Shown here piece after piece: positions 1 through 64,000 of a stretch of DNA of 64,000 bases. Every line of letters starts with the position of its first letter. Within the stretch, counting starts at the first letter, position 1. The DNA is from Candidatus Tectimicrobiota bacterium. GTDB taxonomy: Bacteria > Tectomicrobia > Entotheonellia > Entotheonellales > Entotheonellaceae. The notes under the pieces were generated by a model, which saw only the letters and a list, made by a program, of their open reading frames with translations, did no database searches and was not told the DNA's origin. Location of the stretch: NCBI GenBank assembly GCA_026005175.1, contig BPKO01000004.1, forward strand, positions 62,001 through 126,000, written 5' to 3'. The position numbers were made by a program, and so were the translations under genes.

Positions 1-1
1 C

Positions 2-643
2 GGCACCCTCACCACGCTCATCGTCACCCCCTTTGCCATTCTCTTCGGGGTGCTGGCCGGCTACTTCGGTGGCCGCGTCGACGACGTCATCCAGTACATT
101 TACACCACCCTCTCCTCTATCCCCGACATTTTGCTCATCGCCGCCGCCATGCTCATTTTCCAGGTGGGCCTTACCGCCAAAGAGACGGTCATTTCGGCCG
201 ACGAGCGCCTCGTGTACCTGTGCCTCATCATGGGCATTACTTCCTGGACCGGCCTGTGCCGCCTCATCCGCGCCGAGGTGCTCAAGCTGCGCGAGATCGA
301 GTACGTGCAAGCGGCCGATGCCTTTGGCGTGTCGCGCGCCACCATCATCCTGCGCCACCTGGTGCCCAACGTGCTGCACATCGTGCTCATTTCCGTGATC
401 CTGCGCTTCAGCGGCCTGGTGCTGGCCGAAGCGGTGCTGGCTTACGTGGGCATCGGCGTCGACCCTTCCATGCAGTCCTGGGGCAACATGATCAACCAGG
501 CGCGGCTGGAGCTGGCGCGCGAGCCGGTGGTGTGGTGGAACCTCTTTGCCGCCTTTGTCTTCATGTTCGGCCTGGTGCTGCCGGCCAACATCTTTGGCGA
601 CGCGGTGCGCGACGCCCTCGACCCCCGGCTGCGCACGCAGTAA
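2..643 (+). CDS. Peptide/nickel-type ABC transporter permease, DppC-like (5' truncated)
   Basis: This is the C-terminal part of an inner-membrane permease of the DppC/OppC family, which forms the channel of a dipeptide or oligopeptide importer with a DppB partner. The reading frame is open from the window edge, so the start lies outside. Several hydrophobic membrane segments are visible. The EAA cytoplasmic loop is clear (EYVQAADAFGVSRATIILRH, then LVPN), which is the contact site for the ATPase. The end, NIFGDAVRDALDPRLR, is the usual DppC terminus. The next gene is a small unrelated membrane protein with its own promoter, so the transporter operon ends here. The fused ATPase at 5901 could energise it. 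The family call is secure; the substrate is unknown. Confidence 0.93.
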   Translation, partial: GTLTTLIVTPFAILFGVLAGYFGGRVDDVIQYIYTTLSSIPDILLIAAAMLIFQVGLTAKETVISADERLVYLCLIMGITSWTGLCRLIRAEVLKLREIEYVQAADAFGVSRATIILRHLVPNVLHIVLISVILRFSGLVLAEAVLAYVGIGVDPSMQSWGNMINQARLELAREPVVWWNLFAAFVFMFGLVLPANIFGDAVRDALDPRLRTQ

Positions 644-666
644 CCGCCGCATCAGCTGGCCCTGGC

Positions 667-695
667 TTGACCTCCCCGGCAGCGGGCGTTATGCT
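667..695 (+). promoter_or_regulatory. Sigma70-type promoter for the coiled-coil membrane protein
   Basis: TTGACC at 667-672 and TATGCT at 690-695 are separated by 17 bp, 21 bp upstream of the ATG at 717. It gives the small gene its own transcript just after the permease stop. Confidence 0.6.
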
Positions 696-716
696 GGCTC
701 GAGGGGGAAATCCGGT

Positions 717-1004
717 ATGGACGACGTGGCGGCCCGCCTTGGCGATCTCCACAAGCGCCTTGACGACCTGCGCAGCGAGACCACCAAGCGGCTCGACGAC
801 CTGCGCAGCGAGATGAACAATCGCTTCGACGACCTGCGCAGCGAGATGAACAATCGCTTTAGCGATTTCAATCAGCGCTTTAGCGACCTCAATCAGCGCT
901 TTAGCGACCTCAACCAGCGCCTCACCACCCTGATGTGGGTCATCACCGCCTGGTTCAGCCTGCTCACCGTCCTGGTGATCGTCTTTAAGTTTCTGCGCGT
1001 CTAG
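717..1004 (+). CDS. Small coiled-coil protein with C-terminal membrane anchor
   Basis: This 95-residue protein of unknown function has two parts. Residues about 5-68 are a highly charged amphipathic helix built from tandem repeats: three 11-residue units of the form RLDDLRSEMNN, then three 7-residue units of the form RFSDLNQ. Residues about 70-92 are one hydrophobic membrane segment ending in KFLRV. Such tail-anchored coiled coils usually oligomerise at the membrane. The ATG at 717 is preceded by GAGGGG and by its own promoter; longer upstream starts would overlap the permease gene in another frame and have no signal. It resembles short proteins annotated as DUF1640-like or hypothetical, but I cannot place it in a named family. 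Confidence 0.75.
   Translation: MDDVAARLGDLHKRLDDLRSETTKRLDDLRSEMNNRFDDLRSEMNNRFSDFNQRFSDLNQRFSDLNQRLTTLMWVITAWFSLLTVLVIVFKFLRV
756..917 (+). repeat. In-gene tandem repeats: 3 x 33 bp then 3 x 21 bp
   Basis: Units start at 756, 789 and 822 (33 bp each) and at 855, 876 and 897 (21 bp each). The 33-bp units differ from each other at only a few positions, and so do the 21-bp units. Both lengths are multiples of three, so copy-number change would lengthen or shorten the coiled coil without breaking the frame. Confidence 0.85.
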
Positions 1005-1005
1005 C

Positions 1006-2007
1006 TCAGACCAGCTTGACCAGCATCTTGCCCAGGTTTTCGCCGTGAAAGAGCCCGATAAAGGCCTGCGGCGCCTTCTCTAGCCCCTCGACGATCGTCT
1101 CTTCCCACTTCACTTTGCCTTCGCGGATCCAGGCGGCCATGTCGGCGTGGAACGGCGCCTGGCGCTCGAGGTGATCCGAGACGATGAAGCCTTGCAGCAG
1201 GAGCCGCTTGCGCACCGCGTGCACGAGGTTGCGCGGCCCCGGCGAGGGGGCGTTGTACTGCGAGATCATGCCGCACAGGACAATGCGGCCAAAGGGCTTC
1301 ATGTGCTCCAGGGCCGCTTCGAGGTGGGCGCCGCCGACGTTTTCGAAGTAGATGTCGATGCCCTCCGGGGCGAGGCGGCCAAGCTCGTCAACGAGCGAGG
1401 GCACGGTCTTGTAGTTGAATGCCGCGTCGATGCCCGCCACTTCCAGCAGCCACTGCACCTTGCTCGGCGAGCCGGCACTGCCGATGACGCGGCAGCCCTT
1501 GAGCTTGGCGATCTGGCAGGCCACCTGGCCCACCGCCCCCGCGGCTGCCGACACGAAGACCGTCTGGCCCGGCTGCGGCTTGCCGATGTCGAGGAGCCCC
1601 ACGTACGCCGTCATCCCCGGCATGCCCATCACCCCCAGGTAGGCCTGGGGCGGCACCAGGCGGGTGTCGATTTTGGTAAGCCCGCTGCCGTCAGAAAGAA
1701 AATACTCGCGCCAGCCCAGGCGACTGAGCACCATCTCCCCGGGCGAGAAGTCGGGGTGGCGGGAGGCCACCACCTCGCCGACGCTGCCCCCCTCAAGGGG
1801 TGCGCCGAGCGGAAACGGCGGCACGTAGCTGGGGCGGTCGTACATGCGGCCGCGCATGTAGGGATCGACCGACATGAAGTGGTTGCGCACCAGCACCTGG
1901 CCGGGCTGGGGGTCGGGCAGGGTGACGTCGACCAGGGCAAAGTTGTCCGGCGATGGCAGGCCCACCGGCCGGCTCTTGAGGTGGATCTCGCGGCTCTTTA
2001 TCGGCAT
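1006..2007 (-). CDS. NADP-dependent MDR-family oxidoreductase (CurA/PTGR-like)
   Basis: A 333-residue zinc-free medium-chain reductase of the CurA/prostaglandin-reductase group, which reduces the double bond of enones with NADPH in the cytoplasm. The N-terminal GroES-like domain contains MSVDPYMRGRM and PLGAPLEGGSVGEV. The Rossmann domain follows with AAAGAVGQVACQIAKLKG. The late segment YFENVGGAHLEAAL is typical of this branch. The start is set at the ATG at 2007, which has GAGGAG eight bases upstream; a TTG five codons earlier would cover that ribosome site. It stands alone between oppositely oriented or spaced genes. The family is certain; the physiological substrate is not predictable. 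Confidence 0.92.
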   Translation of the reverse strand: MPIKSREIHLKSRPVGLPSPDNFALVDVTLPDPQPGQVLVRNHFMSVDPYMRGRMYDRPSYVPPFPLGAPLEGGSVGEVVASRHPDFSPGEMVLSRLGWREYFLSDGSGLTKIDTRLVPPQAYLGVMGMPGMTAYVGLLDIGKPQPGQTVFVSAAAGAVGQVACQIAKLKGCRVIGSAGSPSKVQWLLEVAGIDAAFNYKTVPSLVDELGRLAPEGIDIYFENVGGAHLEAALEHMKPFGRIVLCGMISQYNAPSPGPRNLVHAVRKRLLLQGFIVSDHLERQAPFHADMAAWIREGKVKWEETIVEGLEKAPQAFIGLFHGENLGKMLVKLV

Positions 2008-2124
2008 GGCAGCGCTCCTCAAATGGTCTTAGCACGCAAAAGGGTTACGACACCTTCCTGGCAACACCTGCGGCCCCGGCCCGCTTCTCGCCCAAGCCCG
2101 CACCCGCCACGTAGAGGCCCCTCC

Positions 2125-3310
2125 TCACAGCGGCGCCTTGGGGGGATGGGCGCGGATGGCCTCTTCGTTGAGCTCGGCGCCCCAGCCCGGACCGGGGGGC
2201 AGGCGCAGGGCGCCGTTTTCGATTTGCGGCACATAGGTCACCAGGTCGTCCTTCCAGGGCACGTCGTCGATGTCGATTTCCATGATGCGGAAGTTGGGAA
2301 TGGCGGCGCAGAAGTGGGCGCTCATGAGCGTGGCGAGGTGGCCGTAAAAGTTGTGCGGCGCCACGTTGACTTCGTAGGCTTCGGCGAGGGCAGCGATTTT
2401 CAGGGCCTGCCAGATGCCGTTCCAGGGCACGTCGACGATGGCCACGTCCATGGCGGCACGCTCGAAATACGGCCGGTAGCCGCGCAGGCCAAAGAGCGAC
2501 TCGCCCGAGGCCACCGGCGTGCGCAGCGCGTCGCGAATGCGGCGCAAGGCCAGTGGGTCGTAAAGGTCGATTTCCACCCAGGCCAGCCCCAAGTCGTCAA
2601 GGGCGCGGGCCACCTGCAGGTAGCCTTCTGGCTTGAAGTTGAAGTTGAGGTCGAGGTGAATGGCCACCTCGGGGCCGGCGCCCTGGCGCAGGGCCTGCAG
2701 CTGGGCACGCAGGGCGGGGATGACGGCGGCGTCGAGGTTGAGCTCGGGCCAGCCCGGGCTGCGCGTGAAGCCGGGCATGTACAGCCGCGGCTCGCGGTCA
2801 AAGAGAAAGATGTTGGTCTTGAGCGCGCGAAAGCCGCGCTCGCGCACCTCGCGCCCCAGCGCCACCAGGTCGTCGAGGCTGCGCAGGGGCGGCCGGCCCA
2901 TGGCCGCCGCGCTGTGGGGAGCCAGGCGGTAAGTGCCGCAGTGCGACCAGTACAGCGGCAGGCGCTCGCGCACCGCGCCGCCCAGCAGCTCGTAAACGGG
3001 CACCCCCAGGGCGCGCGCCTTGAGGTCGACAAGGGCGTTTTCGAGGGCAGCGATGGCCTGCCGCACCATGCCCTCCGGGGCCCTGGCGGGTGAGGGCGTA
3101 AAGCTGCTGGCTGAGGCGCTCGTGCGCCAGGGGGTTGGCCCCCAGCAGCCGCTGCGCCAGGCGCTCGATCACCCCGGTGAGCCCCGGGCTGCCGTAGCAC
3201 TCGTTGTACTCGGCAATGCCGCTGAGCCCGGTGTCGGTGGTCAGCTTGAGGAAGGAAAAGGTGCGCCAGCCGGCATCGCAGTGCAGGGTCTCGTACGCGG
3301 TGAGCTTCAT
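2125..3310 (-). CDS. Mandelate racemase/muconate lactonizing enzyme family protein, interrupted by one frameshift
   Basis: An enolase-superfamily enzyme of about 394 residues that abstracts a proton alpha to a carboxylate, most often acting as a sugar-acid dehydratase. The N-terminal capping domain starts MKLTAYETLHCDAG (ATG at 3310 with GGAGGAGAG upstream). The barrel domain continues in a second frame from MVRQAIAALENALVDLKARAL. It shows the metal-ligand region IHLDLNFNF and, later, APHNFYGHLATLMSAH with the general-base His. The frame switches at 3075-3080, where one extra C on the plus strand breaks an otherwise continuous GPEGMVRQ segment. An IlvD/Edd dehydratase downstream in the window suggests sugar-acid use. 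I read this as a functional gene with a sequencing error, though a real recent mutation is possible. Confidence 0.85.
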
Positions 3311-3338
3311 GGCCTCTCTCTCCTCCCGTGGTGTGCCT

Positions 3339-3367
3339 AGCATAGGGCGCCAGCGCCGCGCTGGCAA
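3339..3367 (-). promoter_or_regulatory. Sigma70-type promoter of the MR/MLE gene
   Basis: On the minus strand TTGCCA (3367-3362) and TATGCT (3344-3339) lie 17 bp apart, 28 bp before the ATG at 3310. Confidence 0.55.
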
Positions 3368-3381
3368 GAGGGGATGGCGCC

Positions 3382-3410
3382 TTGACGCGCCGGCCCCGCG
3401 GCGCTATGGT
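3382..3410 (+). promoter_or_regulatory. Sigma70-type promoter of the toxin-antitoxin pair
   Basis: TTGACG at 3382-3387 and TATGGT at 3405-3410 with a 17-bp spacer lead into the antitoxin gene at 3479. The two promoters here diverge and their -35 regions are close together. Confidence 0.55.
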
Positions 3411-3478
3411 GTGCGGCAGCAGCCCGCGTTGTTGTCACAGACCAGTGGTCTCTGGCACCCGCTAAAGGAAGCCAGTCG

Positions 3479-3757
3479 ATGCGCTCTTCGGCAACCTATC
3501 GGCGTTTAAGTATTTACCTGGACGACCCGCGGCTGCGGGAGCACATCAAGACCGCTGCCCTCCGCCGCGGCATGACGCTTAGCGCCTATTGTCTCGAAGC
3601 CATCCGCCAACGTCTCGCCGCCGATGGCTTCTTACCCAGTAGCGAAACCCACACGCAACCACGAGCAGCGGCGGAGGCCCTGGACCGTTTACGCCACCAG
3701 ATTGGGCCCATTGGGGTGAGGGTTCGCAAATTGATCGAGGAAGGGCGCCGCCGGTGA
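3479..3757 (+). CDS. Ribbon-helix-helix antitoxin-like protein
   Basis: A 92-residue protein likely to bind DNA and neutralise the PIN toxin encoded next. Residues about 8-48 fit a ribbon-helix-helix fold: a beta strand RRLSIYL, then helix LREHIKTAALRRG, then helix TLSAYCLEAIRQRL. The charged C-terminal tail would be the toxin-binding part. The ATG at 3479 follows AAAGGAAG. The stop overlaps the GTG of the toxin by four bases (GTGA), the arrangement expected for a coupled antitoxin-toxin operon. The operon call is strong; the RHH subfamily is an inference. Confidence 0.8.
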   Translation: MRSSATYRRLSIYLDDPRLREHIKTAALRRGMTLSAYCLEAIRQRLAADGFLPSSETHTQPRAAAEALDRLRHQIGPIGVRVRKLIEEGRRR

Positions 3758-4200
3758 GCCCAGTCACCAGGCTCTTTGTCGTGGACGCGAGTGTCTGCCT
3801 CAAGTGGGCTTTAGACGATGAAGAGGCTGTCAGCCAAGCAGTGGCGCTGCGCGATGAGGCCTTACGCCAACACATCCAGATGGTGGCTCCATCCCTCTGG
3901 CTGTACGAAGTGATCAATGGAATGGTGAGTGCCGTTCGCCGCGGACGCGTGGCTGCCAACGTGGGAGCCCAGGCTCTCGCACACCTGCTTAGCCTAGGAA
4001 TCCACTTGGCTGACCCTGAAGCGAAAAAGGTCTACGAATGTGCTCTGCGCTATGGGATTGCTGCCTATGACGCGGCCTATCTAACCCTGGCGGAAGCGCT
4101 AGAGACCGTCCTGTGGACCGGTGACCGACGGCTGTACACGAAAGTGAGGCATGCCACAGCGCGGGTGCACTGGATCGGAACGTATGCCCCCCAAGGCTAA
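3754..4200 (+). CDS. vapC: PIN-domain ribonuclease toxin, VapC-like
   Basis: A 148-residue PIN nuclease, expected to cleave RNA with Mg2+ when free of its antitoxin. All four acidic positions can be seen: Asp in FVVDASVCLKW, Glu in LWLYEVINGM, Asp in AAYDAAYLTLAEA and Asp in LWTGDRRLY. The length is usual for VapC. The GTG start at 3754 overlaps the antitoxin stop. Base composition is less GC-rich than in the neighbours, which fits acquisition as a module. Nothing is missing, so the pair is probably active. Confidence 0.88.
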   Translation: MSPVTRLFVVDASVCLKWALDDEEAVSQAVALRDEALRQHIQMVAPSLWLYEVINGMVSAVRRGRVAANVGAQALAHLLSLGIHLADPEAKKVYECALRYGIAAYDAAYLTLAEALETVLWTGDRRLYTKVRHATARVHWIGTYAPQG

Positions 4201-4227
4201 AGCGTAGCGCGCCCCGAGGAGACCGCC

Positions 4228-5457
4228 ATGGCCCCTTATCGCCGCATCAACGTCGCTTCCGGCCGCGAGCTGGAGCAGCTCGCTCACTACTCGCGCGCCC
4301 TGCGCGTCGGCGACACGGTGCTGCAGTCGGGCACCACCGCCATCGACCGCGCCGGCAACGTGCTGGGGGTGGGCGACGTCACCCGGCAAGTCGAGGCCAT
4401 CATGACCCTGGCCGCCTGGAGCATGGGCAAAGTGGGCGGCAGCTTCGACAATGTGGTTCGCTGCCGCATCTACGTCACCGACATCGGCCTGGCCGACCAG
4501 GCGGCGCGGGCCGTGGCCCGCTACGTTGGCCACGTGCGCCCCGCCTCCACCCTGGTGCAGGTGGCAGGACTGGCGCGGCCGGCGCAGCTGGTGGAAATCG
4601 AGCTCGAGGCCATCGACGGCGCCGGCAGCAGCGCCCAGCGCCTTGCCTCCGGCCGCCCCACCGAGGCGGCTTACGGCTACTCGCGAGCGGTGCGCGTGGG
4701 CGAGCGGGTCTTCCTTTCGGGCACCACGGCGCTCAACGCCCAGGGAGTGGTCGAGGGACGCGGCGACCTTTACCGGCAAACGCGCCTGGCTCTGGAGACC
4801 CTCTTGTGGGCCCTGGCGCAGCTCGGCGGTACCCCCGGCGACTTGGTCTACACCAAAACCTTCCTCACCGACCTCAGCCACCTCCCCGACTACACCCGGG
4901 CGTGGCTGGACGTGCTGGGAGAGGTACGCCCCACCTCTACCCTGCTGGGGATTCCGGCCCTGGTGCACCCCGACATGCTGGTGGAAATCGAGGCAGAAGC
5001 CATTCTCGGGGCCGCTGCCAAGCGACAGGACATCTACACCCAGTTCCAGCGGGAAAAGCCGCGCGGCTACGCGCGTGCCGTGGCCGTGGACGACTGGGTC
5101 TACGTGAGCGGCTGCACCGCCCTCAGCCCTGCCGGCGAGGTGCAGGCGGCGGGCGACTGGGCGGCGCAGCTCGACTTGGCCCACGAGGCCATCGCCTGGG
5201 CCCTGGAGCAGGCCGGAGCCACCCTCGACGACGTGGTGCGGCGCCGCACTTTTACCGTGGCCGGGGCGCAGCAAAATCGCCCCTACGGGCAAGGCCCGGC
5301 CTGGTTTGCTCGCAGCTGCCCCACCTCCCTGGGGTGCCGGGTGAGCGCTCTGGCCCACCCCGAGCTGCTGGTGGAAGTGGAGGCGGTGGCCGTCAAAGGG
5401 GCGGGGGCCGACATCACCTGGCTCGGCCCCGAAGCCCACGATCCCCTGGGGCCCTAG
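4228..5457 (+). CDS. Triple-domain RidA/YjgF/TdcF family protein
   Basis: A 409-residue protein made of three consecutive Rid domains (about 18-130, 150-265 and 275-392) in one chain, whereas typical RidA is a single 130-residue domain that trimerises. Each unit repeats the pattern YSRALRVGDTVLQSGTTA, a central helix pair and a closing LVEIE strand. RidA hydrolyses reactive enamine/imine intermediates using an Arg in a PARSC motif. Here the matching positions read PASTL, PTSTL and PTSLG, so that Arg is absent in all three domains. The chain may form an intramolecular trimer with a different ligand. The start follows CGAGGAG. The neighbours are amino-acid catabolic genes. Confidence 0.9.
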   Translation: MAPYRRINVASGRELEQLAHYSRALRVGDTVLQSGTTAIDRAGNVLGVGDVTRQVEAIMTLAAWSMGKVGGSFDNVVRCRIYVTDIGLADQAARAVARYVGHVRPASTLVQVAGLARPAQLVEIELEAIDGAGSSAQRLASGRPTEAAYGYSRAVRVGERVFLSGTTALNAQGVVEGRGDLYRQTRLALETLLWALAQLGGTPGDLVYTKTFLTDLSHLPDYTRAWLDVLGEVRPTSTLLGIPALVHPDMLVEIEAEAILGAAAKRQDIYTQFQREKPRGYARAVAVDDWVYVSGCTALSPAGEVQAAGDWAAQLDLAHEAIAWALEQAGATLDDVVRRRTFTVAGAQQNRPYGQGPAWFARSCPTSLGCRVSALAHPELLVEVEAVAVKGAGADITWLGPEAHDPLGP

Positions 5458-5472
5458 CCGGCAGGCGCGGCC

Positions 5473-5784
5473 TTAGTCGTCACGGCGAAAGGCATTCACC
5501 GCCGTCACCAGGGCCGGCGTGCCGCCAAAGAGGTAGGCCACCTCCACCGCCTCTCGGATCTCCTCTTCGGTGGCCCCGGCAGCGCGGGCGCGGTTGGCGA
5601 TGACGTACACGCCATCGGGGTGCGCCACCAAGGCATCGACGACCATCGTCATCAGGATCTTGTACTTGGCCGGAATGGCTCCATCTTGCAGAATGCGCTC
5701 GCGCTGCGCCAGGTAGCTGGCGGCAAAGTCGGGATCGTGCTGCTGCAAGGTCTGCAGCCAGGCAGGAAGCGCCGCTTCGGCCAT
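5473..5784 (-). CDS. Carboxymuconolactone decarboxylase-like (AhpD-fold) protein
   Basis: A 103-residue all-helical protein of the CMD/AhpD fold. The family core is seen in PAKYKILMTMVVDALVAH and AAGATEEEIREAVEVAYLFGG, followed by a helix ending NAFRRDD. No cysteine occurs, so the CxxC redox centre of AhpD-type peroxidases is missing and a peroxidase role is unlikely. The ATG at 5784 has GGAGAG upstream; the longer frame to 5835 has no ribosome site. It is convergent with the triple Rid gene. The exact reaction is unknown. Confidence 0.82.
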   Translation of the reverse strand: MAEAALPAWLQTLQQHDPDFAASYLAQRERILQDGAIPAKYKILMTMVVDALVAHPDGVYVIANRARAAGATEEEIREAVEVAYLFGGTPALVTAVNAFRRDD

Positions 5785-5863
5785 AGGGCATCTCTCCTTC
5801 TCGGGAAAAGCGGTAAGGGAACGTTGTGGCGGCAAGCCGCCGGGCTTGCGAGCCTACGCTGCC

Positions 5864-5894
5864 TTGACAGGCAGGTCAAGCGCGGTGGTAGACT
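5864..5894 (+). promoter_or_regulatory. Promoter producing a probable leaderless mRNA
   Basis: TTGACA at 5864-5869 and TAGACT at 5889-5894 have a 19-bp spacer. The ATG at 5901 lies seven bases after the -10 hexamer, where transcription should begin, and no Shine-Dalgarno sequence fits in between. Confidence 0.5.
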
Positions 5895-5900
5895 CTCGGT

Positions 5901-7922
5901 ATGCTCCTGGACGTGCGCGACCTAAAGACTTACTTCCGCACCAAGTGGGGGCCGGCGCGTGCCGTCGACGGGGTTTCTTTTTCCCTCGACGCCGGGGAGA
6001 CCTTTGCCCTGGTGGGCGAGTCGGGCTGCGGCAAAACCGTCACGGCGCTTTCCATCATGCAGCTGGTGCCGCAACCGGCCGGCTACTATGCCGGAGGCGC
6101 CATTCTCTACAAGGGCCGCGACCTGATGCGCCTACCGGAAGTGGAAAAGCGCCGGCTGCGCGGCCGCGAGCTGTCGATGATCTTCCAGGAGCCGATGTCT
6201 TCCCTCAACCCGGTGCTCACCATCGGCTACCAGCTCATGGAGCCCCTGCGCTACCACCAGCGGCTCTCCCCGGCAGCGGCGCGCAAGAAGGCCCTGGAGC
6301 TGCTAGAACTGGTGCGCCTTCCCGACCCCGAGCAGCGCCTGCAGCAGTACCCGCACCAGCTCTCGGGCGGCATGCAGCAGCGCGTCATGATCGCCATCGC
6401 CATGGCCTGCGAGCCGGGGCTGCTCATTGCCGACGAGCCCACCACCGCCCTGGACGTTACCGTGCAGGCGGAAGTCCTCGAGCTCATGAAGGCCCTGCAG
6501 GCGCAGAAAGGCACCGCCATTTTGCTCATCACCCACGACCTGGGGGTGGTGGCACAGCTGGCCGACCGCGTGGCCGTCATGTACGCCGGCCGCATCGTGG
6601 AAGTGGCGCCGCGCCCGCAGCTCCTCGACAACCCCGCGCACCCTTACACCGTCAGGCTGCTGCAGTCCCTGCCCACGCGCACGCGGCGCGACCAGGCGCT
6701 GCAGACCATCGAGGGGCGGGTGCCGCCGGCGCACGCCCTGCCTCCAGGATGCCGCTTTGCGCCGCGCTGCCACATGGTACAGCCGGCCTGCTGGCAGGTG
6801 GACCCGCCGCTTTTGCCCGTCGACGCCGAGCACCACGCCGCCTGTATCCTTTACGACGTAAAGCGCCAGGGCCGGCGCATCACCCCCGCCGAGGTGCACC
6901 TGCCCCCGCAGCCGCGGCCGCGCCCGCCCGGCCAGACAAGCGGCGAGCCGCTGCTGCGCCTCGAGGGCCTCTGCGTGCACTTTCCCCTGCGCCGCGGCGT
7001 GCTCAAGCGCGTGGTGGGTTACGTGCGCGCCGTGGACGGCGTCGACTTGACGCTGCGCCGCGGCGAGACCCTGGCCCTGGTGGGGGAATCGGGCTGCGGC
7101 AAGACCACCCTGGGCAAGGCGGTGCTGCAGCTCGTGCGGCCCACCGCCGGCCGCGTGCTCCTCGACGGCCAGGACCTGACGCGCCTCAGCCGCCGCCAGC
7201 TGCACCCTTACCGGCGGCGCATGCAAATCGTCTTCCAGGACCCTTACGCGGCGCTTGACCCGCGCATGATGGTGGGCGAAATCGTCATGGAAGGCATGGC
7301 AGCCCACGGCATCGGCCGCTCGCGCCGCGAGCGCGAAGAGCGCGCCCGCGCCATTCTGGCGCAGGTGGGCCTCGATCCGCAGATGCTTTACCGCTACCCG
7401 CACGAGTTCTCTGGCGGCCAGCGGCAGCGCATCGGCATCGCCCGCTGCCTGGCCGTCGAGCCCGAGTTTCTCGTCTGCGACGAGGCCACCAGCGCCCTTG
7501 ACGTCTCGGTGCAGGCCCAGATCCTCAATTTGCTGGAGCGGCTGCAGGCAGAGCTGGGCCTCACGTACCTCTTTATCACCCACAACCTGGGGGTGGTAGA
7601 GTACCTGGCCGACGAGGTGGCGGTGATGTACCTGGGGCGCATCGTGGAGCGCGGCCCCACCGCGGCCATTTTCTCTTCTCCCTGCCACCCCTACACGCGC
7701 GCCCTGCTGGCCGCCGTGCCCCGTCTCGACGCCCGCGGCGCGGAAAAGCTGCACTTGCCTGGCGAGGTGCCCTCGCCCATCCACCCGCCGCCGGGCTGCC
7801 ACTTCCACCCGCGCTGCCCTTACGCCATGCCCCACTGCCGCCAGGCGTATCCCCCGGCTTACACGGTGGCCGACGGCCACACCGTGCGCTGCTTTCTTTA
7901 CGCCGACAACCCGCCCGCTTGA
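5901..7922 (+). CDS. Fused DppD-DppF peptide ABC transporter ATP-binding protein
   Basis: A 673-residue protein with two complete ABC ATPase domains, equal to the separate DppD and DppF subunits joined by a linker. Domain 1 (about 1-325) has Walker [13 protein letters not shown], signature LSGGMQQRV and Walker [13 protein letters not shown]. Domain 2 (about 347-673) has [26 protein letters not shown] and [12 protein letters not shown]. Each ends with the oligopeptide/HPY tail containing a Cys cluster (CRFAPRC and CHFHPRC). It works on the cytoplasmic face of a peptide permease. No permease or binding protein adjoins it, but two permease sets without ATPases lie at 1-643 and 31083-34618. It may serve one or both. 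Confidence 0.93.
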
Positions 7923-7991
7923 GGCCCTGGGGAACGCCTCCGGCTCTTGGGTATAATTTTTGCAGCCCTCCGGCGCAAGAGGAGGCGGGAG

Positions 7992-9065
7992 ATGAAGCTC
8001 ACCGAGATTCCGGTGGCCGGCTACGAAAAAGTGGTGCGCGGCCACGACGCGGCCAGCGGGCTGCTGGCCTATATCTCCGTCCACGACACCACCCTGGGGC
8101 CGGCGGTGGGCGGCATCCGCATGTGGCCCTATTCCTCGGAAGAGGCGGCCTTTGCCGACGCCAACCGCCTGGCGCGCACCATGACTTATAAATCGGCGGT
8201 GGCCGACACCGGCCTGGGCGGCGGCAAGGCGGTTATTCTTGGCGACCCGCAGCGCGACAAGTCCCCTGCCCTGCTGCGCGCCATGGGGCGTTTTATCGCT
8301 GCCCTGGGCGGGCTTTACATTGGCGCCGAGGACGTGGGCATCACGGCAGAAGACCTGGTGGTGGTGCGGCAAGAGACGCGCTTTGTGGCCGGCCTGCCGC
8401 GCCACTTGGGCTCGAGCGGCAACCCGGCGCCTTTTACCGCCCTGGGGGTCTTCCTGGGCATGCAGGTATGCCTGGAGTGGCAGCTGCACACCCGCGACAT
8501 GGCCGGCGTGCGCGTCGCCGTGCAGGGCTGCGGCAGCGTGGCGCAGCACCTCTGCCGGCACCTGCACGCCGCCGGGGCCCGGCTCATCGTCACTGACATT
8601 ATCGCCGCGCGCGCCCAGCGCCTGGCCGCACAGTACGGCGCCCGCCTGGTGGCACCAGAGGCCATTTACGACGTCGAGTGCGAGATCTTTGCGCCCTGCG
8701 CCCTGGGCGGGGTGATCAACGACGACACCCTGCCGCGGCTGCGGTGTCAAATCGTTGCCGGCTGCGCCAACAACCCGTGCTTGACGCCCGAGCACGGCGA
8801 GCAGCTTGCGGCACGCGGCATCCTCTACGCCCCTGACTTTGTCATCAACGCCGGCGGCATCCTCAACATCTCGGTCGAGCTGGAGCCCGAAGGCTACCGC
8901 GAGGCGCGCGCCCTGGCCAAAGTGCAGCACGTGCCCGAGGCCCTGCGCGCCGTTTTCGCCCTGGCCCGCGAGGCGGGCCTGTCACCGGCCCGTGCCGCCC
9001 TCGAGCTCGCCGAGCAGAAGCTGGCGGCCGCGCGCCGCCCGCCGCGGGCAGCCCATGCCCCCTGA
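7992..9065 (+). CDS. Leucine/valine/phenylalanine/glutamate dehydrogenase family enzyme
   Basis: A 357-residue NAD(P)-dependent amino-acid dehydrogenase, catalysing reversible oxidative deamination to a 2-oxo acid. The catalytic segment KSAVADTGLGGGKAVI carries the two active-site lysines, followed by YIGAEDVGIT. The coenzyme domain has VAVQGCGSVAQHLCRHL and the late GGILNISVE motif. The length matches leucine dehydrogenase rather than the longer hexameric GDH. The ATG at 7992 follows GGAGGCGGGAG; a TATAAT box sits at 7952-7957 without a clear -35. The stop overlaps the start of the ammonia-lyase gene by 11 bases, so both are co-translated. Substrate choice between Leu, Val and Phe cannot be read here. 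Confidence 0.9.
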   Translation: MKLTEIPVAGYEKVVRGHDAASGLLAYISVHDTTLGPAVGGIRMWPYSSEEAAFADANRLARTMTYKSAVADTGLGGGKAVILGDPQRDKSPALLRAMGRFIAALGGLYIGAEDVGITAEDLVVVRQETRFVAGLPRHLGSSGNPAPFTALGVFLGMQVCLEWQLHTRDMAGVRVAVQGCGSVAQHLCRHLHAAGARLIVTDIIAARAQRLAAQYGARLVAPEAIYDVECEIFAPCALGGVINDDTLPRLRCQIVAGCANNPCLTPEHGEQLAARGILYAPDFVINAGGILNISVELEPEGYREARALAKVQHVPEALRAVFALAREAGLSPARAALELAEQKLAAARRPPRAAHAP

Positions 9066-10605
9066 GGCTCTTCTTCTCGACGCCACCCCTCTTACCCTCT
9101 CCACGCTGACGGCCTGGCTTGCCCACCCGCAGCCGGTGCGCCTTGCCCCGCAGCAGCGCCAGGCCATGCAGCACAGCCGCCAGGTGGTCGAAGCCCTCCT
9201 CAAGACCGGGCGCCCCGTGTACGGGGTGAACACCGGCTTTGGCAAGTTTGCCGAAGTGCGCATTCCCCAGGCGCAGGTGGGCGAGCTGCAGCGGCGCCTG
9301 GTGCTCAGCCACGCGGCCGGCGTTGGCCCGCCCATGCCCCGCGAGGTGGTGCGCCTCATGCTGCTGCTCAAAGCGCGGGCCCTGGCCCAGGGCTACTCCG
9401 GCTGCCGCCCCGAGGTAGTCGACTTGCTTTTGGCCCTGCTCAACCACGACATCCTTCCCGTGGTGCCCAGCCAGGGCTCGGTGGGAGCCAGCGGCGACCT
9501 GGCCCCGCTGGCCCACCTGGCGCTGGTGCTCCTCGGGCAGGGAGAGGCCTGGCAGCGCGGCGACGGCGGCTGGCAGCGCACCGACGGCGGCACGGCGCTG
9601 CGGCGCGCCGGCCTGCAGCCCCTGTGCCTGGAAGCCAAAGAGGGCCTGGCCCTCCTCAACGGCACGCAGGCCATGGCCGCTTACCTCGTCTGGACCCTGG
9701 GGCGGGCCCGCACCCTGCTCAAAGTCGCCGACCTCACCGGCGCCATCAGCCTGGAGGCGCTGCTGGGCACCCTCACCGCCTTTGACGCCCGCATCCAGCA
9801 GCTGCGCCCGCATCCGGGCCAGCAGCAGGTGGCAGCCAACGTGCGCCGCCTGCTGGCCGCCAGCCCCATCGTCGCCTCGCACCGCTTCTCCGACCACAAA
9901 GTGCAGGACGCCTACAGCCTGCGCTGCATCCCGCAAGTGCACGGCGCCGTGCGCGACGCCGTGGCGCACGTGGCGGACGTGGTAGAGCGGGAAATCAACG
10001 CCGTCACCGACAACCCCCTGGTCTTTGCCGCCGAGGGGGAAGTGCTTTCCGGCGGCAACTTTCACGGCGAGCCGCTGGCTCTCGCCGCCGATTATCTGGC
10101 CATCGCCCTTTCCGAGCTGGCCAGCATTGCCGAGCGGCGCATCGCCCACCTGCTCGACCCAGCCCTGAGCGAGCTGCCGGGGTTTTTGGTGCCTGAAGGC
10201 GGGCTCAACTCGGGCTTCATGCTGGCGCAGGTAACGGCGGCGGCGCTGGTGTCGGAAAACAAGGTGCTGGCACACCCGGCCAGCGTCGACTCCATCCCCA
10301 CCTCGGCCAACAAAGAAGACCACGTGAGCATGGGGCTGCACGCGGCGCGCAAGGCCGCCCAGATCGCCGACAACCTCGAGCAGGTGCTGGCCATCGAGCT
10401 CCTCTGTGGCGTGCAGGCCCTCGACTTGCGCGCGCCCCTGGCGCCGGCGCCGGCCACCGCCGCGGTGCGCGACCTGGTGCGCCGGCACTTGCCCTTCTGG
10501 CAGGAAGACCGCCTCTTGCACCGCGACCTGGAGGTGGCGCGGCAGCTGGTGGCCAGCGGCCAGGCGGTGCAGGCCGCAGAAGCGGTGTGCGGTCCCCTGG
10601 CCTGA
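9055..10605 (+). CDS. hutH: Histidine ammonia-lyase (aromatic amino-acid lyase family)
   Basis: A 516-residue enzyme eliminating ammonia from histidine to give urocanate, using the self-formed MIO cofactor. The MIO triad is in GSVGASGDLAPLAHLAL. The substrate loop YGVNTGFGKFAEV is near residue 55, and the family motif SIPTSANKEDHVSMG is near 420. The length is standard for HutH. It starts inside the end of the upstream dehydrogenase gene (ATG at 9055). No hutU, hutI or hutG occurs nearby, so it may instead act on another aromatic amino acid. The neighbouring dehydrogenase makes general amino-acid catabolism the safest context. Confidence 0.9.
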   Translation: MPPEALLLDATPLTLSTLTAWLAHPQPVRLAPQQRQAMQHSRQVVEALLKTGRPVYGVNTGFGKFAEVRIPQAQVGELQRRLVLSHAAGVGPPMPREVVRLMLLLKARALAQGYSGCRPEVVDLLLALLNHDILPVVPSQGSVGASGDLAPLAHLALVLLGQGEAWQRGDGGWQRTDGGTALRRAGLQPLCLEAKEGLALLNGTQAMAAYLVWTLGRARTLLKVADLTGAISLEALLGTLTAFDARIQQLRPHPGQQQVAANVRRLLAASPIVASHRFSDHKVQDAYSLRCIPQVHGAVRDAVAHVADVVEREINAVTDNPLVFAAEGEVLSGGNFHGEPLALAADYLAIALSELASIAERRIAHLLDPALSELPGFLVPEGGLNSGFMLAQVTAAALVSENKVLAHPASVDSIPTSANKEDHVSMGLHAARKAAQIADNLEQVLAIELLCGVQALDLRAPLAPAPATAAVRDLVRRHLPFWQEDRLLHRDLEVARQLVASGQAVQAAEAVCGPLA

Positions 10606-10609
10606 CGCC

Positions 10610-11596
10610 CTAGCGAAACGCCGGCATCACCTCGCGCGCGAGCAGCTCCAGCTCGCGCAGAATGTGGGCGTGGGGCAGGCCGGGGAAGTAGAGGCGGCAG
10701 ATGAGGTGGGTGACGCCGTAGGCTTCGACGAAGCGGCGGATCTGGGCGATGCACTGCGCGGGCGTGCCGAGAATAAAGCGGTCGCGCCGCAGGCTGTCGA
10801 GGTCACGGGCCACCTCTGGATCGATAAAGGGATGGCGCCAGCCCCCGGCATACTCCTGGCGGTAGCTCACCATGAGGTGGCGTTCTGCCAGCGCTCGCGC
10901 CTGCGCCTCGGTGTCGGCCACCAGCACCTCGCGCGTCAGCGGCCACTCGGTAGGGGCAGGGCGGCCGGCCGCGGCGCAGTGCGCCAGCACCTGCTGCTTG
11001 CCGGCCAGCAGGCGCGGCAAGTCGGCAGTGGGGCCCGGCAGCCAGGCATCGGCCAGGGTAGCGGCCCGCTTGAGGGTCAGCGGTCCCCAGCCGCCGATCC
11101 ACAGCGGCGGGTGGGGCTGCGTGAGGGGTTTGGGCTCGATGCGCACCTCTTCGGCCTGATAGTAGCGGCCGCGAAACGTCACGGTCTCTTGCGTCCACAG
11201 CGCCTTGACGAGCCGGAGTCCCTCCTCAAAGCGCGCCCCGCGGCCGGCCAGGGGAGTGTGGTAGAGGGCAAACTCGTCAGGTTTGTAGCCGATGGCCGTG
11301 CCCAGCACCACGCGCCCGCCGCTCATCACGTCCAGCAGCGCCACCTCCTCGGCCAGCCGTACCGGGTGGTAGAAGGGAAAGACGAGGATGTCGGTCCCCA
11401 GCAAGAGGCGCGAGGTGCACGTGGCAAAGCCGGCCAGCGCCATGAGGGGCGAGGGCCAGTAGTGGTCTTTCACGGCGTGGTGCTCTTCCATCCACACCGA
11501 GTCAAAGCCCAGTTCCTCGCCGCGCACCACTTCTTCGAGCGCCTCGCGGTAAAACCGCCCGCCTTCGATGGGGATGAAGCCGAATTTGAGTGCCAT
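10610..11596 (-). CDS. LLM-class flavin-dependent oxidoreductase
   Basis: A 328-residue luciferase-like monooxygenase fold protein using FMN or F420. It shows LGFDSVWMEEHHAVKD near residue 30, the strand LLLGTDILVFPFYHPVRLAEEVALLD, the glycine-rich GGRVVLGTAIGYKPDEF and the IGGWGP segment typical of the family. The ATG at 11596 follows AAGGAGC; the open frame upstream continues over the neighbouring peptidase gene and is a shadow. It converges with hutH. Whether it prefers FMN or F420 cannot be told from sequence inspection. Confidence 0.92.
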   Translation of the reverse strand: MALKFGFIPIEGGRFYREALEEVVRGEELGFDSVWMEEHHAVKDHYWPSPLMALAGFATCTSRLLLGTDILVFPFYHPVRLAEEVALLDVMSGGRVVLGTAIGYKPDEFALYHTPLAGRGARFEEGLRLVKALWTQETVTFRGRYYQAEEVRIEPKPLTQPHPPLWIGGWGPLTLKRAATLADAWLPGPTADLPRLLAGKQQVLAHCAAAGRPAPTEWPLTREVLVADTEAQARALAERHLMVSYRQEYAGGWRHPFIDPEVARDLDSLRRDRFILGTPAQCIAQIRRFVEAYGVTHLICRLYFPGLPHAHILRELELLAREVMPAFR

Positions 11597-11658
11597 GGCT
11601 GCTCCTTTGCCGCTGCCTTGGCAGGGCTTTCCTTTTGCCACAGGGCCGCTGCCGCCGT

Positions 11659-11688
11659 ATTGTACGCGGGGGCTACACGGAGGTGCAA
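11659..11688 (-). promoter_or_regulatory. Promoter of the LLM oxidoreductase gene
   Basis: On the minus strand TTGCAC (11688-11683), an 18-bp spacer and TACAAT (11664-11659) precede the ATG at 11596. Confidence 0.5.
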
Positions 11689-11693
11689 CACGG

Positions 11694-11722
11694 TTGCAAA
11701 GGCGATAGGCAGCTGCTAGCCT
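11694..11722 (+). promoter_or_regulatory. Promoter of the M23 peptidase gene
   Basis: TTGCAA at 11694-11699, a 17-bp spacer and TAGCCT at 11717-11722 precede the start at 11759, back to back with the promoter of the divergent gene. Confidence 0.5.
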
Positions 11723-11758
11723 CAACGCCAGCAGCTGCCCGTGGCGAGGAGAAGGGTG

Positions 11759-12598
11759 ATGTTGGCATGGCTGCTGCTGGTCTTGCTCTCGGCGGCGGCC
11801 GCTGCCGCACCGCCGGCCCTGCCCCAGCCGCTGCCGGTGCCAGGCGGCGTTGCCTTGCTTCCCCTGGAGGCGGCGGCCAGGGAACCGCCGGTGGCTTACT
11901 ACGACGGCCGCCGCGTGCTGGTGTTGCCCCACGAGGGCGGCTGGCTGGCGGTGGTGGGCATTCCGCTGAGCGCCGCGCCAGGCGAGCACGTGCTGCAGGT
12001 GCGGCATGGCGCCGCAGCGCGCCGCTACCCGTTTACCGTACACCCCAAGCAGTATGCCGAGCAGCACCTCACCCTGCCCGAGCGCCTGGTGCACCCCTCG
12101 CCGGCCGAGCTGCAGCGCATCCGCCGCGAAGCGCGGCGCCTGCGCGCTGCCCTGACCCACTGGCGCCCCGTTGCCCCAGAAACGCTGCTCTTTTCCTGGC
12201 CGGTGCAGGGCGAGGTCAGCAGCCCCTTTGGCCTGCGGCGCTTCCTCAACGGCGAGCCGCGCCGGCCGCACAGCGGTCTGGACATCGCCGCGCCCCAGGG
12301 CACGCCGGTGCGGGCGCCGGCAGCGGGGCGCGTGCTCGACACCGGCCGCTTTTTCTTCAACGGCAACACCGTCGTGCTCGACCACGGCCAGGGACTGATC
12401 ACCCTTTACTGCCACCTGGCGCGCATCGCCGTGGCTCCGGGACAGGAGGTGGCCGCCGGGGCGCTGCTGGGCACCGTGGGCATGAGCGGCCGGGCCACGG
12501 GGCCGCACCTGCACTGGGGGGTGAGCCTCAACGGCGCCCTGGTCGACCCGCGGCTCTTTTTGCCGCCAGAAGACGTCGCCGCGGCTACTACGCCCTAG
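11759..12598 (+). CDS. Exported M23-family metallopeptidase (LytM domain)
   Basis: A 279-residue zinc endopeptidase that cuts or remodels peptidoglycan in the periplasm. Residues 1-17 are a signal peptide (MLAWLLLVLLSAAAAAA). A beta-rich N-terminal domain follows (about 25-135). The LytM domain is at about 160-265, with the zinc motif HSGLDIAAP and the partner HLHWGV. The ATG at 11759 is chosen because GAGGAGAAGG lies just upstream; a GTG at 11741 would put that site inside the gene. It has its own promoter. No partner division gene is adjacent. Confidence 0.9.
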   Translation: MLAWLLLVLLSAAAAAAPPALPQPLPVPGGVALLPLEAAAREPPVAYYDGRRVLVLPHEGGWLAVVGIPLSAAPGEHVLQVRHGAAARRYPFTVHPKQYAEQHLTLPERLVHPSPAELQRIRREARRLRAALTHWRPVAPETLLFSWPVQGEVSSPFGLRRFLNGEPRRPHSGLDIAAPQGTPVRAPAAGRVLDTGRFFFNGNTVVLDHGQGLITLYCHLARIAVAPGQEVAAGALLGTVGMSGRATGPHLHWGVSLNGALVDPRLFLPPEDVAAATTP

Positions 12599-12644
12599 CG
12601 CGTCCCCGGATGCCCCAACCCTTACTTATGAGGAGGAAGCCCGC

Positions 12645-14387
12645 ATGAGCGCCCGTCGCCCGTACCGCAGCCGCGCCTGGTTCGACACCCCGGAGCTTTA
12701 CGGCTGGCTGCGCCGCGCTGCCTTGCAAGCCGAAGGCTTCAGCCCCAGCGCCTACGAGGGGCGGCCGCTGATCGGCATCTGCAACTCCTGGAGCGAGCTC
12801 ACCCACTGCAACGCCCACCTGCGCCAGCTCGCCGAGGCGGTAAAACGCGGCGTCTGGCAGGCCGGCGGCGTGCCCCTGGAGTTTCCGGTGATGTCCCTGG
12901 GCGAGTACAACATGCGCCCCACCACCATGCTCTACCGCAACCTGATGAGCATGGACGTGGAAGAATCGATCAGCGCCAATCCGCTTGACGGCGTGGTGCT
13001 GCTGGGGGGCTGCGACAAGACCACCCCGGCCTTGCTCATGGGCGCCGCCAGCGCCGACGTGCCCGCCATCCTGGTCACCGGCGGCCCGCAGCTCAAGGCT
13101 TACTGGCGCGGCGAGGCGCTGGGCTCGTGCACCGACTGCCGCCGCTACGAGCAGGAGTGGCGCGCCGGCCGCTTGAGCGAGGAAGAGTGGGCCGAGCTGC
13201 AAGGCTGCATCGTGCGCAGCCCCGGCCACTGCATGGTGATGGGCACCGCTTCCACCATGGCCGCCATGGGCGAGGCGCTAGGCCTGGCCCTGCCCGGCAA
13301 CACCGCCATTCCCGCCGTGGACGCGCGCCGCCTGCAGCTGGCCGAAGCCGCCGGCCGCCAGATCGTGCGCCTGGTGGAACTGGACCTGCGGCCTTCGAAA
13401 ATTCTCACCCGCGCCGCCTTTGAAAACGCCATCCGCACCTTGCACGCCATTGGCGGCTCCACCAACGCCATTATCCATCTCATCGCCCTTGCCGGCCGCG
13501 TGGGGCTCGAGCTGCCCCTGTCGCTTTTTGACGCCTTGTCGCGCACCACCCCCTTTTTGCTCGACCTCAAGCCCTCGGGGCGCTTTCTCATGGAGGACTT
13601 CTTTTACGCCGGCGGGCTGCCGGCGCTGCTCAAGCAGCTCGCCCCCCTGCTGCACCTTGACGCCCTCACCGTCACCGGCCGCACCCTGGGAGAAAACCTC
13701 GCTGCGGCGCGGGTCGACAACCCCGAGGTCATCCGCAGCCTCGACAACCCCCTGCACCCCGAAGGCGGCCTGGCGGTGCTTTATGGCTCGCTGGCGCCGC
13801 GCGGCGCCCTCATCAAGCCCACGGCTGCTTCGCCCGCCCTCTTGCAGCACCGCGGCCGCGCCGTGGTCTTTGAAGACCACGAGGACTTGCTGCGCCGCAT
13901 CGACGACCCAAACCTTGACGTACGCCCCGACGACGTGCTGGTGCTGCGCAACGCCGGCCCCCTGGGGGCGCCGGGCATGCCCGAGTGGGGCTTCTTGCCC
14001 TTGCCCCGCAAGCTGCTGCAGCAGGGCGTGCGGGACATGGTGCGCCTGAGCGACGCGCGCATGAGCGGCACCGCCTTTGGCACCGTGGTGGTGCATGTCA
14101 CCCCCGAAGCGGCCGCCGGGGGGCCGCTGGCGGCGGTGCGCACCGGCGACTGGATCGAGCTCGACGTGCCCGCGCGGCGCCTAGAGCTGCTGGTGCCCGC
14201 GGAGGAAATCGCGCGGCGGCTGGCGGCGCGCCCGCCGCGGCGCCACTTTCGCCGCGGCTACGGCTGGCTCTTTACCCAGCACGTGCTGCAGGCCGACCAG
14301 GGCTGCGACTTTGACTTCCTGCGCGCGGCGGCGCTACAGCCAGAGCGCGACGAGCGCCCCGGCGCTTCGCTGCAAGGCACCCCCTAG
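12645..14387 (+). CDS. IlvD/Edd family dehydratase, likely acting on a sugar acid
   Basis: A 580-residue Fe-S dehydratase of the family of dihydroxy-acid dehydratase and pentonate dehydratases. Cluster cysteines are seen in GGCDKTTPALLMGA and in SPGHCMVMGTASTMA. The N-terminal NSWSELTHCNAHL and the insertion GSCTDCRRYEQEW are typical of the arabinonate/xylonate branch rather than of the IlvD biosynthetic enzyme. It would remove water from an aldonic acid to give a 2-keto-3-deoxy acid. GAGGAGGAAG lies before the ATG at 12645. Together with the MR/MLE gene it suggests sugar-acid catabolism. The exact sugar is not determined. Confidence 0.9.
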   Translation: MSARRPYRSRAWFDTPELYGWLRRAALQAEGFSPSAYEGRPLIGICNSWSELTHCNAHLRQLAEAVKRGVWQAGGVPLEFPVMSLGEYNMRPTTMLYRNLMSMDVEESISANPLDGVVLLGGCDKTTPALLMGAASADVPAILVTGGPQLKAYWRGEALGSCTDCRRYEQEWRAGRLSEEEWAELQGCIVRSPGHCMVMGTASTMAAMGEALGLALPGNTAIPAVDARRLQLAEAAGRQIVRLVELDLRPSKILTRAAFENAIRTLHAIGGSTNAIIHLIALAGRVGLELPLSLFDALSRTTPFLLDLKPSGRFLMEDFFYAGGLPALLKQLAPLLHLDALTVTGRTLGENLAAARVDNPEVIRSLDNPLHPEGGLAVLYGSLAPRGALIKPTAASPALLQHRGRAVVFEDHEDLLRRIDDPNLDVRPDDVLVLRNAGPLGAPGMPEWGFLPLPRKLLQQGVRDMVRLSDARMSGTAFGTVVVHVTPEAAAGGPLAAVRTGDWIELDVPARRLELLVPAEEIARRLAARPPRRHFRRGYGWLFTQHVLQADQGCDFDFLRAAALQPERDERPGASLQGTP

Positions 14388-14443
14388 CCGCTGCGGCGCC
14401 CTGGCCTGCGTGGTGGGACGGCTTCCCCTTTGGAGGCAAGCGC

Positions 14444-15733
14444 ATGAGATCGAACCTTCCCCGCACTTTAATCCTGGGACTGACGGTCACTACCATCACA
14501 CTCGCGCTCGCCCTGGTGGTAATGACCATCGGCCATAGTGGCAGTGGGGCAAGCGCAGCCAAAGCCCGCAGGAACGTGCTGGCAGGCAGCAACGACAAGT
14601 GTGTTGTCTGCCATCGCAACAGCACCCCCGGCATCGTCGCCCAGTATGGACAAAGCACCATGGCCGTGGCCAATGTTACCTGCCGCGACTGCCACGAAGT
14701 CGCGGCCACCTACCCGGGCGCTGTCGCCCACGAGGGGACCTACGTGTTGCCCCAGCCGACGCCGGCAACGTGTCAACGTTGCCACGCGCGTGAGGTGGCT
14801 CAGTTCTACCAGAGCCGCCACGGGTTGCCGGCCTACGTGGCATACGCCGGCACCCAGTCCCTTGACGACAAGCTGCTTGCCATGTACGCAGCCATCCCCG
14901 AAGGCGGCTTCCATCCCGACAAGATGCGCAATGCGCTGTTTGCCAAACAAGGCGAGGCCATCGCTCGCTTCGCTTGCCAGGGGTGTCACGACATCGGTAA
15001 GCCCGCCCCCGACGGCTCCGTGGGAGACTGTACCAAGTGCCATCTGCGCCACGAGTTCAGTCTGGAGCAGGCCCGCAAGCCCGAAACCTGCAACGCCTGC
15101 CACATCGGACCCGACCATCCACAGTGGGAGATCTACCAGGAATCGCCGCACGGGATCGCCTACCTGACGGGCGGGCATACCTGGAACTGGCAGGCCGAAC
15201 CGGGAACGCTCACCACCCAGGATTTTCCTGCCCCCACGTGTGCCACCTGCCACATGAGCGGCTTTGGGGCTTCGGGAACAACGCACGACGTGGGCGACCG
15301 CCTGACGTGGTATCTCTTTGCCCCCATCAGCGAGCGACGCCCGGCCTGGAGAGACAACCTTGTCCGCATGCAAAACGTCTGCCGAGCGTGCCACAACGCT
15401 AATTTTATCAAGGAATTTTATGAAGCCGCCGACGCTGCTACCGAGCAAGTCAACGCTTGGGTGCGGCAGAGCAATGCCCTCATGGCGCCGCTGCAAGAAA
15501 ACCGCCTGCTGACACCCGAACCGTTCGACGAGCCCATTGACTTTTCGCACTTTAACCTCTGGCACCACTGGGGACGTACCGCCAAGTTCGGCATCTGGAT
15601 GCAAGGTCCCGACTATGTCCAGTGGCACGGGGCATACGAAGTGCTACACAGCCTCGCCGAACTGAAAGTCATGGTGGAGGAGAAATTGGAAAAAGCGGGG
15701 CTACGCCTCCCTTCTTCCACTTCGGGTCACTGA
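14444..15733 (+). CDS. Octaheme cytochrome c, hydroxylamine oxidoreductase (HAO)-like
   Basis: A 429-residue exported multiheme protein. Residues about 8-29 are a hydrophobic export or anchor segment. Eight CxxCH haem sites begin at residues 53, 80, 110, 178, 196, 216, 266 and 313, the number and uneven spacing of the HAO octaheme family. After the last haem lies DYVQWHGAYE (about 390-399), in the region where HAO enzymes carry the tyrosine that crosslinks to the catalytic haem. Whether Tyr391 is equivalent needs an alignment. With it the enzyme would oxidise hydroxylamine or hydrazine; without it, reduce nitrite. The next gene is a membrane protein, not NapC/NrfH or HaoB. Codon use is less GC-biased than upstream. 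GGAGGCAAG precedes the ATG. Confidence 0.88.
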   Translation: MRSNLPRTLILGLTVTTITLALALVVMTIGHSGSGASAAKARRNVLAGSNDKCVVCHRNSTPGIVAQYGQSTMAVANVTCRDCHEVAATYPGAVAHEGTYVLPQPTPATCQRCHAREVAQFYQSRHGLPAYVAYAGTQSLDDKLLAMYAAIPEGGFHPDKMRNALFAKQGEAIARFACQGCHDIGKPAPDGSVGDCTKCHLRHEFSLEQARKPETCNACHIGPDHPQWEIYQESPHGIAYLTGGHTWNWQAEPGTLTTQDFPAPTCATCHMSGFGASGTTHDVGDRLTWYLFAPISERRPAWRDNLVRMQNVCRACHNANFIKEFYEAADAATEQVNAWVRQSNALMAPLQENRLLTPEPFDEPIDFSHFNLWHHWGRTAKFGIWMQGPDYVQWHGAYEVLHSLAELKVMVEEKLEKAGLRLPSSTSGH

Positions 15734-15754
15734 GTTGCCGGCAAAGGAGCGACC

Positions 15755-16679
15755 GTGAGCACCGATACGCTCGAATTCCACCACCTCTTTCCGCCAGCGC
15801 TGCGGCGCCTGCGGCGCTTACCCCTGTCACGTGACCAGCTGATGCTCCTCGTGATTGCCCTAAACGAGTTCTTTCTTGGCGTCGATACTTACATTGCCCA
15901 CATGGCCAGCGGCACGATCGTGGCGCGGGAATGGATTCCGATCGTCTTTGGGTTCACGGCGTCTGCTCTGCTGCTGCTTGCCGGGCTCCTTGCGCGGCGG
16001 CATCGTCCGCTCGCCACCGGCATTGCCAATCTCGTCCTGCTGGCCAGCATGGCTGTAGGGGCCCCTGCTAGGGGCCTACTTTCACCTGGTGCGGGCGGCC
16101 CTGCCTGCTGGTCCCCTCTGGCAACGGCTCACCCTCGACTTACTCATCTGGGCGCCGCCCGTTCTGGGGCCGCTCACGTTTACCCTCGTGGGACTACTGG
16201 GTGTCAGCGCCGTCTGGCTCGAAGACCCGCCCGACAGCGGAACCCTGGTGCTCTTTGGACAGCGACGGCTGCACCTGCCCTATAGCAAGACACGCGCCTA
16301 CTGTTACATGGTCAGCCTGGGGATCCTGGCCGCCCTGGTCAGTAGCGTGCTCGACCATGCGCGCACCGGCTTTACACACCCCGCTATCTGGGGAGGCACC
16401 GCGGTAGGTATTTTTGGCATGGTGGTTGCCGCCAGCTTGGGAGGGTTAGCTCAGCCCACACGCGGGGACCTCTACACTTACCTTGTTGCCATGCTGCTGC
16501 TGCTTCTCATCGGCCCCCTGGGCACTTACTTCCATGTCCAGGCCAATCTGGTGGGCAAGTCCACCATAGTCATCGAGCGCTTTCTCCGCGGCGCCCCCTT
16601 TCTCGCCCCTTTGCTTTACACCAACATGGGCGTGTTGGGGCTGATTGCCCTCCTTGATCCGCGCGAACCTCTGAAGTAG
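15755..16679 (+). pseudogene. Polytopic membrane protein partnered with the HAO-like cytochrome, frameshifted
   Basis: A predicted integral membrane protein of about 300 residues with roughly seven hydrophobic segments and no recognised family. The first part runs from the GTG at 15755 (AAAGGAG upstream), with LMLLVIALNEFFLGVDTYIA and two more segments. The second part continues in another frame with AYFHLVRAALPAGP and ends LLDPREPLK. The two join cleanly if a 13-bp near-duplication at about 16058-16075 (two copies of a GGGGCC-centred motif) is removed. The single histidines in several helices (YIAHM, YFHLV, LDHAR, TYFHV) could bind haem or quinone, but this is only a suggestion. It may pass electrons between the cytochrome and the quinone pool. 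The lesion may be an assembly or polymerase slip. Confidence 0.7.
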
Positions 16680-16753
16680 CGCCCGGCCCGGTCCGGTGGA
16701 GGATGAAGCACTGAGCAGGGGCGGCAAACGAGAGCCGCCAGGGCAGCGCGGGG

Positions 16754-16782
16754 TTGACGTGGCCGGCTGTGTGTCTTACGTT
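16754..16782 (+). promoter_or_regulatory. Promoter of the decayed AbrB/VapC locus
   Basis: TTGACG at 16754-16759, a 17-bp spacer and TACGTT at 16777-16782 precede the antitoxin ATG at 16811. Confidence 0.4.
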
Positions 16783-16810
16783 GCTCTTGTAAGACCAAGG
16801 GGGGACTGTG

Positions 16811-17167
16811 ATGGCTACTGTGCGGATGTCTTCCAAGGGACAGATCGTTCTGCCAAGGGCGGTTCGGGAGGCCCTGGGCCTCAAGAAGGGCTCCCTCTTG
16901 CGAGTGACGATCTCACAAGACAAGGTGGTCCTCATCCCTACGGCAGAAAGAGAGGCGCCTCAGCCCGACTGGCGACGGTGGCGGGGGATTCTGCGGGGAG
17001 CGGGTGCGCTTCAGGAACTGCTGGAAGACAGAGGTGTATTACCTGCTGGCCAGAAGGAGAGGGCCTGCCGTAGCGGAAGCCTTCTGGCAGGAGGCGCGGC
17101 ACGGGGGTGGTGCCGGTGCGCCCGGTGCCCGCGACCTGGTCGCGGGTGCGGGCGGCAAGCCGCCTAA
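16811..17167 (+). CDS. AbrB/MazE-type antitoxin with an aberrant C-terminus
   Basis: The first 70 or so residues are a swapped-hairpin AbrB (SpoVT-AbrB) DNA-binding antitoxin: MATVRMSSKGQIVLPRAVREAL, KGSLLRVTISQDKVVLIP, then a helical tail ending LQELLEDR. From about base 17025 the frame runs out of phase through the remains of the toxin gene, giving about 45 meaningless residues before a stop at 17167. The true antitoxin end was removed by the same deletion that removed the toxin N-terminus. AGGGGGGAC precedes the ATG. It may still bind its promoter, but there is no longer a working toxin to neutralise. Confidence 0.75.
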   Translation: MATVRMSSKGQIVLPRAVREALGLKKGSLLRVTISQDKVVLIPTAEREAPQPDWRRWRGILRGAGALQELLEDRGVLPAGQKERACRSGSLLAGGAARGWCRCARCPRPGRGCGRQAA

Positions 17168-17313
17168 AGGCGCAGTTTTCCATCTCATACGCCGATGCCT
17201 TTGCCGCTGCGCTGGCCCTGGAACGGTCATCTCCCCTCCTCACGGGTGCCCCGGAACTCGAGCCGTTGCAGGAAGGCGCAGGGCTCCAGGTCGTTTGGCT
17301 GCCCGGCCCGTAA
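17025..17313 (+). pseudogene. VapC-type PIN toxin remnant lacking its N-terminus
   Basis: Translation in two frames recovers the middle and end of a PIN toxin: EVYYLLARRRGPAVAEAFWQEA, then after a shift near 17100 VRPVPATWSRVRAASRLKAQ, SISYADAFAAALALE with the third acidic residue, PLLTGAPELEPL and the closing VVWLPGP. The first 35-40 codons, with the first catalytic Asp, are missing and fused directly to the antitoxin. One acidic residue in the TGxPE segment is also replaced. The toxin is dead. Confidence 0.75.
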
Positions 17314-17385
17314 GCCTTGCGTCAAGACAGGCTTGACCGGGGGCGCCGCCATCGAAACCCAAGCTGCACGGCCAGCGCTGCCGCC

Positions 17386-17417
17386 TTGACTTCTTAAGCC
17401 CCTCCTCCTAGATTGTG
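17386..17417 (+). promoter_or_regulatory. Promoter copy A upstream of the orphan antitoxin (32-bp direct repeat)
   Basis: TTGACT at 17386-17391 and TAGATT at 17409-17414 lie 17 bp apart before the ATG at 17449. The 32 bp from 17386 match 17715-17746 at 28 positions, including the spacer, so the two promoters share ancestry. Confidence 0.65.
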
Positions 17418-17448
17418 GTGACAGAAATCTCTATTTCGAGGAAATTCC

Positions 17449-17682
17449 ATGGACCGAGAACAGATTCTGCGCGACCTGGCTGCTCTGCCGCCAATGGTTC
17501 AACAGCTGGTGGTCGATTTTATTGCCTTCCTGCGCCTTCGCTATGCCCAGGCGCCATCTGAAAACCGCGAGCCTTTGCCGGCCCTCAAAGACGAGCCCTT
17601 CGTCAGCATGTGGAGAGACCGTATAGATATGGCAGATAGCAGCGCCTGGGTTCGCACTGTACGCACACGCGAATGGAACTGA
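17449..17682 (+). CDS. Orphan antitoxin, DUF2281-like
   Basis: A 77-residue protein. Residues about 3-32 form the helix pair ILRDLAALPPMVQQLVVDFIAFLRLRY, typical of DUF2281/VapB-like antitoxins. A flexible tail DEPFVSMWRDRIDMADSS, typical of a toxin-binding segment, follows. CGAGGA precedes the ATG and a good promoter lies at 17386-17414. The toxin that should follow is reduced to an 11-codon stub. The antitoxin itself appears intact. Confidence 0.72.
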   Translation: MDREQILRDLAALPPMVQQLVVDFIAFLRLRYAQAPSENREPLPALKDEPFVSMWRDRIDMADSSAWVRTVRTREWN

Positions 17683-17685
17683 ACT

Positions 17686-17718
17686 TTGAGCGAGACCATA
17701 GTCGTTGATACGGATTGA
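17686..17718 (+). pseudogene. Eleven-codon stub of a PIN toxin
   Basis: A TTG at 17686, just after the antitoxin stop, opens a frame reading SETIVVDTD before a TGA. This is the first strand and first catalytic Asp of a PIN toxin. Everything after it is gone, and the stop overlaps the -35 box of the next promoter, so the truncation point coincides with promoter copy B. Confidence 0.6.
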
Positions 17719-17746
17719 CTTCTCAAGCCCTTCCCCCTAGACTGTG
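17715..17746 (+). promoter_or_regulatory. Promoter copy B of the molybdenum hydroxylase operon
   Basis: TTGACT at 17715-17720 and TAGACT at 17738-17743 have 17-bp spacing. A GTG at 17744 touches the -10 box and so cannot be a start; this supports the ATG at 17774. Confidence 0.65.
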
Positions 17747-17773
17747 CCCGGATGGCTGCGCAGAGGGAGTGCC

Positions 17774-18640
17774 ATGCCGTACCACGTCGCCACCTCTTTT
17801 GCCGAAATGGCCACCTTGCTCGGCCAGGCCCAGGCGCGCTTCACCCTCCTGGCCGGCGGCACGGATCTGATGGTGGCTCGCCGCGAACAGCTCCTGGAAG
17901 CCCCGGTGCTCGACATTTCGCGGGTGCCGGAGCTGCGCACCATCGCCCTGGAAGACGGCAAGCTGGTGATCGGCAGCACCGTGACTTACCGCCAGCTCCT
18001 GGAGGCGCCGCTGGTGCAGCGGCACTGCCCGCTGCTACAGGAAACCGCCCGCCGCACCGGCTCCGTGCAGATCCAGAACCTGGGCACCCTGGGAGGCAAC
18101 GTGGTCAACGCCTCGCCGGCCGGCGACTCTCTTACCGCCCTGGTGGCCCTGGAAGCCGAAGTGGAGGTCTTCTGGCAGGGAAAGCGGCACGTCAAGCCGA
18201 TCGGAGACTTCGTGCGGGGGCCGGGGCGGGTGGACTTGCCTCCCAACGGTGTGGTCACCCGCTTTTTTATCCCTCTTGTCGAAGCCCCTTGGGGCAGCGG
18301 CTTTTACAAGCTCGTCAACCGCGCCTACCCGCAGCATCCCATGGCCATTGCCGTGGTCAGCGCCGCGGTGGTGGTGAAGCGGGCCCCCGGAGAAAACCGC
18401 CTCCTCTGGGCCCGTGTGGCCCTGGGCGCCGTGGCGCCCACGCCGGTGCGCGCCCGTGAAAGCGAGGCGCTGCTTTGCGGCCAGGTGCCCGAGGCCACCT
18501 GCGTGCAGCGGGCCGCGCAGGCTGCGGTGCAGGCCGTTTCTCCCATTGACGACGTGCGGGCTTCGGCGGCTTACCGCCGTCAGGTGACGCCGGCGGTGGT
18601 GGAAAAGGCGCTGCGCGCCGCGCTGGAGGCGTGCCAATGA
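17774..18640 (+). CDS. FAD-binding (medium) subunit of a xanthine dehydrogenase-type hydroxylase
   Basis: A 288-residue flavoprotein of the CoxM/XdhB family that carries electrons from the molybdenum and FeS domains to the acceptor. The FAD site is seen in LLAGGTDLMVARRE (about residue 30) and in IQNLGTLGGNVVNASPAGDS (about 95-115). The CO-dehydrogenase flavoprotein C-terminal domain follows. The ATG is preceded by AGAGGGAG. Its last bases overlap the ATG of the next gene (ATGA), so the two subunits are coupled. The substrate could be a purine or another N-heterocycle or aldehyde. Confidence 0.92.
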   Translation: MPYHVATSFAEMATLLGQAQARFTLLAGGTDLMVARREQLLEAPVLDISRVPELRTIALEDGKLVIGSTVTYRQLLEAPLVQRHCPLLQETARRTGSVQIQNLGTLGGNVVNASPAGDSLTALVALEAEVEVFWQGKRHVKPIGDFVRGPGRVDLPPNGVVTRFFIPLVEAPWGSGFYKLVNRAYPQHPMAIAVVSAAVVVKRAPGENRLLWARVALGAVAPTPVRARESEALLCGQVPEATCVQRAAQAAVQAVSPIDDVRASAAYRRQVTPAVVEKALRAALEACQ

Positions 18641-21360
18641 CCGCCCTCACCTTTGTCCTCAACGGCCGCCCCGTAAGCGTGCAGGCCCCCCCGGCCCGCA
18701 GCCTGCTCGAGGTGCTGCGCCACGACCTGCGCTGCACCGGCCCCAAAAACGGCTGCCTGGAGGGCGAGTGCGGCGCTTGCAGCGTGCTGCTTGACGGCGA
18801 GCCGGTGACCGCCTGCCTGGTGCCGGTGGGCAAGGCCGCCGGCCGCGACGTGGTGACCGTGGAGGGGCTGCACGACACACCGCTCTTTCACCTCCTCGCG
18901 CACGCTTTTGCCGCCAAAGGCGCAGTGCAGTGCGGCATCTGCACCCCGGGGCTGGTGGTGAGCACCGCCGCCTTGCTCAAGCGCCACCCGGCGCCTTCCC
19001 GGGCGCAGATCCGGGACTTCCTGGGCGGCCACCTGTGCCGCTGCACCGGCTACGTGAAAATCGTCGACGCCGTGGCTTACGCTGCCGAGCTGCTGGGCCG
19101 CGGGCAGCTGCCCTCTCTAGAGACCCCGGCCGGCGTCGGCCACGCCCCACCCCGCCCCGACGCCGCGGCAAAAATCGCCGGTACCGCCCGTTACGGCGAC
19201 GACTGGTTCCTGGAGGGGATGCACTTTTTGCAGGTGGTGCGCAGCCCGCATCCCCACGCTGCCATCGAGGGCATCGACGCCGCAGCAGCGCTGGCCGAGC
19301 CGGGGGTGGTGGCCGTGCTTACCGCGCGCGACGTCCCGGGGGTGAACCGCTTTGGCATCCTGGTTGCGGACCAGCCGGTGCTGGCCGAAGAGCGGGTGCG
19401 CTTTTGCGGCGAGGCGGTGGCCCTGGTGGTGGCCACTTCCCCTGAGGCGGCGCAGCGCGGTGCCGCCAAGGTGCAAGTCGCCTACCGCCCCCTGCCGGCG
19501 GTCTTTTCTCCCGCCGCGGCCTTGCAGCCCGAGGCGCCGCGGCTGCACGCCGGCGGCAACTGCCTGGCCGCGCCGGTGGTGCAAAAGGGTGACGTGGCCG
19601 CAGGCTTTGCTGCTGCCGAGGTGGTGCTTGAGGAAACGTACACCACCCCCTTTATCGAGCACGCCTACATCGAACCCGAAGCGGGGGTCGCTTACTTCGA
19701 TGCCGAGGGCCGCCTCACCCTCATCGTCTCCACCCAGACCCCTTACCTTGACCGCGACGCCTGCGCCAAGGTGCTGGGGCTTCCTCCCGAGCGGCTGCGG
19801 GTCATCCAGGCGGCTACCGGCGGCGGCTTTGGCGGCAAACTCGACCTTTCCGTGCAGCCGCTGCTGGCCCTGGCCGCTTACGCCACCGGCAAGGCGGTCA
19901 AGCTCGCCTACCGCCGCGAGGAGTCGTTTCTGAGCACCACCAAGCGCCACCCCTACGAAGTGCACTACCGCCTGGGCGCCACGCGCGACGGCCGCCTCAC
20001 GGCAGTGCAGGTGCGCATCCTGGGCGACACCGGGGCCTACGCCTCCTGGGGCCCCACGGTGATTCGCCGCGCCGTCATCCACGCCCCCGGCCCTTACGTC
20101 GTCCCCCACTACCGCGGCGAAGGCTGCGTCGTTTACACCAACAACCCCATCTGCGGCGCCATGCGCGGCTTCAGCACGCCACAGGTGGCCTTTGCCGCCG
20201 AGTCGCAGCTCGACATGCTGGCCCGCCGGCTGGGGCTCGACCCCATCGAGCTGCGCCTGAGAAACTGCCTCCGCCCCGGCGACGCCACCGCCACCGGCCA
20301 GGTGCTGCGCCACAGCGTGGGGCTCGAGGCCACCCTGCTGGCGGTGCGCGACACCTGGCGGGAGCTGCAAAAGCAGCCGCTGCCGCCGCAGGAACACCTC
20401 GCGTACGGCGTGGGCGTGGCTTGCATGTGGTACGGCATCGGCAACACCGCCCTGCCCCACCCCTCTACGGTGCGCGTGGCCCTTGACGACGACGGCGCCG
20501 TGCACCTCTATACCAGCGCTGCCGACATCGGCCAGGGCGTGCACACCGTGCTGCTGCAGATCCTGGCCGAGGTGCTGCAGCTGCCGCTTTCGGCGCTGCG
20601 CCTCACCGCCGCCGATACCCTGCTCACCCCCGACTCGGGCAAGACCTCGGCCAGCCGCCAGACGTACGTCACCGGCCAGGCGACGTACGAGGCGGCGGTG
20701 CAGCTGCGGGAGCTGCTGCGCCGCCACGGCGCCGAGCTGCTGGGCAGCGCCGCGGCCGAGGTGGAGGTGGCGGGGGGGCAAGTGCGCTGCCGGCGCCGCG
20801 GCACCGCCCTTTCTCTGGCCGAGCTGGCTGCCGCCTTTCGCCAGCAGGGCGTCGTGGCTGCCTGCACCGCCACCTGCGACCCGCCGGCCACGCCGCTTGA
20901 CGCCGCGGGGCAAGGGGCGCCGTATCCCACTTACGGCTTTGCCACCCACCTGGCGCAGGTGCAGGTGGACCGCCGCACCGGCGAGGTGCGCGTGCGGCGC
21001 TTCATCGCCGCCCACGACGTGGGCAAGGCCCTCAACCCCCAGGCGGTAGAGGGGCAGATCGAGGGCGGCGTGGTCATGGGCCTGGGCTTTGCCCTCACCG
21101 AGCAGCACCTCCCGGGCCAGACGCGCAACTTCTCGACTTACCTGATTCCCACTTTTCAGGAAACGCCCGAGATCTACCCCTTGCTGGTGGAAAGCGCCGA
21201 GCCCACCGGCCCCTTTGGCGCCAAGGGGGTGGGGGAGCTGGCGATGATCGGCACCGCCCCGGCTATCACCAACGCCATCTATGACGCGGTGGGGGTGCGT
21301 ATTCGCAGCCTGCCGGCGACGCCGGAGAAAGTCTTCCGCGCCCTCCACGGCCTTCAGTAG
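18637..21360 (+). CDS. Molybdenum hydroxylase: fused [2Fe-2S] and molybdopterin subunits
   Basis: A 907-residue chain joining the small and large subunits that are often separate. Residues about 1-155 are the FeS domain, with plant-type ferredoxin cysteines in CTGPKNGCLEGECGACSVL and the second cluster in QCGICTPG and CRCTGY. From about 165 the Mo-cofactor domains follow, with TGGGFGGKLDLSVQP, GAMRGFSTPQ and the catalytic Glu in GAKGVGELAMIG. Hydroxylation of a carbon next to nitrogen or of an aldehyde is expected. The start is the ATG at 18637, overlapping the FAD gene stop. No xdhC-type maturation factor lies in the window. The purine link is suggested only by the facing hydantoinase/amidase operon. 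Confidence 0.93.
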   Translation: MTALTFVLNGRPVSVQAPPARSLLEVLRHDLRCTGPKNGCLEGECGACSVLLDGEPVTACLVPVGKAAGRDVVTVEGLHDTPLFHLLAHAFAAKGAVQCGICTPGLVVSTAALLKRHPAPSRAQIRDFLGGHLCRCTGYVKIVDAVAYAAELLGRGQLPSLETPAGVGHAPPRPDAAAKIAGTARYGDDWFLEGMHFLQVVRSPHPHAAIEGIDAAAALAEPGVVAVLTARDVPGVNRFGILVADQPVLAEERVRFCGEAVALVVATSPEAAQRGAAKVQVAYRPLPAVFSPAAALQPEAPRLHAGGNCLAAPVVQKGDVAAGFAAAEVVLEETYTTPFIEHAYIEPEAGVAYFDAEGRLTLIVSTQTPYLDRDACAKVLGLPPERLRVIQAATGGGFGGKLDLSVQPLLALAAYATGKAVKLAYRREESFLSTTKRHPYEVHYRLGATRDGRLTAVQVRILGDTGAYASWGPTVIRRAVIHAPGPYVVPHYRGEGCVVYTNNPICGAMRGFSTPQVAFAAESQLDMLARRLGLDPIELRLRNCLRPGDATATGQVLRHSVGLEATLLAVRDTWRELQKQPLPPQEHLAYGVGVACMWYGIGNTALPHPSTVRVALDDDGAVHLYTSAADIGQGVHTVLLQILAEVLQLPLSALRLTAADTLLTPDSGKTSASRQTYVTGQATYEAAVQLRELLRRHGAELLGSAAAEVEVAGGQVRCRRRGTALSLAELAAAFRQQGVVAACTATCDPPATPLDAAGQGAPYPTYGFATHLAQVQVDRRTGEVRVRRFIAAHDVGKALNPQAVEGQIEGGVVMGLGFALTEQHLPGQTRNFSTYLIPTFQETPEIYPLLVESAEPTGPFGAKGVGELAMIGTAPAITNAIYDAVGVRIRSLPATPEKVFRALHGLQ

Positions 21361-22805
21361 CCCGGCGGCGGCACGAAGCCCTGGAAGGTCTTTTCCAGCA
21401 AGCGGGCAAAGTGGATGCAGGTGTAGTCGCCGTACTGCGGCCCGACGATCTGCACCCCCACGGGCAGCCCCTCGCGGCTTAAGCCCACCGGTGCCACCGT
21501 GGCCGGCAGGTAGAAGTTGCAGGAGTAGCCGGCCCAGAACATCTGCGTCGTCGAGGGCTGCGGCTGGCCGTTGACGGTGAGCAGGCGCTCCCAGCGCTCG
21601 CCTTGCTGGTTGTGGGGAAAGGCGGTGGTGGTGGCGGTGGGACACAGGAGCAGGTCGTAAGTGCGGAAAAACTCCGCCCACGCCAGGCGCATGCGGTGGC
21701 GGGCCTCGTTGTAAGCCAGCCAGTCGCGGTGGTACATCGTCTGGGCGCGGATGGCCTGTGCCGGATAGCTCTCGTCGTCGGGCCGCAAGCGCTCGCGGGC
21801 GCGCAGGTTCTCCTCGAACTGCGCCGGCGTCAGGCGGCCGCAGGTGGCGGCGCGCAGCAGCTGGATGTAGTTGCGGTGCACCTCGCGCGAGTCAAGGGGC
21901 GGGCGCGCCGTGTCGCTGACCGCCACCCCCTGGCGCCGCAAAAAAGCCACCAGCGCCCGCAAGCGCTCCTGCACCGCTTCGTCGACTTCGGCCTCGGGGT
22001 CGCTGTAGACCACCGCCACGCGGTAGTCCTGCAGGCGCCGCTTGGCCGGCCGCGGCAAGCGCAGCCGCCAGCCGGCGGCGTCGATGTCATCCGGCCCGGC
22101 CACCACGCGCAGCGCCAGGGCCAGGTCGGCGGCGCTGCGCGCCAGGGGGCCGACGACGCTAATGTCGCTTGCCGCCACCTGCCCGGGCAGGGCGTGGCCG
22201 CGGGGCGAGACGATACCGTAAGTGGGCTTGTGGCCGTAAACGCCACAGTAGTGCGCGGGGTTGCGAATGGAAGCGCCGATGTCGCTGCCCATCTCCAGCG
22301 CCGTCAGGCCTGCTGCCAGCGCTGCGGCGGCGCCGCCCGAGGAGCCACCGGGCACGCGGCCCAGATCCCAGGGGTTGTTGGTGGTGCCGTAGATATCGTT
22401 GAACGTTTGCCAGTCGGCAAGGTAAAGGGGCACGTTGGTCTTGCCAAAAATCACCGCCCCGGCGGCCAGCAGCCGCTCCACCACCAGGGCGTGGCGGCTG
22501 GGGTAGTTGTCTTTGTACTGCGGCACCCCCCAGGTGGTGGGCATGCCCACCACGTCGAAGGACTCCTTGACGGTCATGGGCACGCCGTGCAGCGGCCCCC
22601 ACACTTCTCCGCGCGCCAGGGCGCGGTCGGCTTCGCGGGCGCGGCGCCGCGCCCCTTCCACGTCCATGACCACGATGGCGTTCAAGCGCGGGTTGAAGCG
22701 CGCCACGCGCTCAAGATAAAGGTCGAGCAGCGCCAGGCAACCAAGGCGGCGGCGGCGCAGCAAGGACGCCAGCCGGGTGGCCGAGGCAAAGGGCAGGTCA
22801 GGCAT
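21354..22805 (-). CDS. Amidase signature family amidohydrolase
   Basis: A 483-residue serine amidase (GatA-like fold). The Ser-cisSer-Lys triad is visible: Lys in GVPMTVKESFDV and the serines in GGSSGGAAAALAAG and MGSDIGASIRNPAHYCG. The C-terminal part has PATVAPVGLSREGLPVGVQIVGP. It hydrolyses amide bonds of small molecules in the cytoplasm. It is the last gene of a minus-strand operon and its ATG overlaps the end of the methyltransferase gene by eight bases. Its stop overlaps the convergent Mo-hydroxylase gene by seven bases. With HyuA/HyuB upstream, a ring-opening then amide-cleavage sequence is plausible. Confidence 0.93.
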   Translation of the reverse strand: MPDLPFASATRLASLLRRRRLGCLALLDLYLERVARFNPRLNAIVVMDVEGARRRAREADRALARGEVWGPLHGVPMTVKESFDVVGMPTTWGVPQYKDNYPSRHALVVERLLAAGAVIFGKTNVPLYLADWQTFNDIYGTTNNPWDLGRVPGGSSGGAAAALAAGLTALEMGSDIGASIRNPAHYCGVYGHKPTYGIVSPRGHALPGQVAASDISVVGPLARSAADLALALRVVAGPDDIDAAGWRLRLPRPAKRRLQDYRVAVVYSDPEAEVDEAVQERLRALVAFLRRQGVAVSDTARPPLDSREVHRNYIQLLRAATCGRLTPAQFEENLRARERLRPDDESYPAQAIRAQTMYHRDWLAYNEARHRMRLAWAEFFRTYDLLLCPTATTTAFPHNQQGERWERLLTVNGQPQPSTTQMFWAGYSCNFYLPATVAPVGLSREGLPVGVQIVGPQYGDYTCIHFARLLEKTFQGFVPPPGY

Positions 22806-23412
22806 GGGCGTCTCCTTCCCGGTAAAGGTAAAGGGTGAAGTCATTGGGCAGGTAGTCGGTGCGCAGGCGCACCCGGGGGCAGAACGTCTGGCAGTAGGCC
22901 AGCAGCGCCTGCGGGTCGTAGCAGTAAAAGAGCGCGTCGTCTTCGGGCTCGGCGCGGCACAGGAAGTTGATGGCCACGGCGCGCGTGCAGCAGGCGTACA
23001 TCTCGCGCAGCACCCGCTGCACGGCGCGCAGGTTGTCGCCAAAGTTGATGTTGAAGGCGCCGGAGGAAAGCACGTAGTCAAAGCGCTCCTCGCCCAGCCC
23101 CTGCAGGGCGTCGCGCACCAGGAAGCGCGCCTGCGGGTAGCGCCGGCGCGCCCGCTCCACCATCTCCGGCAGCAAGTCGTAGCCGGTGTAGTCCACCACG
23201 ATGCCGCGCTTGCGCAAGTAGCCGTATAAGTCGCCCAGGCCGCAGCCCACGTCCAAGACGCGCGCCTGCGCCAGCGGCCCCACGGCGGCAAGCACGGCAA
23301 AGCGGCACTCCTGGGTGGCACGGCTGCGCCAGCCCACGGCGCGCCAGCCCTCACCGTAGAGGCGCAGGTGCAGGCGGAAGAAGTCGGCGACGCGCCGCTG
23401 GTCGACGGTCAC
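22798..23412 (-). CDS. Class I SAM-dependent methyltransferase
   Basis: A 204-residue methyltransferase with a Rossmann core. Motif I is VLDVGCGLGDLYGYLRKRG, then the acidic loop YTGYDLLPEMVERARRR, RFLVRDALQGL, and FDYVLSSGAFNIN as motif IV. The GTG at 23412 forms a GTGA overlap with the stop of hyuB, which fixes the start. It sits between HyuB and the amidase, an unusual place for a methyltransferase. It may modify the substrate or a product of the pathway. The acceptor cannot be predicted. Confidence 0.85.
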   Translation of the reverse strand: MTVDQRRVADFFRLHLRLYGEGWRAVGWRSRATQECRFAVLAAVGPLAQARVLDVGCGLGDLYGYLRKRGIVVDYTGYDLLPEMVERARRRYPQARFLVRDALQGLGEERFDYVLSSGAFNINFGDNLRAVQRVLREMYACCTRAVAINFLCRAEPEDDALFYCYDPQALLAYCQTFCPRVRLRTDYLPNDFTLYLYREGDAHA

Positions 23413-25139
23413 GGCCGGCCTCCGCGGCGGGCGCGCAGGGCACGCGTGGCGTCTTCGTCGATGGCCAGCGTTTCGGGGTCGAGGCAGACGCCGTAGACCT
23501 CGCGCGCCGCCTGCAGCGACACGTAGCCGCCGCGCACGTCGCGCTGCACGGCAGCCGGGTCGCGCTTCAGGGGATCGCCGTAGCCGCCGGCGCCGCAGAG
23601 CTCGAAGCGCACCAGGTCGCCGCGGCGCAGGAGGTAGACGCCCTTGCTGTGCAGTTGCTGCTGCTGCGGGCCGGGGTTGAGAAGGGTGCAGCCGCGGCGT
23701 GGCGGCAGGCCGCCGCACAGGCTGTAGGGGGCAAAGCGGTGGCGCTCGCCCAGGTTGCTCAGCACCACCTCCTCGCCCAGGACGCGGATGTCCTTGCGCA
23801 GCCCGCAGCCGCCGCGGAAGGTGCCGGCGCCGGCCGAGTCGGGGATGAACTCCAGGCGCTCGATGCGCACGGGGTAATTCGCCTCGCTCACCTCCACCGG
23901 GATGTTGTTGACGTTGAAGCAAGGGGCCAGGCTCTCGCAGCCGTCCTTGGTGGGGCGGGCGCCAAAGCCGCCGATGATCACGTCGTAAAAGACAAAGCGC
24001 TTGCCGGTGCGCGGGTCCACGCCGCCAAAGTTGGGGTTGGCCCAGTGCGAGGCCGGCGCCACCACGCGCTCGGGCACCGCCTGCGCCAGGGCGCCCATGA
24101 GGGCGTCGACGATGCGCTGCTGCACGATGGCCCGCCCGCCGCCTGGGGCCGGCGGCAGGGGATTGAAGAAGCTGCCCGGCGGCGCCACCACGCGAATGGG
24201 GCGCAGGCCGCCGGCGTTGTGCGGCAGGCGCGGGTCGGTGACGCTCTTGATGGCAAAGAAGCTATAAGACGCCGTGTAGTTGTAAGTGCTGTTCATCGCC
24301 GCCGCCACCTGCGGGCTGCTGCCCGCAAAGTCGACGGTCACCTCGTCGCCGCGCACGGTCACGGCCACCGCCACGGTGATGGGGTCGGTGTCGCGGCCGC
24401 AGTCGTCGAGGTAGTCGGTGAAGCGGTACGTGCCGTCGGGGATGGTGCGGATGGCGGCGCGCATCGCCGCTTCCGTGCGGTCGAGGATCTCCTCGCTGTA
24501 GCGCGCCAGGACGCGGCGGCCGTACTGCGCGTAGAGCTCGGCCAGGCGCCGCGCACCCACGTAATTGGCGCCCACCTGCGCTTGGAAGTTGCCCAGCACC
24601 TTGTCGGGCACGCGCACGTTGGCGCTGATGAGGCGCAGGATCTCCGGCACCGGCTGGCCGCCCTGGTAAAACTTGACCGGCAGGATGCGGAGGCCTTCCT
24701 GGTAAAATTCCCGCACCCCTTCGACGCTCTGCGAGCCCGGCCCTGCCCCGCCCATATCCACCTGGTGGGCGCAGTTGACGACAAAGCCCACCAGCTCGCC
24801 CTCGGCAAATACCGGGGAAGTGACAAAGCAGTCGGGCAGGTGTCCCGAGCCCAGGTAGAGGTCGTTGAGGAGCACGGCGTCGCCCGGGCTCCAGCTCTCC
24901 GGCGGATAAGCCTCCAGCACGTGCGTCACCACCGATGGCATGGCGCCCAGGTGGCCGGGGCTGAAGTTGCCCTGCGCCAGCATGCGGCCGCGGGCATCAA
25001 AGACGGCGGTGGAAAAGTCGAGGCCCTCGCGCACCGCCTCCGAGTAAGCGGTGCGGCGCAAGGCCACCCCCATCTCCTCGGCCACCGCCTGCAGGGCGCC
25101 CCACAGCACCCCCAGGGTGATGGGATCAACGGCCTCCAT
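23409..25139 (-). CDS. hyuB: Hydantoinase/oxoprolinase B subunit
   Basis: A 576-residue HyuB-family protein that, with HyuA, opens hydantoin, 5-oxoproline or related lactam rings with ATP. Conserved blocks seen are REGLDFSTAVFDARGRMLAQG, HLGAMP, GDAVLLNDLYLGSGHLPD, MNSTYNYT, the glycine-rich GGGRAIVQQRI and the C-terminal GAGGYGDPLKRDP. The ATG at 25139 has GAGGAGGG upstream. It follows hyuA by about 20 bases and is coupled to the methyltransferase by GTGA. It lacks the acetone-carboxylase context, so a lactam or imide substrate is likeliest. Confidence 0.93.
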   Translation of the reverse strand: MEAVDPITLGVLWGALQAVAEEMGVALRRTAYSEAVREGLDFSTAVFDARGRMLAQGNFSPGHLGAMPSVVTHVLEAYPPESWSPGDAVLLNDLYLGSGHLPDCFVTSPVFAEGELVGFVVNCAHQVDMGGAGPGSQSVEGVREFYQEGLRILPVKFYQGGQPVPEILRLISANVRVPDKVLGNFQAQVGANYVGARRLAELYAQYGRRVLARYSEEILDRTEAAMRAAIRTIPDGTYRFTDYLDDCGRDTDPITVAVAVTVRGDEVTVDFAGSSPQVAAAMNSTYNYTASYSFFAIKSVTDPRLPHNAGGLRPIRVVAPPGSFFNPLPPAPGGGRAIVQQRIVDALMGALAQAVPERVVAPASHWANPNFGGVDPRTGKRFVFYDVIIGGFGARPTKDGCESLAPCFNVNNIPVEVSEANYPVRIERLEFIPDSAGAGTFRGGCGLRKDIRVLGEEVVLSNLGERHRFAPYSLCGGLPPRRGCTLLNPGPQQQQLHSKGVYLLRRGDLVRFELCGAGGYGDPLKRDPAAVQRDVRGGYVSLQAAREVYGVCLDPETLAIDEDATRALRARRGGRP

Positions 25140-25159
25140 GGCGACCCTCCTCGGCCCGT

Positions 25160-27205
25160 TTATGCAGCGACGGTGATGAGCAAGTTGCCCCACGGGTCCA
25201 CCTCGGCCACGTCGCCCGGCAAGAGCAGCGTCGTCGCCTCCTGCTCCTCCACCAGGGCCGGGCCGCGCAGCACGGCGCCGGCAGCCAGGCGCTCGCGGGC
25301 GTAGACGGGGCAGCGCACCAGGCCGCCGCTTTCCGGCACGTACGCCTGGCGCCAGCCCACGGGAGCCGCCACGGGCGCCGGGGACAGGCGAGGCAGGGCG
25401 AGCGCCGGAGGCGGGGCGCTGGCGGTAACTTTCCAGGTGACGATTTCCACTTCGGCCTGGGCGTCGCGGTAGCCGTAAGTGGCGGCATAGGCCTGGGCAA
25501 AGGCCTGGCGCACCGCGGCAAGCGTCTCGGCCTGCCAGGGGCCGCCCGGCACCGGCACCTCCAGCTCGTGGCCTTGTCCCACGTAGCGCATGGCCAGGGT
25601 GCGCTGCAAGGTGCAGGGCTGCTGCGGCGCCGCCGTGGCCACCAGGCGCCGGCCGGCCGCTTCCAGCTCGGCAAAGAGGCCCTCTGCCACCGCCACCGCC
25701 GCGGCGTCGAGGCGCGTCAGCCGCGTGCGCTCCAGATCAAAGCGCACCCCCGCCACCAGCAGCCCCAGGGCCGAGGCCACGCCGGCCGCCACGGGCACGA
25801 GCACGCGGCGCATGCCCAGGGCGCGCGCCAGGCGCGTGGCGTGCAGCGGGCCGGCGCCGCCAAACGCCACCAGGGTAAAGCGCCGCGGGTCCTTGCCGCG
25901 CTCCACCGACACCATGCGCGCCGCCTGCGCCATGCTGGCGGTTACCGTCTCGTAAATGCCCCAGGCGGCCCGCGTGACGTCCAGGCCCAAGGGGCGGGCA
26001 ATCTGCTCGGCCACGGCGCGGGTGGCCGCCGCGGCGTCGAGGCGCAAGGCGCCGCCCAGAAAGTTGTCGGGATTCAGGTAGCCCAGCACCAGGTTGGCAT
26101 CGGTCACCGTGGCCGCAGTGCCGCCCAGGCCGTAGCAGGCCGGCCCGGGCTGCGCCCCGGCGCTTTCGGGCCCCACGGCAATCACCCCCAGGCGCAGGCG
26201 GGCGATACTGCCGCCGCCGGCGCCGATCTCGCACAGGTCTATTGAGGGCACGGTGAGCGGCAGGCCGCTGCCGGGCTTGAGCTGCACGCGGTCGACCTCG
26301 AACTCGCCGGTCACCGCCGGCTGGCCGCCCTCGATGAGGCAGAGCTTGGCCGTGGTGCCGCCCATGTCAAAGGCGATGAGGTCAGGAAGGCCCAGCTGGC
26401 GCCCGAGATAAGCGGCCAGCAGGGCGCCGGCGGCCGGTCCCGACTCGATCAAGCGCACCGGAAAGCGGCGCATCTCCTCGGCGGTGGCAATGCCACCGTT
26501 GGACTGCATGACGTAAAGCGGCGGCGCCAGGCCGCGGCGGCGCAGTTCCTGCTGCAAGGTGCCAAGGTAGGCGTGCACGCGCGGCATGACGTAGGCATTG
26601 GCCACCGTGGTGCTGGTGCGCTCGTACTCGCGGATCTTGGGGGCCACCTGCGAGGAGAGAGACAGGAGCAACTGCGGCGCCACGGCAGCGGCAAGGGCGG
26701 CAAGGCGCGCCTCGTGCACCGGGTTGGCGTAGGCGTGCAGCAAGCAAATGGCCAGCGACTGCACCCCTGCGGCTTGCAGCTGGCGCAGCGTCGCCGCCGC
26801 TTCCGCCTCGTCAAGCGGCGTCAGCACCGTGCCGTCGGCCGCCACGCGCTCGCTCACCTCGTAGATGCACCAGCGCGGCACCAGCGGCGGCGGCGTGTCG
26901 ATAAAGGGGTCGTAGAGCTCGTGGCGCTTCTGGCGGCGGATTTCCAGCACGTCGCGAAAGCCGCGCGTGGTGAGCAGCACCACCCCCTCGCCCTTGCGCT
27001 CGAGGATGACGTTGGTGGCCAGGGTGGTGCCGTGCACCAGCCGCTGCACGGACGCCAGTCCGGCGGGCAGCAACACGTCAAGCCCCTTGAGCACCGCCTG
27101 CGCCGGGTCGGCGGGGGTGGTCAGGCACTTGTAGCGCCGCAGCCGGCCCTCGGCATAGAGCACAAAATCGGTAAACGTGCCGCCCACGTCGATGCCCAGG
27201 TACAT
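25160..27205 (-). CDS. hyuA: Hydantoinase/oxoprolinase A subunit
   Basis: A 681-residue ATP-dependent HyuA-family protein. The N-terminal nucleotide-binding domain starts MYLGIDVGGTFTDFVLY. It continues with LVHGTTLATNVILERKG, SNGGIATAEEMRRFP, ESGPAAGALLAAYLG, FDMGGTTAKLCLIEGG and the Gly-rich GAGGGSIARL. A C-terminal domain of about 190 residues completes it. GGAGGGGAGAAC precedes the ATG, and a strong promoter lies at 27254-27226. It heads a four-gene operon: hyuA, hyuB, methyltransferase, amidase. Confidence 0.94.
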   Translation of the reverse strand: MYLGIDVGGTFTDFVLYAEGRLRRYKCLTTPADPAQAVLKGLDVLLPAGLASVQRLVHGTTLATNVILERKGEGVVLLTTRGFRDVLEIRRQKRHELYDPFIDTPPPLVPRWCIYEVSERVAADGTVLTPLDEAEAAATLRQLQAAGVQSLAICLLHAYANPVHEARLAALAAAVAPQLLLSLSSQVAPKIREYERTSTTVANAYVMPRVHAYLGTLQQELRRRGLAPPLYVMQSNGGIATAEEMRRFPVRLIESGPAAGALLAAYLGRQLGLPDLIAFDMGGTTAKLCLIEGGQPAVTGEFEVDRVQLKPGSGLPLTVPSIDLCEIGAGGGSIARLRLGVIAVGPESAGAQPGPACYGLGGTAATVTDANLVLGYLNPDNFLGGALRLDAAAATRAVAEQIARPLGLDVTRAAWGIYETVTASMAQAARMVSVERGKDPRRFTLVAFGGAGPLHATRLARALGMRRVLVPVAAGVASALGLLVAGVRFDLERTRLTRLDAAAVAVAEGLFAELEAAGRRLVATAAPQQPCTLQRTLAMRYVGQGHELEVPVPGGPWQAETLAAVRQAFAQAYAATYGYRDAQAEVEIVTWKVTASAPPPALALPRLSPAPVAAPVGWRQAYVPESGGLVRCPVYARERLAAGAVLRGPALVEEQEATTLLLPGDVAEVDPWGNLLITVAA

Positions 27206-27225
27206 GTTCTCCCCTCCGCACCGGC

Positions 27226-27254
27226 GTTGTACCGCCCTTGTGCAGGCCTGTCAA
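27226..27254 (-). promoter_or_regulatory. Promoter of the hyuAB operon
   Basis: On the minus strand TTGACA (27254-27249), a 17-bp spacer and TACAAC (27231-27226) precede the hyuA ATG by 20 bases. A plus-strand TTGACA at 27285-27290 may be the -35 of the divergent mreB promoter, but no convincing -10 follows it. Confidence 0.6.
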
Positions 27255-27369
27255 GCCGCGCCTGTTGCAACCTGCAATAAACGCTTGACAGGCCCCGTGG
27301 AATGCGTCAGCATTTGGCACGCGTGGCCCGCGCGGGGGCGGGCAGGGACCGTGGGAGGAGGAGAGGGCG

Positions 27370-28393
27370 GTGGTACTGCGGCGGCTGAGCGGTATGTGGT
27401 CGAGCGATCTGGCCATTGACCTGGGGACGGCCAACACCCTGGTGGCGGTGCGGGGCAAGGGGGGTGGTGCTGTGCGAGCCTTCGGTGATCAGCGTGCAGC
27501 GCCATACCAAGCGGGTGCTGGCCGTGGGCGCCGAAGCCAAGCGCATGCTCGGCCGGGCACCCGAGAGCATCGAGGTGATTCGCCCGCTGCGCGGCGGGGT
27601 GATTGCCGATTTTGAGGGCGCCATGGCCATGCTGCGCTATTTCATTACCAAAGTGCACCGGCGGCAGCGGCTGGTGCGGCCGCGCATCATTATCGGCGTG
27701 CCTTCGGGCATCACCCAGGTAGAAAAGCGGGCGGTACGGGAGTCGGGCGAGCTGGCCGGCGCCCGCGCCGTGTATCTCATCGAAGAGCCGATGGCGGCGG
27801 CCATCGGCGTGGGGCTCCCCATTGCCGAGCCGGTGGGCAACATGATTGTCGACATCGGCGGCGGCACCACGGAAGTGGCGGTGATCTCCCTGGCCGGGGT
27901 GGTTTACAGCCGCTCGGTGCGCGTCGCCGGCGATGCCATGGACGAGGCCATCGTCAACTACATGAAGCGCAAGTACAACCTGCTCATCGGCGACCGCACC
28001 GGCGAGGAAGTGAAAACGACGATTGGCACCGCGGTGCCCGAAGCGGAGCCGCGCGTCATGCCGGTAACCGGCCGCGACCTCTTCACCGGCTTGCCCAAAA
28101 CGGTGATGGTCTCCTCGCTGGAGATCTGCGACGCCCTGCTCGAGCCGGTGCAGGTCATCGTCGACACGGTGCGGGCGGCGCTCGAGCGCACCCCGCCGGA
28201 GCTGGCGGCGGACATCATCGACCACGGCGTCGTCATCACCGGCGGCGGGGCGCTGCTGCCCGGGCTCGACGTGCTGCTGCGCGAGGAAACCGGCCTGCCG
28301 GTGAGCGTGGCCAGCGAGCCGTTGCTTTCGGTGGTGCACGGGGTCAGCAGCCTGCTCGACGACTTCGACTTGCTGGCCAAAGTTTCGCTCTGA
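27370..28393 (+). CDS. mreB: Rod-shape protein MreB, interrupted by one frameshift
   Basis: An actin-like cytoskeletal ATPase of about 340 residues that guides lateral wall synthesis. The phosphate-1 motif SDLAIDLGTANTLV lies in the first frame. The rest lies in the second: LCEPSVISVQ, PSGITQVEKRAVRESGELAGA, IEEPMAAAIGVGLP, DIGGGTTEVAVISL and the adenine motif ITGGGALLPGLD. One extra G in the six-G run at 27459-27464 breaks VRGKGVVLCEP. The GTG at 27370 follows GGAGGAGAGG; an ATG eight codons later is an alternative start. No mreC, mreD or rodA follows, so it may be a stand-alone MreB paralogue. The lesion sits in a homopolymer and is probably a sequencing error. Confidence 0.88.
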
Positions 28394-28488
28394 GCGCTGC
28401 GGCGGGCCAGCGGGAAATATTTTGCCGGCGCGGGGCGTTTTCCCGACAGGCCGGACGCCGCCCCCTTGTAACCGCTGGAGGAGACCCC

Positions 28489-28974
28489 ATGGCACAGCCG
28501 CTCAAACCCGGAGATCTCTTTCCCACCTTCACGTTTCCCACGGTGCAGCACGGCACGCTCACTGTGCCGGCGGACTTAAGCCAGCGCTACACGGTGCTGC
28601 TCGTTTACCGCGCCCACTGGTGACCGTTTTGCCGTCAGCAGTTGGCTGACTACCAGGCACACCTCGAGTCGCTGGCCGCCCTCGACGTGGGGGTGGTGGC
28701 CTGTTCCACCGACCCTTTAGACAAAGCCCAGGAGACGGTGGCCGCCCTTGGCCTTACCTTTCCGGTAGGCTACGGCCTGCGCGTCCCCGAAGATGCCGAG
28801 CGCTTGGGCGCTGCCTGGGAGGAGGAACGCGGCATCATCCAGCCAAGCGAGTTTCTCCTCGACGGCCGCGGGCGCATCCTGCACAGCACGTACAGCAGCG
28901 GCCCCGTGGGGCGCATCCGCGCCGAGGACTTGCAGCGCCTGGTGCAGTTTCTCGAGCGCAAGCGCGGCGGCTGA
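28489..28974 (+). CDS. Peroxiredoxin/thioredoxin-fold protein with in-frame TGA, probable UxxC selenoprotein
   Basis: A 161-residue AhpC/TSA-like thiol oxidoreductase if TGA at 28621 is read as selenocysteine (residue 45). Before it come PGDLFPTFTFPT and YTVLLVYRAHW; after it PFCRQQLADYQ, VGVVACSTDPLDKAQETV, FPVGYGLR and a C-terminal FLLDGRGRILHSTYSSG. The active site would be U-P-F-C, the redox position of thioredoxin-like proteins; homologues have Cys at this site. Similarity continues without break across the TGA in one frame, so this is neither a stop nor a frameshift. A perfect 6-bp stem with a 5-base loop starts ten bases after the TGA, as bacterial SECIS elements do. TGGAGGAG precedes the ATG. 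SelA/B/C/D are outside the window. Confidence 0.85.
28621..28650 (+). promoter_or_regulatory. UGA codon plus putative bacterial SECIS hairpin
   Basis: TGA is at 28621-28623. GTCAGC (28634-28639) pairs perfectly with GCTGAC (28645-28650) around the loop AGTTG. Bacterial SECIS elements lie inside the coding region directly after the UGA and present a small G/U-containing loop to SelB at about this distance. The structure is seen; SelB binding is inferred. Confidence 0.65.
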
Positions 28975-29006
28975 TCCTGGCGCTGGGCAAGCGGCGCGCC
29001 GCCTGC

Positions 29007-29012
29007 TATACT
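29007..29012 (+). promoter_or_regulatory. Extended -10 element upstream of the 95-residue protein
   Basis: TATACT at 29007-29012 is preceded by TGC, an extended -10 form. No good -35 exists at 17 bp. It lies 33 bp before the ATG at 29046. Confidence 0.4.
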
Positions 29013-29045
29013 CTGCCATACCCTGTTCTGAATAAGGGCGACGTC

Positions 29046-29333
29046 ATGGCCATCCAGTGGACGCACACCCGCGCTGCCCTGGCGCAGCTGCAGCCGGGGC
29101 AGGCCAGCGCCTACCTGGCGCGGCTGCTGCTTAAAAGCCCGCAGATCATGGCGCAGGCGCGCCGCTTGCTGCGCCAGTATCCTCTTGACGACGAGCGCTT
29201 TGCCATTCACATGATCCACACCCTGCGCCGGCTGCTGCCCGGCCAGCTCGACGCCCTCTACGAGGCCGTGCTGCGGGATCTGATGGCCAACAAGCCGCGC
29301 CTGGCAAGCCCCCGAGAGGATGAAGCGCGATGA
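29046..29333 (+). CDS. Small conserved-looking hypothetical protein
   Basis: A 95-residue soluble protein that I cannot assign. It is predicted mostly helical, with WTHTRAALAQLQPGQASAYLA, a Pro-containing turn and ERFAIHMIHTLRRLLPGQLDALYEAVLRDL. It has no signal peptide, cysteine pair or known motif. AAGGGCGACGTC precedes the ATG. The stop overlaps the ATG of the oxidoreductase gene (ATGA), so the two are translated together. Codon use matches the neighbours, which supports it as real. Confidence 0.7.
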   Translation: MAIQWTHTRAALAQLQPGQASAYLARLLLKSPQIMAQARRLLRQYPLDDERFAIHMIHTLRRLLPGQLDALYEAVLRDLMANKPRLASPREDEAR

Positions 29334-30310
29334 CCATCGGCATTGCTCTGCTGGGAACCGGCGGCATTGCCACGCGCGGCTTTGCCCCGGCGGTGCGCGC
29401 CGTGGCAGGCGCCGAGCTGGTGGCGGTGCTCAGCCGCGACCGCGCCCGGGGCGAGGCCTTTGCCCGCCAGTTCGACATTCCCGAAGTCTACGACGACCTC
29501 GACGCGCTGCTGCGCAGCCCGCGCGTGCAGGCGGTGATCGTGGCCACCCCCGACGCCATCCACGAGCCGCAGGTGATTGCCGCTGCCGCGGCGGGGGTGC
29601 ACGTGCTGTGCGAAAAGCCGATGACCACCACCTACGCCGGCTGCCTGCGCATGGCCGAGGCGGTGCGCGCCAGCGGCATCACCTTTGCCATGGGCTACAC
29701 GCTGCGCTTCTCCGCCGCCCTGCAGCGCGTGGCCGAGCTCTTGCAGGCAGGACGCCTCGGCCAGGTGCGCTACGCCCGCCTCCTGTGGGCCGTCAAGGGC
29801 GCCTACGGCCCCGAAGCCTGGCGCGCCCACCGCCCGCAGGCGCACTACTGGGCCCTGAGCGCCGTGGGCACCCACCTTCTGGACTTGCTGCGCTGGTACT
29901 TCGGCGAGCCGGCCAGCGTGGGGGGCGCCATGGTGCGGCCCGCGTACGGAGGGCCTAACGACGAGCTCTCCACCCTGGTCTTTGACTACCCGGGCCGCCT
30001 GGTGGCCGAGCTCACCGCCTCGGTGCTCTTTGCCGGCGGCAACCGCCTGGAGCTCTACGGCGACGCCGGCACCCTGGTAGGCGAAAACCTCTTTGGCATG
30101 CAGGCCGCTCCCCCCACCCTCACCTGCAACGGCGAGCCGGTGGCTTATCCCCCCAACAACCCCTTTGTCGACGAGGTGGCCGATTTCGTGCAGGCTATTG
30201 AGGCGCGACGCCCGCCCCGTGCCACCCTCGACGACGGCGTGCGCAACGTGCAGATCCTCGAGGCGGCGCAGCAAGGCCCCCTGTCGCGGCCGCTGCCCCC
30301 CTACCCGTAA
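29330..30310 (+). CDS. Gfo/Idh/MocA family oxidoreductase
   Basis: A 326-residue NAD(P)-dependent dehydrogenase of sugar, inositol or biliverdin-reductase type. The Rossmann domain begins IGIALLGTGGIATRGFAPAV and has VIVATPDAIHEPQVIAAA. The catalytic Lys lies in VLCEKPMTTTYAGC. The C-terminal beta-sheet domain contains GTHLLDLLRWYFGEP. The start overlaps the stop of the preceding small gene. The MBL hydrolase follows after 12 bases. The substrate is not predictable. Confidence 0.92.
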   Translation: MTIGIALLGTGGIATRGFAPAVRAVAGAELVAVLSRDRARGEAFARQFDIPEVYDDLDALLRSPRVQAVIVATPDAIHEPQVIAAAAAGVHVLCEKPMTTTYAGCLRMAEAVRASGITFAMGYTLRFSAALQRVAELLQAGRLGQVRYARLLWAVKGAYGPEAWRAHRPQAHYWALSAVGTHLLDLLRWYFGEPASVGGAMVRPAYGGPNDELSTLVFDYPGRLVAELTASVLFAGGNRLELYGDAGTLVGENLFGMQAAPPTLTCNGEPVAYPPNNPFVDEVADFVQAIEARRPPRATLDDGVRNVQILEAAQQGPLSRPLPPYP

Positions 30311-30322
30311 GGAGGACCGGCC

Positions 30323-30967
30323 ATGATCTTCGAACAGCTCCCTGCCGGCGGCGACCGCAACTTCTGCTACCTCATCGGGGACGCCGAGCGCCGCTTGGGC
30401 GCCGTGGTCGACCCCGGCTACGACACCACCGCGCTGGAGGCGCGGGTGCGCGAGCTTGGCCTGCAGGTGATGTACGTCTTCAACACCCACACTCACCACG
30501 ACCACATCGCCGGCAACGCGGTGTTCCTCAGGCAAGGCGCCAAGCTGGCCGCCTACAAAGAGGCGCGGGTCAACCCCGAGGTCAAGCTCGACCACGGCGA
30601 CGAGCTCTTCGTCGGCCGCGTGCCCATCAAGGTACTCTTTACCCCTGGCCACTACCTGGACGCGATTTGCCTGCTGGTGGCCGGCCGCAAGCTGATCACC
30701 GGCGACACCCTGTTTGTGGGCTGCATCGGCGGCACCGGCTTTCAGGGCAGCAGCGCCGAAAAGCAGTTCCACAGCCTCTTCGAGATCCTGCTCAAGCTCG
30801 ACGACGCGGTCGAGGTCTACCCCGGCCACGACTACGGCCCCACCCCCTCTTCCACCATCGGCCACGAGCGCCGCCACAACCCTTTCCTGCAGCGCACCAA
30901 CTTCGAGGACTTCCTGTGGCTCAAAGCCCACTGGGAAGAGTACAAAGCTGCGCACGGCATCCCGTGA
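30323..30967 (+). CDS. MBL-fold metallo-hydrolase, glyoxalase II/ETHE1-like
   Basis: A 214-residue metallo-beta-lactamase fold hydrolase. The metal-binding signature is NTHTHHDHIAGN near residue 54; further ligands are in TPGHYLDA, ITGDTLFVGCIGG and VYPGHDYGP. The last motif resembles persulfide dioxygenase or glyoxalase II, which act on glutathione or other thiol esters. The C-terminal helices NPFLQRTNFEDFLWLK fit the glyoxalase II type. GGAGGACC precedes the ATG. It is probably co-transcribed with the Gfo/Idh gene. Confidence 0.9.
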   Translation: MIFEQLPAGGDRNFCYLIGDAERRLGAVVDPGYDTTALEARVRELGLQVMYVFNTHTHHDHIAGNAVFLRQGAKLAAYKEARVNPEVKLDHGDELFVGRVPIKVLFTPGHYLDAICLLVAGRKLITGDTLFVGCIGGTGFQGSSAEKQFHSLFEILLKLDDAVEVYPGHDYGPTPSSTIGHERRHNPFLQRTNFEDFLWLKAHWEEYKAAHGIP

Positions 30968-30977
30968 AGCCCGCCTC

Positions 30978-31007
30978 TTGACAGTCCCCGCCGGCCCGTG
31001 GTAACAC
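30978..31007 (+). promoter_or_regulatory. Promoter of the peptide ABC transporter operon
   Basis: TTGACA at 30978-30983, an 18-bp spacer and TAACAC at 31002-31007 precede the binding-protein ATG at 31083. Confidence 0.45.
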
Positions 31008-31082
31008 GGGAGCCGAGGACAACCGACCCGGCGGCAGGGCGGCCCCCTGCCGCCTGCCCGATCCGTGGAGGGAGGACGAAGG

Positions 31083-32681
31083 ATGAGGCGCACCCAGAGA
31101 GCCTTGCTCGGCGCGCTGCTGCTGGTGGCCCTGCTGGGGGGCCTGCCGGCGCGGGCGGCCGAGCAGCCGCGCTACGGCGGCATCGTTACCTGGTTTGACT
31201 ACGCCGATCCGGCACGCCTCGACGTGCACACCGAGTCGCCCCTGGGGGTGCAGCAGGCCACCGCCGGCGTTTACAGCGGCCTGCTGCAGTACGACCCCGA
31301 AAACCCCAGCCAGATCATCGCCGATCTGGCAGAGCGCTGGGAAGCCTCGGCCGACGGCACCGTGTACACGTTCCACCTGCGCCGCGGGGTGCAGTGGCAC
31401 GACGGCCAGCCCTTTAGCGCTGCCGATGTGCAGGCGACCTTTGACCGCATTCTGGCTCCGGACTTCCGCAGCCCGCGCTGTGGCTCCCTGCTCAAGCCGC
31501 TCGTCGAGCGCGTGGAGACGGTGGACGACTTCACGGTGCGCTTTCACCTCAAGTTCCCCGCCGCCACTTTTATCCCCTCGGTGGCTTCGGCCTGGTGCCG
31601 CATTGCCGCCAAGCACATTCTGGAGCGCGACGGCAACCTGCAGGACCCCAAGAGCCAGATCGGCACCGGTCCCTTCCGCTTCAAGCGCTACGAGCGCGGC
31701 AGCCTCATCGAGTGGGAGCGCAACCCGAACTACTACGACAAGCGCTACCCTTACGTCGACGGCGTGGTGCAGTACATCCTTAAAGGCGCAGCGCGGCAGC
31801 TGGCAGCGGCCAAGGCAGGCAAGATCATGCTCTGGGACACCTGGCCGCCGATGACCCGCAGCCAGGCCGAGGAACTCAAAAACGCCCGCGGTGACAAGAT
31901 TGAAATCTACGTCTGGCCCATCAACACCGTGTGGGCGGTGCACCTCAACACCACGCGGCCGCCTTTTGACAACCCCGACCTGCGCCTGGCCGTACACCTG
32001 GCCTTGAACCGCCAGGAGCTCTTTGACAAGGTCTTCGAGGGGGTGGGCGTGCCCTGCGCCATTCTCGACCCCAAGCTTTACGGCGACTGGGCGCTGCCCA
32101 TGGAAGAAGTCAAGGCCATGCCCGGCTGCCGGCAGCCCAAGACCCAGGACCTGGAAGAGGCCAAGCGGCTGGTGGCCAAGCACTACCCCAACGGCCTGGA
32201 CATCGAGGTGGCGGTGCGCTCGGTGGGCAACTACATCGACCGCGTGCAGCTGGTGGTGGCACAGCTGCGCGACATCGGCATCCGCGGCACCATCAAGACT
32301 TACGAGAGTGCTGCCGGCTACAGTGTTTACGGCAAAGGCGACTTCACCGTGATCGGCACCCAGGACACGGCGATGTTCTTGTCCGACCCCAGCGCGCCGT
32401 TTGCCATCCTGTTTACGTCTCAGGCCGGCCGCAACTGGGCGCGGCACAGCGACCCGCTCATCGACAAGCTGGCTGACGAGGGGCTGCGCGAGCAGAACCG
32501 CGACAAGCGCCGCGAGATCTACCACCGGCTGCAGCGCCACTTGCTGGCCGGCGGCAACGGCACGGTAATCGTCGGCTGGGTGGAAGGCTGGTTCTTCCGC
32601 GACAAGCGGCTGCGCAACTACCACCCGGCCAACACCGTGTACGACAACAACACCTTCATGAAGGTGTGGATCAGCAAGTAA
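31083..32681 (+). CDS. ABC transporter substrate-binding protein, DppA/OppA family (SBP_bac_5)
   Basis: A 532-residue periplasmic binding protein of the peptide/nickel family. Residues about 1-25 are a Sec signal ending LPARAAEQPRYGG, without a lipobox Cys, so it is probably free in the periplasm. Family blocks are LAERWEASADGTVYTFHLRRGVQWHDGQPF, IGTGPFRFKRYERG and DNPDLRLAVHLALNRQE. GGAGGGAGGAC precedes the ATG. It heads an operon with two permeases and a lytic transglycosylase gene. Peptides, or murein peptides given the transglycosylase, are possible ligands. Confidence 0.92.
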   Translation: MRRTQRALLGALLLVALLGGLPARAAEQPRYGGIVTWFDYADPARLDVHTESPLGVQQATAGVYSGLLQYDPENPSQIIADLAERWEASADGTVYTFHLRRGVQWHDGQPFSAADVQATFDRILAPDFRSPRCGSLLKPLVERVETVDDFTVRFHLKFPAATFIPSVASAWCRIAAKHILERDGNLQDPKSQIGTGPFRFKRYERGSLIEWERNPNYYDKRYPYVDGVVQYILKGAARQLAAAKAGKIMLWDTWPPMTRSQAEELKNARGDKIEIYVWPINTVWAVHLNTTRPPFDNPDLRLAVHLALNRQELFDKVFEGVGVPCAILDPKLYGDWALPMEEVKAMPGCRQPKTQDLEEAKRLVAKHYPNGLDIEVAVRSVGNYIDRVQLVVAQLRDIGIRGTIKTYESAAGYSVYGKGDFTVIGTQDTAMFLSDPSAPFAILFTSQAGRNWARHSDPLIDKLADEGLREQNRDKRREIYHRLQRHLLAGGNGTVIVGWVEGWFFRDKRLRNYHPANTVYDNNTFMKVWISK

Positions 32682-32733
32682 CCCAGGGCCGCGGCCGCTC
32701 CGCGCGGGCGGCCGCGGCGGCAGAGGACCCGCG

Positions 32734-33696
32734 GTGAGCACGTACATCCTGCGCCGCCTGCTGTTGTTTGTGCCCTCGCTCTTTGGTGTCACGGTGGTGA
32801 TTTTCGTGCTCATGCGCCTGGTACCGGGCGACATTGCCGAGATTCTGGCTTACGACGCCGGCTCGGAGTTTGCCGACGTGGCACAGAAGCAAATTGCCAA
32901 GATCCGGCGCGAGCTGGGGCTCGACCGGCCGCTGCTGGAGCAGTACGTCAACTGGCTGGCCGGGGCAGTGCGCGGCGACTTTGGCTACTCTTACTGGGAA
33001 AAGCGGCCGGTGATGCAGATCATCGAGGAGCGCTTCCCGCGCAGCATGGAGCTGGCGCTGCTCACCATCCTGCTGGCCATGCTGTGGGCCGTGCCCCTGG
33101 GGGTGATTTCGGCGGTGCGGCAGAACTCCTGGGCCGACTACCTGGTGCGCGTGCTCAGCATCAGCGGCCTGAGCATGCCTCTCTTCCTCACCGGCATCCT
33201 CATTCTCTACTTCCTGATTCGCTTCTTTTACTGGATGCCGCCGCTTGACTTCAAAGACTTTTTTGACAGCCCGCTGGAGAACCTGCAGCAGCTCATTTGG
33301 CCGGCGCTGGCGCAGGCGTTTTACATCAGCGCCCCCATCACCCGCCTGACGCGCTCGCAGATGCTCGACGTCATTCGCGAGGACTACGTGCGCACCGCCC
33401 GCGCCAAAGGGCTGCCCGAGCGCGCGGTGGTTTACCGCCACGCCCTGCGCAACGCCCTGCTGCCGGTGGTGACCTTTATCGGCTGGTGGGGCGGGCGGCT
33501 GCTGGGGGGCATCGTCATCATGGAAATTATTTTTGGCGTGCCGGGCATGGGCACCAGCCTCATCGAGGCGGTGCAGCACCGCGACTACCCCACGGTGCAG
33601 GCCATCGTCTTTCTCATGGCCCTGGTCTTTCTGGTGCTCAACCTGGTGATCGACTTGCTCTACGCCTGGCTCGACCCGAGAATTCGCTATACCTGA
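32734..33696 (+). CDS. Peptide ABC transporter permease, DppB-like
   Basis: A 320-residue inner-membrane permease of the DppB/OppB family with about six hydrophobic segments. It begins TYILRRLLLFVPSLFGVTVVIF, has the usual MRLVPGD motif and RELGLDRPLLEQYVNWL. The EAA loop DYVRTARAKGLPERAVVYRH contacts the ATPase. The GTG at 32734 follows AGAGGA. It is the first of two permeases, followed after ten bases by the DppC partner. Confidence 0.94.
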   Translation: MSTYILRRLLLFVPSLFGVTVVIFVLMRLVPGDIAEILAYDAGSEFADVAQKQIAKIRRELGLDRPLLEQYVNWLAGAVRGDFGYSYWEKRPVMQIIEERFPRSMELALLTILLAMLWAVPLGVISAVRQNSWADYLVRVLSISGLSMPLFLTGILILYFLIRFFYWMPPLDFKDFFDSPLENLQQLIWPALAQAFYISAPITRLTRSQMLDVIREDYVRTARAKGLPERAVVYRHALRNALLPVVTFIGWWGGRLLGGIVIMEIIFGVPGMGTSLIEAVQHRDYPTVQAIVFLMALVFLVLNLVIDLLYAWLDPRIRYT

Positions 33697-33706
33697 GGCA
33701 CGGGTA

Positions 33707-34618
33707 ATGCTGCAGCAGCAGACGCCACCCCCTGCCACCACCCCCAAGGGGCCGCCGCCGCCGGCGGCGCGCCTGGCGCGCTTCCTGCGCCGCTTTGTGC
33801 AGCGCCAGCCCCTGGGCACCGTGGGAGCGGTGATCGTGGGGCTGCTGGTGCTTACCGCCCTGCTTGCCCCGCTGCTGGCCCCCTACGGGCCCAAGCAGGC
33901 CGAGTTCGACACCTACCTGCCGCCGGGGGAGGGGCACCTCATGGGCACCGACCACCTGGGCCGCGACATCCTGAGCCGCGTCATCTGGGGCGCCCGCCTC
34001 TCGCTTTATGTCGGCCTCACCTCGGTAGCCCTGGGCATCACCCTGGGGGCGCTGTGGGGCATGGTCACCGCTTACTTTGGCGGCTGGCCAGACGTGCTCA
34101 CGCAGCGGCTGGTGGACGTGCTCATGGGCTTTCCCCCCATCATTCTCGCCCTGGGCCTCATGGCGGTGCTGGGGCAGTCGGTGCACAACGTCATCATGGC
34201 CCTGGTCATCCTCCTGACGCCGACGGCGGCGCGCACCATGCGCTCGACGGTGCTGGGGCTCAAAGAGCTGGCTTACGTGGAGGCAGCGCGCGCCGTGGGC
34301 TGCTCGCACTGGCGGGTGATTTTCCGCCACCTGGTGCCCAACAGCCTGGGCACTTACATCGTGCTGTTTACCGTGAATGTCGCCTACGCCATCGTGGTGG
34401 AAGCGGCGCTGAGCTTCCTGGGGCTGGGTTCGCCGCCCGATGAGCCTTCCTGGGGCGGCATGCTCACCGCCGCCATGGGCAGCCTGGAGCGCGCGCCGTG
34501 GATCGCCTTTTTCCCCGGCCTGGCCATCAGCCTGGTGGTGTTTGGCCTCAACCTCTTTGGCGACGCGGTGCGCGACGTCACCGACGCCCGCCTGCGCGGC
34601 CAGATGGGGGGAGAATGA
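33707..34618 (+). CDS. Peptide ABC transporter permease, DppC-like
   Basis: A 303-residue permease pairing with DppB. It has an N-terminal cytoplasmic extension rich in Pro and Gln, LMGTDHLGRDILSRVIWGARLSLYVG, and the EAA loop KELAYVEAARAVGCSHWRVIFRH. The end NLFGDAVRDVTDARLRG mirrors the partial permease at the window start. Its stop overlaps the ATG of the transglycosylase gene (ATGA). No ATPase gene follows, so a distant one, perhaps the fused protein at 5901, must power it. Confidence 0.94.
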   Translation: MLQQQTPPPATTPKGPPPPAARLARFLRRFVQRQPLGTVGAVIVGLLVLTALLAPLLAPYGPKQAEFDTYLPPGEGHLMGTDHLGRDILSRVIWGARLSLYVGLTSVALGITLGALWGMVTAYFGGWPDVLTQRLVDVLMGFPPIILALGLMAVLGQSVHNVIMALVILLTPTAARTMRSTVLGLKELAYVEAARAVGCSHWRVIFRHLVPNSLGTYIVLFTVNVAYAIVVEAALSFLGLGSPPDEPSWGGMLTAAMGSLERAPWIAFFPGLAISLVVFGLNLFGDAVRDVTDARLRGQMGGE

Positions 34619-35526
34619 GGCGGGCGGCAGTCCTGCTGGGCCTGCTCCTGGCCCTGCACGGCGGAGCGTGGCCGCCGGCAGCCGCGGCGGCCACCGCCTT
34701 TGATCCCTTGATTGCGGCTGCCGCGCGCCGCCACGGGGTGGAGGCGGCGCTGGTCAAAGCGGTGATCCGCTGCGAGAGCAACTTCGACCCGCAGGCCGTA
34801 TCGCCCCGCGGCGCCCAGGGGCTGATGCAGCTCTTGCCGGCCACGCAGGCGCTGCTGGGCCTGCGCGATCCTTTTGATGCCGCAGCCAACCTCGACGCTG
34901 GGGTGCGCTATCTGGCGCTGCTTTCCCAGACCTTTGCCGGCGACTTGCCGCTGGTGGTGGCGGCATACAACGCCGGACCGCAGGCGGTGATCGACGCCGG
35001 CTACGCGGTGCCCGCTTTTGCCGAAACGCAGCGCTACGTGGCCTGCGTGCTGGCGGCGCGCCAGCAGTACCGGCGCGAAGGCGAGCCGCCTGCGGCGGCC
35101 GCGGCGGCCGCCGCCTCGGCGCTGCACGTCGAGCCACCGCAGGTGGTGCTGAGCGGGGCGCGCCTCACGGTGCGCCTAAGCGCCAGCCACCGCGCGGCGC
35201 AGGTGGGCCACGGCACCGTCATGCTGCTTTATCCCGAAGACGCGTTTGCCATGGTGGCGCTGCACACCGCCGCTGCGGAGACCGTGGTGCGCCTGGCGCC
35301 GGCGTCCGCCCCGGCGGCTTACCACCTGCTGGTTGGCCACTGGACGGCGTGGGAGCCCGGAGAGCGCCGCCGCGTCCTGCTCAGCTTGACGCCGCCGCGC
35401 CGCGCCACCCTCCTCCATCTCAGCGTGCTGCTGTACGACGCGGCGCGTACCGCGGTGCAGGCCCGCTGGAGCACGCTGCTGCCGCTGCCGGCAGCAACAA
35501 AGGCGTGGCCGGCGGCCGCCGAGTAA
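34615..35526 (+). CDS. Exported lytic transglycosylase (SLT domain) with extra C-terminal domain
   Basis: A 303-residue periplasmic murein hydrolase. Residues 1-25 are a signal peptide ending in a run of alanines. The SLT domain spans about 28-145, with catalytic Glu in IRCESNFDPQAVSPRGAQGLMQLLPAT and the AAYNAGPQAV motif. An Ala-rich linker leads to a beta-rich C-terminal domain of about 130 residues that I do not recognise. The start overlaps the stop of the permease gene, so the enzyme is made with the peptide importer. This suggests recycling of wall fragments, although coupling alone does not prove it. Confidence 0.9.
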   Translation: MRRAAVLLGLLLALHGGAWPPAAAAATAFDPLIAAAARRHGVEAALVKAVIRCESNFDPQAVSPRGAQGLMQLLPATQALLGLRDPFDAAANLDAGVRYLALLSQTFAGDLPLVVAAYNAGPQAVIDAGYAVPAFAETQRYVACVLAARQQYRREGEPPAAAAAAAASALHVEPPQVVLSGARLTVRLSASHRAAQVGHGTVMLLYPEDAFAMVALHTAAAETVVRLAPASAPAAYHLLVGHWTAWEPGERRRVLLSLTPPRRATLLHLSVLLYDAARTAVQARWSTLLPLPAATKAWPAAAE

Positions 35527-35528
35527 GG

Positions 35529-35534
35529 TATACT
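35529..35534 (+). promoter_or_regulatory. -10 element of ispH
   Basis: TATACT at 35529-35534 lies 38 bases before the ispH start at 35572; the -35 region is not recognisable. Confidence 0.4.
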
Positions 35535-35571
35535 TCTGCCAACCTGATCAAGAATGCGCGAGGAGATCGTT

Positions 35572-36519
35572 ATGGCGCTAGAAGGCGTGGTGCTGGCCAA
35601 GCCGCGGGGGTTCTGTGCCGGAGTGGAGCGGGCCATCGACGTGGTCGAGCGGGCGCTCGAGCTCTATAAGCCGCCGGTGTACGTGCGCAAGGAAATCGTC
35701 CACAACCGCCACGTCGTCGACGCCCTGCGCGAGCAGGGGGCAATTTTCGTTGACGAGCTCGACGAGGTGCCGCCCGGCGCTACGGTCATCTTCAGCGCCC
35801 ACGGCGTGGCCCCGGCGGTGTGGGAAGAGGCGCGGCGCAAGCAGCTGCGCGTCATCGATGCCACCTGCCCGCTGGTCACCAAAGTGCACCTCGAAGTGCA
35901 GCGCTACGCCCGGCAAGGCTATACCATCATCCTTATTGGCCACGAGGACCACGACGAAGTCATCGGCACGCGGGGCGAGGCTCCCGAGCGCATCCGGGTG
36001 ATCAGCACGCTGGCCGACGTTGCGCGCCTCGAGGTTCCCGACGCGCAGAAAGTGGTTTGCCTCACCCAGACGACGCTCAGCGTCGACGACACGCGCGCCA
36101 TTGTCGAGGCCCTGCGCGCCAAGTTTCCGGCCCTTGTCTTGCCGGCCAAGGACGACATCTGCTACGCCACCCAGAACCGCCAGCAGGCGGTCAAAGCGCT
36201 GGCCGGACTGGTCGACCTGGTGCTGGTCATTGGCGCGGCCAACAGCTCCAACTCCAACCGCCTGCGCGAAGTGGCGGCCAGCGCCGGGGTTAAAGCAGTG
36301 CTTATCAGCCAAGTGAGCGACATCGACCCCGAGCTGCTGCGCGGCGTGCGCCGGGTAGGGATTACCGCCGGCGCCTCGACGCCGGAGTTCCTGGTGCAAG
36401 AGGTGGTGGCCTACTGTCAGGCCCTGGGCGCCCAGGTGATCCAGGAGCTGACGGTGGTAGAAGAAAACGTGCGCTTTTCGCTGCCGCCAGAGCTGACGCC
36501 GGCACCGGCAAATCGCTAG
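35572..36519 (+). CDS. ispH: 4-hydroxy-3-methylbut-2-enyl diphosphate reductase
   Basis: A 315-residue [4Fe-4S] enzyme that makes IPP and DMAPP in the last step of the MEP isoprenoid pathway. The three cluster cysteines are in PRGFCAGVERAI, DATCPLVTKVH and DDICYATQNRQ. The substrate motifs SAHGVAP, ANSSNSNRLRE and GITAGASTPEFLV are complete. The ATG at 35572 has GAGGAG seven bases upstream; the ATG at 35554 lies before that site. It shows that the host uses the MEP route. The downstream dodecin gene is close. Confidence 0.97.
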   Translation: MALEGVVLAKPRGFCAGVERAIDVVERALELYKPPVYVRKEIVHNRHVVDALREQGAIFVDELDEVPPGATVIFSAHGVAPAVWEEARRKQLRVIDATCPLVTKVHLEVQRYARQGYTIILIGHEDHDEVIGTRGEAPERIRVISTLADVARLEVPDAQKVVCLTQTTLSVDDTRAIVEALRAKFPALVLPAKDDICYATQNRQQAVKALAGLVDLVLVIGAANSSNSNRLREVAASAGVKAVLISQVSDIDPELLRGVRRVGITAGASTPEFLVQEVVAYCQALGAQVIQELTVVEENVRFSLPPELTPAPANR

Positions 36520-36533
36520 CCTTTGAGATGCCT

Positions 36534-36761
36534 ATGCAGCGCACTTACAAAATCATCGAGCTCATCGGGGTTTCCGACCTCAGTTACGACGACGCGGCCA
36601 AGCGGGCCATCGAGCGCGCCAGCAAGAGCCTCAAAGGGCTTGGCTGGTTCAAAGTCACCGAGCTGCGCGGCCTCATCCGCGACGGCGAGGTGGCCGAGTA
36701 CCAGGTCACCTTACAGGTGGGCTTCCGCATCCTCGACGACGCCGAGCCCTCTCAGCTCTAG
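36534..36761 (+). CDS. Dodecin, flavin-storage protein
   Basis: A 75-residue dodecin-family protein that assembles into a hollow dodecamer binding flavins. The family pattern is seen: YKIIELIGVSDLSYDDAAKRAIERASKSLKGLGWFKV split over a strand and one helix, then VAEYQVTLQVGFRILDD. The conserved Trp that stacks on flavin is in LGWFKV. The ATG at 36534 is chosen because TTGAG stands six bases before it; an ATG two codons earlier has no spacing. It follows ispH closely and may share its transcript. Confidence 0.92.
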   Translation: MQRTYKIIELIGVSDLSYDDAAKRAIERASKSLKGLGWFKVTELRGLIRDGEVAEYQVTLQVGFRILDDAEPSQL

Positions 36762-36764
36762 CCC

Positions 36765-36793
36765 TTGCCCGGGCTTTCCCCTTCCGCTATCCT
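36765..36793 (+). promoter_or_regulatory. Promoter of the MaoC-like hydratase gene
   Basis: TTGCCC at 36765-36770, a 17-bp spacer and TATCCT at 36788-36793 precede the ATG at 36848. Confidence 0.45.
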
Positions 36794-36847
36794 CGCCGGC
36801 AAAAGGGGGCAACGTTGGAGCAACCGCACCCGGCAAGGAGAAGGGCC

Positions 36848-37300
36848 ATGGCGCAGGGCCGGTTCTTTGAAGACTTCGTGCTTGGCGAGACCTTTGCGTT
36901 GCCGTCGCGCACCCTGAGCGAGAGCCACTTTTTGCTGTTTGCCGCCATCACCGGCGACAACCACCCCATTCACTACGACCGCGAGTACTGCCGTGCTCGC
37001 GGGCTGCCGGAGCGGCTGGCGCACGGCTACCTGGTGACCATCCAGACGGTGCTCGGCGCTTCCCCGCTGTCGCCGCTGCTGCACGAGAGCATCGTGGCCT
37101 TTCTGGAGCAGTCCTCGCGCTTTCTCAAGCCGGTCTTTGTCGGCGACACCCTCTACCCTCGGCTTACCGTGGCCGAGCTGACGCCGCGGCGCACCACGGG
37201 GGTGGTGAAGTTCCGCGCCACCGTGCACAACCAGCACGAGGAGCTGGTGCTCGAAGGGCACCACGCCTACCTCCTCAAAAAGCGCTCCCCGCAGGCCTGA
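36848..37300 (+). CDS. MaoC-like (hot-dog fold) dehydratase
   Basis: A 150-residue single hot-dog-fold protein. The hydratase-2 motif is in FAAITGDNHPIHYDREYCR, with the Asp-His pair, followed by LAHGYLVTIQTVLG. Such proteins hydrate or dehydrate acyl-CoA. AAGGAGAAGG precedes the ATG at 36848; a farther start would lie within the leader. It is convergent with the aminotransferase gene. No fatty-acid operon surrounds it, so its acyl-CoA is unknown. Confidence 0.9.
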   Translation: MAQGRFFEDFVLGETFALPSRTLSESHFLLFAAITGDNHPIHYDREYCRARGLPERLAHGYLVTIQTVLGASPLSPLLHESIVAFLEQSSRFLKPVFVGDTLYPRLTVAELTPRRTTGVVKFRATVHNQHEELVLEGHHAYLLKKRSPQA

Positions 37301-37306
37301 AGCCGC

Positions 37307-38305
37307 TCAGTCTTCGGGATAAGGCACGGGGATGAGCTGGTCGGCTGCCGTCAGGGTGTCTTCGTGCCACAGCTCCAGGAGGCGGTGGGCCACCGGCCCG
37401 GGCTTGCCGTCACCGATGGGCTGGCCGTCCCACTCGACCACCGGCGCCACTTTGATGGAGCTGCCGATGAGCAGCATTTCTGCGGCCGCCTTGCCCTCTT
37501 CCACAGAAATGTCGCCCACCTCCACGCCGCGCAGCAGCCCCTCCTGCACCAGGCGCGGCGCCAGGTGCAGCAGCCGCTGCACGGTAATCCCCTCCAGGAT
37601 GGCGTCAAAGGCGGGATGGCGCAGCACGCCGTCGCGGATGACAAAGGCCACGTTCATGTTTGAGCTTTCGGCCACCAGGCCGCGGGCGTCGAGGAAAATG
37701 CCGTTGTCGGCGCCGCGCTCGGCCGCCTCGAGCACCACCAGGGCGTTGGGCAAGTAGTTGGTCGACTTGACGCGGGCAAAAAACGGCGGCTTGATGGGCA
37801 CGCGGCTGGTGACGACTTTCATGCCCTCGGTGTAAAAGCGCTCCGGATAGCTCTGGCCGCGGAAAATCATCACGTAGAAGCTGCTGCCCACGCACTCGCC
37901 GGTGCCCAGGCCAAAGCCCCCCGGCCCCACCGACAGCCAGTAGCGCACCGAGGCCTGGCGCTGGCGGCTGGCCGCTGCGGTGTCGATGATGATCTGCCGC
38001 AGCTGCGCCTGCGGCATGGGCAGCGGGATGCGGGCGAGCTGCGCCGAGCGCCAGAAGCGCTCGAGGTGGGCGTCGAGCTGGTACAGCTTGCCGTCGACGA
38101 CCATCGCCGTGTCGAACACCGCGTGCCCGCGGTGCACCATGTGGTCGTCAAGCGGCACCACCATGAGCGCCGGGTCGGTCACGATGCCCCCAAGCAAACT
38201 CGAATACATGGCGTAAAAGTCGCCCGCGCGGGCGTGCACGGCGCGCCGCAGCCGCGCCACCGCCTCTTCCGCCGTCAGAACCGGCGTCTGTAACCTCGTC
38301 GCCAT
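37307..38305 (-). CDS. Class IV aminotransferase (branched-chain/D-amino acid/ADC lyase type)
   Basis: A 332-residue PLP enzyme of fold type IV. The Schiff-base lysine is in RVKSTNYLPNALVVLEAAERG. Then come NGIFLDARGLVAESSNMNVAFV and the phosphate-binding EGITVQRLL. The early HMVHRGHAVFDTAMVVDGKLYQLD is the usual N-terminal block. The ATG at 38305 follows GGAGGAGG. Branched-chain, D-alanine and aminodeoxychorismate enzymes share these motifs, so the substrate is open. It stands alone. Confidence 0.92.
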   Translation of the reverse strand: MATRLQTPVLTAEEAVARLRRAVHARAGDFYAMYSSLLGGIVTDPALMVVPLDDHMVHRGHAVFDTAMVVDGKLYQLDAHLERFWRSAQLARIPLPMPQAQLRQIIIDTAAASRQRQASVRYWLSVGPGGFGLGTGECVGSSFYVMIFRGQSYPERFYTEGMKVVTSRVPIKPPFFARVKSTNYLPNALVVLEAAERGADNGIFLDARGLVAESSNMNVAFVIRDGVLRHPAFDAILEGITVQRLLHLAPRLVQEGLLRGVEVGDISVEEGKAAAEMLLIGSSIKVAPVVEWDGQPIGDGKPGPVAHRLLELWHEDTLTAADQLIPVPYPED

Positions 38306-38419
38306 GCTGCCTCCTCCTGCCAAACCCTCGCCTGTGCGCTCACTTTACCGCAGCGGCCGCACCAACGCAAACCATCGCCACGGCCACCGCCCCTTGCGGC
38401 ATTTATCGGTTTTTCCTAT

Positions 38420-38448
38420 TTGCTCCATGGATTTTTCCGCGCTATATT
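38420..38448 (+). promoter_or_regulatory. Promoter of the PhnD-type ABC operon
   Basis: TTGCTC at 38420-38425, a 17-bp spacer and TATATT at 38443-38448 precede the ATG at 38497. The surrounding 60 bases are unusually AT-rich for this chromosome. Confidence 0.55.
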
Positions 38449-38496
38449 CCTGCCGTACTTCGCATGGATGCGGGCTTTGGCAGCAGGAGGGACGGA

Positions 38497-39351
38497 ATGC
38501 GGCGTGGACTGTGCTTTCTGGTATGGCTGGTGCTGGTGGGGGTAAGTGGAGGGGTAGCGGCGCAGGGGGTGCTGCGGCTGTCGGCCATTCCCGACGAGGC
38601 GCCGACGGAGCTGCTGCGCAAGTACCAGCCCCTGGTGCGCTACTTGGAAAAAGAGCTGGGGATGCGGGTGGAATTCACGCCGGTCATCGACTATGCGGCC
38701 AGCGTCGAGGCGCTGGCGGCCGGCAAAGTGGACATGGTGTGGTACGGCGGCTTTACCCACGTGCAGGCGCGGCACCGCACCGGCGGCAAGGCCTTTGCCG
38801 TGGTCATGCGTGCGGCCGATCTCAACTTCCACAGCAAGTTCATCGCCCACGTCGACGCTGGCATCGAGCGCCTGGAAGACCTCAAAGGCAAGACGTTTGC
38901 CTTTGGCAGCGTCGGCTCCACCTCGGGTCACCTCATGCCCCGCTACTTTCTCTTGCAGGCCGGCATCGTGCCCGAGCGCGACTTTCGCCGCTTTAGCTTC
39001 AGCGGCGCCCACGACGCCACCGCCAAGTGGGTGGAAAGCGGCAAAGTAGACGCCGGCGCCCTCAACGAAGCGGTGTGGGACAAGCTGGTGCGCGAGGGCA
39101 AAGTGGACACGACGAAAGTCAAGGTCTTCTGGACCACGCCGCCCTACGTGGACTACAACTGGACGGTGCGGGCCGATCTGGACCGCCTGCTGGTGTCGCG
39201 CATTGCCCGCGCCTTTCTCAACCTCGACTACCACAACCCCGAGCACCGCCCCATCCTCGAGCTGCAGCGGGCCAAGGCCTACGTGCTGGCCGTGGAAGAC
39301 GACTTTGCCGGCATCGAGGCGGCGGCCAGAGCCGCCGGGCTCTTAAAGTAG
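38497..39351 (+). CDS. PhnD-like periplasmic binding protein, possibly for selenate
   Basis: A 284-residue oxyanion-type binding protein (phosphonate/phosphite/selenate superfamily). Residues 1-22 are a signal peptide. Key blocks are LSAIPDEAPTELLRKYQPLV, VDMVWYGGFTHVQARHRTGG, KFIAHVDAGIERLEDLKGKTFAFGSVGSTSG and SGAHDATAKWVESGKVDAGALNE. The opening block resembles, from memory, the clade named putative selenate ABC transporter binding protein (TIGR04553), whose members tend to occur in selenium-using genomes. A probable selenoprotein 10 kb upstream fits this. AGGAGGGACGG precedes the ATG. The superfamily is certain; the ligand is an inference. Confidence 0.88.
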   Translation: MRRGLCFLVWLVLVGVSGGVAAQGVLRLSAIPDEAPTELLRKYQPLVRYLEKELGMRVEFTPVIDYAASVEALAAGKVDMVWYGGFTHVQARHRTGGKAFAVVMRAADLNFHSKFIAHVDAGIERLEDLKGKTFAFGSVGSTSGHLMPRYFLLQAGIVPERDFRRFSFSGAHDATAKWVESGKVDAGALNEAVWDKLVREGKVDTTKVKVFWTTPPYVDYNWTVRADLDRLLVSRIARAFLNLDYHNPEHRPILELQRAKAYVLAVEDDFAGIEAAARAAGLLK

Positions 39352-39360
39352 GGGCCAGGC

Positions 39361-40155
39361 GTGTTCGTGCTCGAAGGCGTCGGCAAGACCTTTGCCAACG
39401 GCTTTGTGGCCTTGCGCGACCTGCACCTGCGCATTGCCCCTGGGGAGCGGGTGGCGCTCCTGGGGCCCAGCGGCGCCGGCAAAACCACCCTGCTGCGCCT
39501 GCTCAACGCCACCCTGCGGCCCACCGCCGGGCGGCTGACCATCGCCGGCCTCGACAGCCGCCACCTGCACGGCAAGCGCCTGCGCCAGGTGCGCCGCACC
39601 ATCGGCACCATTTACCAGCAGTACAACCTGGTGCCGCGGCTGCGGGTGGTGCACAACGTGCTGGCCGGCCATCTGGGGCGCTGGTCGGGGTGGCGCGCCG
39701 CCCTTTCCCTGCTCCACCCCCTGCAGCTCGACACCGCGGTGGCGGCGCTGCAGCACGTGGGCCTGGCCGACCGCCTCTGGCAGCGCACCGATCAGCTCAG
39801 CGGCGGCGAGCAGCAGCGGGTGGCCATCGCCCGCGTCCTGGTGCAGGATCCGGCGGTGATCCTGGCTGACGAGCCGGTGGCTTCCCTCGATCCGGGCTTG
39901 GCAGAGGGCATCGTGCGCTTGCTCGTCGACCTGGCGGTGCAGCGCCAAAAAACGCTGGTGGTCAGCCTGCACCACGTGCCCCTGGCGCGGGCTTACTTTC
40001 CGCGCCTGCTGGCGTTGCAGCAGGGGCGCCTGGTGTACGACGGCCCCCCGCAGGGACTCTCTGCGGCGGCCTGGCAGGCGCTGTTTGCCGAAGCCCCCCT
40101 TCCTGCAGCAGCCGAGCGCGCCCATGTCCGCCCCGTCACTGCCTTTCCCCTCTAA
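39361..40155 (+). CDS. PhnC-type ABC transporter ATP-binding protein
   Basis: A 264-residue ATPase. It has Walker [21 protein letters not shown], the PhnC-typical [23 protein letters not shown], signature [16 protein letters not shown] and Walker [13 protein letters not shown]. The GTG at 39361 lies nine bases after the binding-protein gene. Its end overlaps the start of the first permease gene by about 32 bases, so the operon is tightly coupled. It powers the two PhnE-type permeases that follow. Confidence 0.93.
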
Positions 40156-40972
40156 GCGGCGCCCGCTCAGCAGCTTGCTGGCCGTGCTCTTCCTGGGGGC
40201 GGTGGTGCTCAGCGCCCGCGTTGCCGAGGTGCGGCCGCAGGCCCTCCTGGCGCCCGAAGCGCTCGAGCACCTCTGGGCGTTTGTGCGCGGCATGGTGCCG
40301 CCGGCGCACTCCCCGGCGTTTCTGCGCTCGCTGCTTACCCCGCTGCGCGAGACGGTGCAGATGGCCCTGCTGGGCACGCTGCTGGCCGCCGCCCTGGGGC
40401 TTCCCCTGGCGGTGCTGGCCGCCAGCACCGTGCTCTTTGCCGGGCCGCTGCACGAGGCGGCGCGCGGCGGTCCCTTGCGCTGGCTGGCGCGGCGCCTGCC
40501 TTATCTTTTGAGCCGCCTGCTGCTCAACGTCCTGCGCGCCATTCCCGAGCTGGTATGGGCCCTGCTCTTCGTGCGCGTCCTGGGGCTGGGACCGGCGCCG
40601 GGGGTGCTGGCGCTGGGGATCAGCTATGGCGGCATGATAGGGAAAGTGTACGCCGACCTCCTGGAAGGGGTAGATCCCGGGCCGCTGCTGGCTTTGCAGA
40701 GCACTGGCGCTTCCCGCCTGCAACTGGTGCTTTACGGCTGGCTGCCGCAGGCGCTGCCCAACATGCTTGCCTACACGCTGTATCGCTGGGAGTGTGCCCT
40801 GCGCGCCTCGGCCCTTATGGGCTTTGTGGGCGCCGGCGGCATCGGGCAGCACATCGAGCTGGCCATGCGCATGTTTGCTTACGACGAGGTGGCCAGCTTG
40901 ATCCTGGTGGTCTTTTGCCTTTCGGCCGCCGTCGAGCGCCTCGGCGACGCCTTGCGGCGGAGGCTGCTGTGA
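40124..40972 (+). CDS. PhnE-type ABC transporter permease 1
   Basis: A 282-residue inner-membrane permease. About six hydrophobic segments are visible, with LRETVQMALLGTLLAAALGLPLAVLA, the insert AARGGPLRWLARRLPYLLSRLLLN, and the coupling loop GVDPGPLLALQSTGASRLQLVLYG. The ATG at 40124 starts inside the ATPase gene. It ends with a GTGA overlap to the second permease. PhnE permeases may work as homodimers; two copies here suggest a heterodimer. Confidence 0.9.
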   Translation: MSAPSLPFPSKRRPLSSLLAVLFLGAVVLSARVAEVRPQALLAPEALEHLWAFVRGMVPPAHSPAFLRSLLTPLRETVQMALLGTLLAAALGLPLAVLAASTVLFAGPLHEAARGGPLRWLARRLPYLLSRLLLNVLRAIPELVWALLFVRVLGLGPAPGVLALGISYGGMIGKVYADLLEGVDPGPLLALQSTGASRLQLVLYGWLPQALPNMLAYTLYRWECALRASALMGFVGAGGIGQHIELAMRMFAYDEVASLILVVFCLSAAVERLGDALRRRLL

Positions 40973-41796
40973 CGATGCGGCGCCACGGCTGGAGCCTGCT
41001 TTTGGGCCTGAGCCTGGGGGCGCTCACCGTGTGGAGCCTGCTCGACACCGGCCTGTCGCTGCCGGCGCTGTTGGGCGCCGAAGGACGCCGGCAGATGGCC
41101 CTCTTCGTGCAGCGCCTGTTTCCGCCGGATCTGAGCCCGGCGCTGCTGCGGCAGGTGGGGCAGCGGGCGCTGGAGACCCTGGCCGTTTCCTTTCTGGGCA
41201 CGCTGCTGGCGGTGGGGCTGGCCGCCGGGCTGCTGGGCGGGGCCACGCGCACCCTGGTGCAGGGCGCCGCCTTTGCCGAGGCCGTACCGCGCGGGAAGCT
41301 GCGGCGGCTGGGGCAGGCGCTGGCCTATGGCAGCGCCCGCGCCCTGCTCACCCTGTTTCGTGCCGTGCCCGAGCTTATCTGGGCGCTGCTCTTTATTCTC
41401 GTCGTCGGCCTTGGCCCCTTTGCCGGCGTGCTGGCCCTGGGCGTGCACACCGCCGGCGTGCTGGGGCGCCTCTTTGCCGAGGTGCTGGAAAACGTCGACC
41501 GCCGGCCCTGCGAGGCGCTGCAGGCCCTGGGGGCCTCGCGCCTGCAGGTCTTCCTCTACGGCATGCTGCCCCAGGCCCTGCCCGAGCTGCTCAGCTTTGC
41601 CCTCTACCGCTGGGAAGTCAACATCCGCGCCGCCGCCATCCTGGGCTTTGTGGGAGCGGGCGGCCTGGGGCAGCAGCTCTTCGTCGCCCTCAACCTCTTC
41701 CTGCACCAGCAGCTGCTCACCCTCATCGCTGCCACGCTGGGGCTGGTGATCCTCGTGGATGCGTGCAGCGCCCTGCTGCGGCGCCTGCTGGTCTAG
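40969..41796 (+). CDS. PhnE-type ABC transporter permease 2
   Basis: A 275-residue permease clearly homologous to the gene before it. It shares LAVSFLGTLLAVGLAAGLLGG, the LRRLGQALAYGSARALLTLFRAVPELIWALL block and the coupling loop NVDRRPCEALQALGASRLQVFLYG. The GTG at 40969 overlaps the previous stop and has GGAGG at a proper distance; an ATG two codons later is the alternative. It closes the four-gene transporter operon. Confidence 0.9.
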   Translation: MTMRRHGWSLLLGLSLGALTVWSLLDTGLSLPALLGAEGRRQMALFVQRLFPPDLSPALLRQVGQRALETLAVSFLGTLLAVGLAAGLLGGATRTLVQGAAFAEAVPRGKLRRLGQALAYGSARALLTLFRAVPELIWALLFILVVGLGPFAGVLALGVHTAGVLGRLFAEVLENVDRRPCEALQALGASRLQVFLYGMLPQALPELLSFALYRWEVNIRAAAILGFVGAGGLGQQLFVALNLFLHQQLLTLIAATLGLVILVDACSALLRRLLV

Positions 41797-41903
41797 GCCG
41801 CGGCTTTACATCGGCGCGCGTTCGTGGCATGGTTAAGAGCGCGCCGCGCGGCCGCCGCAAACCGTTCGGCCCCCTCCAGACGACAGAAGATCGCGGAGCC
41901 AAG

Positions 41904-42776
41904 GTGCACGTCACGCGCGTCCTGGTGGTGTACAAAAAGAGCTACTACGAGCTTTACGGCTACGCAGCCGCCGCGGTGCCCGAGCGGCAGCGGCCCTTTG
42001 TCGAGGCGCTGCGCCTGAGCCACCTCGAGAACGCGCAGACGCTGGCGGCGGTGCGCGCCGCCCTCGAGGCGCTGGGGCTGGCTTACGACTGCCTTTACCG
42101 CGGGCAGCTCAAGCGCGCCAGCGGCTACGACTTGCTCATCAGCGTGGGGGGCGACGGCACCTTTCTGGAAGTGGCGCGCCACGCCGGCCACACGCCGGTG
42201 CTAGGGGTCAACTCCGACCCCACGCGCAGCACGGCGTTTTTCTGTGCTGCCGACCGCTTCACCATTCGCGCCTGTCTGGAAGCCTGGCTGGCCGGTGCGC
42301 TGCCCGAGGTGCGCCTTGCGCGCCTGCAAGCCGCCATCAACGACGCCGTTTTGCCTTACTACGCCCTCAACGACGTGCTCTTTGCCCACGCCAACCCAGC
42401 AGCCATGAGCTCGTACATTCTGGAACTCGAAGGGGTCAGCGAGGCGCAGAAAAGCTCCGGGGTCTGGATCGCCACCGCGGCTGGCTCTACGGCGGCCATG
42501 CGTGCTGCCGGCGGCCGCCTTTTGCCCCTGCGCTCGCGCCGCATGCAGTACCGGGTGCGCGAGCCTTACCGCAGCGACGGCTGCCCCTACCGGCTCCGCG
42601 GCGGCATCCTGCCGCCGCAGGCGCGGCTGGTTCTCATTTCCCGGATGCGCCGCGGGCGGCTGTTCATGGACGGCCCCCACCTGCGCTTTCCCCTGGGGCT
42701 GGGCGACGTGCTCACCGTCACCGCGGCGCCGCTGCCGCTGCGCGTTTTGGGGCTGCGCGGCAAGCGCCGGCGCTAG
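41904..42776 (+). CDS. NAD(+) kinase-like protein
   Basis: A protein of about 290 residues of the NAD/diacylglycerol kinase superfamily. The GGDGT signature is in LLISVGGDGTFLEVARHAG, followed by VLGVNSDPTRSTAFFC, LNDVLFAHANPAAMSSYIL and GVWIATAAGSTAAMRAAGG. True NAD kinases make NADP; the unusual N-terminus (VLVVYKKSYYELYG) and ending suggest a divergent subgroup. The GTG at 41904 follows GGAGCC; an ATG at 41829 would add 25 residues but lacks a ribosome site. It converges with the enoyl-CoA hydratase gene and overlaps it by four bases. Confidence 0.82.
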   Translation: MHVTRVLVVYKKSYYELYGYAAAAVPERQRPFVEALRLSHLENAQTLAAVRAALEALGLAYDCLYRGQLKRASGYDLLISVGGDGTFLEVARHAGHTPVLGVNSDPTRSTAFFCAADRFTIRACLEAWLAGALPEVRLARLQAAINDAVLPYYALNDVLFAHANPAAMSSYILELEGVSEAQKSSGVWIATAAGSTAAMRAAGGRLLPLRSRRMQYRVREPYRSDGCPYRLRGGILPPQARLVLISRMRRGRLFMDGPHLRFPLGLGDVLTVTAAPLPLRVLGLRGKRRR

Positions 42777-43549
42777 CGCGGCCGGCTGGCCTGCCGCTGC
42801 GCCCAGAAAGCGGCAATCGCCTGGCGCGGCGCTTCCGTGGCGCAGGCCAGGGCCAGGCTCTTGATGCCCGCCTCGATCGCCTCCTCCATGGGCAAGTTGA
42901 GCCAGCGATTGAGGAGCTCCTTTTGCAGCGTCAGGGCCCGCGCCTCGCAGCGCATAAGGCGCTCTGCCATGCGCCGCACGGCCGCGGGCAGCTCGGCCTG
43001 GGGCACCACTTGCGTCACGAGGCCGATGCGGTACGCTTCCCAGGCGTCGAGGGGATCGCCGGTAAGCAGCAGCTCGCGCGCCCGCATGAGGCCCACGAGC
43101 TGGGGCAGCAGCGCCGCCTCGATCACCGAAGGCAGGCCCAGCCGCACTTCCGGCATGCCCAGCCGCGCCTGCGCGGCGGCAATCGCCACGTCGCAGGAGA
43201 CCACCAGCTCCAGGCCGGCGCCCAGGGCGTGGCCGTTGACGGCGGCGATCACCGGCGCCGGGTGGGTGCGAATAGCCCGGAAGGCTTCGTGCAGGGCGCG
43301 GATAAAGCGCTCGCCGCTCTGCGCATCGAGCCGCTCGAGCTCGTGCAAGTCGGCGCCGCCCACAAACGCCTGCTCGCCGGCGCCGGTGATCACCAGCACG
43401 CGCAGCTCCGGGCGCGCGCGGGTGGCCTCGACGGCCTGGCGCAGCTCGTACGCCGTTTGCAAGTCAAGGGCGTTGCGCACCTGCGGCCGGTCGATGGTCA
43501 GCGTCGTCACTGGGCCGTCGTGCTGCACGCGGATACAGGTCAGGTCCAC
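42773..43549 (-). CDS. Enoyl-CoA hydratase/isomerase family protein
   Basis: A 258-residue crotonase-fold enzyme. The oxyanion-hole segments AGEQAFVGGADLHEL and NGHALGAGLELVVSCDVAIA are both present. LGMPEVRLGLPS and the ending AIAAFWAQRQ are typical. It hydrates or isomerises enoyl-CoA thioesters. The GTG at 43549 has AAGGAGG five bases upstream and gives the natural N-terminus, whereas the longer open frame starts in non-homologous sequence. It stands alone at the border of the defence island. Confidence 0.93.
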   Translation of the reverse strand: MDLTCIRVQHDGPVTTLTIDRPQVRNALDLQTAYELRQAVEATRARPELRVLVITGAGEQAFVGGADLHELERLDAQSGERFIRALHEAFRAIRTHPAPVIAAVNGHALGAGLELVVSCDVAIAAAQARLGMPEVRLGLPSVIEAALLPQLVGLMRARELLLTGDPLDAWEAYRIGLVTQVVPQAELPAAVRRMAERLMRCEARALTLQKELLNRWLNLPMEEAIEAGIKSLALACATEAPRQAIAAFWAQRQASRPR

Positions 43550-43806
43550 GGGCGCCTCCTTCTGGGGCAGGGGTTCTTTGATGCTCGGCGAGGGGCGCTT
43601 GCCCCGCCGCCTTGGTGGTGACTCTAACCTTACACCAACTTTTCGCCCGGCCGCTTGCCCGACGCGGCCCAAGCGGCCCTGCCCGCGGGTCCGGCGTCCT
43701 CCTCGGTGAGCGTGCAAGGCGAAGGGTTTGGCGTAACCCGGCGTCCTGAAGACGCCCACCCTCGCACAACCCTCTTCGCTCAGGGGAACGTGGCGTTACC
43801 TGCGCT
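43550..43806 (+). other. Intergenic stretch, border of the defence island
   Basis: No gene is supported here. Codon bias falls off, and open frames in it lack ribosome sites and homology that I can recognise. It separates core-like genes (left) from the lower-GC island (right). Confidence 0.5.
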
Positions 43807-43994
43807 TTACGCTACGGGCTGTAACGCCGTTTCAGAGAAATTCCCTCGCAACTTTCTGCAGGCGGGAGCCACCTCCAGCCCACCTCTTGGGCGCAATGGC
43901 CGCCCTTCCTTCAGCACCGGCTGCCCTTCCTCGTAGGCCAGTGGCGCGTGGGGTTCTCAAAGGGCGAGTTGAGGAGGGGGTTGTCAGCGAGCAT
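43807..43994 (-). pseudogene. N-terminal remnant of a type III-like restriction helicase
   Basis: The ATG at 43994 opens LADNPLLNSPFENPTRHW, the hallmark start of large DEAD/DEAH type III-like restriction enzymes (BPTD_3080-like family), which begin NSPFEEPTRHW. After one missing base near 43925 the next expected residues, AYEEGQPVLKEGRPLRPRGG, continue in another frame to a stop at 43807. All helicase and nuclease parts are gone. It follows the HEPN gene by three bases, so it was once the next gene of that operon. It is a dead fragment. Confidence 0.65.
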
Positions 43995-43996
43995 CG

Positions 43997-44356
43997 CTAC
44001 CTGCACCCTTGAATAACTTTATCGGCCAGCCTGATGCTGGCTCTGACCTTATTACGAAGTCCTGGTATCTCATCCTCGTAATCGGAGGCGTTTCGCCAAC
44101 CCCGTAATTTGTTGAGGTTAGAAGCTATCTCCGGTATTCTCTTCTTTAAATAATCCCTGAGAAGTCTGTGGTCTTCTCCTCTTCCGGTTCGCCTGAAGCC
44201 AAAGTGCTGTTCGGCGTAATTTCGTGCCCAGCAGAAGGCCGCATAATAGGCACGGCTTATGGCGGTGCGATCACTCGCCTCCTGAGAATATCCAGCGCTT
44301 TGCAGTCCGGAGAGCTGCTTTGCTAGTTCTAAGTATTTCCGCCAGTCAAAGGGCAT
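43997..44356 (-). CDS. HEPN-domain protein, candidate toxin RNase
   Basis: A 119-residue all-helical protein resembling UPF0332-type HEPN domains. It has SDRTAISRAYYAAFCWARNYAEQHFG as the long first helix pair, then DHRLLRDYLKK and LNKLRGWRNASDYEDE, where the RNxxDY segment stands in the place of the catalytic R-x4-6-H motif. HEPN proteins act as RNases or bind the RNase partner in toxin-antitoxin and defence systems; without the histidine, catalysis is uncertain. Its start overlaps the preceding gene by 11 bases, so it is the third gene of a coupled cassette. GC content is much lower than in the core. Confidence 0.72.
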   Translation of the reverse strand: MPFDWRKYLELAKQLSGLQSAGYSQEASDRTAISRAYYAAFCWARNYAEQHFGFRRTGRGEDHRLLRDYLKKRIPEIASNLNKLRGWRNASDYEDEIPGLRNKVRASIRLADKVIQGCR

Positions 44357-44867
44357 CTTCCTCCCCCGGCTCTTGAAAGTCCGTGGTCAGCTGAATCCAT
44401 CCTTCTTTGTACGCAAGTTCGTCCAAAAATTCTGCCTCTGCTCTTTCTAACTTCTCAACGATTGAATCATCGTATCGCTTGAGCCGAACGTACACCACAA
44501 GGTAGCGATCCTCTATCTCCGGATCCTGATACATGTCCATAACCAGCTGAGCATCCGGAAAGTGCCGCGCCGCGGCATCGACCACATGGGGGACGACATC
44601 AATGAGGTCGGGAAACTGTAGGAGATATTCCTGAATCTTATTGGTGTTCTTGAGATGAACGTGGTGCTCCTGTAAGGATTCCAGCAGCTTTTCGACCTCA
44701 ATCGAGCTAGATAGCGATTGCTCTGGTATCTTCTGCCAAAGTGTAGTAAAAAGAAGAGTAAATTTAGGCGCCAAAGTGCGGAGAGATGGTTCTACTCCTA
44801 TCCTTCCATATGTGAAGCTACTTGACTGCTTGGTCCATCGTACGTCGGTGATTGGGATAACAGACAT
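44346..44867 (-). CDS. Hypothetical protein of the TIGR04255-HEPN cassette
   Basis: A 173-residue protein without a family I recognise. A Ser-rich, beta-prone N-terminal half (SVIPITDVRWTKQSSSFTYGRIG) is followed by a helical and charged C-terminal half with FPDLIDVVPHVVDAAARHFPDA, EDRYLVVYVRLKRYDDSIVEKLERAEAEFL. The latter looks like a small alpha/beta domain predicted to sense or bind. The ATG at 44867 comes one base after the stop of the upstream gene, with GAGGTG as ribosome site. It overlaps the HEPN gene, which implies a joint complex. Confidence 0.7.
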   Translation of the reverse strand: MSVIPITDVRWTKQSSSFTYGRIGVEPSLRTLAPKFTLLFTTLWQKIPEQSLSSSIEVEKLLESLQEHHVHLKNTNKIQEYLLQFPDLIDVVPHVVDAAARHFPDAQLVMDMYQDPEIEDRYLVVYVRLKRYDDSIVEKLERAEAEFLDELAYKEGWIQLTTDFQEPGEEDAL

Positions 44868-44868
44868 G

Positions 44869-45609
44869 TCAGGACACCTCTTCAAACATAGCTCTCAGCT
44901 TATCCGTAATGCAGCCTTCGAAGATCTCCTCGACCCGGGTATGTGCCTCCTCGACCCAATTCAGGGCTGCCGAGACTTCGACTCCGCGAGAACGGGCCAG
45001 GAAGTAATCGAGATCCAGGATTATTGCCTTCTTTCCCTCATCTCCAATGCCTTGACTGAGCTGAACACGACAGCGGTCGCGCCCCCCATCATATGGGAAC
45101 TCTGCCCCTGCGATAAAGAAAGCCAGCTCCTGTGGCAATCGCTTGCCGATAAATGGATAGAATTCAAAATACTCCTTCAAATTCACGTCTTGAGTTGTGA
45201 ATTCGATTCGATTAATATAGCGCAGGCCAATTCGCTCCAACCCTCTGACCTCCACAACCTCTTGCAAGCTACTCCAAGCCTTTTCTATATATTTTTTAAA
45301 ACCTTCCCAAGTATTATAGGGTTTCAATATGTTGATAACGACCAAACGAGGTCCTAGTTGGATAAGAGTCTTCCTGTCCTCTGAGAACATCAAAACTCGC
45401 TCTGAGGAGCGAATTTGTTGCTGTAGGACTTGCATACCTTGAGTCAGCTCAAACTCCTGAACCACCCGTTGCTCTCGGTGCGGAAAGGCATCTTTCACCC
45501 TTTCGTAAAACAAACCTGGAACAGTAAGATCCCACTGAGTGTCCTGGGTCGGTCGGAAATCACAAACAGCCTCAATGATTGGAGGGTTTCTATAATACTT
45601 TCTGCCCAT
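44869..45609 (-). CDS. TIGR04255 family protein
   Basis: A 246-residue protein of the sporadically distributed TIGR04255 family. The family signature NPPIIEAVCDFRP is at the N-terminus. It is followed by QVLQQQIRSSERVLMFSEDRKTLIQLG, VVEVRGLERIGLRYINRIEF and the final helix RVEEIFEGCITDKLRAMFEEV. The function of the family is unknown to me; its scattered occurrence suggests mobile defence or toxin-antitoxin roles. GGGAGGCAACC precedes the ATG. It heads a three-gene cassette with tight stop-start joints. The DNA is AT-richer than the host, a sign of transfer. Confidence 0.82.
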   Translation of the reverse strand: MGRKYYRNPPIIEAVCDFRPTQDTQWDLTVPGLFYERVKDAFPHREQRVVQEFELTQGMQVLQQQIRSSERVLMFSEDRKTLIQLGPRLVVINILKPYNTWEGFKKYIEKAWSSLQEVVEVRGLERIGLRYINRIEFTTQDVNLKEYFEFYPFIGKRLPQELAFFIAGAEFPYDGGRDRCRVQLSQGIGDEGKKAIILDLDYFLARSRGVEVSAALNWVEEAHTRVEEIFEGCITDKLRAMFEEVS

Positions 45610-45737
45610 AGCCGGTTGCCTCCCTTTGTGAAAGATTCACCACCCGCACACCTCGTTCCCCCGCAAGTCAATCAACTTCACAGCGATACACGGTGTTCAT
45701 CGGGCTGGAAGGAGAAAGGGTGGGGTGACACATGCCC

Positions 45738-45962
45738 TCACTCTCGCGCAGAGCCCGACAGCGCGATGTCTTCAAGAATGACCCGCCAGAATACCTCCGG
45801 GTCACCAAAACGCTTGCGGGCATCCAGAATTTCAATGCCCGCAAGTCGCCCGTCGGCGGCGTAATCCACCGCCATGCCCTCGGCGACCCGCTGGGTGGTG
45901 ACCGTCGTCTCCAGGAAACGGATGTAGAGGGCGTCCACTTCGCTTTCGTAGGTAATCCGCAT
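45738..45962 (-). CDS. DUF2283 family protein (antitoxin-like)
   Basis: A 74-residue protein. MRITYESEVDALYIRFLE and DGRLAGIEILDARKRF are the two conserved strands of DUF2283. These small proteins usually follow a DUF4258 toxin-like gene. GAGGAGGTGT stands six bases before the ATG at 45962, which makes this start convincing although an upstream frame is open and continuous. Its partner just upstream is damaged (next entry). Confidence 0.8.
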   Translation of the reverse strand: MRITYESEVDALYIRFLETTVTTQRVAEGMAVDYAADGRLAGIEILDARKRFGDPEVFWRVILEDIALSGSARE

Positions 45963-46148
45963 GACCGTACACCTCCTCAAGTATACATAGACGATGACCC
46001 CCACGATCTCGTTGGGCTCCTCCACGAAAATCGGACGCCCCCGTTTCGTGGCGTAGAAGCGCCCGTTCCAACTGGCTTCGCCCCTCGCGCGCGAGCCAGA
46101 CCGGATGATCTGAAGGATACGGGTCGCGTCCACGGGCGTCTCTGGCAA
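45963..46148 (-). pseudogene. Truncated DUF4258-like protein, in frame with DUF2283
   Basis: Translation gives DATRILQIIRSGSRARGEASWNGRFYATKRGRPIFVE and VGVIVYVYLRR. This is the central and C-terminal part of a DUF4258 protein, usually about 80-100 residues and suspected to be a toxin. The N-terminal 25-30 residues and a credible start are missing, and no stop separates it from the DUF2283 start, so a fused product is possible. It abuts the helicase stop, which suggests deletion at the junction. Confidence 0.55.
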
Positions 46149-46173
46149 AGGCCGCCTGCCGGCAAACCGGCGG

Positions 46174-49100
46174 CTAATGCCGCCTGGCTTTCCCGAATAT
46201 ATCCGGATACTGGGCGATTTGTTCCTCGATCCCGCGATCGTAGCGGATGACCACCACCCGGTAGCCTCGCCTCACCAGCTCTGCCCGCACCTCCCGGTCC
46301 TGTGCCGCCTGTGCCGGTTCGTCGTGGACGCTCCCGTCGCAGAAGACGCAGACGTTTGGGGAATAGAAAAAGTCGGGAAGGCATTTGGGCTCCGGGATCG
46401 GCTTTTGCGCCTCATCGGGGAGACGGTAGCGGCCGGCGGCGAGCGCTTCCAGGAAGCGGCGTTCGAGTTCCGAGCGCGCATCGGTAAGCGACAGGAGCCA
46501 GGCCAGATGGCTGGCCCAGTCACGCCCCGCGATGCGCGGTGCCGTGCGACTGTTGGCCAGATCGACCAACACTTGGCGGATACGCTGGCGATCGAGCTGG
46601 AGCGCCTCATGCTGGTTGTTGAAGCTAAGGAGGCACTCGTAGCAGGCCACCTCGCACTCCGGCTTCGTATCGTCGCCGCTGGGGGTGAAATGACAGCGCA
46701 GCAGCGCCTCGCGCGCCACCCGCGCCACGGCATCGGCTTCCTCCAGCAACCTGCGCAGGACCCCGCTGCCGCCTTCTGCCTCTTCCCAAATCAGGAGGGC
46801 GCGATACTCGTCTCGCCCGATGCGCTCGGCGGCAAGCTCGGTTTCCTCTAGCTCGAACGCCTGCTCGAGGCCGCGCTGGAGCGCGTATTGCAGGGTGACC
46901 TGAAGCGTGGAGTCACTCTGCAGCTCGGGCCGGGCAAATCGCACCAACAGGAGGTTTTGGCTGGCCTGCACGGACAGCCGGAGGGTTTGCGGTTGTCGCG
47001 GCTGTCGTGGGTGCCGGCGCTCCAGCGCCGCGGCATGGAGAATCTCACCGCTTTCGAAATCGACCAAAAAACCCGGATGGGGTGCCGTGCGCCACCCGTG
47101 ATTGATCCGCATGAGGGTGGCCGCCGGGCTGTAAACCAGCCGAAGAATCGGGGCATCGCCCAGCAAGACGTCCGCCTCCTGGATGCGAAAGCCGCCGGCT
47201 TCCGGGGCAAACTGATAGCAAGTTTCCAGAGTATAGCCGCGGCGGCGGCGCTCCTCCTCATCCGAAGTGATCCGTTCGCGACGCCGGGTTTTCACGTTGG
47301 GCATGTCGAGCAAGGAGATAAGCTCGCTGTTTTCCCCGTCGAACCGGCGGGTGCACACCCGGCAGAGGTCATCTGCGGGATCGGCAAACGCACCGCACGT
47401 GCGGCAAAGCCTTTTCCGGTGCTGCCGCTGCTCCAGGCCGCCGGGAGGCGCCTGAAAAGCCACCATCTCCCATTTGGCCCCCTCGTGGTAGAGGATGTTG
47501 CCCGGGGCGAATTCTCGAATCGCCAGGAAGCGCGGCCGCGCGATGAACTCCCCCTCTCCCCGGGGCACCCACGCCCGCACCGGCAGAGCCGGAAAGTTGT
47601 AACCAGGCAGGAAGCCCTCGCTGGCGAGATAGCGGTAGGGATAAAAGTCTCCTTCTTCGCGAGCCACGTCGATCTGCAAGAGCAGGTTGCGCTGCCGCAG
47701 GGCTTCCTGCTGCCGCTGCGTCGCTTCTCTTTGCTCCTCGGGCCGCCGCGCACGCAGGAGGGCATTTTGCGCTTCGACCAGCTGCCGCGTTGCCGTCCGG
47801 TAAAGCTCGCGCCAGCGCTCAAAGGCGGCATCGAACTGCTGCGGGGCTTCTGCGATGACCCGCTCGAGCCATTCGTCGCTGAACCACGGCGCCGCGCGGA
47901 GCGTCCCTTCGTCGGCCTGTAGCGCGGCGCGCATGCGAGACTTCAGTTCCTGGCGGGCGCTTGCAGAAAGCTGGATCTGGGCTGCGGCGTTCTCCCGCAG
48001 CGGCAGCGCCTCTTGCTCCGTATCGATCACTTGCTCCACCGACTGCCCCAGTGGGAGCCGGACGTGGGCAAGCCACATCGCCTGGAGATGGGCGCGCAAG
48101 AGGCTCTCATTGGCCAGATCCAGCTTTGGCGGGCGGACGCTGCCGGCGACCATTTCCTCGCGCCGCCTGAAGAAATACTGGTCGTGACTGTTCAAGGCGC
48201 CGCAATAGGTAAAGACCATCCCCGGCTGTCCCTGACGCCCCGCGCGCCCGCTCCGCTGCACATAATTGGCAGGGGTAGGCGGAACGTTGCGCAGGTGGAC
48301 GATATCGAGGTCCGCAATGTCGATGCCGAGCTCCATCGTCGGCGAGCAGACGAGGTAGGGGAGGCGCCTGCCGAGCTCGCTCTCCTTTCGGCGATCGCTT
48401 TCGTCCCAGCGAAAGCGGCGTTCCCGCAGCTCCCGCTCGCCGGGCCGAACGACTTGCGCCGTGTGCTCCCGCGCTTCGAGCGCTGCCAGCGCCGCGGCCG
48501 CTTCCTTGTAAAAGCGCTGGAAAAACGCGTTCGGCGGCCGGACGACCGGGCTGTAGCCCGGGCCCTCGCCCCGCCGGGCGTAAATCGGATCCGGGGGCGG
48601 GGGAGAACCGTCGCCCGCGCACCAGACGAGGCATCCCGCGTCCAGCTGGTAGCGTTGGTGATCGCCCACCGGCTCCAGGCGGGCAAGAAAGCCTTGCCTC
48701 ACCAGCACATCGAGCAACCTGTCGAGAATGTCGAGATACGCTTCTGTGCTGAGAGAGAGGCGGTCACGGAGAAAGGACCCAAGGGCGCTGCGCACCCCCA
48801 GGCTAAAGCCCTCCACCTGGCGGTCCGAGCGGCCCAAGCGCACGAAGCAATTGGCGGTGCGCAGCTCGTTGGCCTCGGGATCGAGGCCCCAGAACTCGTT
48901 GAGGTGCTGCTCCGCCCGCCGCCGCAGTTGCTGCTGGGCCGTTTCGTGCAAGACGCGGGCGTTCAGGGCCAGTTTCCTGCGGAACTGGTCGAGAAACGCC
49001 TGCAGCAGCACTTGCCGCTCGCCGGGGGGCATGGCAGCGAGGCGCGGATGAAACGCCCAGGGGCGGGCATCCTGGCAGAGCCCTGCGAGTCCCCGGTACT

Positions 49101-51253
49101 CGACCCGCAGCAGGCCAAGGTGCTCGAGGTTGGGCTGGACGACGCGCCAGCCGCGGCGGAGATCCTCGTACAGGCGATACTCGACAAGCTCCGTAAAGAC
49201 GCGCCAGACCTCTTTGGCTGCCGCGGAGCCGGGATCGAGCTCGGGATTGCGCGCAATATCCCGGATGGTGAGCCCGCAGCGGCTGACCACTTCCTGCGCC
49301 ACGGTATCCGGGCCGAGCGCCTGCTTTTCGGCAAGCGCGGCCACCAGCGCCGAGCGCAGCACGGCGAGCTGGACGAAGTCGTTGAAATGGCCCGCTTGCA
49401 GCGAGGCGTCCTGGCGATTGTCGGTGAAGGTAAGGAGCTTGTCCCGCGCTGCCCTGCTGCGCGCGGCGTGACGCAGCAGGGAGGTCGCGAGGACCGTGGT
49501 CGCACTCGACCGCGCTTCGCTAGAGAGCGTGGCGAGCTTCGTGAATTCCTTTTCTCTCCGCGTATAAAACTCGCCGCAGACAAGGCAGAGCGCGAAGGGG
49601 GCCGGTTGCCACCACATTTTGATCGCCCCTTCCCAGGGGGTCCCCTTGTAAGAGCCATCCGGGGCCACCCACACGGGCGTGGGAACGCGGTCCCGCCAGG
49701 GGCGCTTGAGGCGTCCCCTGGCGTCGTACCACTCCTCGGGAATCCACTCCTCGCTCCAGTCGTTTTCCGCACGCGCCAGCATCAAGTAGCCCGCGTCCGC
49801 CTCGGCCTCTTCGGTCTCCATGCCCAGCGGGTGCGGGGAAAACGTGCCGTCGCCTCTAAGAACGTGGTAGTAGTCCTGGCCGCACGCGCGGCAGAACTTG
49901 ATGGGAGCCAGGAGCTTGCCCCCGCTCCCCTTGACCTGGCCCTCCAGCGAAAACTCCCGCCGCTCGGGAGGCTCCAGCGAGGCGAACAGCGCCCTTCCCT
50001 GGCCGATGAACTGGTGCAGCTTGAAGGCAAACGCCCGCCCCCCATCCGGGCGCACCAGCTGCCCGCCGCGGGTGAGCAGCTGCCGCAGGCGCCCTTCGCA
50101 CAGCTCGGGGGACTCGCCGGTTTCCTGCGCCAGCCAGCGCGCTGCTTCCGCCAGCGTTTTCGGGACACGCCGCTTGAAACCTCCGCCCGCCTCGGCCTCG
50201 ATGCCGAGGGCGTGCTCGACCCAGCGCGCCAGCGGGTTTCTGCGGAAGTTCTCGAGGTCACCGGGGATATCGGCGCGCAGCGCGGCCCTCAGTTCATCGG
50301 CGGACGGCACGCCGCCCGCCGTAAACGGCTCCAGCGTCTCCTCGATCACCTGCGCCGTGGTGAACGGATGGCCGAAGAAGCGCGTGGCGAACTCCGCCAC
50401 TGCCGCCCGCCGCGCCTCCGGCGGGGCGTCCCGTTCCGCCACCATCGTCGCCGACGTTCCTATGTGCACGAGGCGCGGGCCGGCGCAGCGCTCCTTGAGG
50501 CGCCGCACCAGCATCGCCACGTCGGCCCCCTGGCGGCCGCGGTAGGTGTGCAGCTCATCGAAGACGAGAAAGCGCAGACCGCCCCCGGCCCGGTCGAGAA
50601 ACCGCTGGTCTTCGGGCCGCACCAGCAAGAGCTCGGCCATCACGTAGTTGGTCAAAAGGAGCTGGGGCGGGTGGCGGCGCAGCTCCTCCCGCTCCGCCTC
50701 GCTCGTCTCCCCAGTGTACTTGGCAAACGTCACGGGGAAGGGCTTCCCCGTCCTCGTCTCGTAGGCTTCCTTCAGCGCTTGCAGCGTTTGTCCCTGGGAG
50801 TTCACCAGGGCGTTCATCGGGTAAACGATCAGGGCGGCCACGCGCTCCCCGGTATCGGGCTGGCGGACCAGGCTGTCCACGATGGGCAGGAAGTAGCAGA
50901 GGCTTTTCCCCGATCCGGTGCCGCTGGTGACCACGATGCTTTCGCCTGCGGTGGCCTTGCAGATGGCTTCGTGCTGGTGCCGGTACAAGCGGTAGGGATC
51001 TCCCTCCGGAGTTCGGAAAACCTGGGCGGTCCCGCGAGCGAGGACCCCTTGCTCGGCCAACGCATCCACGGTCGGCCCCCGCGGCGTACGACGGGCTCAC
51101 CTGCAGGAGAAAGTCAGGCCAGAGCCTCGCCTCCGCGTCGAGCGCCCGGTCCACGAACTGCCGCGCCCGGTCGTCGGCAATCAAAAGAAACGACCGGACG
51201 AAGTCGCGGTAGTCGGCCAAAACCAAGCTATGGAGGTCGAAAATCGTACTCAT
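46174..51253 (-). CDS. Giant DUF1998-type DEAD/DEAH helicase with C-terminal Vsr/DUF559-like nuclease region (one frameshift)
   Basis: A protein of about 1690 residues, related to DISARM DrmA-type helicases. The N-terminus [21 protein letters not shown] starts at the ATG at 51253 (GGAGGAGGCGGG). One extra base in the C-run at 51076-51080 interrupts it before [18 protein letters not shown]. Helicase motifs are [41 protein letters not shown] and [13 protein letters not shown]. Zinc-like cysteine pairs CRTCGAF, CRVC and [19 protein letters not shown] form the DUF1998 part. The last 110 residues carry [16 protein letters not shown], a PD-(D/E)xK pattern of Vsr/DUF559 nucleases, then [12 protein letters not shown]. 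It probably translocates on and cuts foreign DNA. The frameshift is probably a sequence error. Confidence 0.85.
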
Positions 51254-51620
51254 CCCGCCTCCTCCAAAACCATTCATAGGCCGTGCGCACGCGGACACCT
51301 GTGCCTGCCAGACCGGCCGCCTGCTCTCGTGTCAAGACGATGAGCATCCGCTCGGCGCGAGGATGCCCGACAGCGGCAGGTCAGCCAGGCGATCGTCATC
51401 GAAGCTCAGATACACCGCTCGCTCCGGTGCCCGGGCCCTGCTGCTTGGCCTGTTGCACCTGCCGCAGGAAGGTCGTCTTCCCGACCCGCCGCATGCCGAG
51501 CACGGTGTAAACCTCGTTGCGAATGGCGGGAAGCCGGACCTCGCGCCGGGGCAAGCCCTCCAGCGACACAGGCTCCAGGCTAGCCGTCAGCTTCTCTTGG
51601 AGCACGGGATGCAAGGCCAT
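51228..51620 (-). pseudogene. AAA_14/DUF4143-type ATPase remnant with internal deletion
   Basis: The ATG at 51620 begins ALHPVLQEKLTASLEPVSLEGL and has the P-loop YTVLGMRRVGKTTFLRQV. A frameshift near 51425 leads to AVYLSFDDDRLADLPL, the Walker B region. Then, after a large deletion, comes the C-terminal end MLIVLTREQAAGLAGTGVRVRTAYEWFW. Intact proteins of this family have about 400 residues; here about 130 codons remain. It sits between a partial copy and the full copy of the helicase 5' end, so it seems to have been inserted there and then decayed. Confidence 0.7.
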
Positions 51621-51640
51621 AGCCGGTACCGTACAAGAAA

Positions 51641-51680
51641 TCTGTCCTTCTTAAAAGGACAGATTTCGCGAAATCCGTCC
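51641..51680. promoter_or_regulatory. Operator-like inverted repeats upstream of the ATPase remnant
   Basis: A near-perfect 24-bp palindrome spans 51657-51680 (GGACAGATTTCG and its complement, one mismatch). An extra inverted half-site TCTGTCCTT lies at 51641-51649. Three copies of the GGACAGA half-site so close suggest an autoregulatory site of the ATPase gene, or a hairpin in its leader. Confidence 0.5.
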
Positions 51681-51842
51681 CTAGGGATAGGACACATGAG
51701 GACTCGCCCAGTGGCTCGCTGCCACCGCCCATTTGTCTTGCGTCGCACAGGCGGCGATGTGGGTTGCCTGCAGGGCCAAGTCCGCGAACGCCTGCGCTCG
51801 GTCGTCGGCAAGTACCGCGGAATGGAGGTCGAAGATGGCCAT
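51681..51842 (-). pseudogene. Partial duplicate of the giant helicase N-terminus
   Basis: The ATG at 51842 opens AIFDLHSAVLADDRAQAFADLALQATHIAACAT and stops after 53 codons. Its start parallels [13 protein letters not shown] and [18 protein letters not shown] of the intact gene, with about 13 residues deleted between the two blocks. It stands where the helicase should start directly after the DUF3644 gene, so an insertion with duplication explains both copies. Confidence 0.6.
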
Positions 51843-51846
51843 GCCT

Positions 51847-52819
51847 TTATCCTCTTTTATTCCGCCGGGTATAGTATGCATCAAATATCCGAAGGATATC
51901 GGGATTGTAAAAACATTTCCTCGGACTCTTCGGATTCAAGGGATCAAGACGGCGTACGTGGACGTATCGCAGATCTGTCTCGATCTGCTTTCTGAGTTCA
52001 TGATAGCGCTTGTCCACCTTAAAGTCTTCGTACCGATCCCGACATTTTTCGGTGAGTGTTCGGTAGTCCCACCGGTATGTGTCGCGAATCTGCTCTTCGG
52101 TGAGGCGGACCGCCGGGGCGTTCGGATCTGTGGTGACCCGCACGGGCCTCTGCCTCCGTCTTCTTGGAGCGGACAAACCGAACCTCCACGTTCACACTTA
52201 CCAAATATAGCGATCCCTCTTTCTCCCCTTCCGTCTGTTGTTGTCTAATGAAATTGAGAAAGCGGCTCTCAGCACGGCGCAGCACTATGCCTTCCGTAAC
52301 CGGCGGCGGGGAGACAAAAGACAGCGGCATCTGGTAGAAATTGAATCGCGACAAATCCTCGTCAAACCATTCCCGCATAGCGGTGTGGAAGTTTTTTACT
52401 GCGGCCATAGCGACTTGTTGAAGCTTCTCCGCAAAATTCGGATCAGCGTGGTAGAAATGTATCGAAGAGTTCCGGAATTCCTCCAACACCTCCAGATTTC
52501 GGTAAATCGCCTCCTCCAGCTTCTTTTCTTCTCTCAATTTCCGAGCCAGATATAACAGATCATGGGTCCGTGGATTACCCGATCTTGTTCTCTTGATTCT
52601 CTGACGCTTTTTTCCTCTTCCTTCACGCACGTAGAGACTAGAAAGTTTATTTCTATGCTCAGTTAGCCACTTTGCCTTTATCAGAAGCTCCCAGGAATTG
52701 AGAGCCAATATCGTGAACGACTCAGCCCTGTATGGAAAATCGGGCTTATTGTAAACCTCAACGGCTGCGACCATTGCGGAAACAGCCCGGTTCAAAAGCT
52801 CTCTACTTCTTGCTCTCAT
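51847..52819 (-). CDS. DUF3644 domain protein (one frameshift)
   Basis: A protein of about 323 residues. The DUF3644 block is at residues about 5-70: ELLNRAVSAMVAAVEVYNKP, YRAESFTILALNSWELLIKAKWL. Helices RNLEVLEEFRNSSIHFYHAD follow, a HEPN-like arrangement. The frame shifts at 52137-52139 by one extra C. The rest, VTTDPNAPAVRLTEEQIRDTYRW, KCRDRYEDFKVDKRYHEL and PKSPRKCFYNPDILRIFDAYYT, continues in the second frame. It starts 17 bases inside the methylase gene. DUF3644 proteins occur in defence loci; the role is unknown. Base composition is lower in GC than in the methylase. Confidence 0.78.
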
Positions 52820-55800
52820 GAACAGGCCGCAAGTTCAAATCTAAGAGCCGGCACAAAAGCTCGCGGCGCGATTTCTGAGACACCGTGAAGCGTGTCTGGC
52901 CGCGGTCATTTGGGTAGAATCCATGTTTCAGGTCCATATCGGCCCAGTCGTAGCAGGCGAGGATGGCGCGGTCCATCTGCGTGTGCAGGTCACGCAGACG
53001 CTGAATATCAGCGTCGGTACAGTTGGGGTCGTGGAAGAGATTGTAGGTTTTGGTCAGCCCGATGTTGCGGGCGAGCATGACCTGGCGGCGGTGCTCGTGG
53101 TACTCGCTCCCCAGTCGCGCTGCCTCGGCAAACGGCGGTTGTGCGAGCAAATGGCTCAGGTCTTCTGTCTCGTATTCCGGCGGCGGGAAAGGAAAGGTAT
53201 CGAAGCAGTCGGTGGGGGTGTAGCGGTTACGTGACTCAAGACTGGAGGCTTGACGCCAGACCCAAGCCTCGTGGACGTTCGACTGCAGCAGGGCGAAGTG
53301 GTAGTCGTCATCGAAGGCGAAAACAACGAGCTGTTCGTTGTAAATCCAACCCTGGGGGACGAAGGCCATCGCGTGCAATTCGCTCACCCGGCTCCGCACC
53401 AACACCCGCCGCAGGGGGGCGATGGCGCGGCGCATGCCAGTGCGGTAGGCGCCGAACTGCCACCAGTATTCGCGGTTGCGCCTATCGCCGGGTCCGCGCA
53501 GTCGCTGTCGCTCCGGCTTGACCCGCTCCTCCACAATGCGGAGGAGGTCGGGATACTCCTCTGCTCGCTCCAAGTCCCAGTCGTGGAAACAGATGACCCA
53601 GCGGCTGGGCTTCTGCTCTGGATGGCTATTCAAGTCCTCTCCGTTCAAGTAGGGGAAGAGGCAATCGGCATTGCGCGGGTCGGTGGTCAAGAGTCGCTCC
53701 GCCTCTTCGGGGTCGAGGACAAAGCCGATACCGCGAACGTAATCGCCGATGAACCCCCTACCCTCGTTTTGAGAAAGGCGCCTCGGTTCTTCTTCCGGCT
53801 CGGCGTCCAGCCGTGAAGAAATGAACTCCACTGGCCTGCCGTCCAGAACCGGCCGGCTTCGAGTCGGCAAGCGCGAAAGCGAGGGAGAACGCTTGTGCAA
53901 GGCAACGAGGTTCACCTCGACGTTGGCCTGACCCGGCCACTTGACGAACCGCTTGGCAAAGGCGATCTCGCCCCCGTCACGCAGAATCACTACCAGGCCG
54001 CTCTCTCGCGTGTCGCCCTGGCCCAGCGTGTTCGTCGCGATGAGCCCGACACGGCCACCCGGTTTCAGCAGGCGGAAGGCCTGCCGGAAAAAGAGCGCGC
54101 AGAGATCCGCCGTGCCGCCAAACGGCGCAAAGGCGGCTTCCACCCACTTGCGGTAGCGGTCACCCAGCGTGCCCGAGATTCTGAGACCGCCGAGAAATGG
54201 GGGATTGCCGATGATGACATCAAAGCCGCCAAAGGCAAACACTTCTGGAAAGGCAAGAGGCCAGTGGAAGAAGCGCTGCTCGACGCTCGTCTGGAAAACG
54301 AAGCCGGCAAGCCGCGGATCGGGAAGGCTGCCCCGCGCCAGGGCATCGTGTAGCGCCTGGGTCGTCACAGGGCCAGCCTGGCCATTGGGATAGCGCTGAA
54401 AGAAAGCGGCGGTCCAGGCGTCGCAGGCCAGGCGCAGCCGTTCGAAGTCCGGGCTGTGCTCTACTCCTGAGTAAACTTGCGCTTTCTGCACCACCTGCTC
54501 CGGGGTGTCCTCCGGGAGGTCCTCGAGCGCTCGGAGCGGCTCGGCGATTTTTTGCAGGCTCATGGTAAAGGACTCGTGAAAGAGCGGCGTGCCGCGTTCG
54601 CTCGCGTTTCGGCGGCGCGCCTCGCGGGCGGCGGCACGGTCATCGCCGCCGCCAGGCTTGTACGCCTCGTCAGGGATACCGCCGGCCAGCACCGCGAAGC
54701 TCGAGCACCCCGACCAGCGAGTCGCCGCAACGGATGCGGTGGTCGAGAAAGGTGAGCGGTTTTCCCTCGGCAGTGCGACTTCGATCCAGAGCGCCACACG
54801 GCAGAGCTCCACGGCGAGAGGATTTTTGTCGACGCCGTAGATCGCGTGCGCAATGACCTCGCGGATCGCCTCGCGGACGCGCTCGGGGGCTGGCTCCTCT
54901 TCGCCCGTGCGGATGCGCGCCAGCTCCTTGGCCAGACGCCGGGCGGCGGCGAGGAGGAAATGCCCGGAGCCGCAGGCCGGGTCGACCACACGGAGGGAAA
55001 GAACGGCGCGGGCTTTTTCCTCGGGCGTCTTGGCTTTCGCGAGCCGTTCGGCGAGAACCGGTTCCAGCGCCGAGCGAACCAGTTCGCTCACGAGCTCCGC
55101 AGGGGTATAGTAAGAGCCAGTCGATTTGCGCTCGGACCCGAAAACGAGGTCGAAACGGGGCGCACCTACCCTGTCGCAGGTGACTACCGGGTGGAACTCC
55201 AGAAGGCTCTCGTAGACCGAGCCCAGCTCTTCGACGTCCAGGGCGGCATAATTGACGCGGCGGGTGCTGTGCGACTTCTCGTCTTCGTAGTAGGCGAGGT
55301 GCCAGAAGGCCTCGAGGAGGTCCCGGTTGGTGATCGTGTACGCGTCGAAGGCAAGGGGTGCGAAGAGCTCGCCGTCGAGCGGCGCCACATCGAGCAAGGC
55401 GGCAAGCTTCGGATCCCGGAACACCTTCCAGAGCACGCGCAGCGAGTGCCAAAGATCGTCGTGTGCCGTGTAGGCGCCGCGGGCGTCGAGGAGCCTTCGC
55501 AGGCGCGCCACGCCGTAGTGCTCGCAGTACAGGGAGTTCTGGCTGATGAGCCCCCGCTCCTCGGACACCAGGAGAAAGAGGAAGCGATAGACCAGCCGCA
55601 GGAGCTCGCGGTAAAGGTCCTGCGCCGTGAGCCGGTCGGGCGCGGAAGAGTCAGGAGCGATGCGCCGCCGCAAGTCTTCGTTCGCCGGATGCGCCAGAAA
55701 CCCGTTGGCCAGGCGCTTGAGACACTCCTCGACGCCGTCGCGCAGGCGGTCGCGCACCCGCCCGCCCTGCTCGAGCGCGTGGTTGTAGTACTGCTCGAGG

Positions 55801-56468
55801 AGGCAGGTGGCGGCATCGGCAGCCGTGCGGGGCAGGCGACTGCGGTGCAGGAGGCGGTAGAGGACGGAGAAATCGGGAAAAAGCTGCTCTTCCAAGATGG
55901 CGCGGAGGTCGAATTCCACGTAGGCCTGGCGGCGAACGAAGGTGGAATCGCGCAAAAGGCGCAGCGTGAGGCCATTGGACACCAGCCCCCAGCCGCGGTC
56001 GCTCCGATTCAGGTACTCCTGGACGAGGGCGTGCGGGGAGAGCCGCGGGCGGCCCGAGGGCGGCAGGCGGCCGAGTTCCTGCCTTGCCCCGACGAGGTGC
56101 ACCGGCGGGGCGTCTTCCGCCTCTCCCGCCCGGTGGGAAATGGCGAAGGTGAGGCCGTCGATCTCGTAGGCGCGGGGGTTGTAGCGTAGCTCGTAACCGA
56201 GAAGGCCGAGGAAAGGCACCAGCCAGGCATCACGGGTGACGGAGGTCCCCATGTCCGATTCCGACAGGCGCGCCAGCCGGTTCTGGAAAACGCCCCACAG
56301 GGCGCGCGCGTCCGAGAACACCGCCGCGATCTCGTCGGTCAGACTGGTCCGGCCACCGAGGTCGAAATCCTGCGGCCGCTGCCCGGGAAGCTCGCCGGCA
56401 AGGAGCGCTTCGAGCGTGTCGGGACCAAGAAGGCCGCCTTCGATGCGAATCGCACGCAGCGTGTTCAT
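52803..56468 (-). CDS. Eco57I/DrmMI-like N6-adenine DNA methyltransferase
   Basis: A 1221-residue methylase resembling DrmMI/PglX proteins. The SAM motif DPACGSGHFLLAAARRL is near residue 500 and the catalytic motif IGNPPFLGG near 750. The N-terminal 450 residues contain the family region YELRYNPRAYEIDG and the conserved GSYYTPAELV before motif I. A C-terminal target-recognition-like region has WIYNEQLVVFAF and SSLESRNRYTPTDCFDTFPFP. It should mark host DNA. The segment at 54686-54771 reads out of frame between two apparently compensating indels. The ATG at 56468 lies just after the helicase stop. It is coupled to the SNF2 helicase upstream and to DUF3644 downstream. Confidence 0.87.
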   Translation of the reverse strand: MNTLRAIRIEGGLLGPDTLEALLAGELPGQRPQDFDLGGRTSLTDEIAAVFSDARALWGVFQNRLARLSESDMGTSVTRDAWLVPFLGLLGYELRYNPRAYEIDGLTFAISHRAGEAEDAPPVHLVGARQELGRLPPSGRPRLSPHALVQEYLNRSDRGWGLVSNGLTLRLLRDSTFVRRQAYVEFDLRAILEEQLFPDFSVLYRLLHRSRLPRTAADAATCLLEQYYNHALEQGGRVRDRLRDGVEECLKRLANGFLAHPANEDLRRRIAPDSSAPDRLTAQDLYRELLRLVYRFLFLLVSEERGLISQNSLYCEHYGVARLRRLLDARGAYTAHDDLWHSLRVLWKVFRDPKLAALLDVAPLDGELFAPLAFDAYTITNRDLLEAFWHLAYYEDEKSHSTRRVNYAALDVEELGSVYESLLEFHPVVTCDRVGAPRFDLVFGSERKSTGSYYTPAELVSELVRSALEPVLAERLAKAKTPEEKARAVLSLRVVDPACGSGHFLLAAARRLAKELARIRTGEEEPAPERVREAIREVIAHAIYGVDKNPLAVELCRVALWIEVALPRENRSPFSTTASVAATRWSGCSSFAVLAGGIPDEAYKPGGGDDRAAAREARRRNASERGTPLFHESFTMSLQKIAEPLRALEDLPEDTPEQVVQKAQVYSGVEHSPDFERLRLACDAWTAAFFQRYPNGQAGPVTTQALHDALARGSLPDPRLAGFVFQTSVEQRFFHWPLAFPEVFAFGGFDVIIGNPPFLGGLRISGTLGDRYRKWVEAAFAPFGGTADLCALFFRQAFRLLKPGGRVGLIATNTLGQGDTRESGLVVILRDGGEIAFAKRFVKWPGQANVEVNLVALHKRSPSLSRLPTRSRPVLDGRPVEFISSRLDAEPEEEPRRLSQNEGRGFIGDYVRGIGFVLDPEEAERLLTTDPRNADCLFPYLNGEDLNSHPEQKPSRWVICFHDWDLERAEEYPDLLRIVEERVKPERQRLRGPGDRRNREYWWQFGAYRTGMRRAIAPLRRVLVRSRVSELHAMAFVPQGWIYNEQLVVFAFDDDYHFALLQSNVHEAWVWRQASSLESRNRYTPTDCFDTFPFPPPEYETEDLSHLLAQPPFAEAARLGSEYHEHRRQVMLARNIGLTKTYNLFHDPNCTDADIQRLRDLHTQMDRAILACYDWADMDLKHGFYPNDRGQTRFTVSQKSRRELLCRLLDLNLRPVHESKK

Positions 56469-56470
56469 CG

Positions 56471-59318
<2,848 letters not shown>

Positions 59319-59322
<4 letters not shown>

Positions 59323-59513
59323 GCAAACGGCTCCGTTGTGTCCTTCTGCAACTGGATCATGCGCCGAGACTCACCCGGGGTGTCCCTGCTCTCCTCTGGC
59401 CGCCTGGCGAGGCTCGCGAGCGAGTCGCAAGGTGCGGTGAAGCGCAGGCGCTTTTCCTGCACGGATGGCGGAAGCGAAGGCGGCGAGGAGCAGTGCAGCT
59501 CGTCCCTCAGCAC
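59319..59513 (-). CDS. Possible small upstream ORF coupled to the SNF2 helicase
   Basis: A 64-codon frame starts at a GTG at 59513 and ends with TGA overlapping the helicase ATG (ATGA). The product is Ser/Pro/Arg-rich with a helical end, IQLQKDTTEPFA, and matches no family I know. No good ribosome site precedes it. The exact overlap is the only support, so this may be a chance frame. Confidence 0.25.
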
Positions 59514-59814
59514 TTGACGGAAGCGCCTCTTTGTCGATCCACGGGCGTTCCTCTTCAGTCGTACTTCATGATACCATGCAAACGGCTGGGATCAAGCGTT
59601 TCTGCAGCCGGCGCCGTTTTTCGCCGGAGGCGATATGGCGAGCCATCCGGGGAAGCGATTTTAGCCGGCTGCCGCCTCAGCAACGGGATCCCTCAGGAGC
59701 AGGCCTGGACTGATAATTCAAGACCTGACCCCTTCTGCGCGCACAGCAGCGGAAATGCGGTCGTTAGGTAGCCACCGATTCATGAGCCGGCAGGTTCCTT
59801 GTTGGAGGTGAAGC
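59514..59814. other. Intergenic stretch without recognised gene
   Basis: About 300 bases between the defence operon and the VapBC pair. One strand reads RRFSPEAIWRAIRGSDFSRLPPQQ, which has the look of decayed coding sequence, but I can name no family. No terminator or promoter is convincing. Confidence 0.3.
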
Positions 59815-60027
59815 ATGTTCGCTATAGAGTTCCAGGCCACGGTCAAAGAAGGGATGATCGAAATTCCTCGTCAATACCTTGGGAAGATCACGAACCGTGT
59901 GCGCGTCATCTTGCTGGTCGAGGAAGCTCCCGAGACGACCACCACTTTCATTGACCAGCTGCTTGCTCATCCCGTGCGGGTGAAGGGCTTCCGGCCCTTG
60001 AGCAGAGAAGAAATCTATGCCAGATAA
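59815..60027 (+). CDS. VapB-like antitoxin
   Basis: A 70-residue protein. Residues about 5-36 form a beta-hairpin DNA-binding or dimer unit, FQATVKEGMIEIPRQYLGKITNRVRVILLVEE. The tail FIDQLLAHPVRVKGFRPLSREEIYAR is a typical toxin-binding arm. TTGGAGGTGAAGC precedes the ATG. The gene overlaps the toxin start by 11 bases, so the two are coupled. Confidence 0.8.
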   Translation: MFAIEFQATVKEGMIEIPRQYLGKITNRVRVILLVEEAPETTTTFIDQLLAHPVRVKGFRPLSREEIYAR

Positions 60028-60472
60028 TCAAGCCGTTGCTTGCTTCTTTGACACAAATATCTGGCTATATGCTTTTATTGAAGCAGGTGACGGAACGGAT
60101 GAAACGACCAAGTCTGCAATCGCACGCACCCTGATTCAAAACAGTGAGCCCGTCATTAGCACCCAAATCATCAATGAAGTATGTGTCAATTTGCTGCGAC
60201 GTGCGAATTTCACCGAAGAGCAGATCAGCCGACTTATCGAGTCATTCTACGAAAAATACCAGGTTATCGAGCAAACTAAGCCAGTCTTGTTGCTGGCGTC
60301 TCAATTGCGCCAACGATACTCGTTGTCCTTCTGGGATAGCACCGTCGTAGCAGCTGCATTGAGTGCGGGGGGTTCTGTTCTGTACTCTGAAGACATGCAG
60401 CATGGATTGGCCATCGAGCAGCAACTTCAGATCCGCAATCCGTTTGTCCAGAGATCGGGCGAATCGCTCTGA
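60017..60472 (+). CDS. vapC: PIN-domain toxin, VapC-like
   Basis: A 151-residue PIN ribonuclease. The four acidic sites are present: Asp in CFFDTNIWLYAF, Glu in STQIINEVCVNLL, Asp in SFWDSTVVAAAL and Asp in LYSEDMQHG. The length and order match active VapC. Low GC against the host background suggests transfer. With the antitoxin at 59815 it forms an apparently functional pair at the edge of the defence island. Confidence 0.88.
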   Translation: MPDNQAVACFFDTNIWLYAFIEAGDGTDETTKSAIARTLIQNSEPVISTQIINEVCVNLLRRANFTEEQISRLIESFYEKYQVIEQTKPVLLLASQLRQRYSLSFWDSTVVAAALSAGGSVLYSEDMQHGLAIEQQLQIRNPFVQRSGESL

Positions 60473-60483
60473 TCGCCGAATTC

Positions 60484-60587
60484 GGTGACAGGCCTAGGCT
60501 TTCAGGAACAAGCTGCCCTCTCCAGACCTTAAACGGGTGCGGTGCTCTCTCGCAAGGGTTCTTCTTTGGCGGAGGCTACCTGTCACC
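60484..60587. repeat. 104-bp element bounded by 9-bp inverted repeats
   Basis: GGTGACAGG at 60484-60492 and its exact complement CCTGTCACC at 60579-60587 bound a non-coding stretch. This may be a small MITE-like remnant or chance. No gene is seen inside it. Confidence 0.3.
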
Positions 60588-60641
60588 TGCAAATCCGATG
60601 GTAGACCCCCTCTGTGTGCAAGCCCCCCGAGCCACCCTGCC

Positions 60642-60831
60642 CCGCGGCAAGGCCCCAGGCTTGCGGCAACCCGGTAGCGAGCGACAACGAGGGGCCGGCG
60701 CCGGGCGAGGACTGCCGGGGCAGCGCCTTCTGGGTCAGGGCGTGTAGGGGCCGCGCTCGGCCTCGCCGCGCAGGGCCCCGGCGCGGCGCTTCCGGCCCTC
60801 TGCCGCCAGCGGCAACACGGCGGCACCGGCG
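60642..60831. repeat. Copy 1 of a ~195-bp repeat: duplicated 3' end of an RND pump gene
   Basis: The first 37 bases (60642-60678) equal 61751-61787 exactly, and similarity continues with small indels to about 60831 against 61948. Minus-strand translation reads RRAGALRGEAERGPYTP then a stop, nearly the end of the pump gene at 61848 (RRAGVLHGEAERGPYTP). It is a remnant of a pump gene tail plus its downstream flank. Confidence 0.75.
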
Positions 60832-60890
60832 CCACGCACGAGGCAGGGCTGGCCGCAGGGCGTGCGGCAAAGGTAACAGAACCGCGCGCG

Positions 60891-60919
60891 TTGCCCCATC
60901 ACACCATATGGAGTACAAT
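60891..60919 (+). promoter_or_regulatory. Promoter of the Uma2 gene
   Basis: TTGCCC at 60891-60896 and TACAAT at 60914-60919 with a 17-bp spacer lie 40 bases before the ATG at 60959. Confidence 0.6.
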
Positions 60920-60958
60920 CCAGCCGAGTTGGGCCGTTTATTAAACAGGTAAAGGAAC

Positions 60959-61609
60959 ATGGTACAAGAGCTGGCAATAACGCAATTGGTAGAAACAAGC
61001 GATGCGCGTACCGTATTGGTGCCGCCGCGTCCTCTGACGTTTGACGAGTTTGTGGACCTGTTTGGCGAGGACGATGACGTGGAGCTTATTGACGGCGTCG
61101 TGGTGAGAAGAATGGCGGCAAGATATTCCCATGAAGATTTATTCGGCTGGCTGTATGTCCTATTGCGCAGTTATGTCGCAGAGAAAGGCCTGGGAATCGT
61201 TCTGGGTTCTCGCACCGCCGTACAGATTACCGCCTATCGAGGCCGGCTGCCAGATATTCTGTTTGTCCGCCAGGAGCGAGTCGACATTGTCCAGGAAAAG
61301 GGGATCTACGGCGCCCCTGACCTGGTCATCGAGATTATTTCACCAGGAGACAGGCCGGCGGACCTTATCGCTCTGGAAACCGATTACCGAAGTCTTGGCG
61401 TCACAGAAATCTGGTTCGTTGACCAACGACAGAAGCAGGTGCGGGTGCTGCGGAAACGTGACCAGAGCTATGTGGAGGAAGTCCTCCGCCAGGGCGTGGT
61501 GCCGTCCGAGGTGGTTGAAGGATTCTGGCTGGAGGTAGCGTGGCTGTTTGCGGCACCACGGCCGTCGGAACGCGACGCGTTGCGACAGATTTTGGGGAGC
61601 CCTCCGTAA
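60959..61609 (+). CDS. Uma2 family (DUF820) putative restriction endonuclease
   Basis: A 216-residue PD-(D/E)xK fold protein. The family pattern is FDEFVDLFGEDDDVELIDGVVVRRMAARYSHE with the first acidic residue, then LPDILFVRQERVD (the PD motif) and APDLVIEIISPGD, with the E-x-I in place of the E-x-K common in nucleases. The end TEIWFVDQRQKQVRVLRK completes the fold. Members are abundant in some bacteria and their substrate is unclear. AAAGGAAC precedes the ATG. It lies between two copies of a pump-gene tail, which suggests insertion. Confidence 0.87.
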   Translation: MVQELAITQLVETSDARTVLVPPRPLTFDEFVDLFGEDDDVELIDGVVVRRMAARYSHEDLFGWLYVLLRSYVAEKGLGIVLGSRTAVQITAYRGRLPDILFVRQERVDIVQEKGIYGAPDLVIEIISPGDRPADLIALETDYRSLGVTEIWFVDQRQKQVRVLRKRDQSYVEEVLRQGVVPSEVVEGFWLEVAWLFAAPRPSERDALRQILGSPP

Positions 61610-61750
61610 AGCGTAAAATCCTGGGGGCGCAGCCGCCCCGCCGCCACCTCGTCCCACGCCAGCACCCCCTGCGGGAGCCCTCCCAACAGGTGATCCTGGC
61701 CATTGCCTCCGGCCGACTGGATGCCGTCATCGCTTTTCCCCTCAGCCGTC

Positions 61751-61948
61751 CCGCGGCAAGGCCCCAGGCTTGCGGCAACCCGGTAGCAAGAGGCACGAGG
61801 AATCGGGGGGCCGGCGCAGGGAGAGGGCCGCCAGCAGCGGCTTCTGGTCAGGGCGTGTAGGGGCCGCGCTCGGCCTCGCCGTGCAGGACCCCGGCGCGGC
61901 GAGGCCGGCCCTCTGCTGCCGGCACGGCCACCTGCGGCGGCACCGGCT
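61751..61948. repeat. Copy 2 of the ~195-bp repeat: 3' end of the RND pump gene and its downstream flank
   Basis: Partner of the copy at 60642-60831, in the same orientation. It includes the last 33 or so codons of the intact pump gene and about 97 bases after its stop. The 140 bases between the Uma2 gene and this repeat hold nothing that I recognise. Confidence 0.75.
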
Positions 61949-64000
61949 TCCTGACCAGCCAGCGCCAGCCGCGGCGGAGGTCTTCCAGAAGCAGATAAAG
62001 GGCCGGCACCAGCACCAAAGTGAGCAGGGTGGCGCCCATGAGGCCAAAGCTGATGGAGATGGCCATAGGAATGAGAAACTGCGCCTGGAAGCTCTTTTCG
62101 GTAAGCAGCGGCAGCAGCCCGGCCACCGTGGTGAGGGTGGTGAGAATGATGGCGCGGAAGCGCGCCTGGCCGCCGGCCAGCACCGCCTGCAAGGGCGTGG
62201 CCCCTTCTCGCCGGGCGCGGTTGATGAAGTCGATGAGCACCAGCGAATCGTTGACCACGATGCCGCTCAAGGCCACCAGGCCAAAGAGGCTCATCATGGT
62301 GAGGTCGTGGCCCATGAGCAGGTGGCCGAGCACCGCCCCGGTAAGGCCAAAGGGAATGGCCGCCATGACGATGAGCGGCTGCACGGCGGAGCGAAAGATC
62401 GTAGCCAGAATGGCGTAAATGAGCACCAGGGCGAGGGCAAAGCCGCGGTAGAGGCTGTCGAGGGAGCGCTGCGTTTCGCGGTGCTGCCCTTCAAAGGAGT
62501 AGCGCATGCCCTCGTAGTTGGCCACCAGGTGGGGCAGAAAGCGGCGGTCGAGGTCGGCGAGGATCTTTTCGGCGTTGGCCACGGTGGGGTCGACGTCGGC
62601 GGTGACCGAGACCTTGCGGCGCCGGCCGTCGTGCTTGATCACCGCGTAGCCCTGCGCCGCGGTGACGGTGGCCACCACGCCAAAGGGAAGCTGGCGGCCG
62701 TCGGGGGTGCGGATGCGCATGCGCTCGAGATCGCCCAGGGCGCGGCGCTGCGCCGCCGGGTAGCGCAGCACCACGCGCACTTCGTCGCGCCCGCGCTGCA
62801 CCCGCAGGGCCTCGGCGCCGTACAGCGCCTGCCGCACCTGGCGCGCCAGGTCGGCCAGGGTGAGGCCCAGGGCGCGGCCCGCGGGCGTCAAGGCCAGGTG
62901 CAGCTCTCGCTTGCCCGGCCGCAGGTCGTCCTGGATGTCGAAGACCCCGGGGTAGGTGGCCAGCTCTGCCTTGAGGCGGTCGGCGGCCTGGCGCAGGTCG
63001 GCAAAGTGGTCGCTCATCAGGCGCACCTCGATGGGCGCGCCGCCCGGGCCGATGTCCGGGGTGCTAAAACTCAGGGCCAGGGCCTCGGGAATATCGCCGG
63101 TAAGCTCGCGCCAGCGGGCAATGAGCGTGGCGCTGGCGATGCCGCGCTGCTCCACGGGCAAAAGCTCCAGGGTAACTTCTGCCGCGTGGCTGCCCACTTC
63201 GGGGTTGTAGCCGCTCTGCGTGCCCACGATGCTCATGACGCGCTGCACCACCGGCTCGTTGCCCTGGCGGGCGCGAAACTCCCGGTTCAGCGCCCAGGCG
63301 GCCGCTTCCAGGCGCTCGACCGCCTTCAGGGTCTGCGCTAGCGGCGTGCCCGGGGGCAGCACCAGCCGCGCCAGCAGGGTATCGGCGTCGACTTTGGGAA
63401 AGAGGTAAAAGTTGAGATGGCCGCCCAGCACCAGGCCGAGCATGAACAGCAGCACGGCCAGCGCCGCCGCCGCCACCGGCAGCCGCCACTGCATGGCGCG
63501 CTGCAAGAGCGGCAGGTAGAGGCGCTGGATGCCCCACGCCACGGCGGCGTCGAGGCGCTGGCGCACGGCAAAGGCCCAGCGCCAGGGCGACTGCCGGGCC
63601 GAGGCGGGAAGCGAATGCGCCAGGTGGGGCGGCAGGATGACCAGGCTCTCCAGGAGCGAGGTGAGCAAGGCGGCGATCATGGCCACGGGCAGCACGGCGA
63701 TGAACTTGCCCAGGATGCCCTCCACGAGAAACAGCGGCACAAAGGCGGCCACGGTGGTGGTCACCGCCGCAATCACCGGCCAGGCCACCTCGCTGGCGCC
63801 GTCGATGGCCGCCTGCTGCGGCGGCTTGCCGCGGTGCCAGTGGGTGTAGACGTTTTCCCCCACCACGATGGCGTCGTCGACGAGCATGCCCAGGGCCATG
63901 ATGCAGGCAAAGAGGGTGATCATGTTCAGGGTGTCGCCGTGCGCCTCGAGCAGCCAGAAGGCGCCCATGAAGGCCACCGGCAAGCCAGCCGCCACCCAGA
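61848..64000 (-). CDS. RND-family efflux pump inner-membrane subunit, AcrB/HAE-1-like (5' truncated)
   Basis: The C-terminal 717 residues of a proton-driven efflux transporter that works with a periplasmic adaptor and an outer-membrane channel. The charge-relay segment ITLFACIMALGMLVDDAIVVGENVY is in TM4, followed by VEGILGKFIAVLPVAMIAALLTS. The periplasmic domain has SFSTPDIGPGGAPIEVRL and LGLTLADLARQVRQALYG. The second membrane half contains LIVMAAIPFGLTGAVLGHLLMG and LVALSGIVVNDSLVLIDFIN. The frame is open to the window edge. Either a drug or a lipid/heavy-metal pump is possible; two Asp in TM4 favour the HAE type. Its presence implies an outer membrane. Confidence 0.92.
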   Translation of the reverse strand, partial: WVAAGLPVAFMGAFWLLEAHGDTLNMITLFACIMALGMLVDDAIVVGENVYTHWHRGKPPQQAAIDGASEVAWPVIAAVTTTVAAFVPLFLVEGILGKFIAVLPVAMIAALLTSLLESLVILPPHLAHSLPASARQSPWRWAFAVRQRLDAAVAWGIQRLYLPLLQRAMQWRLPVAAAALAVLLFMLGLVLGGHLNFYLFPKVDADTLLARLVLPPGTPLAQTLKAVERLEAAAWALNREFRARQGNEPVVQRVMSIVGTQSGYNPEVGSHAAEVTLELLPVEQRGIASATLIARWRELTGDIPEALALSFSTPDIGPGGAPIEVRLMSDHFADLRQAADRLKAELATYPGVFDIQDDLRPGKRELHLALTPAGRALGLTLADLARQVRQALYGAEALRVQRGRDEVRVVLRYPAAQRRALGDLERMRIRTPDGRQLPFGVVATVTAAQGYAVIKHDGRRRKVSVTADVDPTVANAEKILADLDRRFLPHLVANYEGMRYSFEGQHRETQRSLDSLYRGFALALVLIYAILATIFRSAVQPLIVMAAIPFGLTGAVLGHLLMGHDLTMMSLFGLVALSGIVVNDSLVLIDFINRARREGATPLQAVLAGGQARFRAIILTTLTTVAGLLPLLTEKSFQAQFLIPMAISISFGLMGATLLTLVLVPALYLLLEDLRRGWRWLVRKPVPPQVAVPAAEGRPRRAGVLHGEAERGPYTP

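Follow-up and report, generated by a model that had tools for sequence, protein, structure and literature searches.

A peroxiredoxin-like gene with an in-frame TGA almost certainly encodes a UxxC selenoprotein in a Candidatus Tectimicrobiota genome

The window analysed here is a stretch of 64,000 nucleotides from contig 4 of the Candidatus Tectimicrobiota genome G000 (3.99 Mb, 77% complete). The frame that runs from an ATG at 28489 to a TGA ending at 28974 is open apart from one internal TGA (28621-28623), around which the translation reads HW-U-PFC. The following features were assigned to the locus:

28477..28483, + strand: GGAGGAG, a ribosome-binding-like sequence 5 nt before the ATG (putative role, from sequence)
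28489..28974, + strand: predicted peroxiredoxin-like (Prx-like) UxxC selenoprotein gene, 161 residues, stop codon within the coordinates, translated with TGA as U
28621..28623, + strand: predicted selenocysteine (Sec) codon UGA, residue 45, of the UxxC motif (TGA in L048-L052; Cys in L053, L055 and L056)
28630..28632, + strand: codon for Cys48, the second UxxC residue (column invariant in the alignment; peroxidatic-Cys position of peroxiredoxins)
28630..28659, + strand: predicted bacterial SECIS element (from the fold, covariation and the constraints in Fig. 2 of PMC13188914)
28634-28639/28645-28650, + strand: SECIS apical stem, GTCAGC/GCTGAC, a perfect 6 bp
28640-28644, + strand: SECIS loop AGUUG (DNA AGTTG), from sequence and fold
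28630-28633/28656-28659, + strand: short SECIS lower stem, from the fold

A preliminary description of this DNA had claimed a complete AhpC/TSA-like frame interrupted solely by a TGA at codon 45, and this is borne out by the translation together with a Pfam match that spans the TGA (AhpC-TSA, PF00578; residues 7-132, E 3.9e-19, 69.2 bits against a gathering score of 26). Redoxin was also matched (E 1.1e-15), and no NCBIfam model scored above its cut-off for the HW-U-PFC protein. The perfect stem with loop AGTTG, placed by the same description 10 nt after the TGA, was seen exactly so.

An AlphaFold2 model, computed with Cys substituted for Sec (pLDDT 92.9, pTM 0.89), puts the predicted active site at the N-terminal end of the first long helix (residues 46-57), and its best solved matches are peroxiredoxins (AhpC2/Prx6, TM about 0.83). 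In an active-site alignment that took in G000's own peroxiredoxins and TlpA-like proteins, U45 aligns with the Thr of the peroxiredoxin TxxC and with the first Cys of the TlpA-like CxxC, C48 aligns with the peroxidatic Cys of peroxiredoxins, and P119 aligns with the Pro of TlpA-like proteins at a position where peroxiredoxins carry the catalytic Arg. Pro119 is not retained where the relatives carry Cys; Ala or Ser stands at this position in them. The protein therefore has UxxC in place of TxxU and departs from the canonical peroxiredoxin pattern (PxxxTxxC plus catalytic Arg) at two places, with Sec at the Thr position and Pro119 at the Arg position. That it is a true selenoprotein working mainly as a peroxidase, not as a disulfide oxidoreductase, is a possible but somewhat doubtful reading; the peroxiredoxin fold and the position of C48 speak for it, whereas the replacement of the Thr of TxxC by Sec or Cys and the TlpA-like Pro119 speak against it. 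Because UxxC stands where peroxiredoxins have their peroxidatic TxxC, a selenol/thiol-disulfide oxidoreductase is judged from the sequence to be more likely than a canonical peroxidase.

Relatives were gathered by scanning named genomes with this single protein as query. Six close relatives were recovered with 46-54% identity over the whole length, and alignment at column 45 gave either Sec (TGA) or Cys in the close homologues. Five of the six (48-54%) have TGA at exactly codon 45: one groundwater Deltaproteobacteria MAG, three Binatia/Binatota MAGs and one Defluviicoccus MAG. The sixth, from Ktedonobacteria brp13, has Cys in that column, as do relatives from Deinococcus aetherius and Mycobacterium kansasii. 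Searches of whole genomes brought up more TGA-bearing versions of the motif (GHWUPFC, GHWUPYC, SHWUPYC, GDWUHYC, GGWUPFC, GAWUPYC and GLFUPFC). Substitutions fall mainly at third codon positions, before and after the TGA alike; between L049 and L051, for example, the part downstream of the TGA differs by 1, 2 and 26 changes at codon positions one, two and three, respectively. This third-position bias past the TGA indicates that the downstream part is translated in frame.

Two side observations were made among these homologues. Prx-like UxxC genes occur as tandem pairs, each member with its own TGA, on two contigs (L061/L069 on G278:C240 and L064/L071 on G188:C20). On a plasmid of Deinococcus sp. 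QL22, Arg replaces Sec/Cys (DWRPFC) in a homologue with an apparent frame break (L054), which is probably a decaying copy.

The relatives weigh on two rival explanations. A pseudogene or sequencing error, in which a Cys codon (TGC/TGT) or another codon was mutated or misread to TGA, would be compatible with the window taken by itself, and Cys homologues do exist. An error at 28621-28623 is nevertheless made very improbable by the TGA found at that codon in five genomes that were assembled separately, and purifying selection downstream of it, covariation in the SECIS and a full set of Sec machinery (see below) leave a pseudogene with a negligible chance. The second rival, that the locus encodes a 44-residue peptide up to the TGA and a 110-residue protein from a TTG at 28642, draws on standard ORF calling, which yields the 110-aa ORF and splits the relatives likewise, as the preliminary description had anticipated for standard gene callers. 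Such a division would run through the active-site helix of what is a single conserved fold and omit the conserved PFC between TGA and TTG, and the Cys homologues are single uninterrupted genes, so that two separate proteins are scarcely credible.

Selenocysteine insertion at codon 45, the preferred reading, calls for attention to the hairpin that follows it. The published bacterial SECIS model specifies a loop of 3-9 nt with a G in its first two positions, a stem of 4-16 bp, a UGA-to-loop distance of 16-37 nt and a minimum free energy of at most -7.5 kcal/mol (PMC13188914). The window hairpin satisfies every one of these constraints, with a 5-nt loop that has G second, a 6-bp stem, a spacing of 16 nt and -12.9 kcal/mol. 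Its stability relative to shuffled sequences is modest (z -1.3 to -2.1), and an Rfam scan of the window gave no match at the gathering score. A comparable hairpin (6 Watson-Crick pairs, 7-14 nt past the TGA, a G among the first two bases of the loop) follows only 14 of the 1194 TGAs in the window. Across six sequences, 97% of cells were paired and three of the six pairs had changed on both sides, counts that are small given that four of the six are closely related; this signal was lost when the partner strand was slid. The most telling single case is the Defluviicoccus copy, GCCGGC-AGTTG-GTCGGC, and the Cys-encoding brp13 gene has no such fold. The hairpin alone would be weak evidence and becomes decisive because the TGA is conserved and the stem covaries in the relatives.

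The genome holds all four parts of the selenocysteine machinery and so does not lack the means to decode the codon: selA (E 8.8e-192), selB directly after it (4.5e-117, above cut-off), a tRNA-Sec gene (selC) ∼7 kb away (76.5 bits, with the threshold at 47) and selD (2.3e-113; L015, G000:C9:120631-121554). The selD gene has one in-frame TGA of its own within the motif UASK, and UxxK is the listed motif of Sec-containing selenophosphate synthetase (PMC13188914). Three further AhpC/TSA-family genes in G000 each have one TGA at a catalytic position, with the motifs FTSLU (a TxxU peroxiredoxin, C3:28761), ATWUPTC and TTWUPYC (both TlpA-like). Their locations are as follows:

G000:C3:28244-29168: L084 and L087, neighbouring AhpC/TSA-family genes with TGA at a catalytic position (FTSLU and ATWUPTC)
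G000:C2:284869-285201: L088, an AhpC/TSA-family gene with TGA at a catalytic position (TTWUPYC)

This gives at least five Sec-type genes in G000, namely four of the AhpC/TSA family, the window gene among them, and selD. A formate dehydrogenase alpha-like gene was also found in two adjoining stretches (L073/L079, G000:C1:406409-408452), with no in-frame TGA reported in either. When the window was scanned by codon usage for more in-frame TGAs, one weak candidate appeared at 7920, which resembles the genuine end of an ABC transporter gene and was rejected; the scan is unreliable as a negative because it also missed the selenoprotein gene at 28489-28974. That the TGA is read as some other residue (e.g. 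Trp) or by unspecific read-through has nothing specific in its favour and is extremely improbable, since the gene itself terminates with TGA, its internal TGA falls in a column with Cys, G000 carries genes dedicated to Sec and the hairpin is a SECIS.

Among the other genomes tested that have TGA forms, selA was present in all except G035 and G077, and in G001 as a fragment only. The two in which it was not matched are draft assemblies with TGA-bearing thioredoxin-fold homologues, and a congener of G077 (G347) has selA. It was not found in G051 and G195, whose relatives carry Cys at column 45, and was likewise missing from G012 and G023, two genomes that showed no TGA form; in brp13 and G266 selA is present and a TGA form was not seen.

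It is almost certain that the TGA inside the frame specifies selenocysteine and that this residue sits in the active site of a small redox enzyme of peroxiredoxin-like type, and the earlier claim of a genuine selenoprotein is supported by the machinery, the SECIS fit, the conservation of the TGA and the covariation. The AhpC/TSA label that came with that claim was right for the fold and is refined by the replacement of TxxC by UxxC. We regard it as very nearly certain that 28489-28974 encodes Sec by TGA through a SECIS, and that the product has a Prx fold with UxxC and belongs to the known Prx-like UxxC thiol:disulfide oxidoreductase family. In the proposed mechanism, supported at the insertion step by machinery, SECIS and conservation, SelB with Sec-tRNA would recognise the hairpin that lies immediately 3' of codon 45, so that Sec is inserted at the UGA, giving a 161-residue product with a peroxiredoxin (AhpC/TSA) fold in which TxxC is swapped for UxxC. 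U45 and C48 may then cycle between a reduced selenol/thiol and a selenenylsulfide, which is the most likely chemistry because of the alignment positions of U45, C48 and P119, and disulfides, or peroxides, would be reduced at the expense of thioredoxin-like donors.

The neighbours of the window gene give no indication of reductant or substrate. The relatives have mtnA-like and nagZ-like neighbours and the window gene has an mreB-like gene upstream, so no operon argument can be made. The Cys relative in Deinococcus aetherius adjoins an NAD(P)/FAD-dependent oxidoreductase and lies near a thioredoxin, a neighbourhood that is not conserved and that hints at thioredoxin-type reduction.

This is a known kind of selenoprotein, as a Prx-like family with UXXC instead of TXXU was already described in a Sargasso Sea study (PMC1088965), and a Prx-like thiol:disulfide oxidoreductase selenoprotein (PF00578, UxxC) figures among the high-confidence predictions of a 2026 review (PMC13188914, Table 1); the thiol-disulfide oxidoreductase function of that family is itself a prediction (PMC13188914). 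The window gene shares with it the AhpC/TSA domain, Sec in a thioredoxin-like UxxC, a SECIS after the UGA and the existence of Cys homologues, but is of an HW-U-PFC subfamily of ∼160 residues; the reference sequence of the known family is WP_010940744.1. The Sec-containing peroxiredoxins (PxxxTxxU) have the same fold, whereas Sec lies here at the Thr position and not at the peroxidatic position; the TxxU type in G000 is the separate FTSLU protein. With the TlpA/ResA-like UxxC selenoproteins the window protein shares UxxC and the Pro at the Pro119 position, but it is closer overall to its own AhpC/TSA subfamily, and G000 has two TlpA-like UxxC genes besides. Similarity to the SelL-related redox protein (NF040769) is weak (residues 20-84, 31 bits, far under the 120-bit cut-off). 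Tentatively, the HW-U-PFC proteins could form a separate, unnamed subfamily of Prx-like selenoproteins, scattered over little-studied lineages (Binatota, for one), with Sec as its common state and Cys as the rarer. A literature search for work linking selenoproteins to Binatota or Tectomicrobia found nothing relevant.

The window gene adds a member to the long-described Prx-like UxxC selenoproteins and leaves the general picture of selenoprotein function unchanged. A gene truncated by automatic annotation is now corrected, this genome is seen to have at least five Sec-type genes, and the SECIS, being conserved in Binatota relatives, can therefore serve as a model for finding more.
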